Assembly: GCA_016794525.1 (NCBI GenBank)
Contig: JAEUJY010000165.1
Span: 1-64,000 of the forward strand
DNA: 64,000 nt
Direction: 5' to 3'
From: Myxococcales bacterium
GTDB taxonomy: Bacteria; Myxococcota_A; Polyangia; Haliangiales; Haliangiaceae
In this document: positions 1 to 64,000 of the stretch, one piece after another
Layout: the number at the start of each line of letters is the position of its first letter
Numbering within the stretch: position 1 is the stretch's first letter
Notes under the pieces: generated by a model
The model's database searches: none
Told to the model about the DNA's origin: nothing
The model's input: the letters and a program-made list of their open reading frames with translations, nothing else
Position numbers and translations under genes: made by a program

Positions 1-177
1 GGCCCCGCCCCGAGCGCCGCGCCGCCGCCGCCGCGCCCGCGCCCCGCCGCGCCGCCGCGCGATCCGCTCGCCGATCTCAAGGCCAAGACCGCCGCCTCGA
101 GCCGGGCCGCCTCGGCCTCGGTCGACGACGAGCTCGCCGCCCTCAAGCGCCGCATGGCGGACGGGAAGAAGAAGTGA
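1..177 (+). CDS. C-terminal fragment of an unknown protein
   Basis: The first frame is open from base 1 to a TGA at 175-177 and encodes 58 residues. They begin in an Ala/Pro/Arg-rich linker (residues 1-20) and end in a charged, probably helical tail containing ELAALKRRM and closing with GKKK. The start lies outside the window. The stop overlaps the ATG of the next gene in a TGATG junction, so the two are probably co-transcribed. The tail is too short to assign a family. The reading frame is supported by the overlap and by the shift from low-complexity to ordinary helical composition. Confidence 0.6.
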   Translation, partial: GPAPSAAPPPPRPRPAAPPRDPLADLKAKTAASSRAASASVDDELAALKRRMADGKKK

Positions 178-434
178 TGCGCCCCGTCTGGATCGCCGTC
201 GTCGCGCTCGTGTTCCTGCTCGTCACCGCCTGCTCCTCGTCCTCGTCCAACAAGCGCAAGCGCACCTGGCGCGTCGAGCCCGCCAAGCCCACGCACCACG
301 CGCCCGTCGTCGCCAAGCACAAGTCGCACGAGCACCCGCACGGCGGCCACCCGCACGGCGCGAGTCCGCATCACCATCATCCGCACCCGCACCCGCACCT
401 GGCCGGCCCCTACGGCCACCACCACCCGTACTAG
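177..434 (+). CDS. Small His-rich lipoprotein
   Basis: An 85-residue protein with a hydrophobic signal segment (residues 1-19) and a lipobox ending VTAC, so lipid attachment at the Cys is expected. A Ser run and a basic patch (KRKR) follow. The C-terminal half is dominated by His, with HPHG, HHHHPHPHPH and GHHHPY clusters. Such tails often bind Zn, Ni or Cu, but the role here is inference. The ATG at 177 was chosen because it overlaps the upstream TGA; a GTG sits one codon earlier. The gene ends before a large inverted repeat. Confidence 0.7.
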   Translation: MRPVWIAVVALVFLLVTACSSSSSNKRKRTWRVEPAKPTHHAPVVAKHKSHEHPHGGHPHGASPHHHHPHPHPHLAGPYGHHHPY

Positions 435-821
435 CGGCGCCCGATCCACCGGACCGGCTGCGGGGCCCATGGGCCGCGTTGCCGGTCCCCCCCAAGCGCC
501 TCACGTACAGACGTACGCTCGGCCTTGGGGCCCCACCGTCGCCTTGCCCCTGGGCCTCCTCGCTCGGTCCAGCATGACCCCAACCACCTGCGGTTTGAGC
601 GGGACGGGAACGAAGACGGGATCTGTCTCTATCTCCGGTCGCGCTGCGCTCAAACCACCGGTGGTGGTGGTCTAGCTGGACCGCGCGAGGAGGCTCGCCC
701 GCAAGGCGACGGGGGGGACCCAACCCCGAGCGTACGTCTGTACGTGAGGGTGTTGGGGGGGACCCGGCAACGCCGCGGGCGAGCCCCGCAGCCGGTCCGG
801 TCGTGCAGGCACCGCGCGCCC
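435..821. other. Convergent intergenic region filled by an inverted repeat
   Basis: There is no convincing gene in these 387 bases. Open frames exist on both strands but mirror each other because the segment is a long imperfect palindrome (described separately at 449-800). It separates the convergent 3' ends of the His-rich lipoprotein gene and lepB. Confidence 0.7.
449..800. repeat. Large imperfect inverted repeat, about 153-bp arms
   Basis: The left arm (449-601) matches the reverse complement of the right arm (647-800), with a 45-bp central spacer. Matching blocks in order are CCGGACCGGCTGCGGGGC, GTTGCCGG, a C-run, TCACGTACAGACGTACGCTCG, CCGTCGCCTTG, CCTCCTCG, CGGTCCAGC and GGTTTGAGCG. 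Mismatches are scattered, as in a decaying duplication. It could fold into one long hairpin. A MITE-like remnant, a bidirectional terminator or a structured RNA are all possible; none is shown. Confidence 0.8.
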
Positions 822-2098
822 CTAGTGGACGAAGTTGCCGACGCGCTCGTACCGCATGTTGAACGGGTTCAGGTGCAAGAGGCCGTCGCCGAAGCCCTTG
901 TACTTCGGCGGCCCGAGCGACAGCCAGATGAACATGGCCTTGCCCTTGACGTTCTCGAGGGGCACCGGGCCCCAGACCCGCGAGTCGTTCGAGTTGTCGC
1001 GGTTGTCGCCCATCACGAAGACGTGGCCGGGCGGCACGACGTAGTGGTAGCGCGGCGTGCAGGTCGGCGCCGACGGATCGGGATCCGGCGCGGTGCGCTC
1101 GACCTTGCCGATCGACGCCTGCGTCGGGTGATCCGGGCAGCGCGGCGCGGCGTGGGCCTCGTCGATGTCCGAGCGCGGGAACTCGGCGGTGTCGGCGTCG
1201 CGGCCGTGGAACCGCATCAGCGCGGTCGCCCGCTCGAACTCGATGTCCTGCGGCGACACGCCGGCCGCGGCGCGCTCGGCCTGGTACTGCGCCCAGAACG
1301 CGGGCCAGCCCATCGCGATCGCGGCGGCCGCCGCCGGCCGATCGGGCCGGTGGTAGACCGAGAAGCCGTAGTCGCCGACCTTGGTGCGGAAGTGGCTCAT
1401 GTCCTCGAGGTGCCAGCCGGCGTTGTTCTCGCCCTTGTGCGGCACCATCGCGTCGCTCGAGTCGCGGTCCCAGTAGCGCACCGCCGGCTCGGCCAGCGTC
1501 TCGGGCACCAGCGCGCCGTTGACGTAGAGCAGGTTGCAGCGGACCTCGACCTTGTCGCCGGCCACCGCCACCACCCGCTTGATGAAGTCGTCGCCGCGGC
1601 ACGGCTGCTTGAAGACGATCACCTCGCCGCGGTGCGGGGTGCGCACGGTGAACAGCTTGGTGTCGGTGTACGGGATGCGCACCCCGTACATGACCTTGTT
1701 GACGAAGATGAAGTCGCCGATCTGCATCGTCGGGATCATCGACGCCGACGGGATCTTGAACGCCTCGACGACGAACGCCCGCAGCATCAGCGCGATCGCC
1801 AGCGCCACGCCGATCGACTCGGCGTACTCGAAGATCGGCGACTTGCGCGCGGTCGCGGCCAGCTTGTCGAGCGCCGCGTCGATCACCGGCACCAGCCGGC
1901 GCATCGCCGCCGCGTCGTCGCTCGCCACCGCCGCGCGCAGCTCGGCGACGTGCTTGTCGAGCGCGGTCCGCTCGGCGCCGCCCAGCTTGGCCCCGCCGCG
2001 CAGCGCCTTGCCGCCCTCCCGCACCAGCGCCCGCGCCTCCTTCTTGACCCGGCGATCGAGGCGGATCGCCCGCGGCGCCGCCGCCACGTCCGCCGACA

Positions 2099-2099
<1 letters not shown>
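822..2099 (-). CDS. lepB: Signal peptidase I
   Basis: A 425-residue membrane serine protease that removes signal peptides from secreted proteins. A charged N-terminal extension (about residues 1-85) precedes a membrane segment (about 93-113). Box B IPSASM places the nucleophile at Ser120, and the general-base Lys is in DFIKRVVAVAGD (Lys174). The C-terminal box GHVFVMGDNRDNSNDSR is intact. The protein is longer than typical enzymes because of the N-terminal extension and a roughly 100-residue insert rich in acidic and aromatic residues between the Lys box and the last box. The ATG overlaps the lepA stop (TGATG), giving the classic lepA-lepB operon. Confidence 0.95.
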
Positions 2100-3907
<1,808 letters not shown>

Positions 3908-3914
3908 CGGGCGG

Positions 3915-4109
3915 TTACCGATCGCGACCGGCCGGCTGCGCGGCCGGCCAGGTGAGCTGTTCGGGGAGGTGGTCGCGGTAGCGCTCCAGCAGGAGCGCCA
4001 CCGCCTCGGACAGGCACGCGTCGACGTCGCGGCCGGTGCGCGCCGCCAGCAAGCGGAGCCGGTCGTCGTCGTCGGCCGAAACGTTCACGGACAGAGTGCG
4101 GCGCGCCAC
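3915..4109 (-). CDS. Small ribbon-helix-helix-like protein
   Basis: A 64-residue protein with the ribbon-helix-helix pattern: a basic beta strand ([10 protein letters not shown]), a first helix ([13 protein letters not shown]) and a second helix ([17 protein letters not shown]), then a short Pro-rich tail. Such proteins usually dimerise and bind DNA, often as autoregulators or antitoxins. No toxin gene is adjacent; the downstream genes are lepA and lepB, so it may regulate that operon. The GTG start is supported by a well-spaced promoter ending 9 bases upstream. It is short, so some doubt remains. Confidence 0.65.
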
Positions 4110-4118
4110 GGGCGGCGC

Positions 4119-4147
4119 ACCATACGTTGCGATGTGTCACGGGTCAA
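4119..4147 (-). promoter_or_regulatory. Sigma-70-like promoter for the RHH-lepA-lepB operon
   Basis: On the minus strand a -35 TTGACC (4142-4147) and -10 TATGGT (4119-4124) are separated by exactly 17 bp. The -10 ends 9 bases before the GTG at 4109, so transcription would start at or next to the start codon. Confidence 0.65.
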
Positions 4148-4169
4148 CGCTTGGGCCAGGTGCCGTGGC

Positions 4170-4198
4170 TTGCGCACCGACGGCCCGGGGTCTACGCT
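4170..4198 (+). promoter_or_regulatory. Sigma-70-like promoter for the lipoprotein-cupin operon
   Basis: A -35 TTGCGC (4170-4175), a 17-bp spacer and a -10 TACGCT (4193-4198) lie 7 bases before the ATG at 4206. The promoter is back to back with the minus-strand promoter at 4119-4147. Confidence 0.55.
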
Positions 4199-4205
4199 CC
4201 CGTCA

Positions 4206-4949
4206 ATGTCCCCGCGCTTGCGTCTGGCCGTCTGGGCCGCTCTGGTGGTCGTCCCCGTGGCCGCCTGCAGCAAGAACAAGAAAGACAAGACCATCGGCAA
4301 CACCGGGGGCGACGCCTCGAGCGACGTCGGCAAGGTCGATCCGACCCTGTGCGAGACCTCGGGCAAGAACGTGCTGTCGTACGACCTCAACCGCGACGGT
4401 CGTCCCGACGTCTGGAAGATGTACAAGGTCGAGGATCAGGGCGGCACGTCGATCGAGGTGCTGACCTGCAAGCAGGTCGACTTCGACCACGACGCCCGCA
4501 AGGACTGGGTCGTCGGCTACACGCCCAAGGGCAGCCCGGCGTTCGAGAAGGCCGACTTCGACTACGACGGCAAGTTCGACATGTCGGCGATCTACGATCC
4601 CAAGACCGGCAAGCGCATCGAGGTCGAGCGCGACAGCGACTTCGACGGCAAGTACGACATCAAGGAAGTCTACGACCGCTTCGAGGCGCTGACCGCGATC
4701 CGCCGCGACCGCAACGGCGACGGCAACCCCGACTACTGGGAGCAGTACAAGGACGGCTCGCTGGTCGCGATCCTCTACGACGACGACTACGACAACAAGG
4801 TCGATCGGCGCGAGGAGGTGCCGGGCAGCCGGCCCAAGTTCGTCGCCCCCGAGCCCGAGCGTGGCGACGCCAGCGGCACCCTCGACGCCCCGGCCGCCGG
4901 GTCGGGCTCCGGCGCCCCCGCGGCGGGCAGCGGCAGCAAGCCCAAGTGA
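4206..4949 (+). CDS. Lipoprotein with EF-hand-like Asp repeats
   Basis: A 247-residue lipoprotein with a signal peptide and lipobox PVAAC near residue 21. At least six acidic repeats of the DxNxDGxxD type follow: DLNRDGRPD, DFDHDARKD, DFDYDGKFD, DSDFDGKYD, DRNGDGNPD and DDDYDNKVD. They resemble calcium-binding EF-hand or thrombospondin type-3 loops, so a Ca-stabilised surface protein is likely; the function is unknown. The C-terminal about 35 residues are a Gly/Ser/Ala/Pro linker. The ATG at 4206 gives the only start with a complete signal peptide. The cupin gene overlaps its stop by 4 bases. Confidence 0.85.
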   Translation: MSPRLRLAVWAALVVVPVAACSKNKKDKTIGNTGGDASSDVGKVDPTLCETSGKNVLSYDLNRDGRPDVWKMYKVEDQGGTSIEVLTCKQVDFDHDARKDWVVGYTPKGSPAFEKADFDYDGKFDMSAIYDPKTGKRIEVERDSDFDGKYDIKEVYDRFEALTAIRRDRNGDGNPDYWEQYKDGSLVAILYDDDYDNKVDRREEVPGSRPKFVAPEPERGDASGTLDAPAAGSGSGAPAAGSGSKPK

Positions 4950-5299
4950 GTGGCTCCACCGTCGTCCCCAAGCCCTGGGGCCACGAGCTGATCTGGGCCA
5001 AGACCGAGCGCTACGTCGGCAAGATCCTCCACATCAAGGCCGGCGAGGCGCTGTCGTTGCAGTACCACCAGGTCAAGGACGAGACGATCATGGTCCTGAC
5101 CGGCCGGCTGCGCTTCGAGCACTACCTCGACGGCGAGGCGCCGGTCGCGATCGAGCTGGGGCCGCGCGAGCCGTTCCACATCACGCCGGGGCGGCGCCAC
5201 CGCATGATCGCGATCGAGGACACCGACGTCGTCGAGGTATCGACGCCGGAGCTCGACGACGTGGTGCGGCTGTCGGACCGCTACGGCCGCTCGGCCTAG
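4946..5299 (+). CDS. Cupin-domain protein, phosphomannose isomerase-like
   Basis: A 117-residue single-domain cupin resembling the C-terminal domain of type II mannose-6-phosphate isomerase/GDP-mannose pyrophosphorylase. It starts VVPKPWGHELIWA, has the cupin 1 core (LQYHQVKDETIMVLTG) and the cupin 2 part (FHITPGRRHRM). The His and Glu residues expected to hold a metal are present. It could act on a sugar phosphate or as a small isomerase; the substrate is not determinable. The GTG start overlaps the upstream TGA (GTGA), indicating translational coupling with the EF-hand-like lipoprotein. Confidence 0.8.
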   Translation: MSGSTVVPKPWGHELIWAKTERYVGKILHIKAGEALSLQYHQVKDETIMVLTGRLRFEHYLDGEAPVAIELGPREPFHITPGRRHRMIAIEDTDVVEVSTPELDDVVRLSDRYGRSA

Positions 5300-5301
5300 G
5301 C

Positions 5302-5329
5302 TTGACGCGGCCGCCGCGCCGCTTACGTT
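5302..5329 (+). promoter_or_regulatory. Candidate promoter upstream of the zinc peptidase
   Basis: TTGACG (5302-5307), a 16-bp spacer and TACGTT (5324-5329). It ends 6 bases before an ATG at 5336. That ATG opens an 11-codon frame, not the peptidase frame (see findings). Confidence 0.5.
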
Positions 5330-5433
5330 GAGCGCATGGACGCTGGCGCGCCGACGGTCGAGTCACCCTGAGGCGCCTCGCGCGCTGGACGTGGGGCGGG
5401 CTGGCGCTGGCGCTGCTGCTCGGCGGCCCGCTC

Positions 5434-6582
5434 GTGGCGCTGGCGCTGGTGCCCGGCGCCGCCCTCGCCGCCTGGCCGGTCTGGGCGCTCACGTTCTGGC
5501 CGGCGATCGCCTCGACGCTGGCCGCGATCCCGTACCACCTGCAGCGCGGCCTCGAGCCGGCCGACCTGCCCGAGGACGCCGCGGCGTGGACGCGGCGGCG
5601 GCTCGACGCGCTGGGCCTGATCGGCATCCGCGTCGCGACCATCGAGCGATCCCGCCGCGGCCCGTTCTACCACCCCGACGAGCAGGTCATCGTGCTGCCG
5701 CCGGCGGTGCACCGCCACACGGCGCGCGCCTACGCCGCCGCGGCCCACGAGCTCGGCCACGCGATCGTCCACCACCAGCACCCGCGGCTGAGCCGCTGGC
5801 TGCTCGCGGCGCGGCGCCACGTCGACGGCGTGTTCGCGCTGGCGATCGGCCTCTGGCTCGGCGGCGCGCTGACCACGACGCCGGCCCTCGACGCGCTCGG
5901 CCTCGCCGGGTGCGCGCTGGCGCTGGTGCTGGCCGGCCTGGTGCTGGTCGACGAGGTCGCGGCCAACCACGTCGCGGTCGCGCAGCTGCGCACCGCGCTC
6001 GACGCCGCGCAGCTGCGCCGCGCCCGCTGGCGCCTGGCCGCGGCGCTCGCCACGTACGTGGGCCACCTGCTGGCGATCGCCACGCCGCTGGTGGTCGGCC
6101 GCTGGATCCTCGATCGCGTCGACGACATCGACCTCCCGGCGCGGATCCCGACCGGCGCCGTCGCGGCGCTGGCCACCCTCGCCGCCGTCGTCGTGCTGGC
6201 CGGCGCGGCCGCGGCGCTGTGGCAGCTGGGCCGGCCGAACCGCGCCGGCGGTGGCTGGCTGCGGCTCGCCGCGATCGTGTGGGCGCCGCTGCTCGCCACC
6301 GCGCTGGTGGCGCACCCGGCCGCACCGGACTGGCGGGTCGCCCTCGCGCTGATCCCGGCGTGGGCGGTGCTCGCCACCCCGGGGTGGCTGGTGATCGGGC
6401 TGGCCGCCGCGGCGCTGCCCGACGACGTCGGCGGCGCGGCGTCGTCGCACCCCGGCGTCCGCCGGATCACCATGGCCACCCTGGCCCGGGAGAACGACGA
6501 GGCGTCCGTCGGCGCGCGGCTCGCGGGCGTCGCCCGCCACCTGTGGGCGGTGCCGCTGGCGCTGTGGTGGCTGCTCGCCTGA
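5434..6582 (+). CDS. Membrane neutral zinc metallopeptidase
   Basis: An integral membrane protein with a HELGHAIVHH zinc motif, preceded by a substrate-side segment with VLPPAVHRHTARAYAAAA; it resembles the YugP-type neutral zinc peptidase family. Several hydrophobic helices flank the catalytic region, and a second cluster with DEVAANHVAV probably supplies the third ligand. The first usable start in frame is GTG 5434, giving 382 residues, but the same frame stays open upstream to 5332 and encodes a plausible extra hydrophobic start (RRLARWTWGG then a Leu/Ala helix). No ATG, GTG or TTG exists there; only CTG 5368 does. The true N-terminus is therefore uncertain. Confidence 0.8.
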   Translation: MALALVPGAALAAWPVWALTFWPAIASTLAAIPYHLQRGLEPADLPEDAAAWTRRRLDALGLIGIRVATIERSRRGPFYHPDEQVIVLPPAVHRHTARAYAAAAHELGHAIVHHQHPRLSRWLLAARRHVDGVFALAIGLWLGGALTTTPALDALGLAGCALALVLAGLVLVDEVAANHVAVAQLRTALDAAQLRRARWRLAAALATYVGHLLAIATPLVVGRWILDRVDDIDLPARIPTGAVAALATLAAVVVLAGAAAALWQLGRPNRAGGGWLRLAAIVWAPLLATALVAHPAAPDWRVALALIPAWAVLATPGWLVIGLAAAALPDDVGGAASSHPGVRRITMATLARENDEASVGARLAGVARHLWAVPLALWWLLA

Positions 6583-6679
6583 GCAGGACGCTCACGATTC
6601 CGCGGCCCTACGGTCCGCTCCCGGGACGCCGCAGATTGTGCAAAGCTACGCCGGTGCTGGGGCGTCTAACCCTGTGACG

Positions 6680-7336
6680 ATGACTCCCGCGGAGCGCGAA
6701 GGGCAGACTGCGGCCCGGCTGGTGGCGCTGGCCAAGGCCGGCGACCTGCGCGCGTTCGAGGAGCTGGTGCGCCGCTACCGCCGCCGCATCTTCGCGCTGG
6801 CGCTGCACCTGACCGGGTCCAAGTCCGACGCCGACGACATCGCCCAGGACGTGTTCATGCGCGCCTACCGCGCGCTGGCCGGCTTCGAGGGCAAGAGCGA
6901 GTTCTTCACCTGGGTCTACCGCATGGCGGTGAACCGCTCGCTCAACGTCCGCCGCGATCGCGGCCGCCGCCCCGAGGATCCCTTCGACGACCCCCGCGTC
7001 GAGCTCGCCGTCGCGATCGACGCCGCCGGCGATCCGCGCAAGGCGGCCGAGCTGCGCCAGACCTACGCCCGGCTGCTGCACGGCCTCGACGGCCTGCCGC
7101 CCGAGATGCGCACGACCGTCGTGCTGGTGTCGCTGCAGGGCATGGCCCACGGCGAGGCCGCGATCGTCCAGAAGGTCAGCGAGGGCACGATCGCGTGGCG
7201 GATGCACGAGGCGCGCACCCGGCTGCGCGAGGCGCTGGGCCCGACCAAGGTGCCGCGCCGCCGCGGCCTGTCGATCGAGCTCGAGGGCCTGCTCGACGAG
7301 CTGGGCCTGCCCGTGCTGGCGCCCGGCCGCGCCTGA
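6680..7336 (+). CDS. ECF-type RNA polymerase sigma factor
   Basis: A 218-residue sigma-70 family factor of ECF size. Region 2 (about residues 20-90) has AFEELVRRYRRRIFALALHL, the DADDIAQDVFMRAYRAL core-binding segment and a FFTWVYRMAVNRSLN promoter-melting segment. Region 4 (about 130-185) has LPPEMRTTVVLVSLQGM and the helix-turn-helix SEGTIAWRMHEARTRL. About 25 residues of C-terminal tail follow. No anti-sigma gene is adjacent. GTG 6674 and GTG 6638 are alternative starts; ATG 6680 is the best conserved-looking one. Its regulon cannot be inferred. Confidence 0.88.
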   Translation: MTPAEREGQTAARLVALAKAGDLRAFEELVRRYRRRIFALALHLTGSKSDADDIAQDVFMRAYRALAGFEGKSEFFTWVYRMAVNRSLNVRRDRGRRPEDPFDDPRVELAVAIDAAGDPRKAAELRQTYARLLHGLDGLPPEMRTTVVLVSLQGMAHGEAAIVQKVSEGTIAWRMHEARTRLREALGPTKVPRRRGLSIELEGLLDELGLPVLAPGRA

Positions 7337-7375
7337 GCGCCGGCCGCGCCTGAGCGCCCGGCCGCGCCTGAGCGC
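7324..7375 (+). repeat. Three copies of a 17-bp tandem repeat across the sigma factor stop
   Basis: The unit CGGCCGCGCCTGAGCGC occurs at 7324-7340, 7341-7357 and 7359-7375. The first copy contains the TGA of the sigma factor gene, so the repeat duplicated its last codons and stop. Confidence 0.85.
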
Positions 7376-7393
7376 CCGGGCGGCCCGCCGCGG

Positions 7394-8446
7394 CTACGCC
7401 TGCGGCAGGTCGAGCACGAAGCGGTACTTCACGTCGCTGGCGACCATGCGGTCGTAGGCGCGATCGAGGTCCTCGGGGCCGATCCGCTCGACGTCCGAGA
7501 CGATGCCGTGGGCGCCGCAGAAGTCGAGCATCGCCTGGGTCTCGGGGATGCCGCCGATCAGCGAGCCGGCCAGGCGGCGCCGGCCGAAGATGAGGAGCCC
7601 GGTGTTGGGCGACGGGTGCGGCGTCGGCGGCGCGCCGACCACGCACAGCGTGCCGTCGCGGGCCAGGAGCTGGAGGTACGCGTCGAGGTTGTGGGCGGCG
7701 GCGACGGTGTCGATGATCAGGTCGAACTCGGGCCGGACCTCGGCCATCGCCGCGGCGTCCTTCGACACGACGACGCGATCGGCGCCCAGCCGCTGGCCGT
7801 CGGCGACCTTGCCGGCGCTGGTGGTGAACAAGGTCGTGTGCGCGCCCATCGCGTGGGCCAGCTTGACCGCCATGTGGCCGAGGCCGCCGAGCCCGACCAC
7901 GCCGACCCGGGTGCCGGGCCCGGCGCCCCAGGTGCGCAGCGGCGAGAAGGTCGTGATGCCCGCGCACAGGAGCGGCGCGGCGGCGGCCAGATCGAGGTTG
8001 GCCGGCATCCGCAGCACGAACGCCTCGTCGACGACGATCGCCGTCGAGTAGCCGCCGTAGGTGCGGTGGCCGGGCTGGTGGGCGTCGGGCGAGTTGTAGG
8101 TGAAGACCGTGCCGTGGGTCTCGCAGTACTGCTCGAGGCCGGCCTGGCACGCGCGGCAGGTGCGGCAGCTGTCGACCATGCAGCCGACGCCGACCTTGTC
8201 GCCGACGGCGAACCGCGTGACCTTGGCGCCCACCGCGGTGACCACGCCGACCAGCTCGTGGCCGGGGACGCACGGGTAGACCGTGCCCGGCCACTCGCCA
8301 CGGGCGGTGTGCAGATCGGAGTGGCACAGGCCGCAGTGGTGGATCGCGAACGCGACGTCGGTCGGGCCGGGGTCGCGGCGCGGGATGGTGATCGGCGCGA
8401 AGCGCGCGGTCGGCGACGAGACGGCAAACGCACGAGCGGTGGGCAT
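7394..8446 (-). CDS. Zinc-dependent alcohol dehydrogenase, YahK/CAD-like
   Basis: A 350-residue medium-chain NAD(P)-dependent dehydrogenase. The catalytic zinc site is CGLCHSDLH with GHELVG. The structural zinc loop contributes four Cys (GCMVDSCRTCRACQAGLEQYC spans them), and the nucleotide fold is GLGGLGHMAVKLA. The motif TYGGYST and overall pattern match the cinnamyl-alcohol/YahK-type aldehyde reductases, which usually use NADPH to reduce aldehydes. The ATG at 8446 sits 5 bases after a TATACG hexamer, consistent with leaderless transcription, and diverges from the ferredoxin gene. Confidence 0.92.
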   Translation of the reverse strand: MPTARAFAVSSPTARFAPITIPRRDPGPTDVAFAIHHCGLCHSDLHTARGEWPGTVYPCVPGHELVGVVTAVGAKVTRFAVGDKVGVGCMVDSCRTCRACQAGLEQYCETHGTVFTYNSPDAHQPGHRTYGGYSTAIVVDEAFVLRMPANLDLAAAAPLLCAGITTFSPLRTWGAGPGTRVGVVGLGGLGHMAVKLAHAMGAHTTLFTTSAGKVADGQRLGADRVVVSKDAAAMAEVRPEFDLIIDTVAAAHNLDAYLQLLARDGTLCVVGAPPTPHPSPNTGLLIFGRRRLAGSLIGGIPETQAMLDFCGAHGIVSDVERIGPEDLDRAYDRMVASDVKYRFVLDLPQA

Positions 8447-8509
8447 GCGCTCGTATAGCCTGGCCCGAGCGCCGTGCACACCGCCGCGAGTTCGGCTATG
8501 ACGCGGGCG

Positions 8510-8953
8510 ATGAACACGCCGAACCGCTCGACGACCCACCGCGAGATCGACATGACGCGCCTGGCCGGCCTCGGGCTCGAGGTCGAGGAGCTCGCCGAGC
8601 AGGGCCCGCTCACCCCCGATCGCGTGATCGCGCTGGCCGAGGAGCAGGGCAAGCCGGCGAGCCACTACTACGCGGCCGTCGCGCTGGCCACCGAGGTCGA
8701 GCTGCCGACCGCGCCGGTGACCGCGGTGTTCTGCGTGGGCAAGTGCCAGAGCTGGGGCGCGCTCGAGTGCGTCGAGGCCGCGGTGGAGACGTGGGAGAAG
8801 CGCGGCGGCGGCTTCATGATCGCGGTCAAGAGCTGCCTCGACCGCTGCGTCGAGGCGCCGGTGGTGCAGCTGCGCACCCCGGCGGGCACCGCGCTGCTCG
8901 AGCGCGCCAAGGCGGCCGACGTCGTCGCCGGCCTGGCCGCGGCGCTGGAGTAG
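8510..8953 (+). CDS. Thioredoxin-like [2Fe-2S] ferredoxin domain protein
   Basis: A 147-residue protein whose second half resembles the NuoE-like thioredoxin-fold [2Fe-2S] ferredoxins. It has a first Cys pair in FCVGKCQSWG and a second in SCLDRCVEAPVV, separated by an amphipathic helix. The N-terminal 50 residues are helical and acidic (LEVEELAEQG), with an ALAEEQGKPASHYYAA segment like the helical bundle of such proteins. ATG 8510 was preferred because a TATGAC hexamer lies 7 bases upstream; ATG 8498 overlaps that hexamer. It may serve as a small electron carrier; the partner is unknown. Confidence 0.75.
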   Translation: MNTPNRSTTHREIDMTRLAGLGLEVEELAEQGPLTPDRVIALAEEQGKPASHYYAAVALATEVELPTAPVTAVFCVGKCQSWGALECVEAAVETWEKRGGGFMIAVKSCLDRCVEAPVVQLRTPAGTALLERAKAADVVAGLAAALE

Positions 8954-9069
8954 GCGTGCGACGGCTGCGACACCCGCGACGCGGCGGCCGCGCGACGGAA
9001 TAACGCAGTCGGTCGACGCGGTTGGCTGGCGTGCCCTCGCGACCGGCGCTACGGTCGCAGCGCCCCCGC

Positions 9070-9753
9070 ATGCTGCGCCTGTCGAAGATCAACAAGTACT
9101 ACGCGGTCGGCAGCCACCGGCTCCACGTCTTGCGCGACGTCGACCTCGAGGTCGAGGGCGGCGAGATGGTGGCGATCATGGGCGCGTCGGGCTCGGGCAA
9201 GTCGACGCTGCTCAACATCCTGGGCATCCTCGACCGCTACGACGCCGGCGAGTACTGGCTGGGCGACACGCTGATCCGCGATCTCGGCGAGGGCCAGGCC
9301 GCGCGCTACCGCAACCAGTTCATCGGCTTCGTCTTCCAGTCGTTCAACCTGCTGCCGTTCAAGACCGCCGTCGAGAACGTCGCCCTGCCCCTCTACTACC
9401 AAGGCGTGCCGCGCCGGCAGCGCAACCGCACCGCGCTCCAGTACCTCGACAAGGTCGGCCTGGCCGACTGGGCCGATCACCGGCCGGCCGAGATGTCGGG
9501 CGGCCAGAAGCAGCGCGTCGCGATCGCCCGCGCGTTGATCACCAAGCCGCGCATCGTCCTGGCCGACGAGCCGACCGGCGCGCTCGACTCGAAGACCTCC
9601 GAGGAGGTCATGGAGCTGTTCGCCGAGATCAACCGCACCGGCATGACGGTGATCCTGGTGACCCACGAGGCCGACGTGGCGGCCAAGGCGCAGCGCACGA
9701 TCCGCCTGCGCGACGGCAAGGTCGAACCCGAGCTGGTGGCGCGGGCGAGCTGA
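9070..9753 (+). CDS. ABC transporter ATP-binding protein, MacB/LolD type
   Basis: A 227-residue ATPase subunit with Walker A GASGSGKST, a Q-loop (FVFQSFNLLPF), signature MSGGQKQRVAIARAL, Walker B IVLADEPTGALDS and an H-loop (VTHE). The LNILGILDRYDAGEY segment is typical of the MacB/LolD export family. It should power the two permeases encoded immediately downstream. The ATG at 9070 matches the family N-terminus; the open frame extends 16 codons upstream. The stop overlaps the first permease ATG (TGATG). Confidence 0.93.
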   Translation: MLRLSKINKYYAVGSHRLHVLRDVDLEVEGGEMVAIMGASGSGKSTLLNILGILDRYDAGEYWLGDTLIRDLGEGQAARYRNQFIGFVFQSFNLLPFKTAVENVALPLYYQGVPRRQRNRTALQYLDKVGLADWADHRPAEMSGGQKQRVAIARALITKPRIVLADEPTGALDSKTSEEVMELFAEINRTGMTVILVTHEADVAAKAQRTIRLRDGKVEPELVARAS

Positions 9754-11009
9754 TGTTCTCGCTCGATCGCTGGCAGGAGGTGCTGTCGACGCTGGCGCGG
9801 GCGCCGCTGCGCAGCATCCTGACGTCGCTCGCGGTGGCGTGGGGCATCTTCATGCTGGTCGTGCTGCTGGGCTTCGGCCACGGCCTGCGCAAGGGCGCCG
9901 AGAGCCAGTTCGCCGACGACGCCGCCAACAGCGTCTGGGTGTTCGGCGGCCAGACCTCGCAGCCCTACCAGGGCATGCCGGTCGGGCGCCGGGTGACCTT
10001 CACCAACACCGACTACGACAACCTGCGCCGCGTCGACGGCATCGAGCACCTGACCGGGCGGTTCTTCCCTGGCAGCGGCGGCCGGCCGTTCGGCGGCGAG
10101 CGCCCGGTCCGGGTCGGCGCCAAGACCCAGACCTTCGACGTCCGCGCGGTCCACCCCGACCACCTCTACCTCGAGAAGACGCTGATCACCGCCGGGCGGT
10201 TCGTCAACGACGCCGACCTGATCGAGAAGCGCAAGGTGTGCATCGTCGGCATCCCGGTGGCCGACTTCTTCTGGCACACCACCGACGTCATCGGCCGATC
10301 GCTCGAGATCGGCGGCGTCGCGTTCGAGATCGTCGGCGTCTTCAACGACGCCGGCGGCGACGACGGCGAGCTGCGGATGATCTACGTGCCGGTCACGACC
10401 GCGCAGCTGGCGTGGAACGGCGCCGACCGGCTCAACGCGCTGCTGTTCACGGTCGGCGACAAGGACGTCGACGAGACCCGCGAGCTGCTCGACCGGGTCA
10501 AGACCACGCTCGCCGATCGCCAGCGCTTCAACCCCGAGGACCCGCAGGCGATCCGCGTGCGCAACAACCTCGAGCAGTACGAGAGCTTCCAGCAGATCTT
10601 CTGGATCATCGAGGTCTTCGTCTCGCTGATGGGCATCGCGACCTTGATCGCCGGGATCATCGGCGTCGCCAACATCATGCTGATCACGGTCAAGGAGCGG
10701 ACCCGCGAGATCGGCATCCGCAAGGCGCTCGGCGCGCCGCCGCTGTCGATCGTCGGCACGATCATGCAGGAGTCGATCTTCATCACCGCCGCCGCCGGCT
10801 ACCTCGGCCTGGTGGCCGGCGTCGGGCTGCTGTCGCTGGTGGCCTCGGTGGTGCCCGAGAACGAGTTCTTCGGCGAGCCGCAGATCGACCTCAAGGTCGC
10901 GATCTACGCCAACGTGATCCTCGTCGTGTCCGGCGCGCTGGCCGGCTTCTTCCCGGCCTACTCGGCGGCCAAGATCAGCCCGGTCGAGGCGATGCGGGAG
11001 GGCACGTGA
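9753..11009 (+). CDS. ABC transporter permease, MacB family (first copy)
   Basis: A 418-residue permease of the MacB/FtsX type. An N-terminal membrane helix (about residues 20-45) precedes a large periplasmic MacB core domain (about 50-270). Three C-terminal helices contain the hallmark ANIMLITVKERTREIGIRKALGA. The gene sits between the ATPase and a second permease with overlapping ends. Together with the adaptor at 12278 it should form a heteromeric MacAB-like exporter for a peptide, lipid-linked molecule or drug; the substrate is unknown. Confidence 0.92.
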   Translation: MFSLDRWQEVLSTLARAPLRSILTSLAVAWGIFMLVVLLGFGHGLRKGAESQFADDAANSVWVFGGQTSQPYQGMPVGRRVTFTNTDYDNLRRVDGIEHLTGRFFPGSGGRPFGGERPVRVGAKTQTFDVRAVHPDHLYLEKTLITAGRFVNDADLIEKRKVCIVGIPVADFFWHTTDVIGRSLEIGGVAFEIVGVFNDAGGDDGELRMIYVPVTTAQLAWNGADRLNALLFTVGDKDVDETRELLDRVKTTLADRQRFNPEDPQAIRVRNNLEQYESFQQIFWIIEVFVSLMGIATLIAGIIGVANIMLITVKERTREIGIRKALGAPPLSIVGTIMQESIFITAAAGYLGLVAGVGLLSLVASVVPENEFFGEPQIDLKVAIYANVILVVSGALAGFFPAYSAAKISPVEAMREGT

Positions 11010-12259
11010 TCGACGTCGACAGCTTCCACGAGATCGCGACCAGCCTGACCCGGCACAAGCTGCGCACCGCGCTGACCGCGCTGGGCGTGTTCTTCGGCCT
11101 GACGATTTTCATGCTGATGGTGTCGTTCGGCGGCTCGCTGCGCAGCGGCATCAACAAGAAGATGGCCGGCTTCGCCACCAACGCGGTGTTCCTGTGGGGC
11201 CAGCGCACCAGCGAGCCGTACGCCGGCCTGCCCGCCAACCGGCCGGTGGTGTTCGACAACGACGACATCGAGCCGCTGCGCAAGCTGGCCGGCGTCGAGT
11301 ACGTCGCGCCGCGGAACCAGCTGGGCGGCTTCCGCGCCGGCAACGTCGTCAAGCACGGCTCCAAGGTCGGCGCGTTCCAGGTCGCCGGCGACTACCCCGA
11401 CTTCCAGTTCATCTCGATGCCGCTGATCCGCGCCGGGCGCTACATCAACGACGCCGACATCGCCGACCGGCGCAAGGTCGCGGTGATCGGCGAGAGCGTC
11501 GCCAGCGAGCTGTTCGGCGGCGCCGATCCGATCGGCCAGGCGCTCGAGGTCAACGGCATCCACTTCGTCGTGGTCGGCGTCTTCGGCACCCGCGCCACCG
11601 GCCAGCAGGGTGACCAGCAGGTGCGCACGATCCACGTGCCGTTCACGACCTTCCAGCAGGCCTTCCACACCGGCAACCGGGTGTCGTGGTTCGCGCTGAC
11701 CGGCAAGCGCGGCGTCGACGCCAAGGACCTCGAGCAGCGGGTCTACGCGCTGCTGCGCGAGCGGCACAAGGTGGCGCCGACCGACGACGCCGCGATCCGC
11801 GGCTTCAACGCCGGCGCGCAGTTCGCCAAGACCGAGAAGATGTTCGGCGCGATCGACATCGTCCTCGGCGTGTTCGGGCTGCTGTCGCTCTTGGCCGGCG
11901 CGATCGGCGTCTCGAACATCATGCTGATCAGCGTCCGCGAGCGGACCAAGGAGATCGGCGTGCGCAAGGCGCTGGGGGCGCGCCCGACCGCGGTGGTCGG
12001 GATGGTCATCGCCGAGGCGATCATGCTGACGCTGGTCGCCGGGTTCATCGCGCTGGCGGTGGGCGCGTTCGCGATCGCCAAGGCCGCCGATCGGATCGCG
12101 ACGATGGGCCCCGACTTCCCGCTGGGCCCGCCCGAGGTGTCGTTCTCGTTCTCGGTGATGGCCACCGCCATCCTGATCGCCGTCGGCGCCCTCGCCGGCC
12201 TCATCCCCGCCGTCCGCGCCGCCGCGATCTCCCCGGTCGAGGCGCTGCGCGATGAATAG
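11006..12259 (+). CDS. ABC transporter permease, MacB family (second copy)
   Basis: A 417-residue paralogue of the preceding permease with the same layout: N-terminal helix (LRTALTALGVFFGLTIFML), periplasmic core, and C-terminal helices with SNIMLISVRERTKEIGVRKALGA. The GTG at 11006 overlaps the upstream TGA (GTGA), so the pair is translationally coupled. Two distinct permeases suggest a heterodimeric complex rather than the homodimer of E. coli MacB. Confidence 0.92.
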   Translation: MIDVDSFHEIATSLTRHKLRTALTALGVFFGLTIFMLMVSFGGSLRSGINKKMAGFATNAVFLWGQRTSEPYAGLPANRPVVFDNDDIEPLRKLAGVEYVAPRNQLGGFRAGNVVKHGSKVGAFQVAGDYPDFQFISMPLIRAGRYINDADIADRRKVAVIGESVASELFGGADPIGQALEVNGIHFVVVGVFGTRATGQQGDQQVRTIHVPFTTFQQAFHTGNRVSWFALTGKRGVDAKDLEQRVYALLRERHKVAPTDDAAIRGFNAGAQFAKTEKMFGAIDIVLGVFGLLSLLAGAIGVSNIMLISVRERTKEIGVRKALGARPTAVVGMVIAEAIMLTLVAGFIALAVGAFAIAKAADRIATMGPDFPLGPPEVSFSFSVMATAILIAVGALAGLIPAVRAAAISPVEALRDE

Positions 12260-12277
12260 CCCGTCCGTGAGCCCCCC

Positions 12278-13420
12278 ATGAAGCGCATCATCCCCGCCCT
12301 GATCGTCCTCGCCATCGTCGGCCTCGGCGCCGGCACCATGTGGTGGCTGTGGAAGAAGTCGCAGAAGCCGCCGGTCGTGGCCAAGACCGAGGCCGCCGAG
12401 GTCAAGGACATCGTCAAGAAGACCGTCGCGACCGGCGCGATCGTGCCGCGCGAGGAGGTCGAGCTGAAGCCGCGGGTGTCGGGCGTGATCGAGGAGCTGT
12501 ACCTGCAGGCCGGCGCGGTGGTGAAGACCGGCGACAAGGTGGCCAAGATCCGGGTCGTGCCCGACGCCGCCGCGCTGCAGCGCGCCGAGAGCGGCGTGGC
12601 CGCGGCCAAGATCGCCTTCGACAACGCCAAGCGCGAGCTGACCCGCGCCCAGCAGCTCTACGCCCAGGGCGTGATCGCCGAGGCCGAGCTGCAGCGCTAC
12701 AAGACCGACCTGGCGCTGCGCCAGCAGGAGCTGGGCTCGGCCGGCTCGGGCCTGACGATCGTCAAGGAGGGCGCCACGCGCGGCGGCCCGGCGTCCAACG
12801 TCGTCGTCACCGCGACCGTCGACGGCATGGTCATCGACGTCCCGGTCAAGAAGGGCCAGAGCGTCATCGAGTCGAACAACTTCAACCCCGGCACGACGAT
12901 CGCCACCGTCGCCAACATGGGCGACATGATCTTCCAGGGCCAGGTCGACGAGAGCGAGGTCGGCAAGATCAAGGAGGGCCTGCCGCTGGCGATCAAGATC
13001 GGCGCGCTCGAGAAGGAGACCTTCGAGGGCAAGCTCGAGTACATCGCGCCCAAGGGCAAGGCCATCGACGGCGCGATCCAGTTCGAGATCAAGGCGTCGA
13101 TCACGCCCAAGGCGGGCGTGTTCATCCGCGCCGGCTACAGCGCCAACGCCGACGTCGTGCTGGCCAAGCGCGAGAAGGTGCTGGCGATCCGCGAGGCGCT
13201 GGTGCAGCAGAAGGACGGCCAGAGCTTCGTCGAGGTCGAGGTCGCGCCCAAGCAGTTCGCCCGCCGCGACGTGAAGCTGGGCCTGTCCGACGGCATCTGG
13301 GCCGAGGTGGTGTCGGGGGTCACCGACAAGGACAAGATCAAGCAGCCGGCCAACGCCGGCCCGGCGGCGATGAAGGGCGGCCCCGGCGGCCGGCCCGGCG
13401 GCCCGCCGCGCGGCAGGTAG
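12278..13420 (+). CDS. Periplasmic adaptor subunit, MacA/HlyD family
   Basis: A 380-residue membrane-fusion protein anchored by an N-terminal helix (about residues 5-25). It has split biotinyl-lipoyl halves (ELKPRVSGVIEELYLQAG and ATVDGMVIDVPVKKGQ), a coiled-coil hairpin between them (about 105-150) and a beta-barrel domain with TPKAGVFIRAGYSANADVVL. The C-terminus is Gly/Pro/Arg-rich. It would bridge the ABC pump to an outer-membrane channel; no TolC gene is in the window. It follows the second permease by 18 bases. Confidence 0.9.
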   Translation: MKRIIPALIVLAIVGLGAGTMWWLWKKSQKPPVVAKTEAAEVKDIVKKTVATGAIVPREEVELKPRVSGVIEELYLQAGAVVKTGDKVAKIRVVPDAAALQRAESGVAAAKIAFDNAKRELTRAQQLYAQGVIAEAELQRYKTDLALRQQELGSAGSGLTIVKEGATRGGPASNVVVTATVDGMVIDVPVKKGQSVIESNNFNPGTTIATVANMGDMIFQGQVDESEVGKIKEGLPLAIKIGALEKETFEGKLEYIAPKGKAIDGAIQFEIKASITPKAGVFIRAGYSANADVVLAKREKVLAIREALVQQKDGQSFVEVEVAPKQFARRDVKLGLSDGIWAEVVSGVTDKDKIKQPANAGPAAMKGGPGGRPGGPPRGR

Positions 13421-13426
13421 CAGCCC

Positions 13427-13471
13427 GTACCGCGTAGCCCCAGAGAGTGGCCTCGCTGGCGCTCGGCGAGC
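13427..13471 (+). repeat. Dispersed 42-bp repeat, copy 1
   Basis: It starts 7 bases after the adaptor stop and contains GCCTCGCTGGCGCTCGGC. It matches the reverse complement of 29595-29637 with about four mismatches over 42 bases. Both copies lie immediately after a stop codon. Confidence 0.7.
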
Positions 13472-13542
13472 CCCGTCGGGCCGTTCTTCGCTGGGATCTG
13501 CGCCGGCTTGTGTGGTAAGAGCGCCGCCCTGCGAGGCCTGTC

Positions 13543-14511
13543 ATGAAGACGCTGACCGAATTCTCTGTCGTGATGCTCCAGCGCGGCGCTGCCGCCCGTA
13601 CCGCCAAGACCGCCGAGGGGATCGCGGCCGAGGCGATGGCCGAGGCGGTCGCGACCGCGCTCGCCATCCCCGCCGAGCGCGCCCAGCGCTTGCTCGAGGC
13701 CCTCGACGTGGTCGGCGGCGACCTCGACAAGGTCCGCCTGGTCCGCGTGTTCCAGGGCGAGAAGGGCCCGATCGGCGCGACGTCGGTCGGCGAGTTCCAC
13801 TACGCCCTCGACCGCGTCGTCGCCGGCGGCGGCAAGCGCGGCCGCGGCGGCGATCGCGACCGCGGCGGTGATCGCGGCGGCCGCGGTGGTGATCGCGGTG
13901 GTCGTGGCGGCGGCGGTGGTGGCGGTGGCGGTGGCGACCGCGGCGGCTTCGGCGGCGGCGAGCGCGGCCCGGCCAAGCCGCGCGGCCTCGGCGCCCTCAA
14001 GGCGCTGGCCAGCGGCGACAAGAAGGAAGGCGGCGACCGCGACGACCGCGCCCGCCCGGGCGAGATCCCGCGCGCCGGCCTGGGCTGGGTCCTGACCGCC
14101 GCCCCGCGCGACCCGCGCGGCGAGCGCAAGGGTCCTGGCCGTGGCGGCCCGCGTCGTGACCGCGGCCGTCCCGGCGGTGGCCCCGGCGGCGATCGCGGCG
14201 ATCGCCGCGGCCCGCGGCCCGGCGGCCCGGGCGGTCCTGGTGGCCCCGGCGGCCCCGGGCCCGACGGCGCCAACGCGGCCCCCGGTGGCGACGATCGGCG
14301 TCCGCCCCGCGGACCCCGCGGTCCGCGCCCCGATGGCCCCCGCGGTCCGCGCCCGGACGGCCCCCGCGGCCCCCGCCCCGACAACCGTGGCCCCCGCCCC
14401 GACCGCGGCCCGCGTCCGCCGATGAATGCCGGCGCCGCGCCCGCCGTCCAAGCGCCGGCGACCAGCGAGCCCGCGGCCGCCCCCACCGAGCCCGCTGCCG
14501 ACAAGTCATAG
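13543..14511 (+). CDS. RGG/GPRP-rich disordered protein with a small N-terminal domain
   Basis: A 322-residue protein in two parts. Residues 1-95 look folded: MKTLTEFSVVMLQRG, an Ala-rich helical stretch, then GGDLDKVRLVRVFQGEKG and SVGEFHYALDRV. From about residue 97 onward it is low complexity: GGDRGGRGG/RGG boxes, a Gly run, an island (LGALKALASGDKK and IPRAGLGWVLTAAPRDPRGE), then repeated GPRPDGPR units and an Ala/Pro tail. RGG regions commonly bind RNA and promote condensation, but the N-terminal domain is not one I recognise. The start is ATG 13543. Confidence 0.8.
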   Translation: MKTLTEFSVVMLQRGAAARTAKTAEGIAAEAMAEAVATALAIPAERAQRLLEALDVVGGDLDKVRLVRVFQGEKGPIGATSVGEFHYALDRVVAGGGKRGRGGDRDRGGDRGGRGGDRGGRGGGGGGGGGGDRGGFGGGERGPAKPRGLGALKALASGDKKEGGDRDDRARPGEIPRAGLGWVLTAAPRDPRGERKGPGRGGPRRDRGRPGGGPGGDRGDRRGPRPGGPGGPGGPGGPGPDGANAAPGGDDRRPPRGPRGPRPDGPRGPRPDGPRGPRPDNRGPRPDRGPRPPMNAGAAPAVQAPATSEPAAAPTEPAADKS

Positions 14512-14571
14512 TCGCTGCAACGACTTTCGCGCGCGGGTGTCGATGGGAGTAGACTTCGCGCGGAGGTCCCC

Positions 14572-15063
14572 ATGTCGCTCAGGTCGCTCTCCTCTGTCGT
14601 CCGATTCGCGCCCGCGGTCCTCGCCGTGGCGCTGGTCGCGCCGGCGCACGCCGACGTGTCCAAGAAGGTGATCGCCGCCTGCAAGGGCAAGATGATCATC
14701 TCCACCGCCCCGATCGACGGGAGCGACGAGAAGGGCACGATCGCCGCCTGCAAGCAGAAGGGCGGGATCAAGCTCCAGGGCAGCCAGAACGGCAACGACG
14801 TCCAGGAGTGGACGTTCAACTACACCGCCTTCCTGTCGAAGACCGGCGGCAGCTCACTCAAGCTCGAGTTCTACGACGGCGACAAGTACTCGGCCGACCG
14901 CACCCTGACCGGCATCGACCCCAAGGATCCGGTGCTCGAGGGCGACATCACGATCGACGAGGACGAGGGCCTGACCAAGGGCAAGACCTACACGCTCAAG
15001 CTGGTCGGCAAGGTGAAGGGCAAGGAGGCCACGATCTCCTCGGCCGTCGTCACGATGAACTGA
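14572..15063 (+). CDS. Secreted protein of unknown function
   Basis: A 163-residue protein with a clear signal peptide cleaved after about APAHA (residue 28). The mature part has two similar Cys-containing segments, KVIAACKGKMIIS and GTIAACKQKGGIK, then a beta-rich region ending with KGKTYTLKLVGKVKGKEATISS. The two Cys could form a disulfide. It was not recognised as a named family. A GGAGG ribosome-binding site lies 7 bases before the ATG. A strong hairpin follows the stop. Confidence 0.75.
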   Translation: MSLRSLSSVVRFAPAVLAVALVAPAHADVSKKVIAACKGKMIISTAPIDGSDEKGTIAACKQKGGIKLQGSQNGNDVQEWTFNYTAFLSKTGGSSLKLEFYDGDKYSADRTLTGIDPKDPVLEGDITIDEDEGLTKGKTYTLKLVGKVKGKEATISSAVVTMN

Positions 15064-15069
15064 ATTGTT

Positions 15070-15093
15070 GGAGGGTTTCTCGCGAAACCCTCC
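15070..15093 (+). terminator. Hairpin terminator candidate
   Basis: GGAGGGTTTC and GAAACCCTCC form a perfect 10-bp stem with a 4-base loop, starting 7 bases after the stop of the secreted protein gene. There is no T-run after it, so it may act as a processing or Rho-assisted end. Confidence 0.6.
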
Positions 15094-15154
15094 CCCACCC
15101 GAGACGTTCTGAAGACCACCAGACGTCCGGGTTCATGACGACGGAGCCGCGAGC

Positions 15155-15363
15155 CCCACGTGGGACGCCGCCTGGATCTCCTCCCACGTGGGACGCCCGC
15201 GGATCTCCCACGTGGGACGCCGCGCGGAGCTCCCGCGTGGGACGCCGCCTGGATCTCCCACGTGGGACGCCCGCGGATCTCCCACGTGGGACGCCGCCTG
15301 GATCTCCCACGTGGGACGCCCGCGGGTCTTCACGTGGGACGCCGCGTGGATCTCCCACGTGGG
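15155..15363. repeat. Array of nine CCCACGTGGG palindromes
   Basis: The 10-bp palindrome occurs at 15155, 15183, 15207, 15232 (CCCGCGTGGG), 15257, 15281, 15306, 15329 (TTCACGTGGG) and 15354, at a pitch of 23-28 bp. Most are extended to TCCCACGTGGGA. The intervening DNA alternates between a GCCTGGATC-type and a CGCGGATC-type segment, so the array looks built from about 49-bp dimers. It lies between the convergent ends of the secreted protein gene and transketolase, so it is not a promoter region of either. Confidence 0.85.
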
Positions 15364-15380
15364 ACGTCGCGTGAGCCGGC

Positions 15381-17378
<1,998 letters not shown>

Positions 17379-17451
17379 GGCCGCGGACCCTACCCCAAGG
17401 GTGCGACGGCGGACACAGCGAACCGGCGGGATCCGGTAAGCTCGCGCGCAC

Positions 17452-19263
17452 ATGGCTCACCGACCCGGATTCGCCCGCCTCGCCACTGCCCTGTTCGCCC
17501 TGGCCGCCTGCGGCGGCAAGCCCACCAAGGTCGCGCCCCCGGGCCCCGGGACCGGCGCGGGCACCGGCAGCGGATCGGCGGTCGTCGAGGACACCAAGCC
17601 GCCGGTCGAGCCGCCGGCGCCGCCGCGGGCCAACCGCGCGCCCGAGACCTTCGCGCCAGGGTGGAAGACGGTCGGCGTCGGCCAGACGATCTCGTTCTCG
17701 GTGGCGGCGATCGATCAGGACCTCGACGACGTGAAGGTCGAGGTGATGTCGATGCCGGCGTCGGCGACGTTCGATCCGATCACCCAGACCGTCACCTGGA
17801 CCCCGACCAAGGCCGACCTGCCCAAGGCCAACTTCACGCTGGCGGTCACCGAGCTGACCGGCCCCGGCGCCGGCCAGCCGCCGCAGTCGGTGTCGTGGGA
17901 CATCGCGGTGGCCAAGAAGAAGCAGCCGGTGCCGACCGCGCCGTGGGCCGGCGACGCCGCCGAGACGCTGTTCACGATCCGCGAGCCCAAGCGCGTCGAG
18001 GCCACCGCCAAGGCCTACCCGTTCGACGAGCTCCTGGCGTGGAGCGCCGAGACGATGCGCGCGCCGCTGCCGCCCGAGGCCGCCGCCAAGCTGCCGCCGC
18101 TGGACAAGGCGCTGCTGTTCAAGCAGTTCCTCAAGAACCTCGCCGTCACCCACGGCAACCCGCGCCTCGATCCCGACGCGCCGACGTTCGACAAGGCGAC
18201 GTTCGGCGATCCGAAGGACTGGCGGCTGGTCGTCGTGCGCCCGCGCATCGACAAGAAGTTCCACGAGCTCCGCCTCGTGTACCAGGCGGTCAAGGCCCCC
18301 GAGCCGGTGTTCGCGATGTTCCGGGTGCGCCCGGTCGAGGATCTGCCGACGCTGCCGCCCGAGGCCAAGGCCGAGAACAACAAGGTCTTCGACGAGCTGT
18401 TCTGGAAGCACCTCCTGACCGCCGACGGCGCGGTCAACCCGAAGTGGAAGAAGGATCCCAAGGCCCACGGCGCCGCGGTCGCGGCGTTCGTCAAGGGGGT
18501 GCTGTCGTACCAGGGCACCGCGCCGTGGGCGCGCTCGGCGTTCATCGCGCTGCCGACCGAGGCCCGGCTGGGCGGCGGCACCACCCGCAACCCCGACGGC
18601 ACCTACGCCTCGGGCGACGGCTGGGCGTGGAGCGTCCAGAAGCCGATGGTCGCCGCCGACGGCGCGACCCAGAGCTACGTCAACATCGGCATCCCCGGCT
18701 TCTGGACGATGACGGTGCCGTCGGCCGATCAGGCCGCGTGGATCCCCAAGTGCGCGCCGACCTTCGACCCCGACGACAAGGGCCACAAGCCCGGCTACGA
18801 GGCGCTGTGCCGCAAGGCGCTGGGCTTCGTCGACCTGCCCGACCTGTCGGGCAAGAAGCCGGCGCCGGGCAAGCTCGACGCGGTCACGCTGTACCGCGAC
18901 CACAAGCTGGGCCCGGCGGTCGCGCTGTTGCCGCTCGACGACGGCCGCCGCGATCACGGCGAAGAGAACGGCATGACCTGCTCGCAGTGCCACATCCGCG
19001 ACTTCGGCGTGCGCGACTACGGCGACCCCGCGACGGCCGATCCCAAGGCCGGCGCGCCCAAGGCCGGCAACCACCCGATCGCCACGCTCAACTTCCAGAT
19101 CGTGCCGTCGCACCGCTGGGAGGCCTACACGCTCGAGTTCATGGCCGACCAGGAGTGCAAGGCCAAGGCGTTCCTCGCCGCCGAGCTGGGCAAGGAGTCC
19201 AAGCTCACCTGCGTGCTGGCCGACGCCAGCGCGCCGCGCATCGCCCGGCCGCTGCCGGAGTGA
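17452..19263 (+). CDS. Lipoprotein with Ig-like domain and one CxxCH heme motif
   Basis: A 603-residue lipoprotein (lipobox LAAC near residue 21). After a Gly/Pro/Val linker, residues about 60-150 resemble a bacterial Ig/cadherin-like domain ([21 protein letters not shown]-type pattern). The long middle region is unfamiliar. Near the C-terminus CSQCH (Cys510, Cys513, His514) is a single c-type heme attachment motif, preceded by a DHGEENGMT segment. The gene ends 3 bases before an iron-sulfur membrane protein gene, so the two probably form an electron-transfer pair across the inner membrane; that is inference. The start is preceded by a TAAGCT hexamer 9 bases upstream. Confidence 0.8.
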
Positions 19264-19266
19264 TCG

Positions 19267-22089
19267 ATGGCGGGTGACAAGAAGCTGCCGGTGGTCAAGG
19301 ACCCGCCGGCGCCGGCCAAGGCCGGCAAGAAGGCCGGCACCGCCGGCTGGGGCGCCTTCACCGACGGCGGGACCGCGCCGCGCTACCTGATCGCGGCGCG
19401 CGTCGTGATGGTCATCGCGCTGGCCGCGACGATCCCGACGATCCTCGGGGTCAGCCACGGCAGCCGCATCCTGTGGACGATGTGCATCGCCGCGCTGCCG
19501 CTGTTCTGGGTGGTCGCCGGCTACCACGTGTGGCGGCGGATCTGCCCGCTGGCGGTGGTCGGCCAGGTCGGGCGCCTGCTCGGCCGCCCCGGCACGCGCA
19601 AGGTCGAGGGCTGGCTGACGACGAACTACCTGTACCTGCAGCTCGGGCTGATGCTGGTCGGGATGTCGTTCCGGCTGGTGGCCACCAACGGCAGCCCGCT
19701 GTGGCTCGCCGGGTTCCTGGCGGTGGTCGTGGTGGTGGCGGCGATGGTCAGCCTGATCTGGTCGGGCAAGACCTGGTGCAACCTGATCTGCCCGGTCGGC
19801 CTCGTCGAGAAGATCTACACCGAGCCGGCGCCGCGCGCGGCCGGCGGCGTCGAGCCGACCTCGCAGTGCTCGCCGTGCGTGGCGTGCAAGAAGCACTGCC
19901 CGGACATCGACCTCGAGCAGGGCTACTGGAAGGAGATGCCGGAGACCGAGGTGCGCGGCCGGCGGCTCGCGTACTACGCGTGGCCTGGCATCGTCACCGC
20001 GTTCTACGTCTACTACTACCTGGTCGCCGAGACCTGGGACTACTACTTCACCGGGGCGTGGGCCTACGAGACCGACCAGGCCTCGCGCTGGCTCGACCCC
20101 GGCTTCTACTTCGCCCAGGGCGTGCCGCGCGTGGTGGCGGCGCCGCTGACGTTGATCGCCGGCGGCGCGCTGTCGTTCGCGGTGTTCGCGCTGGCCGAGC
20201 GCGTCGGCCACCGGCTGGCCCGCCGGCGGCTCGCGGCCGACGCCAGCGCCGAGGCCAAGGCCGAGGCCACCCGCGACGTGCGCCACCAGCTGCTCACCGT
20301 CGCCGGGTTCGTGGCGATCAACTGCTTCTACTTCTTCGCCGGCCAGCCGTCGCTGCGGCGGCTGCCGAGCTGGGTGGTCCACGGCTGGGGCGTCGTCGTC
20401 GTGTTCGCGACCGCGGCGATCTTCTTCCGCCGGTGGAAGCGCCGCGAGAGCGAGCACGTCCAGGAGCGGTTCGCCCAGAAGATCCTGCGCAAGTGGGAGT
20501 GGGGCGACGCCCCGCCGTCGGACGACCTCAAGGACATCTACCTGCTGCACAACGAGCGCACCAAGCAGCGCGAGGCGCGGCTGCGCGCCTACAAGGAGAC
20601 CGTGCGCGAGCTGGTGGCCGACGGCCTGGTCACCAAGGGCGAGCTGGTGATCCTCGACAGCCTGCGCGCGCAGCTCGGCGTCTCCGACAAGGACCACGCC
20701 AAGATCCTGGCCGAGCTGTCGGCCGAGGAGCGCCAGCTGTTCGACCCCGCCTACCAGGGCTCGGTCGAGCAGCGGCTCAAGAGCCAGCAGTACAAGAAGG
20801 CGCTCGAGCGGCTGGTGATCGAGGCCGCGGGCGGCGGCGTCGCCCCGAGCGAGGCGTCGCTGGCGTCGCTGGCCGCCGATCACGGCGTCGGCGCCGACGA
20901 CGCGGCCGCCGAGCTGGCCCACCTGCTGGGCCCCGACGGGCCGATCACCGCGCTGATCACCGCCGAGGTGCGCGCGATCGAGCGGCTGGCCGCGGCGGCC
21001 CGCGCCGCCCACGCCCAGGACGCGGTCGGCAGCGAGTCGGCGACGCTGCGCTTCGTCGCGCACACCGCCCGCTGGCGCGGCAGCGCGCGCGCGGTGCGGG
21101 CGCTCGGCCTGCTGGCGGCGATGGCCCGCCGCGACGAGATCGGCGCGGCCCGCGCCGCGATCGAGGCCAAGCCGGCGACCGCGCCGGCCGCGGTCCACGC
21201 GCTGCGCGGCACCGCCCCCGACGCGCTGGTGCTGCCGCTGCACGCCGCGCTCGAGGCGCTGTGGCACGGCGGGCCCGAGCCGCTGGCGCCGGCGCCGCTG
21301 CTGGCGATCGTCGACGACCCGTCCCGCTACCTGCGGGCGGCGGTGGTGATCGTGCTGTCGCGCTTCGACGACGAGGGCGCCCGCGCGGCGCTGGTGGCGG
21401 CGATGGACGACGGCGACGCGATGGTGCGCCAGGCCGCGGTGCGCGCGCTCGGCGCCCGGGCCCGACTGACCCGCGAGCTCTTGCAGAAGGCGCTGGCCGA
21501 CGTCGACCCCAAGGTCAAGCAGGCCGCGGTGCGGGCGGTGGCCGGCGGCTCGTCGGGCGAGTACCCGGCGGCCGACGCCTCGGCGCTGGCCCAGACCGTC
21601 AAGGGCATCGGCAACGCCGGCGTCTACGCCACGCTCGACGCCAACGCCCGCGTCGAGACGCTCACCGAGATCGAGCGGCTGATGCTGCTGCGCCAGGTGC
21701 CGATGTTCGGCGAGCTGGCGCCCGACGATCTCGACGACATCGCCGCGGTGGTGGTCGAGCAGCACCTCCAGCCGGGCGGCGACGTGTGCAAGGAGGGCGA
21801 CGCCGGCGACGCGGTGTACCTGCTGGTCAAGGGCAAGGTCCGCGTCTTCACCGGCGGCGGCGACCGCCCCGAGCGGACGCTGTCCGAGCTCGGCCCCGGC
21901 GCGTGCATCGGCGAGATGGCGGTGTTCGACGCCGCGCCGCGCTCGGCGACGGTGCGCGCCCTCGAGCGCACCCGCCTGCTGGTGGTGCCCGGCCGCGAGT
22001 TCAAGGACCTGCTGGCCGAGCGGCCGGCGATCGGCGGCGCGATCATCACCGAGCTGGTGCGGCGCATGCGCGGCATGATGGCCGGCTGA
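19267..22089 (+). CDS. Membrane [4Fe-4S] protein fused to HEAT-like and cyclic-nucleotide-binding domains
   Basis: A 940-residue fusion. Residues about 35-380 form a polytopic membrane module like NapH/CcoG/NosR, with CPLAVVG (Cys93), WCNLICPVG (Cys171, Cys175) and a ferredoxin motif with Cys201, 204, 207 and 211 followed by Pro. A helical cytosolic region (about 395-560) follows. Residues about 590-780 are Ala-rich helical repeats of HEAT type. Residues about 803-930 are a Crp-like cyclic-nucleotide-binding domain whose phosphate-binding cassette has [16 protein letters not shown], with the key Glu and Arg present. Electron flow gated by a nucleotide signal is the obvious hypothesis. Confidence 0.88.
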
Positions 22090-22121
22090 GTTCCACGAGG
22101 AGCGTCGCGGCACCTCCTCCC

Positions 22122-22154
22122 GCGGGATCGACGCCGCGCCTCCCTCGATCCCGC
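22122..22154 (+). terminator. Hairpin after the iron-sulfur fusion gene
   Basis: GCGGGATCGA (22122-22131) pairs perfectly with TCGATCCCGC (22145-22154) across a 13-base loop. It lies 33 bases after the stop and before the pgi gene. There is no T-tract, so the terminator role is tentative. Confidence 0.5.
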
Positions 22155-22217
22155 CCGCGCCACCGGCCGCGAGCGCGGCTGGCGCCGCCGCGGCGTGCGT
22201 GGTCTGCTCGCGCGGCA

Positions 22218-23870
22218 ATGACCAGCCTCACCAGCACCCCGGCATGGCAGGCGCTGTGCGCGCACCACGCGGCCATGGCCGGCGTCACGATGCGCGAGCT
22301 GTTCGCCGCCGACCCCGGCCGCTTCGAGCGCATGTCGCGCGAGGCCTGCGGCCTGTTCGTCGACTTCTCCAAGCACCGCACGACCGACGAGACCTGGCGC
22401 CTGCTGCTGGCGCTGGCCGCCGACGCCGACGTCGCCGGCTGGCGCGACCGCATGTTCGCCGGCGCCCACATCAACGCCACCGAGGACCGCGCCGTGCTGC
22501 ACACCGCGCTGCGCAACCGCTCGGGCCGGCCGGTGGTGGTCGACGGCGTCGACGTGATGCCGCAGGTCACCGCCGTGCTGGCGCAGATGCGCCGGGTCAG
22601 CGATCAGCTGCGCGCCGGCGCCTGGCTCGGCCACACCGGCCAGCCGATCACCGACGTCGTCAACCTCGGCATCGGCGGCTCGGACCTCGGCCCGGTGATG
22701 GTGACCGAGGCGCTCGGCGCCTACGCCCACCCCACCCTGCGCGCGCACTTCGTGTCGAACGTCGACGGCACCCACCTGGCCGAGACGCTGCGCGGCCTCG
22801 ACCCGGCGCGGACGCTGTTCATCGTCGCCAGCAAGACCTTCACCACCCAGGAGACGCTGACCAACGCGCGCAGCGCGCGGGCCTGGCTCTTGGCCGGGCT
22901 CGGCGCCGGCCCCGCGGCGGTGGCCAAGCACTTCGTCGCGCTGTCGACCAACGCCAAGGAGGTGGCGGCGTTCGGCATCGACACCGCCAACATGTTCGAG
23001 TTCTGGGACTGGGTCGGCGGCCGCTACTCGCTGTGGAGCGCGATCGGCCTGTCGATCGCCTGCGTGATCGGCATGGACGCCTTCGAGGAGCTGCTGGCCG
23101 GCGCCCACGAGCTCGACGAGCACTTCCGCACCGCGCCGCTGGCCGACAACCTGCCGGTGATCCTGGCGATGCTCGGCGTCTGGTACGCCAACTTCTTCGG
23201 CGCCGCCAGCCACGCGATCCTCCCCTACGACCAGTACCTGCACCGCTTCGCCGCGTACCTGCAGCAGGGCGACATGGAGTCCAACGGCAAGGGCGTCGAT
23301 CGCGACGGCCGGCCGATCACCGACTACACCACCGGCCCGATCATCTGGGGCGAGCCCGGCACCAACGGCCAGCACGCCTTCTACCAGCTGATCCACCAGG
23401 GCACGCAGCTCATCCCGGCCGACTTCATCGCGCCGATCGAGAGCCACAACCCGCTGGGCCCGCACCACGAGATCCTGCTGGCCAACTTCTTCGCCCAGCC
23501 CGAGGCGCTGATGCGCGGCAAGCTGCCGGAGGAGGCCCGGGCCGAGCTGGTGGCCCAGGGCCTGCCGGCGGCGCGGGTCGACGAGCTGGTGCCGCACAAG
23601 ACCTTCCCCGGCAACCGCCCGACGACGTCGATCCTGGTGCAGCGCCTGACCCCGCGCACGCTGGGCGCGCTGATCGCGCTGTACGAGCACAAGATCTTCG
23701 TCCAGGGCGTGGTGTGGCGGGTCTACAGCTTCGATCAGTGGGGCGTCGAGCTGGGCAAGCAGCTGGCGTCGCGGATCCTGCCCGAGCTGGCCGCGGCGGC
23801 ACCGGTGACCGGCCACGACGCGTCGACCAACGGCCTCATCAACCTGTACAAGGCCCGGCGCCCGCGCTGA
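22218..23870 (+). CDS. pgi: Glucose-6-phosphate isomerase
   Basis: A 550-residue cytosolic isomerase interconverting glucose-6-phosphate and fructose-6-phosphate. Family signatures are [14 protein letters not shown], the sugar-phosphate loop [21 protein letters not shown], the catalytic-region [10 protein letters not shown], and the C-terminal [17 protein letters not shown]. The length fits the large (E. coli-type) form. ATG 22218 gives the expected N-terminus. With transketolase 5 kb away it marks central sugar-phosphate metabolism, but the two are not in one operon. Confidence 0.96.
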
Positions 23871-23898
23871 CCGGCGGGGTGGCCCGTGAAAGCGGGCG

Positions 23899-23927
23899 TT
23901 GAATCCGGGGCGCCGGCCGCGTACGCT
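23899..23927 (+). promoter_or_regulatory. Sigma-70-like promoter for the small lipoprotein
   Basis: TTGAAT (23899-23904), a 17-bp spacer and TACGCT (23922-23927) end 8 bases before ATG 23936. The expected transcript would have almost no leader. Confidence 0.6.
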
Positions 23928-23935
23928 CGGACACC

Positions 23936-24235
23936 ATGAACCTTCGTCGCGAAGCTACCAAGACCATCTGGAAGACCGTCGTGTTCGCGGGCGCCATGCT
24001 CGGCTCGGCGGCGTGCAGCAAGTCGAAGCCGGCGGCGACCACGCCCGACCCGGCGGCCAAGGAGGCGGCGCCCGACGCCACCGCCGACGGCACCCAGCCC
24101 AACCCGTGCGGTGACGACGGCGCGGTCAACCCGTGCGGCGACGGCAGCGACGATCCGTGCGCGGATCCGTGCGCCGATCGCGTCCGCGGCGTCAGCGACG
24201 AGGGCGACGTCGGCCGCGGCTTCGTCCTCTCGTGA
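23936..24235 (+). CDS. Small Cys/Asp-rich lipoprotein
   Basis: A 99-residue lipoprotein with a signal segment and lipobox GSAAC near residue 27. After an Ala/Pro/Thr linker, it carries Cys-containing repeats NPCGDDG, NPCGDG, DPCAD and PCAD, then an acidic end. The regular PCxD repeats suggest metal or disulfide chemistry, but no function is known. A well-spaced promoter directly precedes the ATG. Confidence 0.75.
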   Translation: MNLRREATKTIWKTVVFAGAMLGSAACSKSKPAATTPDPAAKEAAPDATADGTQPNPCGDDGAVNPCGDGSDDPCADPCADRVRGVSDEGDVGRGFVLS

Positions 24236-24271
24236 GCCGAGGCCGCCGGGCGCGCCAGGCCCCGGCCCGAT

Positions 24272-24562
24272 TCACGGCGTGAAGGCGGCGGTCATCACCA
24301 CGAAGGCGACCAGCGCCACGGCGCCGGCGACGATGGCGAGGATGGTGGCGGCCCCCGGGTGGCCGCCGTGGGCGAGGACGGCGGCCAGCGCCACCGGCGC
24401 GACGAACACGACGGCGGCGGCGACGCCGCAGCCGATCAGTGTGTTCCGCGTGCTGGTGGTGCGGCCGATCCGGTGATCGTGCCAGGCGATGTCGTAGACC
24501 AGCCGCTTGCTGGCGGCGAGGGCCGCGAGCGCCGCGACGACGATCAGCCACCAGGCGAGCAC
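24272..24562 (-). CDS. Small membrane protein
   Basis: A 96-residue protein with three predicted hydrophobic segments: WWLIVVAALAALAA (residues 4-17), about 42-64 (a Gly-Cys then Val/Ala/Ala stretch) and about 70-93. Between the first two is a polar loop KRLVYDIAWHDHRIGRTTSTRNT. The start is GTG. It lies alone between two plus-strand genes. No family was recognised. Confidence 0.6.
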   Translation of the reverse strand: MLAWWLIVVAALAALAASKRLVYDIAWHDHRIGRTTSTRNTLIGCGVAAAVVFVAPVALAAVLAHGGHPGAATILAIVAGAVALVAFVVMTAAFTP

Positions 24563-24642
24563 GGCGCCAGTGTCGCACGGGCGCCGCGGCGGCGGCGATC
24601 GCGGTGCGATCGGGGCCGGGTTTCGTGCTATGCGGCGGCGCC

Positions 24643-26265
24643 ATGATCGCGTTCGCCAATGTCAGCAAGCAGTACGGCGGGCAGGTGCTGTTCGTCGAGG
24701 CGTCGTTCCAGGTGAACCCGGGCGAGAAGATCGGCCTGGTCGGGGCCAACGGCGCCGGCAAGAGCACCGTGTTCCGGCTGATCGTCGGCGACGAGCTGCC
24801 CGACGACGGCCAGGTCGAGCGCCCCAAGAAGCTGACGCTGGGCTACTTCCGCCAGGACGTCGGCGAGCTCAAGGGCCGGTCGATCCTGGCCGAGACCTGC
24901 GCCGGCGCCGGCGAGGTGGCGACGCTGGCGACCGAGCTGGCCCGCCTGACCGCGCAGCTCGAGGAGGGCGGCGACGACCTCGACCGCGTCGTCGAGCGCT
25001 ACGCCGACGTCGAGGCCCGCTACAGCGAGCTGGGCGGCTACCAGCTCGAGGGCCGGGCCAACGCGATCCTGGCCGGCCTGGGCTTCGCCCCCGACAAGCT
25101 CGGCGACGACGTCGGCACGCTGTCGGGCGGCTGGAAGATGCGCGTCGCGCTGGCCCAGATCCTCCTGGCCCAGCCCGACGTGCTGCTCCTCGACGAGCCG
25201 ACCAACTACCTCGACCTCGAGTCGATCCTGTGGCTCGAGGCGTGGCTCAAGGCGTTCCAGGGCGCGGTCGTGATGACCTGCCACGACCGCGAGATCCTGA
25301 ACCGCATCGTCAGCAAGATCATCGAGATCGACGGCGGCACCGCGCGGACCTACGGCGGCAACTACGAGTTCTACGAGCGGGCCCGGGCCGAGGCCGCGGC
25401 GCGCTACGAGGCCGAGTACGCCCGGCAGCAGGCGATGCTGGCCAAGGAGAGCCGGTTCATCGAGCGGTTCGCCGCCCACGCCGCCAAGGCCGCGCAGGTC
25501 GCGTCGCGGGTCAAGAAGCTCGACAAGATCGAGAAGCTGGCGCCGCCGCGGCGGATCATCGAGAAGAAGTTCGGGTTCCGCGCGCCGAGCCGCTCGGGCG
25601 ACGACGTGATCCGCTGCGAGGGCCTGCGCAAGGCCTACGGCGCCCGCACGATCCACGACGGCCTGTCGCTGACCGTGCGCCGCAAGGAGCGGTGGGCGGT
25701 GATGGGCGAGAACGGCGCCGGCAAGTCGACGCTGCTCAAGATGATGGCGGGCGCGTTACCGCCCGATGCCGGCGCGGTGACGATCGGCGCCGCGGTGGCG
25801 ATGGGCTACTACGCCCAGCACACGATGGACAACCTCGGCGGCGATCGCACGATCCTCGAGGAGCTCGAGGCCCACGCCCCGGCGGCCAACCAGGGCACGC
25901 TGCGCAACCTGGCCGGCGCGTTCGGCTTCCACGACGACGACGTGCTCAAGCCGGTGCGGGTGCTGTCGGGCGGCGAGAAGGCCCGGCTGGCGCTGGCCAA
26001 GCTCTTGTACGACGCGCCCAACCTGATGATCCTCGACGAGCCGACCAACCACCTCGACATCGTCACCAAGCGGGCGTTGATCAACGCGCTGGCCGAGTAC
26101 GAGGGCACGCTGGTGTTCGTGTCGCACGACCGGCAGTTCCTGCGGGCGCTGGCCACCCGGGTGCTGGAGCTGAGCAGCGGCGGGCCGCGGCTGTACGGCG
26201 GCAGCTACGAGGAGTACGTGGCCTCGACCGGCCGCGAGGCGCCCGGCATGCGCGCGCTGGAGTAG
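24643..26265 (+). CDS. ABC-F family ATPase
   Basis: A 540-residue protein with two ATPase domains and no membrane segment, as in ABC-F translation factors (EttA, Uup, YbiT). Domain 1 has GANGAGKST, signature LSGGW and LLLDEPTNYLDL. A linker rich in Arg/Glu/Ala and Lys (about residues 245-310) corresponds to the P-site tRNA-interaction motif. Domain 2 has GENGAGKST, LSGGEKARLALA and MILDEPTNHLDI. It probably acts on stalled ribosomes; a resistance role cannot be judged. TATGCG lies 8 bases before the ATG. Confidence 0.93.
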   Translation: MIAFANVSKQYGGQVLFVEASFQVNPGEKIGLVGANGAGKSTVFRLIVGDELPDDGQVERPKKLTLGYFRQDVGELKGRSILAETCAGAGEVATLATELARLTAQLEEGGDDLDRVVERYADVEARYSELGGYQLEGRANAILAGLGFAPDKLGDDVGTLSGGWKMRVALAQILLAQPDVLLLDEPTNYLDLESILWLEAWLKAFQGAVVMTCHDREILNRIVSKIIEIDGGTARTYGGNYEFYERARAEAAARYEAEYARQQAMLAKESRFIERFAAHAAKAAQVASRVKKLDKIEKLAPPRRIIEKKFGFRAPSRSGDDVIRCEGLRKAYGARTIHDGLSLTVRRKERWAVMGENGAGKSTLLKMMAGALPPDAGAVTIGAAVAMGYYAQHTMDNLGGDRTILEELEAHAPAANQGTLRNLAGAFGFHDDDVLKPVRVLSGGEKARLALAKLLYDAPNLMILDEPTNHLDIVTKRALINALAEYEGTLVFVSHDRQFLRALATRVLELSSGGPRLYGGSYEEYVASTGREAPGMRALE

Positions 26266-26327
26266 CCGGGGCGGGATCGGCCCGCGGTCGGCGCGACCGC
26301 CGTGGTACCACTCGCTATCGAGGCCTC

Positions 26328-27977
26328 GTGACCACGCGCACCACGCTCGCTGCCGTCGACGCCGGATCCAACGCGATCCGCGTGGTGATCGCCGAGTGGA
26401 CCGCCACCGGCCTCAACCGCATCGAGGCCGAGCGGGTCCCGGTCCGCCTCGGCCACGGCGCGTTCACCCGCGGCGTCCTCGACAACGACACGATCGACGC
26501 CGCGGTGGCGGCGTTCCAGCACTTCCGCGCGGCGTTCGATCGCCACGCCGTCACCCGCTACCGCGCGGTGGCGACCTCGGCGGTGCGCACCGCCGACAAC
26601 CGCGACGTGCTCCTGCACCGGCTGGCCCACGAGGCCGGCATCGAGCTCGACATCATCGACGGCGACGAGGAGGCCCGGCTGATCCGCAAGGCGGTCACCC
26701 ACGCCTTCGCGTCGCGCCCGCCGCCGCGCTGCGTGCTCGACCTGGGCGGCGGCAGCCTCGAGGTCAACCTGTACGATCCGGCCCGCGCCCGCTGGCGCGC
26801 CTGCTCGGCGCCGATCGGCACCGTGCGCCTGCTCGAGACGATGGGCCTCGACGGCGCGATCGCCGAGGACGGCGCCGGCATGGTCCGCCGCTACGTCGCG
26901 ACGCTGTTGCAGTCGGTGATGCCGCCGATCCGCGAGCTGGGCGTGGCCGCGGCCTGCGGCGGCAACGCCGAGGCGCTGGCCCGCATCTTCCCGGGCGACG
27001 GCGAGGGCGGCGCGGCGATGCCCGGCTTCGACCTGGCGGCCCTCGAGCGCGGCCTGCCCGAGCTGCTGGCGCTGACCGTCGACGGCCGGATGGAACGCTA
27101 CGGCGTGCGCCGCGATCGCGCCGAGGTGCTGGGCGTGGCCGCGCTGGTGCTGGCGACGGTCGGCCGGCAGCTCGGCATCACCCGCTTCCTCGCGCCCGGC
27201 GTCGGCATCCGCGAGGCGGTGCTGCTCGAGCTGGCCGAGGCGATCGACGAGGCGCCCGGCCACGGCGACAGCGAGAAGGACAAGGCGGTCGTGACCGCGG
27301 CCCGCGCCTTCGCCAGCCGCGTCGACCACGACACCAGCCACGGCGAGCAGGTGCGGCGCCTGGCCCGCGCGCTGTTCACCCAGCTGCGCGATCTGCACCA
27401 GCTGCCCGAGCACCTCGGCGTCGTGCTCGAGGTCGCGGCGCTGTTGCACGACGTCGGCGAGGTGGTCCACACCCGCGGCCACCACAAGCACAGCGAGTAC
27501 ATGATCCGCTGGGGCCGCATCCCCGGGCTGGCCGACCCCGACCGCGAGCTGGTCGCGACGCTGGCCCGCGGCCACCGCAAGTCGGCCAGCGAGGCCAAGA
27601 AGGTCATCGCCGAGTCGGCGCTGCCCAAGGATCAGCGCGGCGCGGCGCGGCGGCTGCTGGCGCTGTTGCGCCTCGCCGACGGCATCGACTCCGGCCACCG
27701 CCAGCGCTTCGACGGCCTCGTCGCGTCGCGCGCCGGCAACGCGGTGGTGCTCGACCTGGTGACCGCCGCCGAGCGCGGCGGGGCGATCGACCTCGAGGAG
27801 CTCCTGCGCAAGCGCGACCTGTTCGAGGAGGAGTTCGGCTGCACGCTGCAGGTGACGATCGGCCGCCCGGTGCTGCCGGCGGCCGCGGCGCCCGACCGAC
27901 CCGATCCGTCGCGGCCCGAGCCGCCCCGCTCCGACGGCGGCTCCGCGGCGCGCTCGCTGGGGCGGCGGCTGCCGTGA
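26328..27977 (+). CDS. ppx: Ppx/GppA exopolyphosphatase with C-terminal HD domain
   Basis: A 549-residue enzyme that hydrolyses polyphosphate or pppGpp. The ASKHA-fold N-terminal part has AVDAGSNAIRVVIAE, VATSAVRTADNRD, the glycine loop LDLGGGSLEVN and ACGGNAEALA. From about residue 330 a C-terminal HD-type helical domain has DHDTSHGEQVRRLA and LLHDVGEVVHTRGHHKHSEY. The Pro/Ala/Arg tail (about 515-549) is low complexity. The GTG start is preceded by TATCGA 6 bases upstream. The stop overlaps the acetyltransferase start (GTGA). Confidence 0.92.
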   Translation: MTTRTTLAAVDAGSNAIRVVIAEWTATGLNRIEAERVPVRLGHGAFTRGVLDNDTIDAAVAAFQHFRAAFDRHAVTRYRAVATSAVRTADNRDVLLHRLAHEAGIELDIIDGDEEARLIRKAVTHAFASRPPPRCVLDLGGGSLEVNLYDPARARWRACSAPIGTVRLLETMGLDGAIAEDGAGMVRRYVATLLQSVMPPIRELGVAAACGGNAEALARIFPGDGEGGAAMPGFDLAALERGLPELLALTVDGRMERYGVRRDRAEVLGVAALVLATVGRQLGITRFLAPGVGIREAVLLELAEAIDEAPGHGDSEKDKAVVTAARAFASRVDHDTSHGEQVRRLARALFTQLRDLHQLPEHLGVVLEVAALLHDVGEVVHTRGHHKHSEYMIRWGRIPGLADPDRELVATLARGHRKSASEAKKVIAESALPKDQRGAARRLLALLRLADGIDSGHRQRFDGLVASRAGNAVVLDLVTAAERGGAIDLEELLRKRDLFEEEFGCTLQVTIGRPVLPAAAAPDRPDPSRPEPPRSDGGSAARSLGRRLP

Positions 27978-28465
27978 CCACGCCGGTCGTGCGGGTCGCC
28001 ACCGTCGACGACGTCGGCGTGATCCTCGGCTTCATCCGGGCGCTGGCCGACTACGAGCGGCTGGCCGACGCGGTGATCGCCGACGAGGCCGCGCTGGCGG
28101 CGACGCTGTTCGGCCCGCGGCCCGCCGCCGAGGTGCTGCTGGTCGAGGCCGACGGCCGGCCGCGCGGCTTCGCGCTGTTCTTCACCAGCTACTCGACGTT
28201 CCTGGCCAAGCCGGGCCTGTACCTCGAGGACCTGTTCGTCGAGCCCGACGCCCGCGGCCGCGGGCTGGGTCTGGCGCTGATGGCGACCTTGGCCGGCATC
28301 TGCGTGGCGCGCGGCTACGGCCGCTTCGAGTGGTCGGTGCTCGACTGGAACCAGCCGGCGCTCGACTTCTACCGCGCGCTGGGCGCGGCGCCGCAGGACG
28401 AGTGGACCGTGCAGCGGCTGACCGGCCCGGCGCTGGCCGCGCTCGCCGCTCGCGCGCCGGCGTAA
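27974..28465 (+). CDS. GNAT-family N-acetyltransferase
   Basis: A 163-residue acetyltransferase with the GNAT core: VATVDDVGVILGFIRALADYERL (motif C region), LYLEDLFVEPDARGRGLGLALM (acetyl-CoA-binding motif A, with RGRGLG) and WSVLDWNQPALDFYRALGA (motif B). The pattern resembles diamine or small-amine N-acetyltransferases (SpeG/SSAT2-like). The GTG start overlaps the ppx stop by 4 bases, so the two are co-translated. The substrate is not certain. Confidence 0.9.
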   Translation: MTTPVVRVATVDDVGVILGFIRALADYERLADAVIADEAALAATLFGPRPAAEVLLVEADGRPRGFALFFTSYSTFLAKPGLYLEDLFVEPDARGRGLGLALMATLAGICVARGYGRFEWSVLDWNQPALDFYRALGAAPQDEWTVQRLTGPALAALAARAPA

Positions 28466-28495
28466 GGTCGCGTCGGTCGCGCGCGTTGTCCGGGC

Positions 28496-29596
28496 GTGCC
28501 CCGCCCGCCTCGCCTCCTCCTCCCCCGCCTCCTCGTCACCACCGTCGCGCTGTCGGCCTGCGCCGCCGGCGGCGCCATGAAAGCCGCGCAGCCGGTCGCC
28601 GCGACCTCGGCGGCCGGCGCCGCGTCCCCGCCCACCGACGCCGGCGCCACGCCGGTCCTGCCCGAGCAGGTCGTCGTCGAGGGCGCGCTCACCGTCGAGG
28701 TCACCGACGTCGGCGACCTGATCCCGGCGCTGCGCGCCCAGGTCGAGGCGGTCGGCGGCCGGATCGTCTACGAGGAGTCGAGCGGCGCCGCGACGTCGTG
28801 GCGCGCCGAGGTGAAGCTGCGCCTGCCGCCGGATCAGGTCGAGCCGATGGCGGCGTGGCTGGCCGGCCACGGCCGCATCGTCGACAAGCGCGTCACCGGC
28901 ACCGACGTGTCGCGCACGCTGTTCGATCAGGATCTCGCGCTGGCCAACCTCGAGACCACCAGCGCGCGCCTGACCCAGCTCCTGGCACAGGGCGGCCTGG
29001 CGATGGCCGACATCCTGGCCATCGAGCAGGAGCTGACTCGCATCCGCGGCGAGATCGAGCGCATCAAGGGCGAGCACCGCTACCTCGCCGATCGCGTCGC
29101 GCTGGCGACGATCGAGCTCGCGCTCTACCGGGCCGACGGCGCGGTGCGGGTGGCGTCAGCCAAGGCGTACCCCGGGCTGCGGTTCGCGGCGCTGTCGCTG
29201 CTCGATCCCGACGGCCGGCGCCGCACCCGGCTGGGCGGCGGCCTGGTGCTGCACACCGAGCTGCGCACCGCGAGCTTCGAGCTCGACGTCTTCGCCCCGA
29301 CCACCGACGGCGCCGGCGGCCCGTCGCGCCGCGCCGCGATCGCGACGCTGGGCGGCGCCGGCTACTCCGACTTCCTCGGCCGCGGCCGCCGGAAGTTCGG
29401 CAATCCCTACCTCGGGCTGCGCATGGGCTACGCGTACGTCGACAGCTCGCGCTTCGCGATCCAGGGCGAGGCCGGCCTCGAGCTGTGGAAGCACCGCCAC
29501 GCGCTGATCGACGTCAACGTCCGCGCCACCGGGCTGATCGGATCGCGCACCGATCTGGCGCTGGTCAGCGGCGCCAGCGCGGTGATCGCGTTCTAG
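28496..29596 (+). CDS. DUF4349-like lipoprotein with beta-rich C-terminus
   Basis: A 366-residue lipoprotein (lipobox LSAC near residue 22). The region from about 65 to 235 has the DUF4349 pattern: a beta-alpha fold, then DVSRTLFDQDLALANLETT and a coiled coil (LAIEQELTRIRGEIERIKG) ending in a strand (LATIELALY). The last about 125 residues look like membrane beta strands (TASFELDVF, NPYLGLRMGYAYVDSS), so the protein may touch or insert into the outer membrane. The start is GTG 28496, with no ATG in the signal region. It is not known to act in any pathway. Confidence 0.8.
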   Translation: MPRPPRLLLPRLLVTTVALSACAAGGAMKAAQPVAATSAAGAASPPTDAGATPVLPEQVVVEGALTVEVTDVGDLIPALRAQVEAVGGRIVYEESSGAATSWRAEVKLRLPPDQVEPMAAWLAGHGRIVDKRVTGTDVSRTLFDQDLALANLETTSARLTQLLAQGGLAMADILAIEQELTRIRGEIERIKGEHRYLADRVALATIELALYRADGAVRVASAKAYPGLRFAALSLLDPDGRRRTRLGGGLVLHTELRTASFELDVFAPTTDGAGGPSRRAAIATLGGAGYSDFLGRGRRKFGNPYLGLRMGYAYVDSSRFAIQGEAGLELWKHRHALIDVNVRATGLIGSRTDLALVSGASAVIAF

Positions 29597-29637
29597 CCGA
29601 GCGCCAGCGAGGCTACTCGCTGGGTCTACGTGGTACG
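29595..29637 (-). repeat. Dispersed 42-bp repeat, copy 2
   Basis: On the minus strand this matches 13427-13468 with about four mismatches, sharing GCCTCGCTGGCGCTCGGC. It begins inside the stop codon of the DUF4349-like gene and ends before the barrel protein gene. Confidence 0.7.
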
Positions 29638-29653
29638 AGCCGCGAGCCGAGCG

Positions 29654-31729
29654 CTAGAACGCCTGGCGGTAGCCGACGATCAGCCGCGGCTTGTAGCGAT
29701 CGATCCCGTCGAGGGGCATCGCGAGGTCGACGCGGAACGGCTCGGCCGACAGCTGCGGCGTGAGGCTGCGCAGCCCGAGGCCGACGTCGTGGTGCAGGTC
29801 GACGGTGCGGACGGTGTTGCCGGCGCCGGCCAGCTCGTAGAACGCGACGAAGCCCCAGCGCAGCCCGAACGGCATCCGCACCGAGCCGGTGCGCAGCTCG
29901 CTCTGCCACACCAGCGCCCGGCGGCCGACGAACGCGCCGACCGGGAAGCCGCGCAGGCCGGCGTCGCCGCCGACGAAGATCCGCCGGTTGGCCTGCTCGC
30001 GGAAGAAGCCGGTGGCCTTGGCCTCCGACACCAGCCGCAGCCACGCCACCCGCGGCGTCACCAGCCGCAGCGACTGCGTCACGCTGCGATCGATCAGCGC
30101 GCCGTCGTCGAGGCGGGCGCCGACGCCGCCCGACGTCGTCAGCAGGCCGTCGCCGCCCAGCGGCACGGTCACGCCCTCCTCGAACGCCACCGTGCCGAAC
30201 GCGTTGTCCGAGCCGAGCCAGGTCGGCGCGACGCCGAGCACCAGCTGCACCCGCGGCCCGATGCGCACGCTCTCGGCGACGTCGAACGAGTCGACGTCGC
30301 GGTAGTCGCGGTAGCTGGCGGTGAACAGCTCGTAGCCGGCGAACACCCGGCCCGAGCGCTCCGAGCGCGGCATCACCTCGGCCGCGAAGTCGGCCCGCGC
30401 CGCGGCGTCGCCGGCGAAGTCGGCCAGGACCGACGGCCGCTCGCTCGACAGCTCGTAGCCGAGCTTGGGCCGGTGCTTCCAGCGCGCCCCCGACGAGCGC
30501 ACCACCTGCACGCTGGCCGACCACTGCCGGTCGCGGTACTGCCAGGGCAGCGCGTCGTCGCCCGGGGTCGACGGCGCGTCGTAGGTGCGCAGCACGTTGC
30601 CGCGGTAGCGGCGGACGATCGCGTTCTTGTGGCTCCACTCGCCGTAGACGCCCCAGGTCGTGGCCAGCGACCACAGCGGCCGGCTCACCGACACCGTGCT
30701 CTCGCTGCCCTCGAGCTCGTAGCTCTGGCGGTTCCACAGCGGGCCGCCGGCGGCGCGGACGTCGAGGTGGCGGCCGAACGCGTTCTTGTCGATGAACACC
30801 GGCCCCAGCGAGAAGGTCGCCTGGTCCATGCGGAACGCCAGCGCCGCCAGCGTGCGGCTGCCGAAGAAGTTGTTCTCCGACAGCGAGATCGTCAGGAACG
30901 TGAACGTGCCGTCCTGCAGCTCGCCGTTGTAGTTGGTGCGCAGGCTCCAGACGTCGCGGGTCACCACCAGCAGGTCGACCTCGTCGGGCGCGCCCGACGC
31001 TGGCCGCACCGCGACGATCACCGCCACCGAGGTGTTGAGCGGATCGCGCAGGTGGCGGATCGACTCGTCGATCTGGTCGGCGTCCCAGCGGTCGCCTGGC
31101 CCGAGCACCAGCTCGCGGCGGATCATCTTGGCCTTCGACCGCCAGTGGAAGAGGTTGGCCCAGCGCAGGAACGGCGTCTCGTCGCCGAACACCGGCAGCG
31201 TCGTCACCAGCACCTGCCCGATCCGCTTCCCCGTCGGCGCCGGATCGATCGCCAGCCCGCGCGCCACCAGCGCCCGCCGCAGCGACGCGCGCTCCAGCCC
31301 GCCCAGCAGCGCCACGGGATCGCAGGTCGGCGCGCGCTCCACGCACGCCGCCCGCATCGCCGCCCTCGCCTCGCCCTTCAAGACCGGATGCTCCGCGAGC
31401 GGATCGCCCGTGTTGCCCGCATCCGTGCCCGTGCCCGTGCCCGTGCCCGTGCCCGTGTCCGTGTCCGTGTCCGTCACCGATCCCGGTCCCGATCCCGATC
31501 CCGGATCGGGAGCCGGATCGGGAGCCGGATCGGGAGCCGGAGCCGGATCGGGAGCCGGATCGGGAGCCGGAGCCGGATCGGGAGCCGGAGCCGGAGCCGG
31601 AGCCGGAGTCGGACCCGGAGCCGGACTCGGAGCCGCCGTCCCCCCCGTCCCCTGCGCCGCGCTCCGCCCCGCCATCGCCCCCAGCGCGGCCACCACGACG
31701 ATCCAGCGCGCGCGGCCGAGCGACTTCAC
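29654..31729 (-). CDS. Outer-membrane BamA/Omp85-like barrel protein
   Basis: A 691-residue secreted protein. A signal peptide (about residues 1-25) is followed by a long Pro/Ala/Asp repeat linker and a Thr-Asp/Thr-Gly linker (about 30-105). Residues about 165-270 look like a POTRA-type domain (IGQVLVTTLPVFGDE, then RRELVLGPGDRWDADQIDESIRHLRD). The rest is a barrel of about 16 amphipathic strands typical of the D15 surface-antigen fold, ending in an aromatic residue (YRQAF). A GGAGG site and a TAGGAT hexamer lie upstream of GTG 31729. It may move proteins or lipids across the outer membrane. Confidence 0.85.
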   Translation of the reverse strand: MKSLGRARWIVVVAALGAMAGRSAAQGTGGTAAPSPAPGPTPAPAPAPAPDPAPAPDPAPDPAPAPDPAPDPAPDPGSGSGPGSVTDTDTDTGTGTGTGTGTDAGNTGDPLAEHPVLKGEARAAMRAACVERAPTCDPVALLGGLERASLRRALVARGLAIDPAPTGKRIGQVLVTTLPVFGDETPFLRWANLFHWRSKAKMIRRELVLGPGDRWDADQIDESIRHLRDPLNTSVAVIVAVRPASGAPDEVDLLVVTRDVWSLRTNYNGELQDGTFTFLTISLSENNFFGSRTLAALAFRMDQATFSLGPVFIDKNAFGRHLDVRAAGGPLWNRQSYELEGSESTVSVSRPLWSLATTWGVYGEWSHKNAIVRRYRGNVLRTYDAPSTPGDDALPWQYRDRQWSASVQVVRSSGARWKHRPKLGYELSSERPSVLADFAGDAAARADFAAEVMPRSERSGRVFAGYELFTASYRDYRDVDSFDVAESVRIGPRVQLVLGVAPTWLGSDNAFGTVAFEEGVTVPLGGDGLLTTSGGVGARLDDGALIDRSVTQSLRLVTPRVAWLRLVSEAKATGFFREQANRRIFVGGDAGLRGFPVGAFVGRRALVWQSELRTGSVRMPFGLRWGFVAFYELAGAGNTVRTVDLHHDVGLGLRSLTPQLSAEPFRVDLAMPLDGIDRYKPRLIVGYRQAF
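31423..31632 (-). repeat. Hexa- and dodecanucleotide tract encoding the barrel protein linker
   Basis: CCGTGC/CCGTGT hexamers run from about 31423 to 31475 and encode the Thr-Asp/Thr-Gly tract. CGGGAGCCGGAT-type 12-mers and GAGCCG hexamers fill 31501-31632 and encode the Pro-Ala-Pro-Asp tract. Copy number could vary in frame without breaking the gene. Confidence 0.85.
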
Positions 31730-31824
31730 GGACCTCCGATCCTACCCGCCTCCGATCGGCGGCGGAACCAGCCTCGTCACTCACTTGCGCTCGCCGTGAC
31801 GCCCACCGCACCGACCCGCGGCAG

Positions 31825-31830
31825 TACAAT
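31825..31830 (+). promoter_or_regulatory. -10 element TACAAT before the kinase gene
   Basis: TACAAT is the best -10 in the window and ends 9 bases before GTG 31840. There is no matching -35 at 16-18 bp. The opposite strand has TAGGAT at 31739-31744 for the barrel gene, making a compact divergent promoter region. Confidence 0.5.
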
Positions 31831-31839
31831 CGGCGCCAC

Positions 31840-33696
31840 GTGTACTGCCCGGTCTGTCGATCCGAGTACCCCGAGGGGTGGAAGCGGTGCCCGACCGACG
31901 AGGCGCAGCTGCTCCGCGGGCCGACCGTCGGCAAGTACAAGATCGATCGGGTGATCGGCCAGGGCGGGATGGGCGCGGTCTACCGCGCCGAGAACCCCGA
32001 CACCCAGACCCAGGTCGCGGTCAAGCTGCTCCACGGCGGCAGCGCCGGCCAGGAGCAGGCCCGGGCCCGGTTCCAGCGCGAGGCGGCGGCGGTGGCCGCG
32101 CTGCGCACCCGCCACGTCGTGTCGATCCACGACTTCGGCAACGACGTCGACGGCACGCTGTACCTGGTGATGGAGCTGCTCGAGGGCCACACGCTGCGCA
32201 AGGAGATCGCGCGGCCGCCCGACGCGATGCCGATCGGCCGGGTCAACCTGGTGCTCGACGGCGTGCTGCGCGGCCTGGGCGCGGCCCACCGCGCCGGCAT
32301 CGTCCACCGCGACCTCAAGCCGGAGAACGTCTTCATCGCCCGGACCGACGACGGCGAGGTGACCAAGCTGCTCGACTTCGGCGTCGCGCGCACCGCCGCC
32401 GCGACGACGCTGACCCAGTCGGGCGCGCTGATGGGCACGCCGGCGTACATGGCCCCCGAACAGATCGCCGGCAACCGCGGCGAGATCGGGCCCTGGAGCG
32501 ACGTCTACGCGGTCGGCGTGATCCTCTACGAGATGCTGGCCGGCGTCGCGCCGTTCGCCGCCGACTCGATGACCGAGATCCTGTCGAAGGTGCTGTCGCG
32601 CGATCTGGCGCCGCTGCGCAGCGTCCGCGCCGGCCTGCCCGAGGCGGTCTACCAGCTGTGCGAGCGCGCGCTGGCCGACGCCGCCGGCGACCGCTTCGCC
32701 GACGCCGACGCGATGCGCGACGCCTGGGCCGCGGCGTTCGCGACCTTCCCCGCCGACGTGCGCGCGGCGCCGGTGCCGCGCTTCGGCGGCGATCGCGGCG
32801 GCGGCGAGATGGCGTCGGCGCCGACCGCGGCGGCGACCGCGTCGGGCACGCCCGGGCCCGAGCGCCGGCGCGAGCGCCAGCAGGACCTGCGGTCGCAAGA
32901 TCGCAGCGCCGCCGAGCACCCGTCGACGCGCACGCCGTCGCGGCGCGGCCTGCTGGTCGCCGCGGGCGGCGTCGCCGCGGCGGTGGTGTCGGTCATCGCG
33001 GTCACCGGCCGCAGCGGCCAGCACCGCGGCACGACGGCGCCGATCGACGCCGCGCCCGCGCTCGACGCCGCGCCGGCCCTGCCGCTCGACGCCGGCCCGC
33101 CCCTCGACATGGTGGCGCTGCCCGGCGGCGCGTTCACGATGGGCTCGCCGCCCGACGTCGTGAAGCGCTACCCGTCGGCGCTGGCGGCCCAGACCACCGA
33201 GGTCGCGGCGTTCCTGCTCGATCGCCACGAGATGACGGCGATCGAGCTGGCCAGCGCGCTCGGCCGCGCCCCTGGCCCGAACGATCAGCCCGACCTGCCG
33301 GCGCGCGCCGTGACCTGGGCCGACGCGCAGCGCGCGTGCGCGGCGCTCGGCAAGCGCCTGCCGACCGAGGCCGAGTGGGAGTACGCCGCCCGGCGCAGCC
33401 CGCTGGCGATCGGCGACGCGGTGCTGCGGCGGCCCGGCGTCGACGGGCCGGCCGCCGTCGGCAGCCACCCCGGCGACTGCACGACCGACGGCGTCTGCGA
33501 CCTGCTCGGCAACCTGATGGAGTGGACCAGCGACGGCACGCCCGCGGCGCGGATCGCCCGCGGCGCGTCGTACGGGGTCGGCCCGATCGACCCGTGGTAC
33601 GCGACGGTCGCGGCGCGCACCGCGGTGCCGCCCGATCGCGTCGACCCCGAGCTGGGCGTGCGCTGCGCGGCCGACGCGCCGCGGAGGACGCGGTGA
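31840..33696 (+). CDS. Ser/Thr protein kinase with FGE-sulfatase-like C-terminal domain
   Basis: A 618-residue membrane-anchored kinase. A short zinc-ribbon-like start (CPVCRSEYPEGWKRCP) precedes the kinase domain (about residues 30-295) with GQGGMGAVY, VAVKLL, HRDLKPENV, DFGVA and MAPEQ; all catalytic residues are present. A Ser/Arg-rich juxtamembrane stretch leads to one membrane helix (about 368-388). An Asp/Ala/Pro linker then leads to an FGE-sulfatase domain (about 425-610) with LPGGAFTMGSPP and KRLPTEAEWEYAAR. The domain outside the membrane may sense or bind a ligand. The Sel1 protein gene overlaps its stop (GTGA). Confidence 0.9.
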   Translation: MYCPVCRSEYPEGWKRCPTDEAQLLRGPTVGKYKIDRVIGQGGMGAVYRAENPDTQTQVAVKLLHGGSAGQEQARARFQREAAAVAALRTRHVVSIHDFGNDVDGTLYLVMELLEGHTLRKEIARPPDAMPIGRVNLVLDGVLRGLGAAHRAGIVHRDLKPENVFIARTDDGEVTKLLDFGVARTAAATTLTQSGALMGTPAYMAPEQIAGNRGEIGPWSDVYAVGVILYEMLAGVAPFAADSMTEILSKVLSRDLAPLRSVRAGLPEAVYQLCERALADAAGDRFADADAMRDAWAAAFATFPADVRAAPVPRFGGDRGGGEMASAPTAAATASGTPGPERRRERQQDLRSQDRSAAEHPSTRTPSRRGLLVAAGGVAAAVVSVIAVTGRSGQHRGTTAPIDAAPALDAAPALPLDAGPPLDMVALPGGAFTMGSPPDVVKRYPSALAAQTTEVAAFLLDRHEMTAIELASALGRAPGPNDQPDLPARAVTWADAQRACAALGKRLPTEAEWEYAARRSPLAIGDAVLRRPGVDGPAAVGSHPGDCTTDGVCDLLGNLMEWTSDGTPAARIARGASYGVGPIDPWYATVAARTAVPPDRVDPELGVRCAADAPRRTR

Positions 33697-36461
33697 CCGC
33701 GCGCGCGTGGGCGCTGGCCGCGGTCCTGCTGCCGCTCCTGCTCACGATCGGCGCCGCCCCGGCGCGCGCCGTCGATCGCGACTGCCCCGCCGATCAGGCC
33801 TGGAGCCCGAACCTCGGCGCGTGCGTCGCGCGCCAGGCCACGCCCAAGGCCAGCCCGTCGGCGCGCTACTACGACGCCAGCGCCCGGCTCGATCGCGGCA
33901 CCGCCGCCGAGGCGGCCAAGGCCGTCGGCATCCTCACCGCGACCTGCGGGGCGCGCCACGCGCCGTCGTGCACGCTGCTCGGCTTCGTGCTCGAGCGCGG
34001 CCGCGCCGGCGCCCGCGATCCGGCCGCCGCCGTCGAGCGCTACCAGCGCGGCTGCGAGCTCGGCGACGCCGACGGCTGCCTCGGCGCGGCCAGCGTCTGG
34101 GCGCTGGGCCTCACCGGCGATCCCCAGCCGGCCAAGGCGATCGCGCCGCTCACCCGCGCCTGCGCGCTGGGCAGCGGCCGCGGCTGCTACGTGCTGGCCG
34201 ACAAGTACGCGGTCGCGCTCGGCGTGCCCGAGGACGATCGCCAGGCGGCGACGCTCTACGCCCAGGCGCTGGCCCGGCTGTCGACCGAGTGTCCGGGTTC
34301 CGGACCGTCCTGCTACTACCTGGGGCTGGCCTACCGCGACGGCAACGGCGTCGCGACCGACGCCGTCGCCGCGGCCCGCGCGTTCGCCACCGGCTGCGAC
34401 GGCGCCAGCGGCGCGGCGTGCTTCGCGCTCGGCGAGCTGTACCGCGACGGCGCGCTCGGCGACGGCGAGCGCCCGCGCGCCCTCGACTACTTCGATCGCA
34501 GCTGCCAGCGCTACGACAACGCCGACGGCTGCCACGCCGCCGGCGCGATCCTGGCCGCGCGCGACGACGCCGATCCGGCGCGGCTGACCGGGCTGGCCGA
34601 GCGCGCGTGCCAGCTGTCGACCGCCGCCTGCGACCTGGCCGCGTTCCTGTACGCCACCGGCAAGGGCGGCGCCAAGGACGAGGCCCGAGCCACCCACGCC
34701 TACGTCACCGCCTGCCAGGCCGGCAACGCCACCGCGTGCTCGGCGGCGGCCGCCCGCATCGCCCACGGCGCCGGCGTGCCCGCCGACGGCCCGCTCGCGG
34801 TGCGGATCTGGGAGCGCGCGTGCGAGACCGGCTCGGGCAGCGACTGCTACCAGGCCGCGCTGGCGCACCAGGGCGGCGAGCTGGTCCCCGCCGATCCGGC
34901 GCGCGCGCTGGCGCTGCTCGAGCTGGGCTGCGTCCGCAAGAGCGCCGCCGCGTGCGAGGACGCCGCGCTGGCCCGGCTCGACGGCGTCGGCGGCGAGGCC
35001 GACGTCGCGCGCGCGACCAACCTGTTCGACATCGGCTGCGCGCTGGGGCGCGGCGAGACCTGCACCGCGTGGGGCGACGCGCTGCGCGACGGCGACGGCG
35101 TCACCGCCGACCGCGCCGCTGCGCTGGTGGCCTACCAGCGCGGGTGCGCCGCCGCGATCCCCGACGGCGCCGCCTGCGCCGCGCTGGCCGAGCTCACCGA
35201 CGACCGCCTCGCCGGGCTCGGCGCGGCCGCCCGCGCCTGCCGCCTCGGGGACGCCCGCGCGTGCGAGGCGCTCGACGACCGGGCCCGCGCCGCCAAGGCC
35301 GACGACGCCACCCGCCAGGCCACGGTCGCGACGCTGACCGAGGGCTGCGCCGCGACGCCGCCGGTCGAGGCCGCGTGCACGACGCTCGCCGGCCTGTACG
35401 GCTACGGCGGCTACCTGGTCACCGCCCAACCGAGCCGCGGCCACGCGCTCGCGCTCGACGCGTGCCGCCGCGGCGCCCGCGAGGCGTGCCTGTTCGCCGC
35501 CGACGATCTGGCGAGCGGCGCCGGCGTGGTGGCCGACGCCGGGGCGGCGCGCGGCCTGTACGCCGAGCTGTGCGACGCCGACGTGCCGACCGCGTGCTTC
35601 CGGCTCGGCACGCTCTTGGTCGACGACGATCGCGCGACCGACGCCGCGCGGCTGTTCGCGCGCGCCTGCGACGACGGCCTCGCCAGCGCGTGCGCCAGCC
35701 TCGGCTTCGCCGCGTACACCGGCCGCGGCGTCGACTGGGACGTCGCCCGCGCCCGCGCGCTGTACCAGCAGGCGTGCGACGCCGGCGACCCGTGGGGCTG
35801 CGCCAACCTCGGCGAGCTGGAGGAGCTGGGCGTCGGCGCGCCGCCGGATCCCGCCGCGGCCCGCGCGCACTACCAGGCCGCCTGCGGCGACGCCGGGTCC
35901 GCCGGCTGCGCCCGGCTGGCGCTGGCGCTCGAGGCCAGCGACCCGACCGCCGCGCGCGCCCACGCCGCGCGCGCTTGCGACGACGGCGATCCGCTCGGCT
36001 GCGCCGCCGCGGCCCGGCTGACCACCGCCGACCCGCCGGCGCGGGCGCGGCTGGCGCAGCGCGCCTACGATCTCGCCGAGGCCCAGGCCGCGACCAACCC
36101 GTACGCCGCGTACCTGCTCGGCCGGTTCGCCGCCGACGGCGTCGGCACCGCGCGCGATCGGGCGGCCAGCGAACGCTGGTTCGATCGCGCGTGCGTCGGC
36201 CGCGATCCCAACGGCTGCCTGGCCGCCGGCGCCGCCCACGCCGACGCCGCCCGCGGCGATCAGGCGGTGGCCGCGTACGATCGCGCGTGCGCGGCCGGCG
36301 TCGCCCGCGGCTGCGAGCTGGCCGCGTCGGTGCGCCGCCGGCTGCCGCTCGGCGTCCGCGGCTGCGCGTGCCGCAGCGGCGGCGAGCCGCGCGATCTGGC
36401 GATCGCCGCGCTGGCCGCGGCCGCGCTGCTCATCCGCCGGCGGCGCGCGCGGCCAGCGTGA
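33693..36461 (+). CDS. Cys-rich Sel1-repeat surface protein with MYXO-CTERM-like tail
   Basis: A 922-residue secreted protein with a signal peptide ending near APARA. Almost the whole mature chain consists of Sel1-like helical repeats, each carrying paired Cys (for example GCELGDADGCLGAAS, ACALGSGRGCYVLA, SCQRYDNADGCHAAG), as in the disulfide-stapled Hcp proteins of Helicobacter. The C-terminus has GCACRSGG, a hydrophobic helix and an Arg-rich end (LLIRRRRARPA), matching the MYXO-CTERM sorting pattern. It starts at a GTG overlapping the kinase stop, so it is probably the partner of that kinase system on the cell surface. Confidence 0.88.
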   Translation: MTARAWALAAVLLPLLLTIGAAPARAVDRDCPADQAWSPNLGACVARQATPKASPSARYYDASARLDRGTAAEAAKAVGILTATCGARHAPSCTLLGFVLERGRAGARDPAAAVERYQRGCELGDADGCLGAASVWALGLTGDPQPAKAIAPLTRACALGSGRGCYVLADKYAVALGVPEDDRQAATLYAQALARLSTECPGSGPSCYYLGLAYRDGNGVATDAVAAARAFATGCDGASGAACFALGELYRDGALGDGERPRALDYFDRSCQRYDNADGCHAAGAILAARDDADPARLTGLAERACQLSTAACDLAAFLYATGKGGAKDEARATHAYVTACQAGNATACSAAAARIAHGAGVPADGPLAVRIWERACETGSGSDCYQAALAHQGGELVPADPARALALLELGCVRKSAAACEDAALARLDGVGGEADVARATNLFDIGCALGRGETCTAWGDALRDGDGVTADRAAALVAYQRGCAAAIPDGAACAALAELTDDRLAGLGAAARACRLGDARACEALDDRARAAKADDATRQATVATLTEGCAATPPVEAACTTLAGLYGYGGYLVTAQPSRGHALALDACRRGAREACLFAADDLASGAGVVADAGAARGLYAELCDADVPTACFRLGTLLVDDDRATDAARLFARACDDGLASACASLGFAAYTGRGVDWDVARARALYQQACDAGDPWGCANLGELEELGVGAPPDPAAARAHYQAACGDAGSAGCARLALALEASDPTAARAHAARACDDGDPLGCAAAARLTTADPPARARLAQRAYDLAEAQAATNPYAAYLLGRFAADGVGTARDRAASERWFDRACVGRDPNGCLAAGAAHADAARGDQAVAAYDRACAAGVARGCELAASVRRRLPLGVRGCACRSGGEPRDLAIAALAAAALLIRRRRARPA

Positions 36462-37299
36462 CCCGCGGGCGGCGCGCCAGGTCGGCGATCGTCGTCGCCG
36501 GCGCCGTCACGCCCGACGCGTCGAGCAGCGCCGCCACCGCCGGCCCCTGATCGTGGCCGTGCTCGACGGCGATCCAACCGCCGGGCGCCAGCCGCGCCGC
36601 CAGCCCGGCGACGATCCGCCGGTAGAAGCCCAGCCCGTCGGCGCCGCCGTCGAGCGCCAGCCGCGGCTCGCGCTGCACCTCGCGATCGAGGCCGGCCAGC
36701 TCGGCCTCGCGGATGTAGGGCGGGTTCGAGACGATCAGGTCGAACACCTCGTCGCCGACCGGCGCCCACAGGTCGCCGACCCGCACCTCGACCCGCTCAC
36801 CGACCTGGTGGCGCGCGACGTTGCGGCTCGCCACCGCCGCCGCCGCCGCCGACACGTCGGTGGCCAGCATCGTCAGGCCGGGCAGCTCGCGCGCCAGCGT
36901 GATCGCCAAGATCCCCGAGCCGGTGCACAGGTCCAGGCCGCGCCGCGGCCGCGCCTTGTCGGCGCCCAGGCGATCGAGCACCGCCTGCACCACCGTCTCG
37001 GTGTCCGAGCGCGGGATCAGCACGTCGGGTGACACCTCGAACGACCGCGACCAGAACTCTTGCTCGCCCACCAGGTACGCCAGCGGCTCGCCGCCCAGCC
37101 GGCGCTTGATCAGCCCGCGCGCCGACGCCAGCTCCTCCTCGCCGAGCGGGCGATCGAAGCCGGTGTAGAGCTGCATGCGGGTGCAGCCCAGCGCGTGGGC
37201 CAGGAGCACCTGGGCCTCGAGGCGCGCGCCGACGATGCCGGCGTCGGTGAAACGCTTGGTCGTCCAGTCGAGCACCGCCGCGGTGGTCCAGGTGGTCAA
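36430..37299 (-). CDS. prmC: Release factor glutamine methyltransferase
   Basis: A 289-residue SAM-dependent enzyme that methylates the GGQ glutamine of release factors. The N-terminal helical domain has ARLEAQVLLAHALGC and EPLAYLVGEQEFW. The catalytic domain has LDLCTGSGILAITLA and the signature SNPPYI. TTG 37299 is the start: it overlaps the glycerate kinase stop and leads directly into the family N-terminus. The 3' end overlaps the convergent Sel1 gene by 32 bases. Confidence 0.92.
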   Translation of the reverse strand: MTTWTTAAVLDWTTKRFTDAGIVGARLEAQVLLAHALGCTRMQLYTGFDRPLGEEELASARGLIKRRLGGEPLAYLVGEQEFWSRSFEVSPDVLIPRSDTETVVQAVLDRLGADKARPRRGLDLCTGSGILAITLARELPGLTMLATDVSAAAAAVASRNVARHQVGERVEVRVGDLWAPVGDEVFDLIVSNPPYIREAELAGLDREVQREPRLALDGGADGLGFYRRIVAGLAARLAPGGWIAVEHGHDQGPAVAALLDASGVTAPATTIADLARRPRVTLAARAAGG

Positions 37300-38435
37300 G
37301 GCCCCTCACGTACCACGGCCGCCGGCCGCGCGATCACGACCAGGTCGGCGTGGTTGATCCCGGTCGGCCCGGTGCTGAGCGCGTCGCCGATCGCCGCCAG
37401 CACCGCCCCCGAGTCGTGGCCGGCCAGCGCCGCCGCCGGATCCAGCCCGCGCGCCGCGGCCCGGGCCCACGAGCCGCCGTCGACGATGGCCCCGGCGTCG
37501 GGGCCGGTGCCGTCGACGCCGTCCGACGCGCCCACCAGCACCACCGCGTCGCCGCCCGCCAGCCAGCGCGCGCATCCCAGCGCCAGCTCGCTCGCCCGCC
37601 CGCCGCGCCCGACCGGCCCGGCCAGCCGCACGGTCCATTCGCCGCCGCCGACCCACCAGCCGCCCGGCGCCAGGCCCGCCGCCACCGCGCGCAGCGCCGC
37701 CTCGACCTCGGCCACGTCGCCGCACAGATCGCGATCGTGCAGGGTCGCCGTCGGCCCCGCCGCCCGCGCCGCCGCCCGCCGCAGGCTCGCCAGCCCGCTC
37801 ACCAGCACCACCTCGTCGCCGGGGCGCGCCGGGACCGTCGGCCCCGAGCCCACCACCGCCACGTCGTCGCCCGGCACGTCCGACACCACCAGCGTCAGCA
37901 CCCGCCCCGGGCACGCCGCCGCCAGCCGCCCGCCCTTGATCGCCGAGCGCGCCGTCCGGGCCGCGTTCAGCGCCGCGATCGGCGCGCCGCCGCGGGCCAC
38001 CGCCTGCACCGCCGCCACCTTGGCCGCGAGCGTCAGGCCCGGGGCCGGCACCGCCGCCAGCGCCGACGCACCGCCCGAGATCAGCACCAGCAGCGTCGCG
38101 TCCGCCGCGACCCCGGCCGCGATCGCCAGCGCCGCGCGCCCCGCCGCCTCGCTGCGCGCGTCGGGCACCGGGTGCGCCGCGGCCCGCACGTCGAAGCGCG
38201 CCAGCGCCGCTGGCACCGCCGCCCCGTCGGGGTGGATCACCAGCGCGTCGATCAGCGCGGGCCCCAGCGCCGCCACCGCGCCCGCCGCCATCGCCGGCGC
38301 CGCCTTGCCGATCGCGATCGCCGTCACCGGGCCCGCCAGCGAACGGCCGGCCAGCGCCGCGCGCACCGCCGCCGCCGGATCGCACGCCGCGATCGCGTCC
38401 GCGAACACCGAGGCCAGCCGCGCGCGCAGATCCAC
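37296..38435 (-). CDS. Glycerate 2-kinase, GckA/MOFRL family
   Basis: A 379-residue kinase that converts glycerate to 2-phosphoglycerate. The N-terminal GckA domain has AIAIGKAAPAMAAGAV, VIHPDG and SGGASALAAVPAPGLTL, and VVSDVPGDDVAVVGSGPT. The C-terminal MOFRL domain has GWWVGGGEWTVRL and LVGASDGVDGTGPDAGAIVDG. The protein is slightly shorter than many family members and strongly Ala-rich. The GTG 38435 lies 6 bases after TACCCT, which fits a leaderless start. It is followed by prmC with a 4-base overlap. Confidence 0.88.
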   Translation of the reverse strand: MDLRARLASVFADAIAACDPAAAVRAALAGRSLAGPVTAIAIGKAAPAMAAGAVAALGPALIDALVIHPDGAAVPAALARFDVRAAAHPVPDARSEAAGRAALAIAAGVAADATLLVLISGGASALAAVPAPGLTLAAKVAAVQAVARGGAPIAALNAARTARSAIKGGRLAAACPGRVLTLVVSDVPGDDVAVVGSGPTVPARPGDEVVLVSGLASLRRAAARAAGPTATLHDRDLCGDVAEVEAALRAVAAGLAPGGWWVGGGEWTVRLAGPVGRGGRASELALGCARWLAGGDAVVLVGASDGVDGTGPDAGAIVDGGSWARAAARGLDPAAALAGHDSGAVLAAIGDALSTGPTGINHADLVVIARPAAVVREGP

Positions 38436-38507
38436 GCGCCGAGGGTAGCGTCGATCACAGTCGGATGGCCGGTCGTGCGCCGCGACCGGTGATAAGGTCC
38501 GGCCCGC

Positions 38508-41126
<2,619 letters not shown>

Positions 41127-41398
41127 ACGCGGCGCGGCGCGGCCACGCGCCCCGGGCGCGGGACGCGAGCACGACGGGATCGTAGCGCGGCGAGGCGCGA
41201 CGCGCACGCGAATCGCGAAACTGGCGAGGGAGGCGGGTGTCCTACCCGACATGGCCGTCGGTAGACCTCGGGGCGCGTCGGTGCGTCGAATGAAGGTGCT
41301 ATGCTCCGCGTTGACGGTGTCAGAGCCTTGCGGAATGTCGGCGCGGTCTGAACGGTCGAACATGGGGCGGCCGCTGCCCCGCCCAGGAGTCGTACGCC
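41127..41398. other. Intergenic region upstream of the MoxR/VWA operon
   Basis: These 272 bases hold no convincing gene. A possible promoter, TTGACG (41311-41316) with AATGTC 17 bp downstream, would leave a leader of about 55 bases before ATG 41399, which has a CAGGAG ribosome-binding site. The stretch just after the glycosyltransferase gene is plain GC-rich DNA. Confidence 0.4.
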
Positions 41399-43678
41399 AT
41401 GGCTGACGACGCGGCACCGCCGCCCTCCCCTCGCATCGATCTCGCCGTGGTCCGCGGCCTGATCGGCGCGGCCCGCACCCGGCTGCGCCTCCAGGGCGCG
41501 ATCGAGGGCGCCGCGACCGGCGCGATCCTGGCCTCGGCCAGCGCGCTGACCGCGGTGTTCCTGGTCCGCACCGAGGTCATCGCCGAGACCACCGGCATCG
41601 GCCTCCTGGCCGCGTCGGCCGGCGTCGTCGCCGCCGGCGCGCTGCTGGGCGCGATCGGCAAGCACGACGACGAGCACGTCGCGCGCCGGATCGACCGCGC
41701 GTCGGGCCTCGCCGATCGCCTGTCGACGGCGATCGCCTTCGAGCGCACGCTGCGCAACCCCGGCCCCGACGCCGAGGCCGACGCCGACACCACCGCGCTG
41801 ATGCACGCCGCGATGCGCGACGCCGCGGCGGTGGCGCCGCGGGCCAGCGTCGCCAAGGCCACGCCGTTCCACAAGCCGGCCGATCTCAACCGCGCGCTCG
41901 CCTTCATGGCGATCGCCGCGGTCGCCGCCGTGCTCGGCGTGAAGATGCCGCCTCGCGATCCCGCGGTGATCGCCGCCGTACCCGACGCCGCCCGCCGCAG
42001 CGCCGAGGTGACGATCACCGGCGAGCGGCTGTGCGGCCCCACGGCCAAGCCCGAGGTCGCCTGCAACCCGCCCCAGGCCCTGGTCTACGTCGGCGACGAC
42101 GCCGGCGCGGTGGCCGCGCCGATCATGGCGTGGACCGGCGGTGGCGTGGTCATCACCGTGCCGGTCGGCGCCAAGCTCGGCAAGACCCAGCTGGTCGTGT
42201 GGGCCAAGGGCAAGCGCATCGGCGCGGTGCCGTTCGAGGTCATCGCCGACGACGACCCGCGCAACTTCAAGTCCAACACCGTCGCGATGGATCCCGACGA
42301 CGACGCCTACATGCGCGACCTGGTCGCCGACCTGCGCGCCACCGCCAAGAAGGACGACGTCAAGGAGCTCGACGACTACGCCGCCAAGATCGAGCAGCTG
42401 CTCGATCAGGCCGAGCGCGGCGAGCTCACCAAGGAGCAGCTGCTCGAGGCGATGCAGCAGGCCCAGGCCGAGCTCGAGCAGCACACCGAGAAGAACCCCG
42501 AGCAGATCGACAAGGCGCTGGCCGAGACCGGCGACGAGCTGGCCAAGAACGAGCAGACCAAGGAGCTGGCCGAGGCGCTGAAGAAGGGCGACCTCGAGAA
42601 GGCCAAGGCCGAGATGGAGAAGCTCGCCGACAAGCTCGACCAGGGCGAGCTGAACCAGCAGCAGACCCAGGAGCTGGCCAAGGCCCTCGAGAAGGCCGCC
42701 CAGCAGTTCGAGCAGAAGCAGGCCAAGCAGGACCAGCAGGAGCAGGCCAAGCAGGACGAGATGGAGGAGCAGGTCCGCAAGCTCGAGAAGGAGCGCGACC
42801 AGGCCAAGACGCCGCAGGAGAAGGAGGACGCCGAGCGGCGCCTCAACAAGAAGAAGGACGAGCTCAAGCAGCTGCAGAAGGATCAGGAGCAGCAGGACCA
42901 GTCGGCGCAGCGCGAGGCGCTCAAGCGCCTGCACAAGGACATGGACAAGACCGCCCAGGACCTGCAGCGCAAGAAGGATCCCAACGACCAGCAGAAGTCG
43001 CAGGACCAGCAGAACAAGGACAACCAGAAGCAGGCGTCGCGCAGCATGCGCGACGTCGCCAACGAGACCGGCAAGGTGTCCCAGGATCAGCGCAAGCAGG
43101 CGGCCCAGAAGAAGGTCGCGTCGCAGATGGACGACCTGCGCGAGGCGATGCGCCGCGCCAAGCAGCGCGGCAAGCAGGGCGGCCAGAGCCCGTTCGGCAA
43201 GAACCGCCAGGGCCAGAACCAGGACTTCGCGCGCCGCGCCGCGGGCCAGCGCCCCGGCCAGGGCCAGGGCCAGGGCCAGGGGCAAGGCCAGGGGCAGGGC
43301 CAGGGGCAAGGCCAGGGTCAGGGCCAGGGCCAGGGCCAGGGCAACCAGAACGGCGGCAACGGCAACCAACCGCCGACCGGCCCCTCCGACACGTACGGCG
43401 ACGGCCACGACGACAACCTGGTCGGCGACGCGACCGGCAAGTCGGGCAACACCACCGACGAGAGCGTCTCGGGCGCCCAGGGCAAGAAGGGCCCGTCGCG
43501 CCGCGAGACCATCCTGTCCGCCGCCCAGAAGGGCTACGCCTCGACCAGCTACCGGCAGGTCTACGCCGACTACAAGAAGATCGTCGAGGACGTGATGCGC
43601 ACCGAGAAGGTGCCGGCCAGCTACAAGTACTACGTGAAGAAGTACTTCACCAAGATCAAGCCACACGCCATGAACTGA
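41399..43678 (+). CDS. Large coiled-coil membrane protein of the MoxR/VWA operon
   Basis: A 759-residue protein similar in layout to DUF4175-type proteins found next to MoxR clusters. Two N-terminal helices (about residues 40-85) and one near 165-180 anchor it. A beta-rich domain (about 195-295) is followed by a long Glu/Lys/Gln coiled coil (about 300-600), then a (Gly-Gln)n tract and a conserved-looking end (SRRETILSAAQKGYASTSYRQVYADYK). The Gln-rich coiled coil probably scaffolds an envelope complex with the downstream VWA proteins. Confidence 0.8.
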   Translation: MADDAAPPPSPRIDLAVVRGLIGAARTRLRLQGAIEGAATGAILASASALTAVFLVRTEVIAETTGIGLLAASAGVVAAGALLGAIGKHDDEHVARRIDRASGLADRLSTAIAFERTLRNPGPDAEADADTTALMHAAMRDAAAVAPRASVAKATPFHKPADLNRALAFMAIAAVAAVLGVKMPPRDPAVIAAVPDAARRSAEVTITGERLCGPTAKPEVACNPPQALVYVGDDAGAVAAPIMAWTGGGVVITVPVGAKLGKTQLVVWAKGKRIGAVPFEVIADDDPRNFKSNTVAMDPDDDAYMRDLVADLRATAKKDDVKELDDYAAKIEQLLDQAERGELTKEQLLEAMQQAQAELEQHTEKNPEQIDKALAETGDELAKNEQTKELAEALKKGDLEKAKAEMEKLADKLDQGELNQQQTQELAKALEKAAQQFEQKQAKQDQQEQAKQDEMEEQVRKLEKERDQAKTPQEKEDAERRLNKKKDELKQLQKDQEQQDQSAQREALKRLHKDMDKTAQDLQRKKDPNDQQKSQDQQNKDNQKQASRSMRDVANETGKVSQDQRKQAAQKKVASQMDDLREAMRRAKQRGKQGGQSPFGKNRQGQNQDFARRAAGQRPGQGQGQGQGQGQGQGQGQGQGQGQGQGQGNQNGGNGNQPPTGPSDTYGDGHDDNLVGDATGKSGNTTDESVSGAQGKKGPSRRETILSAAQKGYASTSYRQVYADYKKIVEDVMRTEKVPASYKYYVKKYFTKIKPHAMN
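43256..43341 (+). repeat. GGCCAG hexanucleotide tract encoding (Gly-Gln)n
   Basis: About 14 copies of a GGCCAG/GGGCAG/GGGCAA unit encode the Gly-Gln tract in the coiled-coil protein. Confidence 0.85.
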
Positions 43679-43704
43679 GGAGCGTCGACGGAACCCGCGC
43701 CGGT

Positions 43705-43788
43705 CCCCGTCTCCGTCTCCGTCTCCGTCTCCGTCTCCGTCTCCGTCTCCGTCTCCGTCTCCGTCTCCGTCTCCGTCTCCGTCTCCCG
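43705..43788 (+). repeat. CTCCGT hexanucleotide tract between genes
   Basis: Twelve perfect CTCCGT copies run from 43711 to 43782, with one degenerate copy at each edge. They lie in the 154-base gap between the coiled-coil gene and the MoxR gene. Changes in copy number would alter spacing in the operon leader. Confidence 0.92.
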
Positions 43789-43832
43789 TTTCCAGCACCC
43801 TCCCCTCCACCGACGAGAAACACCCCACGCCC

Positions 43833-44840
<1,008 letters not shown>

Positions 44841-44844
44841 GCTG

Positions 44845-45786
44845 ATGGCGCTCCTCGCCAAGAAGCAGCCGGCGCCGGCCACCGCCGGGGCCGCCCGCGC
44901 CGCCGATCGTTCGGGGCTGTTCGACGAGCGCTTCCTGCGCACGCTCGAGCACCTGCACATGGTGTCGCGCAAGGTCTTCGCCGGGAACCTGCGCGCCGAG
45001 CGCCGCACCCGCAAGGTCGGCTCAGGCATCGAGTTCGCCGACCACCGCACCTACGCCCGCGGCGACGACTTCCGCTACATCGACTGGAACCTGTACGGCC
45101 GGCTCGATCGCCTGCTCCTGCGGTTGTTCGAGGAGGAGGAGGACCTCCACATCTACATCCTCATCGACTGCTCCGACTCGATGGCGATCGGCAACCCGCC
45201 GAAGATGCACTACGCGATGAAGGTCGGCGCGGCGCTGACCTACGTCGGCCTGGCCAACCTCGACCGGGTCGCGATCGTGCCGTTCGCGGCCAAGCCGCTA
45301 GGCCGGCTGCCGCCGTCGCGCGGCAAGAACCGCATCTTCCGGGTGTTCGACTTCCTGCGCACCGTCGACATCGGCGGCCAGACCGACGTCGCCGAGGCGA
45401 TGAAGGCGTTCGTCAGCCAGCACAAGCGCCGCGGCCTCGCGGTCCTGATCAGCGACTTCTACGATCCGCGCGGCTTCGAGGAGGGCATCAACACGCTGCG
45501 CTACAACAAGTTCGAGCCGTTCGTGCTGCAGGTCTACGACCAGCGCGAGGCCGCGCCCAACCTCCACGGCGATCTGGCGCTGGTCGACTGCGAGACCGGC
45601 GAGCTGCGCGAGGTCACCGTCTCGAAGGCGCTGCTCGAGGCCTACACCCGCGAGCACGAGAAGTACTGCAAGGAGCTCGAGGACTTCTGCACCCAGCGCG
45701 CGGTGCCGTTCTTCCGCACCCACACCGGCCTGCCGTTCGACGAGCTGGTGCTGCGCATCTTCCGCTCGGGGGGCTTCCTCCGGTGA
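44845..45786 (+). CDS. DUF58 protein with VWA-like fold
   Basis: A 313-residue DUF58 protein. The hallmarks are [43 protein letters not shown] and a metal-site-like [11 protein letters not shown], followed by [13 protein letters not shown]. There is no membrane segment. DUF58 proteins are typical partners of MoxR ATPases. It follows moxR by 4 bases and its stop overlaps the next gene (GTGA). Confidence 0.94.
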
Positions 45787-47878
45787 CCTGGCTGACCCCG
45801 CTGGCGGCGCGCACCGTCGGCCTGACCGCGCTGGTCGCGGCCGGGCTGATCGTCATCGCCTACCTGCTCAAGATGCGGCGGCGCCGGTTCGAGGTGCCGT
45901 TCTCCAGCCTGTGGAAGCGCGTGCTCGAGCAGCGCGACGCCAACGCGCTGTGGAAGCAGCTCCGGCGCTGGCTGTCGCTCCTGCTCACGCTGGCGATCGT
46001 CGGGCTGGTGGTCGCGGCGATCCAGGCCCCGACCCTGGGCGTCACCGATCGCCGCGCCCGCAACGTCGTCATCCTGCTCGACACCTCGGCGTCGATGCGC
46101 GCCACCGACGGCGATCCCGATCGGCCCAAGCTGACCCGGTTCGCCCGGGCCCAGGAGCGCGCCACCGCGCTGATCGACGCGATGGGCGGCGGCGACCAGG
46201 CGATGGTGATGCGGGTCGACGCCCAGGCCACGCCGCTGTCGCGGTTCGCCAGCGACAAGCCGCTCCTGCGCAAGGTCATCGCCGACGTCCAGCCGGCGGA
46301 CACCGGCGCCGACCTGCCCCGCGCGCTGTCGGCGGCCGCCGACGCGCTGCGCGGCCGGCAGAACCCGATGATCGTGGTCGTCTCCGACGGCGCGTACTCG
46401 GAGCTCGAGCGCAACCAGGTGAGCTGGGATCCGCCCGCCGCCGACGGCCCGCCGCCCGAGGCGACCCCGGGGGCCGGGACCGACGACGATCCCGAGGCCA
46501 CCGCCCGGGCCAAGAGCTTCGCCGCGACCCAGCTGGCCGCGGTCGACCTGTCCGGCATCGACGTCCGCTACCTGGGCGTCGGCTCGCGGGCCGAGAACGT
46601 CGGCATCGCGGCCTTCAACGTCCGCCGCTACATCGCCAACAAGGCCGCGTTCGAGGTGTTCGTCGAGGTCCAGAACTTCGGCAGCGAGCCGGCCCGGCGC
46701 CAGCTGGTGCTGTACGACGGCGAGACCGCGATCGAGACCTGGCCGATCGAGCTGGCGCCGGGCGAGCGCCGCCGCGAGATCAAGCGCGAGCTGCCGGGCA
46801 GCTCGAGCCAGCTGCGCGCGACGCTGCGCCCGGTCGACGGCCCCGGCGGCACCGACCCGTTCCCGCTCGACGACGAGGCCTGGGCGCTGATGCCGTCGCG
46901 CAAGAAGCAGCACGTGCTGCTGGTGACCAAGGACAACCTGTACCTCGAGGGCGCGATGCTGGTGTACGACAACATCGACATCGCCAAGACCACGCCGGCG
47001 GCCTACGACGCCGATCCGGCCGGCGCGGTGCTCGACCCGGCCACCAAGAAGCCGTTCGACGTCGTCGTCTTCGACGACCACACCCCGGCGGTCGTCCCGC
47101 CGCCGCCGATCAACGTGCTGTGGTTCCACCCCGACGGCGCGAACTCGCCGTTCGCGATCCGCGCCGTGCTGCCGCGGCCGCGGATCACCGACGTCACCGA
47201 CGCCCACCCGGTGATGCGCTGGGTGACGCTGTCGGACACCAACTTCGACAGCGCCAACGTCTTCGCGATCGATCGCGCCAAGGGCGAGGTCGCGCTGGCG
47301 GCGTCGGTGCGCGACCCGGTGGCGGTGGCCCGCCGCGACAACGGCCGCAAGCTGATCGGCTTCGGCTGGTCGCTGGGCGGCACCGACCTGGTGCTGCGCG
47401 TCGCGTTCCCGCTGCTGCTGGTCAACAGCCTCGACTGGTTCGCCGGCGACGACTCCGATCTGGTCACGACCTACGCCACCGGCACCCGGCTGCGGATCCC
47501 GCTCGACGGGCTGGTCGGGCTGCGCGAGGTCACCGTCGTCGACCCGGCCGGCCACCGCGGCCAGGCGCCGGTGGTCGACGGCGTCGTCACGCTGGCGACC
47601 CACGCCGTCGGCGTCCACCAGATCCTGGCCTACCCGCCCACCCCCGACGGCCCCAGCCCGGAGCCGATCGCCTCGCTCGAGGTCGCGACCAACCTGGCGT
47701 CGGCGGTCGAGTCGCAGATCGCGCCGGCCACCGACCTGACGCTGGGCGGCCGCGCCCTCGCCGCGCCGCCGACCTTCGCCGTCAGCGCCCGCCGCGACCT
47801 GTGGCTGTACGTCGTGCTGGCGGTGGTGCTGCTCTTGTGCGTCGAGTGGATCACGTACCACCGAAGGATCACGGTCTG

Positions 47879-47879
<1 letters not shown>
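45783..47879 (+). CDS. BatA-like membrane VWA protein
   Basis: A 698-residue protein with the aerotolerance-type N-terminus: a membrane helix (about residues 10-28), [19 protein letters not shown], a second helix (about 63-82), then a VWA domain with the MIDAS motif LLDTSASM. The second half is an Ig-like/beta region and a C-terminal helix (about 672-692). BatA-type proteins take part in envelope stress tolerance in other bacteria. GTG 45783 overlaps the DUF58 stop, and the next ATG overlaps this stop. Confidence 0.9.
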
Positions 47880-50609
<2,730 letters not shown>

Positions 50610-50623
<14 letters not shown>

Positions 50624-51539
50624 CGCGCCGGCGGGCCGGCGGCGGGGGGCCGAGATCGCGGCGGGCCGAGCCGATCAACGCGGCGACCGCCGGGTGGGTG
50701 ACCCGTCGCTCGAGCGACAGCACGAAGTACGGCTCGACCAGCCCGGTCAGCGCGCCCACCAACTGGGCGCCGAGGCCGTCCTCGACCTCACCGCGCAGCG
50801 CGGCGCGCACCGGGAACAGGCCGTGGGCGGCGGCCCCGAGGGCGCGCAGCGTCCCGGCGTCGTCGACCTCGCCGACCTGGGTCACGCGCACGCCGCGCTC
50901 CACGAACCAGCGCTCGAGGCCGCGCCGCAGCGCCGCCTCCGGCCCCGGCATCAACACCGGCGCGCCGTCGAGCGACGCCGGAAACCCGCGCCGATAGCGC
51001 GCGGCCAGCCGCGGCGCCGCGTAGAGCAACACCTTCGACGTGCCCAGCGGGTGGGCGTGGAGGCGCAGCGCGCTCCCCGCGGGCGGCACCGTGTCGCTGA
51101 TGATCGCGTGGAGGCGGCCGCTGGCCAGCTCCTGGACGAGGCGGGCGATGTCGTCCTGACGGATCCGCACCGCGCCGCCGCCGCCCGCGGCGAGGGCCGG
51201 CTGCAACAACCGGGCGATCATCGTCTTCGGGATGGCGCCGACCGTGCCCACCTCGAACCGCCGCGGCGCCGAGACGTGGCCGCGCGAGAAGTCGAGCAGC
51301 TCGTTGCCGATCCGGAAGATCTCGGTCGCGTACTGCTGGACCTCACGCCCGAACGGCGTCAGCGCCAGCGCGCGGCCGCGCCGCTCGAACAGGCGCTCGC
51401 CCAGGACGTCCTCGAGCGCGCGCAGCTGGACGCTGAGCGTCGAGTGAGTCAGCCGGAGCGCCGCCGCAGCCCGGGCCAGCCCACCCTCGCGCGCGATCAT
51501 CGAGAAGTAGTAGAGGTGCTGGTAGTTCAACCAGGCCAT
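50610..51539 (-). CDS. LysR-family regulator, NhaR-like
   Basis: A 309-residue transcription factor. The winged helix-turn-helix (residues about 5-65) begins [12 protein letters not shown], close to the start of E. coli NhaR, followed by [31 protein letters not shown]. The ligand-binding domain (about 95-295) is intact. NhaR answers Na+ and alkaline pH in E. coli; this homologue faces stress and osmotic genes. A palindromic T-N11-A site lies in the divergent gap. The ATG at 51539 is 11 bases from that site. Confidence 0.9.
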
Positions 51540-51549
51540 CGACCGATGT

Positions 51550-51564
51550 TTGTCGAATCGACAA
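51550..51564. promoter_or_regulatory. LysR-type operator
   Basis: TTGTCGAATCGACAA is a perfect 7-bp inverted repeat with one central base, and contains TGTCGAATCGACA, the T-N11-A form recognised by LysR regulators. A second half-site TCGACA lies at 51579-51584. The gap is relatively AT-rich compared with its surroundings. Confidence 0.75.
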
Positions 51565-51608
51565 CAGAGGTCAATGTTTCGACATGGACGACAACGGCGA
51601 CGGCTGCG

Positions 51609-52430
51609 ATGGTGGCCGCAGAGGACGCCATGCAAGCCCCGCCGCCGTCGCCCCCACCCAGCTCGCCGCCCGCCACCGACGTCGCCCCGGCACGACGGCG
51701 CGGCACCGTGCTGCTGGTGTTCGCGGGCACGCCCAGCTCGGCCACGCTCGCGACGATGCTGGCCGCCGCGGCCAACCTGGGCCGCACGATCACGTCGATC
51801 ACCGTCGGCGTACGGACCGGCGCGGTCCTGGTGACCGAGCCCGAGCTCGCCCGCGCGGCGGCCGCGGCGCGGGCCTCCGACGCCGCGGTCGTGGTGGTCG
51901 CGGGCGGGACCTCGGCCCGGGTCGTGCGACGCCTCACCTCGGCGGCGCGCCTGCCCGTGCTGGTGGCGCGCACGCGCCAGCCGTGGTCGACGGTGGTCTC
52001 GGCGACCGACCTGCAGGCGCCGGGCACGCCAGTGCTGGCGGCCGGCTCGGCGGTCGCCGCCACCCGCCACGCCGAGTTCGCGGTGGTCCACAACGTCACC
52101 CCGGCGTGGCAGGAGGCGGCCGCCCTCGACTCGACCGGCGGCACCGTCGCCGCGCACGTGGCGCGCCGGCTGCGCCGGCTGGCCCGGCTGGCCGCCGCCG
52201 TGACGCCGACGCCCGCCGTCGTGGTGTGCGCCGGGCCCGAGGCGCCGCGCGCGATCGTCGACGCCTGCGTCGCCCGCGGCGCCGATCTCGTCGTCGTCGG
52301 CATGCGGCGCCCGCGCGCGACCCGCACCGACCGCTGCGCCGATCACGTCGTCGCGTCGACCCCGGGCAACGTGCTCGTGGTCCCGCTCGGCGCGCGCCGG
52401 CGCGCGCGCGCGGTCGAGGTCACGGCGTGA
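51609..52430 (+). CDS. Universal stress protein-like, divergent N-terminal domain
   Basis: A 273-residue cytosolic protein. After a Pro/Ala-rich start (residues 1-30), two alpha/beta domains follow: GTVLLVFAGTPSSATLATML, then ARLPVLVARTRQPWSTVV, and later VVVVGMRRPRATRTDRCADHVVASTPGNVLVVPLG, which is the usual end of a Usp domain. The first half is degenerate. ATG 51630 is an alternative start. It is first in a three-gene unit with coupled ends, divergent from the NhaR-like gene. Confidence 0.75.
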   Translation: MVAAEDAMQAPPPSPPPSSPPATDVAPARRRGTVLLVFAGTPSSATLATMLAAAANLGRTITSITVGVRTGAVLVTEPELARAAAAARASDAAVVVVAGGTSARVVRRLTSAARLPVLVARTRQPWSTVVSATDLQAPGTPVLAAGSAVAATRHAEFAVVHNVTPAWQEAAALDSTGGTVAAHVARRLRRLARLAAAVTPTPAVVVCAGPEAPRAIVDACVARGADLVVVGMRRPRATRTDRCADHVVASTPGNVLVVPLGARRRARAVEVTA

Positions 52431-53290
52431 CCGCGGCTGCGCTCCCGGCGCCGCGGCGGATCCTCGTCGTCACCGACCTCGGCGCCGCCGGCAGCGAGGC
52501 GGTGCGCGCCGGGGCCCGGCGGGCCGCCGCGACCGGGGCCGCGCTCGCCGTAGTCCACGTCATGCCCAGCGTCGGCCCCACCGCGCTCGCCGCGCACGAG
52601 GCGGCGGTGACCACCCAGGTGCGCGCCGCGCTCACCCGCCAGGTGACCCAGTTCGCCCGCCACGCCCGCGCCGCCGAGTTCGTGCGGACCGGCGGCGTCG
52701 CCGAGCAGGCGCTCGCGCTGGCCCAGGGCTGGGAAGCCGACCTCGTCGTCACCGGCGCCCCCGAGGATGGCGCCGTCGACACGCTGCGGATCGTCCGCCA
52801 CGCGGCCGCGCCGGTGCTGATCGCCCGCGCCACCGATGGCGCCGGCCCGGTCATCGCGTGCACCGACTTCTCGGATCCGGCGCTGCCCGCGGTGCAGACG
52901 GCGGCGGACGAGGCCCGCCGGGCCGGGGCGCGGCTCCACGTGCTGCACGCCTTCGAACCCATCCCCGCGGCGATCGTCGGCATCGAGGGCCGCGGCATCG
53001 TCCCGACGGCGGAGTGGACCCGCGCCCGCCGCGCCGACGCCGAGGCGCGCCTGGCCCGCGCGCTCGCGGACACCGGCGTCGACGGCGACTACGCGGCGCT
53101 CGAGGGCGCGGTCGCGACGACGCTGCTGGCCACGGCGCGCACCCGCGGCGCCCAGCTGCTGGTCCTCGGCACGGTCGGCTGCACCGGCGTGACCCGCTTC
53201 TTGCTCGGCAGCGTCGCCGAGACGCTGGTGCGCGACGCCACCTGCCCGACGCTGATCGTCCGGCTCGCCCTGCGCGATGGCGGCACGTGA
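52427..53290 (+). CDS. Tandem universal stress protein
   Basis: A 287-residue protein with two Usp domains. The first (residues about 10-135) has ILVVTDLGAAGSEAVRAGA. The second (about 140-280) has VIACTDFSDPALPAVQTAADEA and the ATP-binding pattern GTVGCTGVTRFLLGS. Usp proteins accumulate during starvation, oxidative and osmotic stress. The GTG start overlaps the upstream stop and its stop overlaps the MscS start. Confidence 0.9.
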   Translation: MTAAALPAPRRILVVTDLGAAGSEAVRAGARRAAATGAALAVVHVMPSVGPTALAAHEAAVTTQVRAALTRQVTQFARHARAAEFVRTGGVAEQALALAQGWEADLVVTGAPEDGAVDTLRIVRHAAAPVLIARATDGAGPVIACTDFSDPALPAVQTAADEARRAGARLHVLHAFEPIPAAIVGIEGRGIVPTAEWTRARRADAEARLARALADTGVDGDYAALEGAVATTLLATARTRGAQLLVLGTVGCTGVTRFLLGSVAETLVRDATCPTLIVRLALRDGGT

Positions 53291-54336
53291 GCCTGGCCTG
53301 GCGCGACGCCATTCCCCCCGCGACGGTCGCGGCGCTGCTCGTCGGCAGCTTCGTGCTCGGCCACCTGCTCGCGGCGATCGCGCGCCCGCTGCTGGTCCGC
53401 GTCGCGCGGCGCAGCGCGTGGGAGTGGGACGACGCGCTGATCGGCTCGCTGGCCGCGCCGGCCGGCGTGCTGGTGGCGTCCCGGGCGCTGACCGCCGCCA
53501 CCACCTGGCTCGACCTCGACGCGGCCGGCCGGCGGATGGTCGAGCGCACCGCGATGGGGCTGACCACCGCGCTGGTGCTGTGGGCCGGGTTCCGCGCGGT
53601 CGACGTCGTCGTGGCCGCCCTCGGGCGCCGGCCGTGGGCCGCGGACCGCCCCGCGACCCGCTCGCTGCTCGCGATCGCCGGCCGGGCCGCCAAGGCGGTG
53701 TTCGCCGCGATGGCCGCGATCGTCGTGCTCGCCGACCTCGGCGTCTCGGTGGCGAGCCTGATCGCCGGCCTCGGCATCGGCGGGCTCGCGCTCGCGCTGG
53801 CGTCGCAGAAGACCGTCGAGAACCTGTTCGGGACGCTGTCGATCGGCATCGATCAGCCGCTGCGCGAGGGCGACTTCGTCCGCGCCGCGGGCTTCCTCGG
53901 CACGGTCGAGACGATCGGCCTGCGCTCGACCCGGCTGCGCACCCTGGATCGCACGCTGGTCACGATCCCGAACGGGCAGCTCGCCGATCAGCACATCGAG
54001 CAGTTCTCGGTGCGCGATCGGATCCGGCTCGCGCTGACGGTGGGGCTCGAGTACCGCACGACGGCCGACCAGCTCCGCGCCGTGCTCGACGGGCTCGAGG
54101 CGTGCCTGCGCGCTCACCCCCGGCTGTGGCCCGACGCCGTCGTCGTCCGCCTGCAGGGCTTCGGCGCGTCGTCGCTGGACATCGAGGTGATGGCGTGGTT
54201 CCAGACCTCCGACTGGTCGGAGTTCCAGGCCATCCGCCAGGACGTGCTGATCGGCTTCATGCGGGTGATCGAGGCCTGCGGCACCGCGCTGGCGTTCCCG
54301 ACCCAGACCATCAACCTCGCGCGCCCCGCGCCCTGA
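53287..54336 (+). CDS. MscS-family mechanosensitive channel
   Basis: A 349-residue inner-membrane channel that releases ions and solutes on hypo-osmotic shock. It has four to five N-terminal helices and the pore helix GLGIGGLALALASQKTVENLFG, followed by the beta domain GDFVRAAGFLGTVETIGLRSTRLRTLDRTLVTIPNGQL and a C-terminal domain with YRTTADQLRAVLDGLEACL. GTG 53287 is coupled to the Usp gene. The grouping with an NhaR-like regulator fits an osmotic or ionic stress unit. Confidence 0.93.
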   Translation: MSLAWRDAIPPATVAALLVGSFVLGHLLAAIARPLLVRVARRSAWEWDDALIGSLAAPAGVLVASRALTAATTWLDLDAAGRRMVERTAMGLTTALVLWAGFRAVDVVVAALGRRPWAADRPATRSLLAIAGRAAKAVFAAMAAIVVLADLGVSVASLIAGLGIGGLALALASQKTVENLFGTLSIGIDQPLREGDFVRAAGFLGTVETIGLRSTRLRTLDRTLVTIPNGQLADQHIEQFSVRDRIRLALTVGLEYRTTADQLRAVLDGLEACLRAHPRLWPDAVVVRLQGFGASSLDIEVMAWFQTSDWSEFQAIRQDVLIGFMRVIEACGTALAFPTQTINLARPAP

Positions 54337-54348
54337 CCGCCGGCGCCG

Positions 54349-54377
54349 TTGGCACCGCGCGGCGCGGCGGGTACCGT
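54349..54377 (+). promoter_or_regulatory. Sigma-70-like promoter for the RNA-repair operon
   Basis: TTGGCA (54349-54354), a 17-bp spacer and TACCGT (54372-54377) end 6 bases before GTG 54384, right after the MscS gene. It implies a separate and probably leaderless transcript for the four genes that follow. Confidence 0.6.
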
Positions 54378-54383
54378 CGGCGT

Positions 54384-55018
54384 GTGCTCGACGACGCCTC
54401 CCACTACCGGGCGCTGGCCGCCTGCTACGCGCGGGGCGCGCTCGGCCGGCTCGACCTCGACGACGACGCCGCGCTGGCGGCGGCGGTCGCGGCCGACCTG
54501 CGGCTGCACCGCTTCAAACGCACGGCCGGGCTGCCGCGGGTGCGGGCGGTCTTGGGCGCGCTGCGCGGGCTCGGGCCGGCCGCGATCTGCGACGTCGGCA
54601 GCGGCCGCGGCGCGTTCCTGTGGCCGATGCTCGACGAGTTGCCCGCGGTGGAGGTGGTGGCGCTCGACCTGTTGCCGCACCGGGTCGCCGACCTGGCGGC
54701 GGTGGCCCGCGGCGGGATCGCCCGGCTGCGCGCGATCCGCACCGATATCGAGCGCGCCGGCCTGGCCAGCGACGTGGTCGACGTGGTCACGCTGCTCGAG
54801 GTGCTCGAGCACGTGCGCGACCCGGCGGCGGCCGCGACCGAGGCGCTGCGGCTGGCCCGCCGCGCGGTCGTCGTCACCGTGCCGTCGGTCCCCGACGACA
54901 ACCCCGAGCACGTGCGGCTGTTCGACAAGGCCAGCCTGACCGCGCTGTTCGTCGGCGCCGGCGCCCGGCGGGTCGCGGTCGACGGCGTGCGAGGCCACCT
55001 GGTGGCGGTGGTCCACCG

Positions 55019-55022
<4 letters not shown>
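54384..55022 (+). CDS. Class I SAM-dependent methyltransferase
   Basis: A 212-residue single-domain methyltransferase. SAM motif I is ICDVGSGRGAFLWPML, motif II VEVVALDLLPHRV, and motif IV-V DVVTLLEVLEHVRDPAAA, then VVVTVPSVPDDNPEHVRLFDKASL. The EVLEH and PEHVRLF segments occur in many methyltransferases and loosely recall the E/E/H/H region of Hen1 RNA 2'-O-methyltransferases, but the match is not decisive. The stop overlaps the RNA ligase ATG by 4 bases, so an RNA substrate is a reasonable guess. GTG 54384 is favoured by the promoter. Confidence 0.85.
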
Positions 55023-55824
<802 letters not shown>

Positions 55825-55828
<4 letters not shown>

Positions 55829-57030
55829 CGACCGGCGCCCCGACCGCCGCGCCGCCGATCGCCGTCCCGGCCCCGGGGGCCGCGCCCGACGACGTCGCGC
55901 TGGCCGCGACGCTGGCGCTGGTCGCCGACGCCGAGGCGCTGGCCGCGACGCCCCAGGATCCCGGCTTCCACGCCGAGGGCGACGTCTGGCTCCACACCCG
56001 GATGGCCGTCGCCGCGCTGGTCGCGGATCCAGCGTGGGCCGCGCTCGACGCCACCGGCCGCGCGATCACCTACGCCGCCGTGCTGTTCCACGACGTCGGC
56101 AAGCCGGCCACCACCCGCCACGAGCCCGACGGCCGCATCACCTCGCGCGGCCACAGCGCCCGCGGCGAGCAGGCGGTGCGGGTCGCGCTGTGGCGCGCCG
56201 GCTGGCCGTTCGCGTGGCGCGAGCACGTCTGCGCGCTGGTGCGCTCGCACCAGGTGCCGTTCTTCGGCGTCGATCGCCCCGACGCCACCGCGCTGGCGCT
56301 GCGGCTGAGCCTGAGCCTCCGCCACGACTGGCTGACCGTGGTCGCCACCGCCGACGGCGCCGGCCGCCGCTGCGCCGCGCCCGGCGATCAGGCGCGGATC
56401 CTCGATCAGTGCGCGCTGTGGCGCACGTGGTGCGACGAGCTCGGCGTGCTGACCGGCCCGGCGCGCTTCGCCGACGACCACAGCCGGGTGATCTACCTGG
56501 GCGACGCCTCGGGCACGCGCAGCCCGGCGGTGCCGGCCTTCGACGACACCGTCGCCGAGGCGGTGATCCTCAGCGGCCTGCCGGCCAGCGGCAAGTCGAC
56601 GTTCCTGGCGGCGCACCCCGCCCTGCCGCAGGTGTCGCTCGACGATCTGCGCGACGAGCTCGACGTCGACCCCGCCGACGACCAGGCCGCGGTGATCATG
56701 CTGGCCCGCGAGCGCGCCCGCGAGCACCTGCGGGCCCGCCGGCCGTTCGCGTGGAACGCCACCAACCTGTCGCGGTCGCTGCGCGGCAAGCTGATCGACC
56801 TGTGCCGCGACTACCGCTTCCGCACCCACGTCGTGTACTGCGAGGTCGATCCCGCCGAGCTGGCCCGGCGCAACCGCGCCCGCCCCGAGGCCGCGCGGGT
56901 GCCGGCGCGCGCGATCGAGCGGATGGTCGGCCGCTGGACCGTGCCGACGCCCGACGAGGCGCACCGCGTGAGCTACCGGGTCGCGCGCGACGAGGGTCCG
57001 CTCGCCTGGCCGCCGGCGGACGCCCGATGA
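55825..57030 (+). CDS. HD-Pnk: HD phosphoesterase and 5'-OH polynucleotide kinase
   Basis: A 401-residue bifunctional end-healing enzyme. The N-terminal HD domain (about residues 45-200) has WLHTRMAV, LFHDVGKPATTRHEP, GHSARGEQ and RSHQVPFFG, as needed to remove 2',3'-cyclic or 3' phosphates. The C-terminal P-loop kinase (about 245-400) has GLPASGKST (residues 251-259), SLDDLRDEL and AWNATNLSRSLRGKL. This order matches the HD-Pnk enzyme characterised in Runella. GTG 55825 overlaps the ligase stop; the following ATG overlaps this stop. Confidence 0.9.
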
Positions 57031-58133
57031 GCTACCCGTGGCCGCGCCTCGCCGAGGCCCTCGACTTCACGCCCCGCCGCACCGCGGCACCGTTCGACCT
57101 CACCGCCAGCTTCCGCCAGATCGAGCGCGACCTGACGCCGGAGGTCGTCGCACCCCCCATCGCCAACTCGCACCTGCTGCGCGGGACGTGGCGCGACCGC
57201 CGCGCAGTCATCGCCAACCATCGGGTCGGCGTCGGCGACGATCGGCGCGCGTGCGCGTCGGTGGTGGTCGAGCTCACGCCGCCGCTCCACCTCGCCGCGG
57301 TCTTCGGCGCCCCGCGGCAACTCGACCCGGTCGACCAGGTGAAGCTCGCCGGCAGCCACCGCTGGCTGTCGTTCCAGGGCGCCGACGCCGACGCGGCCCG
57401 CGCGTTCCTGCTCAGCCCGGCGCCGCCGTCCGACCTGCCCGAGCAACTCGCGGACGCGCTCGACCGCGGCTGCACGGTCACCAACTCGAAAGTGTGCTGG
57501 TCGATCGACGACGCCGAGGTCACACCGGACCGGGTGCGCGCCGCCCTGGACGCCTGTCTAGTGCTGGCTGCCGGGCTCGAGGCCCGGCGCGCCACGCTCC
57601 CGGCGCCGCCGTGGGACCTCGACCTGCGCCGCGGGTGGGGCGACCACGCCGCTGCCAGGCGCTTCGCGTTCGATGCGTCGCGCGCGTGCCTGCGCGGCGA
57701 CATCGCCGGCGCCTCGCTCGAGATCGCGATCGAGGAGTGCGGCCCGTGCCTGGACACCACCGTCGACGTCCAGTTCCCCAGCTCGATCGGCGTCGGCCTC
57801 GAGCTCCGGAAGGCCGCCGCGGTGCCGCGGCTGCGCCGCTGGTTCGGCCGGGGCCTCAAGGTCGGCGAGCGCGCCTTCGACGACGCGTTCGTGGTGCGGG
57901 GCACGCCGGCCAGCCACGTCCGGCGGGTCCTGGCCGCGCCGTCGCTGCGCGCCGCGCTGCTCGGCGTGGTCGGCGACGTGGCCGATCTGCGGATGAGCCC
58001 GCACCGCGTGTGGTGGCGGCGCGCCACGCCGATGCTCGAGCGCGCCGCGCTCGACCGTCACGTCGACGCAGCGGCCGCCGTGGTCCGGGCGCTGTTCGAG
58101 GCCGGGGGCGCGGCGCCCGGGCCGTATCGCTAG
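57027..58133 (+). CDS. Unknown protein with an internal duplication, last gene of the RNA-repair operon
   Basis: A 368-residue cytosolic protein with no signal or membrane helix. Two halves appear related: residues about 47-182 (LLRGTWRDRRAVIANHRV ... SSIDDAEVTPDRVRAALDAC-type) and about 228-362 (CLRGDIAGASLEIAIEEC ... DDAFVVRGTPASHVRRVL, then SPHRVWWRRATPML). The second half recalls DUF3137-like beta domains with FDDAFVVRG. The family is not known to me. It is coupled to HD-Pnk by a 4-base overlap, so a link to RNA repair is likely but its role is unknown. Confidence 0.75.
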   Translation: MSYPWPRLAEALDFTPRRTAAPFDLTASFRQIERDLTPEVVAPPIANSHLLRGTWRDRRAVIANHRVGVGDDRRACASVVVELTPPLHLAAVFGAPRQLDPVDQVKLAGSHRWLSFQGADADAARAFLLSPAPPSDLPEQLADALDRGCTVTNSKVCWSIDDAEVTPDRVRAALDACLVLAAGLEARRATLPAPPWDLDLRRGWGDHAAARRFAFDASRACLRGDIAGASLEIAIEECGPCLDTTVDVQFPSSIGVGLELRKAAAVPRLRRWFGRGLKVGERAFDDAFVVRGTPASHVRRVLAAPSLRAALLGVVGDVADLRMSPHRVWWRRATPMLERAALDRHVDAAAAVVRALFEAGGAAPGPYR

Positions 58134-58135
58134 CC

Positions 58136-58181
58136 CGCCGTCGACGAATTGACCATGGCCACGGGCGCGCCGACTCGGGCA
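58136..58181 (+). promoter_or_regulatory. Shared element upstream of the phosphoesterase (copy 1)
   Basis: It starts with CGCCGTCGACGAATTGAC (18 bases), then xATxGCCACGG, a variable stretch and GGGCAC. The same element in inverted orientation is at 62853-62898 upstream of the opposing genes. It begins 2 bases after the stop codon of the preceding gene and contains a TTGAC that could be a -35. Confidence 0.75.
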
Positions 58182-58191
58182 CGTACCGAGT

Positions 58192-60399
58192 ATGGCAGGC
58201 ACCGTCGAGCTCGAGACCATCGCGTCCAACCCTGTCCCCGGCGGCGTCAGCGGCTCGGTGACGTTCAAGATCCGGGTCGACAACGGCCCGGCGGCCTACC
58301 TGCTGGTGGCCGTCCCCGGGCCGGTCGCCAACACGACCGCGCTGATCACCGACGCCTGGGAGCGGCTGGCGGCCGGCGCCGGCGAGTGGATCACCACCGC
58401 GCGTCGCGAGATCGGCGAGAACGCGATGGATCAGATCGAGCACGTCGTCGTGCTGATGCTCGAGAACCGCGGCTTCGACCACGCGCTCGGCTGGCTGTAC
58501 GAGAACGACCACCCGCTGGTGAACCTGCCGGCGGGCCCGGCCCGTCCGCCCAGCCAGGCCAACCTGCGGGACTTCGAGGGCCTGGCCGGCCTCGACCTGG
58601 CGACCTTGACCAACATCATCGGCGAGTCGCCGGAGACCGCGCTGGTGTCGTCGCCGCCGATCCGCGGCGCGTCGTCGCCGATCGCGCCGCCGCAGAACCC
58701 CCACGAGGACTACGTCCACATCTGCGCCGACATGTTCGGCGCGCCGTTCGAGCAGCTCAAGCGCGGCGACATCAAGCCGGCCAACGTCACGATGAAGGGC
58801 TACCTCGCCGACTTCGCCACCAACTTCGACGACGCCTGGGATCCGGTGGCCTACAAGCGGATCATGGAGACCTACCTGCCGGCGCAGCTGCCGGTGCTCA
58901 ACGGCCTGGCCAAGCACTACGGCGTCTCCGACCAGTGGTTCTGCTCGGTGCCGTCCCAGACCAACACCAACCGCGCGTTCCTGCTGGCCGGGACCGCGCG
59001 CGGCATGGTGACCAACGGCTTCTACCCGTACAAGTACGCCAAGAAGAGCTGGGCCTCGGACCAGCTGCCCGCCGACACCCGGACGCTGTTCGACGTGCTC
59101 GAGGAGAACGGCAAGGGCGCGGCGTGGATGTACTTCTGGTCGGGCAACTGGCCGCCCTACCCGACCGGCGACTGGACCTACGTCCGGATCATGTTCCCGC
59201 GGCTCGGCGACAAGAAGTACGACACGAACTTCGCCAAGATCGACGACTTCTTCACCCGGGCCAAGGCCGGGACGCTGCCGGCGGTGAGCTTCCTCGAGCC
59301 CGAGTTCGGCGGCGGCGCGACGATCGACGCGACGCTGCAGAAGAACACCAACGACTACCACCCGGTCCAGGACCTGACCAAGGCCGAGGACTTCGTCCAG
59401 CAGGTCTACGACGCGGTGTCGCGCGGCCCGGCCTGGAGCAAGACGCTGCTGCTGATCACCTTCGACGAGAACGGCGGCACCTACGACCACGTCCCGCCGC
59501 CGGCGGCCACGCCGTCGACCACCCCGGCGTCCAACGCCGACGTCGCGCCGCTGGGCTACGAGCAGCGCGACCTCGACAAGGACACCCGCACCCAGCTCGG
59601 CTTCGGCTTCGACATGTTCGGCGTCCGGGTGCCGACGCTGGCGATCTCGCCGTGGGTGGCCAAGAGCACGGTGTTCCGGTCGCCGACCGACGTGCCGTTC
59701 GATCACACCTCGGTGATCGCGACGATCCTCGAGTGGCAGGGCATCGATCGGGCCACCTGGAACCTCGGCCAGCGCACCGCCGCGGCGCCGACGTTCGACC
59801 TGGTGGTGTCGCTGGACCAGCCGCGTGATCCGAGCGACGCCAGCGTCGGGCTGGCCTTCGGGCCCCGCCCGGTGCGCGCGCCCAACGCCGTGCCGCTCAC
59901 CTACGGCATGACGTTCCGGCTGCAGCACGCCGGCAACCCGTGGGGCCCCGGCCAGGATCCCGGCACCGGGCTGTGGTGGGCCACCGCGGCGCGCAGCCTG
60001 CTCACGTACTACCCGCAGGTCTCGGCGCGGGCCTCCGACGCGGTGACGCTGCGCCTGGTCAGCCCGACCAAGGCGCTGGGCCAGCCGGTGCTCAACAACG
60101 ACGTCGTGCTCGTGGTCTCGACCGAGAGCGACCTCGGCAGCGCCAACGTGCTCGGCGCCTGGGCCGACTCGGCCAACCTGTACTACGCCAAGGCGGCGCT
60201 CGCGACCGACGGCGGGCAGAGCTGGTCGCTGCGGCTGCCGGCCTACCGCGTGTCCGGCGAGCCGGTCTACGTGGGCGATCAGGTGTTCTTCGCCAGCCTG
60301 CGCGCCAAGTACGCCTACCAGCGCATCGTGCCCGAGGCGCCGTGGCTGAACAGCAAGCTCGGCGCGTGGGCGATCTGGACGATCATGGGCCAGGGCTGA
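58192..60399 (+). CDS. Phospholipase C/acid phosphatase-family phosphoesterase with extra N-terminal module
   Basis: A 735-residue enzyme of the phospholipase C/phosphoesterase family. Residues about 1-75 form a separate module (GSVTFKIRVDNGPAAYLLVAV ... LITDAWERLAAGAGEW, spaced out) that recurs in the two small genes downstream. The catalytic domain starts at about 82 with IEHVVVLMLENRGFDHALG, then HYGVSDQWFCSVPSQTNTNRAF, ITFDENGGTYDHVPPP and VPFDHTSVIATILEW. A beta-rich C-terminal part (about 545-735) follows. There is no signal peptide, unusual for the family, so export must use another route. ATG 58192 has no ribosome-binding site. Confidence 0.88.
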   Translation: MAGTVELETIASNPVPGGVSGSVTFKIRVDNGPAAYLLVAVPGPVANTTALITDAWERLAAGAGEWITTARREIGENAMDQIEHVVVLMLENRGFDHALGWLYENDHPLVNLPAGPARPPSQANLRDFEGLAGLDLATLTNIIGESPETALVSSPPIRGASSPIAPPQNPHEDYVHICADMFGAPFEQLKRGDIKPANVTMKGYLADFATNFDDAWDPVAYKRIMETYLPAQLPVLNGLAKHYGVSDQWFCSVPSQTNTNRAFLLAGTARGMVTNGFYPYKYAKKSWASDQLPADTRTLFDVLEENGKGAAWMYFWSGNWPPYPTGDWTYVRIMFPRLGDKKYDTNFAKIDDFFTRAKAGTLPAVSFLEPEFGGGATIDATLQKNTNDYHPVQDLTKAEDFVQQVYDAVSRGPAWSKTLLLITFDENGGTYDHVPPPAATPSTTPASNADVAPLGYEQRDLDKDTRTQLGFGFDMFGVRVPTLAISPWVAKSTVFRSPTDVPFDHTSVIATILEWQGIDRATWNLGQRTAAAPTFDLVVSLDQPRDPSDASVGLAFGPRPVRAPNAVPLTYGMTFRLQHAGNPWGPGQDPGTGLWWATAARSLLTYYPQVSARASDAVTLRLVSPTKALGQPVLNNDVVLVVSTESDLGSANVLGAWADSANLYYAKAALATDGGQSWSLRLPAYRVSGEPVYVGDQVFFASLRAKYAYQRIVPEAPWLNSKLGAWAIWTIMGQG

Positions 60400-60416
60400 G
60401 GCCGCCGCCGCGCGGC

Positions 60417-60644
60417 TCAGCCGCTGGTGCTGGCGGCCCAGCCCGCCAGCGTGGCCGCGAGCTGCGCGCGCAGCGCCGGCATCACCGCGGCGCGGGTCGC
60501 CTGGCCCTGGGTGCGCTGCCGCACGTGCGCCAGCGGCTGGCCGGCCGCGCACAGCGCGAACGTCGCGGCGCCGCCGAAGGTGCCGCCCGGCTCGTCGGTG
60601 ATCTCGGGGTCGTCGGCGACGACCGCGTAGGTTGGCGTCGGCAT
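60417..60644 (-). CDS. 75-residue module protein C
   Basis: A small protein sharing the N-terminal module of the phosphoesterase and of its 75-residue neighbour: GGAATFALCAAGQPLAHV then LRAQLAATLAGWAAS. It has no signal peptide. It ends 17 bases from the convergent phosphoesterase stop and starts one base after the neighbour's stop. Its N-terminus (MPTPTYAVVADDPEI) differs most, so it looks like an older duplicate. Confidence 0.75.
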   Translation of the reverse strand: MPTPTYAVVADDPEITDEPGGTFGGAATFALCAAGQPLAHVRQRTQGQATRAAVMPALRAQLAATLAGWAASTSG

Positions 60645-60645
60645 G

Positions 60646-60873
60646 CTAGCTGCTCAGGCTGGCCTGCCAGCCGCGCAGCGCCGCCGCCAGCTCCTGTTGG
60701 GCCTGGCCGATCAGCGACGTCGGCGCGCTGCTCGGCGCCTCGACGGTGAGCTCGAGCTGCGCCTGGGGTTGGTCGTTGATGAGCAGCAGGAACACGAAGT
60801 CGCCGCGCGTCGACTGTCCCTGCGCGTCGGGCACGAAGCTGGCGTTGGCGAGCCATACGGTGTAGTCAGGCAC
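60646..60873 (-). CDS. 75-residue module protein B
   Basis: A small protein with GDFVFLLLINDQPQAQLELTV, then a linker, then LIGQAQQELAAALRGW. This aligns without gaps over 46 positions with the phosphoesterase N-terminus (Phe5, Pro13, Ala15, Leu17, Pro24, Leu-Ile31-32, Leu-Ala-Ala39-41, Trp46 of the module). A GGAGG site precedes the GTG start. The protein is cytosolic by composition. It could be a chaperone, immunity or structural subunit for the phospholipases. Confidence 0.8.
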   Translation of the reverse strand: MPDYTVWLANASFVPDAQGQSTRGDFVFLLLINDQPQAQLELTVEAPSSAPTSLIGQAQQELAAALRGWQASLSS

Positions 60874-60909
60874 GAGGGTCCTCCATGGGCAGCGCGCGGG
60901 CGCGCGCGA

Positions 60910-62523
60910 TCACATCCAGGTGAAGCCGAGCGGATTCTGCGGCGGCACCTGGCTCAGGTCGGCGATGGTCAGCGGCCGCACGTAGGTGCGGTCGGGCGCC
61001 TCGATCGCGTTCACGGTCGCGATCAGGTCCCAGTTGTCGGGCGTCAGCGGCAGCCGCGGGTTCCAGTGCGAGAACAGCCGGGCGCGGATCTCGGCGGCGA
61101 CCCGCGCGTCGTCGATGAACGCGACGATCTCGCCGTCGTACACCATCGAGCGGTAGGTCAGGTTGGCGGTGCCGACCATCGCGACGCGATCATCGAACAA
61201 CGCCAGCTTCGAGTGCAGGTACGCCGGCGCGCTGGGGCCGGCCGGCGCGACCACCGCGGTCGGCGCGTAGAACCGCACGCCGCCATCGATGGCGATGAGG
61301 TCGCGCAGCCGGGTGGTGCCGGCGCGGCCGTCGGGGAGCGCCCACTCGAGGGCGTCGTCCTCGAGGTTGCGGTTGGCGATCCCGCTCGAGATGCTGCGCC
61401 ACGTGCTCCAGAAGTTCCAGTCCTGGCGCAGCCGCCAGCGGGTCGCGGTGGCGCGGGTCAGCACCAGCGGCCCGCCGAGCCCGCCGGGATCGGGCACCGT
61501 GCAGGTGGTGCACGTCGACAGCGCCAGCTTGGCCCACGACACGTAGTTGAACCACTTGAAGGCGGCCTCGTCGGCCGGCCAGTTGTTGTTGAGGTTGACG
61601 ATCAACGTCGGCGGCGCCGGCGCCGCCAGCCGCGCGATCAGCGCGTCGACCAGCGTCGGATCGGTGAAGCCGTAGTTCTCGAAGTAGATGTAGTCGGTGG
61701 CGGCCGCGATCTCGCGCACCAGGCGCGCCTGGATGTCGGTCTCGCGGAACCAGCCCTCGGCGTTGGTGGTGGCGATCGCGACCCGGGCGGCGCCGGTCTG
61801 CGGGTCGGCGTACGCGACCTGGGCGGTCGCGTTGGCGACCGCCGGCAGCCCCGACTTGGTCCACCGCCGCAGCCACTCGCGCTCGACGTCGGAGGTCGCC
61901 GGCCCGCGCAGCCGCACCGCCGTGTCGTGCCAGTGCATCGGGTACAGCGCCCGATCGTGCGCGACGACGTCGTAGTACGACGCGAGCAGGTTGAACCCGC
62001 CGATCAGGCACGTGCGCTGACCGGCGATCGACGCGATCAAGACCTTCTGGTGGTTCGACGCGCCGGGCACCCAGCGGTTGATCGGCTCGAGGTAGATGCG
62101 CATCGGCACCGCGCCGCCGCCGAGCCCGGCGTTGGCCAGGTTGACCGCGGTCTGCAGCGCGAGCGCGCCCGCCGCCATCTGATCGGCGGCCTGCTGCGCC
62201 TGCTGGCGCTGGGCCGGGCCGACCAGCCGCTCGATCACGTCGCCGGTCATGCCGCGCACCGCCGCGGCCTCCCACGCCGCGTAGACGATGATGTCGACCT
62301 GGTGGCCGGCGGCGGCGGCGGCGGTGAGGCGCGCGATCAGCGTCGGACCGCCCGGCCCGAGCGGGCACGTCGCGTCGGCGGCCCAGTAGGCCAGCCGCAG
62401 GTAGGTCCCGGCCGCGGCCGGGGCGGCGACGACCGCGTCGACCTGCGCGCGGAACTCGGCGAAGAACTCCTCGCCATCGAGCAAGAACTCGACCTCGTTG
62501 TCGTCGGACTCGGCGCTCGACAT
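60910..62523 (-). CDS. Phospholipase D-family protein
   Basis: A 537-residue protein with two HKD-type motifs. The first, NHQKVLIASIAG (His158, Lys160), has Ser165 where Asp is expected, followed by IGGFNLL. The second, LHSKLALFDDRVAMVGTANLT (His437, Lys439, Asp444), is canonical. Two phosphodiesterase halves are thus present, one degenerate. No signal peptide is seen; the N-terminus is acidic (AESDDNEVE). An AGGAG site precedes the ATG. It follows a 92-residue gene and precedes the two module genes, all in the same direction. Confidence 0.88.
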   Translation of the reverse strand: MSSAESDDNEVEFLLDGEEFFAEFRAQVDAVVAAPAAAGTYLRLAYWAADATCPLGPGGPTLIARLTAAAAAGHQVDIIVYAAWEAAAVRGMTGDVIERLVGPAQRQQAQQAADQMAAGALALQTAVNLANAGLGGGAVPMRIYLEPINRWVPGASNHQKVLIASIAGQRTCLIGGFNLLASYYDVVAHDRALYPMHWHDTAVRLRGPATSDVEREWLRRWTKSGLPAVANATAQVAYADPQTGAARVAIATTNAEGWFRETDIQARLVREIAAATDYIYFENYGFTDPTLVDALIARLAAPAPPTLIVNLNNNWPADEAAFKWFNYVSWAKLALSTCTTCTVPDPGGLGGPLVLTRATATRWRLRQDWNFWSTWRSISSGIANRNLEDDALEWALPDGRAGTTRLRDLIAIDGGVRFYAPTAVVAPAGPSAPAYLHSKLALFDDRVAMVGTANLTYRSMVYDGEIVAFIDDARVAAEIRARLFSHWNPRLPLTPDNWDLIATVNAIEAPDRTYVRPLTIADLSQVPPQNPLGFTWM

Positions 62524-62535
62524 CGGCAGCTCCTG

Positions 62536-62814
62536 TCAGCGGGGCGAGGGGCCGCGGCGGACGTGCCAGCGACCGGGGGCGGTTGCGGGAGGCGCGGGCG
62601 CCGGGCGCAGCGCGGGGGCGCGCGACACGATCGCGGGGGCGCGCCACGCGACCCGCCGCGCCACGCCGGGCGTCGCGGGCGGCACCGGCACCGGCGTCCC
62701 GACGGGCGCCGGCGCGCGCGCCGGGCCGGGCCCGAGCTCGTGGGCGGCGATCGATCGGTGGCGGGCCAGCGCCGCGATGGCGTGGTTCCAGCGGACTCGG
62801 GATGGTCTGGGCAT
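62536..62814 (-). CDS. Small Arg/Pro/Ala-rich protein
   Basis: A 92-residue basic protein. Residues 1-27 could form a helix (RVRWNHAIAALARHRSIAAHELG); the rest is Pro/Ala/Val-rich with APAPVGTPVPVPPATPG and ends in RGPSPR. It lies 12 bases upstream of the PLD gene and directly after the second copy of the shared element. There is no clear ribosome-binding site. Its reality rests on position and the element, so confidence is modest. Confidence 0.45.
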   Translation of the reverse strand: MPRPSRVRWNHAIAALARHRSIAAHELGPGPARAPAPVGTPVPVPPATPGVARRVAWRAPAIVSRAPALRPAPAPPATAPGRWHVRRGPSPR

Positions 62815-62852
62815 GGGGTGCTCGGCGCGCGGCGCCGCTCCTGCCGACCACG

Positions 62853-62898
62853 GTGCCCAAGCGCGGGCGCCGTGGCGATAGTCAATTCGTCGACGGCG
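62853..62898 (-). promoter_or_regulatory. Shared element upstream of the PLD gene cluster (copy 2)
   Basis: On the minus strand it reads CGCCGTCGACGAATTGAC, then TATCGCCACGG, a variable stretch and GGGCAC, matching copy 1 at 58136-58181. It starts 5 bases after the stop of the proline-rich gene and ends 38 bases before the 92-residue gene. The two copies frame a 4.8-kb interval in inverted orientation. Confidence 0.75.
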
Positions 62899-62903
62899 CG
62901 GCG

Positions 62904-63371
62904 TCATCCGCCGCGCCGCGGTGGGCCGCTCGCCGCGGCGGCGAGGCGCTGGCTCGCGGCCGCCAGGCGCTGGTTGATCTGGCGCTCGGCCGCACGGATC
63001 TTCTGCGCGGTCGCGCGCACCGCGTCGACCAGCACCGGCGGCATCGCGGTCGGCGGCATGGCGGTCGGCGGCGTCGCGGTCGGCGGCGTCGCGGTCGGCG
63101 GCGTCACCGTTGGCGGCGTGGCGGTCGGCGGCGTGATCACCGGCGGCGCGATCACCGGCGGCGCGATCATCGGCGCCTGATAGCTGGGCAGCTGGTAGCT
63201 CGGGGCCACCACGTCGCGCGACGCGGCCGGCGCCTCGACCACCGGCGCCGCGATCGTCGCCGGCACGACCGGCTGCGGGCTGGGTGGCCGCAGCAGGTCG
63301 CTCAGGTCGCCCAGCGCCGCCGGCCATCCGCTCGCCCGCACCGCGCGCACCGCCGCCCGCCGCCGCCTCAC
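62904..63371 (-). CDS. Proline/threonine-repeat protein
   Basis: A 155-residue protein. An Arg-rich start (RRRRAAVRAVRASGWPAALGDLSDLL) leads to a Pro/Val/Ala stretch with PSYQLPSYQAP, then repeated PPTATPPT/PPVIAPPVI units (about residues 68-108). A helical, charged end follows (LVDAVRATAQKIRAAERQINQRLAAASQRLAA). The GTG start overlaps the stop of the Nudix gene (GTGA), supporting its reality. A flexible spacer joined to a coiled-coil tail suggests a structural or adaptor protein. Confidence 0.65.
   Translation of the reverse strand: MRRRRAAVRAVRASGWPAALGDLSDLLRPPSPQPVVPATIAAPVVEAPAASRDVVAPSYQLPSYQAPMIAPPVIAPPVITPPTATPPTVTPPTATPPTATPPTAMPPTAMPPVLVDAVRATAQKIRAAERQINQRLAAASQRLAAAASGPPRRGG
63043..63172 (-). 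repeat. 15-bp tandem repeats in the proline-rich gene
   Basis: Six near-identical 15-bp units of GCGGTCGGCGGCGTC (plus strand) followed by ATCACCGGCGGCGCG variants encode the PPTAT/PPVIA repeats. Confidence 0.8.
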
Positions 63372-63973
63372 GGCGACGGGCTCGTCACGACCGGCCCCAG
63401 CGTCGGCGGCGCGGTCTTGGGGCTGAGCACGTCGAGCAGCAGCTGGGCCAGGCCGCGGGCGTAGCGGAGGTGGCTGGCGTTGGCGCGCGAGGTGATCAGG
63501 TCGCGCGCGAAGCCGGCGTTGAGCGCGCGCATCAGCTGCGCCGACACCCACGGCAGCTGCTGGTACTCCGGCTTGTTGCCCAGCGCGCACGTCGCCATCT
63601 CGACCGGGAACCAGCGCACGTGGTTGTAGGCCAGGCTGCCGGTGCGCCCCTCGTTGATCGCGAGGTTGATCGCGTCGACGTCGACGCCGGGCGGGTTCGC
63701 CGCCTGGAAGAACGTGTCGGTGGCGTCGGCGCACAGCGGCGCCAGCGCCGCCGGGGCCAGCTTCACGCCGAGATCGGTCAGCTCGCGCAGCGCCGCGTCG
63801 GCCGGCTGCTCGCCGGGGCCGACCGCGCCGCCCGGCACGACGTACTGCACGGCGTTGCGGCCCACCGTGGCGAACTGGTAGCGCCCGTGGGGCGGCAGGT
63901 AGATGTTCTTCTGCGCGAGCAGGACGTCGGCGTTGCTGCCGTTCCGCCGCACGACGGTGACATACGCGTGCAT
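63368..63973 (-). CDS. Degenerate Nudix-domain protein
   Basis: A 201-residue protein with a Nudix-like fold: MHAYVTVVRRNG, VLLAQKNIYLPPHGRYQFATVG, and a Nudix-box relic GGAVGPGEQPADAALRELTDLGV. The canonical REUxEExGU end is shortened to RELTDLGV, losing the paired Glu that bind metal, so hydrolase activity is doubtful. The second half has NEGRTGSLAYNHVRWFPVEM and a helical end. An AGGAGG site lies 5 bases before the ATG. It precedes the proline-rich gene with a 4-base overlap. Confidence 0.8.
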   Translation of the reverse strand: MHAYVTVVRRNGSNADVLLAQKNIYLPPHGRYQFATVGRNAVQYVVPGGAVGPGEQPADAALRELTDLGVKLAPAALAPLCADATDTFFQAANPPGVDVDAINLAINEGRTGSLAYNHVRWFPVEMATCALGNKPEYQQLPWVSAQLMRALNAGFARDLITSRANASHLRYARGLAQLLLDVLSPKTAPPTLGPVVTSPSP

Positions 63974-64000
63974 CGCAGCCTCCTGAGGCTTGGTCCGGGT

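What the first reader, a model, noticed from the sequence alone, without database searches (positions are those of the whole stretch)
58192..60873. One small module in three neighbouring proteins
The N-terminal about 75 residues of the phosphoesterase and the two 75-residue proteins share F(x7)PxA and LI(x6)LAAxLxxW patterns; B aligns with the phosphoesterase ungapped over 46 positions. The enzyme lacks a signal peptide. The module could be a loading or secretion tag with free copies acting as adaptors, or an inhibitory/immunity unit.
Basis: partly seen in the sequence, partly recalled or inferred. Interest (0 to 1): 0.8.

Follow-up and report, generated by a model that had tools for sequence, protein, structure and literature searches.

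The report
Phospholipase pair riding an R-body island
Three neighbouring genes of a myxobacterium share a small protein module, and they sit in a movable 13-kb DNA island that also encodes R-bodies (coiled protein ribbons known to burst membranes), so the two fat-splitting enzymes there are candidates for the long-missing toxin that such ribbons are thought to deliver.

Summary
The shared module is real. Residues 1-73 of the phosphoesterase (A) and the 75-aa proteins B and C are related: A-B and B-C exceed all 6000 shuffles, and leave-one-out profiles recover the omitted copy. In the whole 9.8-Mb genome the only matches to B are B, C and A. B is predicted as beta-beta-beta-alpha, without a telling fold relative.

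The larger point lies just past the window's end. The genes belong to a 13-kb R-body (RebB, PF11747) island. In a same-genus genome the flanks of this site are directly adjacent (empty site), while that genome's own Reb island lies elsewhere and ends with the same phospholipase-C-like enzyme carrying the same module. B and C are absent there; in our genome they sit immediately downstream of a phospholipase-D gene. So the module is fused to PLC and separate beside PLD.

Neither enzyme has an export signal; both keep catalytic motifs. Best reading: cytoplasmic phospholipase payload of an R-body system, with the module as a cargo-docking domain. A masking (inhibitor) role is a close rival. Limits: two assemblies, free copies in only one, no experiment. 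Nineteen other Reb genomes lack the module; phospholipases are not a general R-body trait.

The parts
58192..60399 (+). Phosphoesterase / phospholipase-C-like enzyme (735 aa, PF04185), no export signal
   Evidence: PF04185, E 1e-55; solved phospholipases C; catalytic motifs conserved
58192..58410 (+). Module A, residues 1-73 of the phosphoesterase
   Evidence: beta-beta-beta-alpha in the full-length model (low confidence)
58435..59730 (+). Catalytic domain (E91, N92, T257, N260, R261, H390, D425, E426, D504, H505 kept)
59868..60396 (+). C-terminal beta-rich domain shared with the G018 orthologue and a second G018 phosphoesterase
   Evidence: strands; trefoil-like by eye only
60417..60644 (-). 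Protein C, free copy of the module, start codon directly behind the stop codon of B
60646..60873 (-). Protein B, free copy of the module, GTG start behind a GGAGG ribosome-binding site
60910..62523 (-). Phospholipase-D-superfamily enzyme (537 aa), motifs HQKVLIAS (158) and HSKLALFD (437), no export signal; B starts 36 bases downstream
   Evidence: (PF13091 E 5e-19), (bacterial PLD 7v53, mammalian PLD1/2)
62904..63266 (-). Proline-rich protein with helical C-terminus (start uncertain); similar ORF at the same place in G018 (by eye)
63368..63973 (-). NUDIX-fold protein, 58% identical in the G018 island

Best explanation
The finding is one end of a 13-kb R-body island (contig 57.03-70.0 kb; Reb genes at 64.6-68.8 kb, just beyond the window). 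The island encodes R-body subunits, LuxR-type regulators, a GH25 lysozyme-like protein and two export-signal-free phospholipases, a PLC-like phosphoesterase and a PLD. I propose that the phospholipases accumulate in the cytoplasm as payload, that R-body extension in an ingesting protist ruptures bacterium and food vacuole, and that the enzymes then attack the eukaryotic membranes. The 75-residue beta-beta-beta-alpha module most likely docks these enzymes to the R-body machinery or to another island protein: PLC carries it in cis, PLD receives it in trans from B and C, encoded directly downstream. Shown: homology of the module, island membership, empty site, conservation of PLC plus module in a second species, catalytic motifs, absence of export signals. 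Inferred: R-body production, payload role, docking, and the pairing of B and C with PLD.
For: Module homology. RebB: five copies in own genome at C41:64584-68764, six in G018, above the Pfam cut-off. Same-genus block: homology runs from the LuxR gene (68932-69123) to the PLC (58192-60399) and nothing outside it, 40-58 kb and 69.5-78 kb, matches that G018 region beyond one short chance-like hit. Empty site: in G018:C66 homologues of own 55825-57030 and 70003-71634 lie 206 bp apart, while the G018 Reb island is on contig C8. In 30 family genomes Reb occurs in exactly two; the module, sought by profile in a phylum sample that holds both, was confirmed in the same two only. G018 has the PLC with module but no close PLD relative, B or C. 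Many other class PF04185 proteins carry Tat- or lipoprotein-like N-termini where this one carries the module (by eye). Catalytic motifs kept. Literature: R-bodies deliver a still unknown toxin and are not toxic by themselves (PMC3583457, PMC7297999, PMC13430693).
Against: Only two genomes of one genus hold the module; free copies are in one. Nine other Reb-bearing genomes of the class have no PF04185 gene in the Reb clusters (some assemblies are fragmented), so phospholipase payload is not a general R-body trait. Nothing shows binding of the module to a Reb protein. The fold (Z <= 6.7, many unrelated folds) gives no function. PLC is convergent to the Reb run, not in its transcription unit. Some other PF04185 relatives also lack an export signal.
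Confidence: 0.42

Rival explanations
1. The module is an inhibitory (masking) domain: an N-terminal pro-domain that keeps PLC silent in the producer, with B and C as free-standing inhibitors of PLD, like protease pro-domains that also occur as separate inhibitors.
For: The module ends about 10 residues before the strand that leads into catalytic Glu91, so it probably lies on the active-site side; B and C follow the PLD gene as immunity genes often do; export-signal-free phospholipases may need some safety in the producer.
Against: PLC and PLD are unrelated folds, so one inhibitor fold would have to mask both. The G018 PLC does without free copies. Many lipase effectors made in the cytoplasm need no cytoplasmic inhibitor (general knowledge).
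Confidence: 0.3
2. The module is only a lipid- or partner-binding accessory domain of PLC; B and C are duplicated fragments with no role in an R-body payload.
For: Module copies are strongly diverged (28-31%); only one genome has B and C; free copies could stem from a duplicated PLC 5' end.
Against: B has a clean ribosome-binding site, C starts directly behind B, both frames score as coding, and B is predicted to fold well as a complete domain (mean pLDDT 83).
Confidence: 0.13
3. PLC and PLD have nothing to do with R-bodies; they merely share an island with a Reb cluster.
For: PLD, B, C and GH25 are missing from the G018 island; PF04185 is common in the class; PLD relatives in G056 and G148 stand next to other genes.
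Against: PLC is the exact end of the block conserved between two islands at different chromosomal sites, with nothing outside conserved.
Confidence: 0.15

Closest known systems
R-body (reb) loci of Caedibacter taeniospiralis, Pseudomonas aeruginosa PA14, Azorhizobium caulinodans
   Same: Tandem RebB-family genes (PF11747) with regulators and associated hypothetical proteins; spread by transfer
   Different: The papers searched report no phospholipase in the locus and call the toxin unknown. Here PLC and PLD genes with a shared small module lie in the island
PF04185 phosphoesterases: bacterial and plant non-specific phospholipases C, acid phosphatases
   Same: Catalytic domain 82-513 and conserved motifs
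   Different: N-terminal module in place of an export signal, extra C-terminal beta-rich domain
Bacterial phospholipase D of PDB 7v53 (type VI effector PldA/Tle5 by my own knowledge) and mammalian PLD1/2
   Same: HKD superfamily
   Different: No type VI genes among island proteins scanned; first motif HxKx4S, shared with relatives in G056 and G148
Pro-domain type inhibitors that also occur free (for example subtilisin-type pro-domains; from memory, a lead only)
   Same: One small domain both fused N-terminally to an enzyme and free
   Different: No sequence relation tested; enzymes here are phospholipases

Membership tests
R-body locus (Reb) | Several tandem proteins of the RebB family | tested here: met
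   Five PF11747 matches at C41:64584-68764, best E 6.7e-28
R-body locus (Reb) | Forms acid- or host-triggered extendable ribbons | not testable with these tools
   needs expression and microscopy
PF04185 phosphoesterase / phospholipase C | Family profile over curated cut-off and conserved active-site motifs | tested here: met
   189.8 bits against cut-off 23; motifs conserved over 11 sequences
TIGR03396 phosphocholine-specific phospholipase C (equivalog) | Score over equivalog cut-off | tested here: not met
   126 bits against cut-off 580
Phospholipase D superfamily | Two HKD motifs | tested here: met
   HSKLALFD canonical, HQKVLIAS with S for D; PF13091 and PF00614 over cut-off
Toxin-immunity pair (free module as dedicated immunity to PLC) | Immunity gene accompanies the toxin gene wherever it occurs | tested here: not met
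   G018 has the PLC with module but no free copy
Type VI or contractile-injection effector | Delivery genes or delivery domains next to or in the gene | tested here: not met
   None among the island proteins scanned; an eCIS_core protein lies about 6 kb beyond the G018 PLC, outside the conserved block
Known small-domain family for the module | Pfam, NCBIfam or solved-structure match | tested here: inconclusive
   No family for B or C over cut-off; no credible PDB sequence match; fold search only middling

The most novel reading that the evidence does not exclude
The killer toxin of an R-body system is identified here as cytoplasmic phospholipases, and the 75-residue module is a dedicated R-body cargo domain, used in cis by PLC and in trans by PLD through B and C.
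Probability: 0.25. Interest if true: 0.92.

Novelty: new variant of a known kind. Interest (0 to 1): 0.66.

Why it matters
R-bodies have long been known to kill paramecia only together with an unidentified toxin; no candidate from the Caedibacter plasmid was conserved in other Reb bacteria (PMC3583457), and later work still calls it unknown (PMC7297999, PMC13430693). This locus offers concrete, biochemically assayable candidates with a built-in handle (the module) for asking whether payload is attached to R-bodies or merely spilled. It also suggests, weakly, that payloads are swapped between islands: PI-PLC-like, subtilase and eCIS_core proteins lie in or next to other Reb clusters.

Tried and rejected
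Wider occurrence of the module: profile searches over 379 phylum genomes and 19 Reb genomes gave only the four known copies; the other low-E hits that I opened (a kinase N-terminus, a HemG-like protein, GC-rich frames, a secreted protein in G119) look like chance. A hit of the A+G018 profile in the G142 Reb cluster lies upstream of a Reb start in a probably non-coding frame and was discarded. Scans of genome contigs with the PLC and of viral contigs with B found nothing. Foldseek gave no match below E 0.1 and VIA-align only middling Z to LptE, HPF, dsRNA-binding, SecB and Rv2632c folds: a common arrangement. The full-length PLC model is too weak (mean pLDDT 55) to say where the module sits. 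A PLC 2.6 kb from Reb genes in a Myxococcaceae MAG (L092) has no module and unrelated genes between; not counted as support. Promoter and terminator scan empty.

Full report
Observation. F(x7)PxA is exact in all three; the helix motif is exact in B and nearly so in A and C. Searching the whole 9.8-Mb genome with B gives exactly three matches at E <= 10: B, C and the phosphoesterase N-terminus, although each of the last two is only E 0.2 on its own. That both should fall within 3 kb by chance is very unlikely. Shuffle tests give z 9.4 for A-B and 8.2 for B-C with 0 of 6000 shuffles reaching the score; A-C is weak (z 3.0). Leave-one-out profiles recover the missing copy among 4026 ORFs, mostly as first non-training hit. 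Composition-adjusted BLASTP does not see A-B, so the relation is real but distant. AlphaFold2 from four rows predicts B as beta-beta-beta-alpha with mean pLDDT 83; the N-terminus of the full-length model has the same order (low confidence).

Context. The window is the first 64,000 bases of a 190,687-base contig, so contig and window coordinates agree. About thirty bases past the window end begins a run of small genes that includes five RebB-family matches (PF11747, best E 6.7e-28), LuxR-type regulators, a GH25 plus SH3 protein and hypothetical proteins. All run on the minus strand, down through NUDIX, a proline-rich protein, PLD, B and C; the phosphoesterase faces them on the plus strand. This is an R-body (refractile body, 'killing trait') locus.

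Island. Against the same-genus genome G018 (record title: Kofleriaceae bacterium) homology begins at the LuxR gene and ends with the phosphoesterase; nothing in 40-58 kb or 69.5-78 kb matches that region of G018 beyond one short chance-like hit. The genes that flank the island in our genome are found in G018 on another contig, with homologues of 55825-57030 and 70003-71634 only 206 bp apart: an empty site. The Reb unit with the phosphoesterase therefore sits at two different chromosomal places in two species, and the phosphoesterase is part of it. In G018 it carries the module too (A against G018: z 9.7). Reb genes occur in 2 of 30 family genomes, and the module was confirmed only in these two.

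What differs. G018 lacks GH25, B, C and a close relative of PLD. In our genome PLD, B and C form a tight run: B starts 36 bases after PLD with a GGAGG ribosome-binding site, C starts directly behind the stop of B. The simplest pattern is one module fused to PLC and two separate modules supplied with PLD, which has none of its own by profile.

Enzymes. The phosphoesterase matches PF04185 and solved phospholipases C; the family's active-site motifs are kept across 11 sequences. It is well under the equivalog cut-off for phosphocholine-specific PLC, so its substrate is open. PLD has both HK motifs and its nearest solved relatives are a bacterial PLD and mammalian PLD1/2. Neither has an export signal. 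In many PF04185 relatives of the class a Tat- or lipoprotein-like N-terminus stands where this enzyme has the module; other close relatives carry other domains there (by eye).

Mechanism. Established for other R-bodies: ingestion, acid-triggered extension, membrane rupture, and an unknown toxin; R-bodies alone do not kill (PMC3583457, PMC7297999, PMC8322103, PMC13430693). I infer that PLC and PLD are payload made in the cytoplasm, perhaps freed with help of the GH25 protein. For the module I favour docking (about 0.4) over masking (about 0.3): one small fold serving two unrelated enzymes, fused in one case and separate in the other, is easier to explain by a common partner than by two kinds of inhibition. 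This step is inference only.

Generality. Among 11 Reb-bearing genomes of the class only these two have PF04185 in the Reb island. Other Reb neighbourhoods hold a PI-PLC-like protein (E 0.003), an S8 subtilase with an adjacent 109-aa protein, and an eCIS_core protein. Whether these are payloads is untested; I did not test enrichment against a background.

Verdict.

Noticed in passing
L148:4816-5025 (G018:C66): Empty site: homologues of the genes flanking the island in our genome lie 206 bp apart, separated by a low-complexity repeat.
   Followed up: yes
L076:3913-5055 (-): PI-PLC-like protein (motif TIPGTHDAG, E 0.003 to bacterial PI-PLC structures) 1.6 kb from Reb-like genes in genome G042.
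   Followed up: partly
L081:7234-9429 (-) and L082: S8 subtilase directly beside a 109-aa protein of unknown family, next to Reb genes in two related genomes; also an Rv2525c-like glycoside hydrolase there.
   Followed up: partly
L096:11693-13228 (+): eCIS_core (PF13699) protein between Reb-like genes in a Verrucomicrobia MAG; another lies about 6 kb from the G018 phosphoesterase (L035:17412-19367).
   Followed up: partly
contig 65214-65486 (L034:7215-7487) against G018:C8:91057-91329: One RebB is 98% identical between the two species while the phosphoesterase is 53%: unequal divergence inside one island.
   Followed up: no
window 57027-58133 and contig 69525-69836: Two island-edge genes without relatives in the G018 region; their part in the island is unclear.
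   Followed up: no
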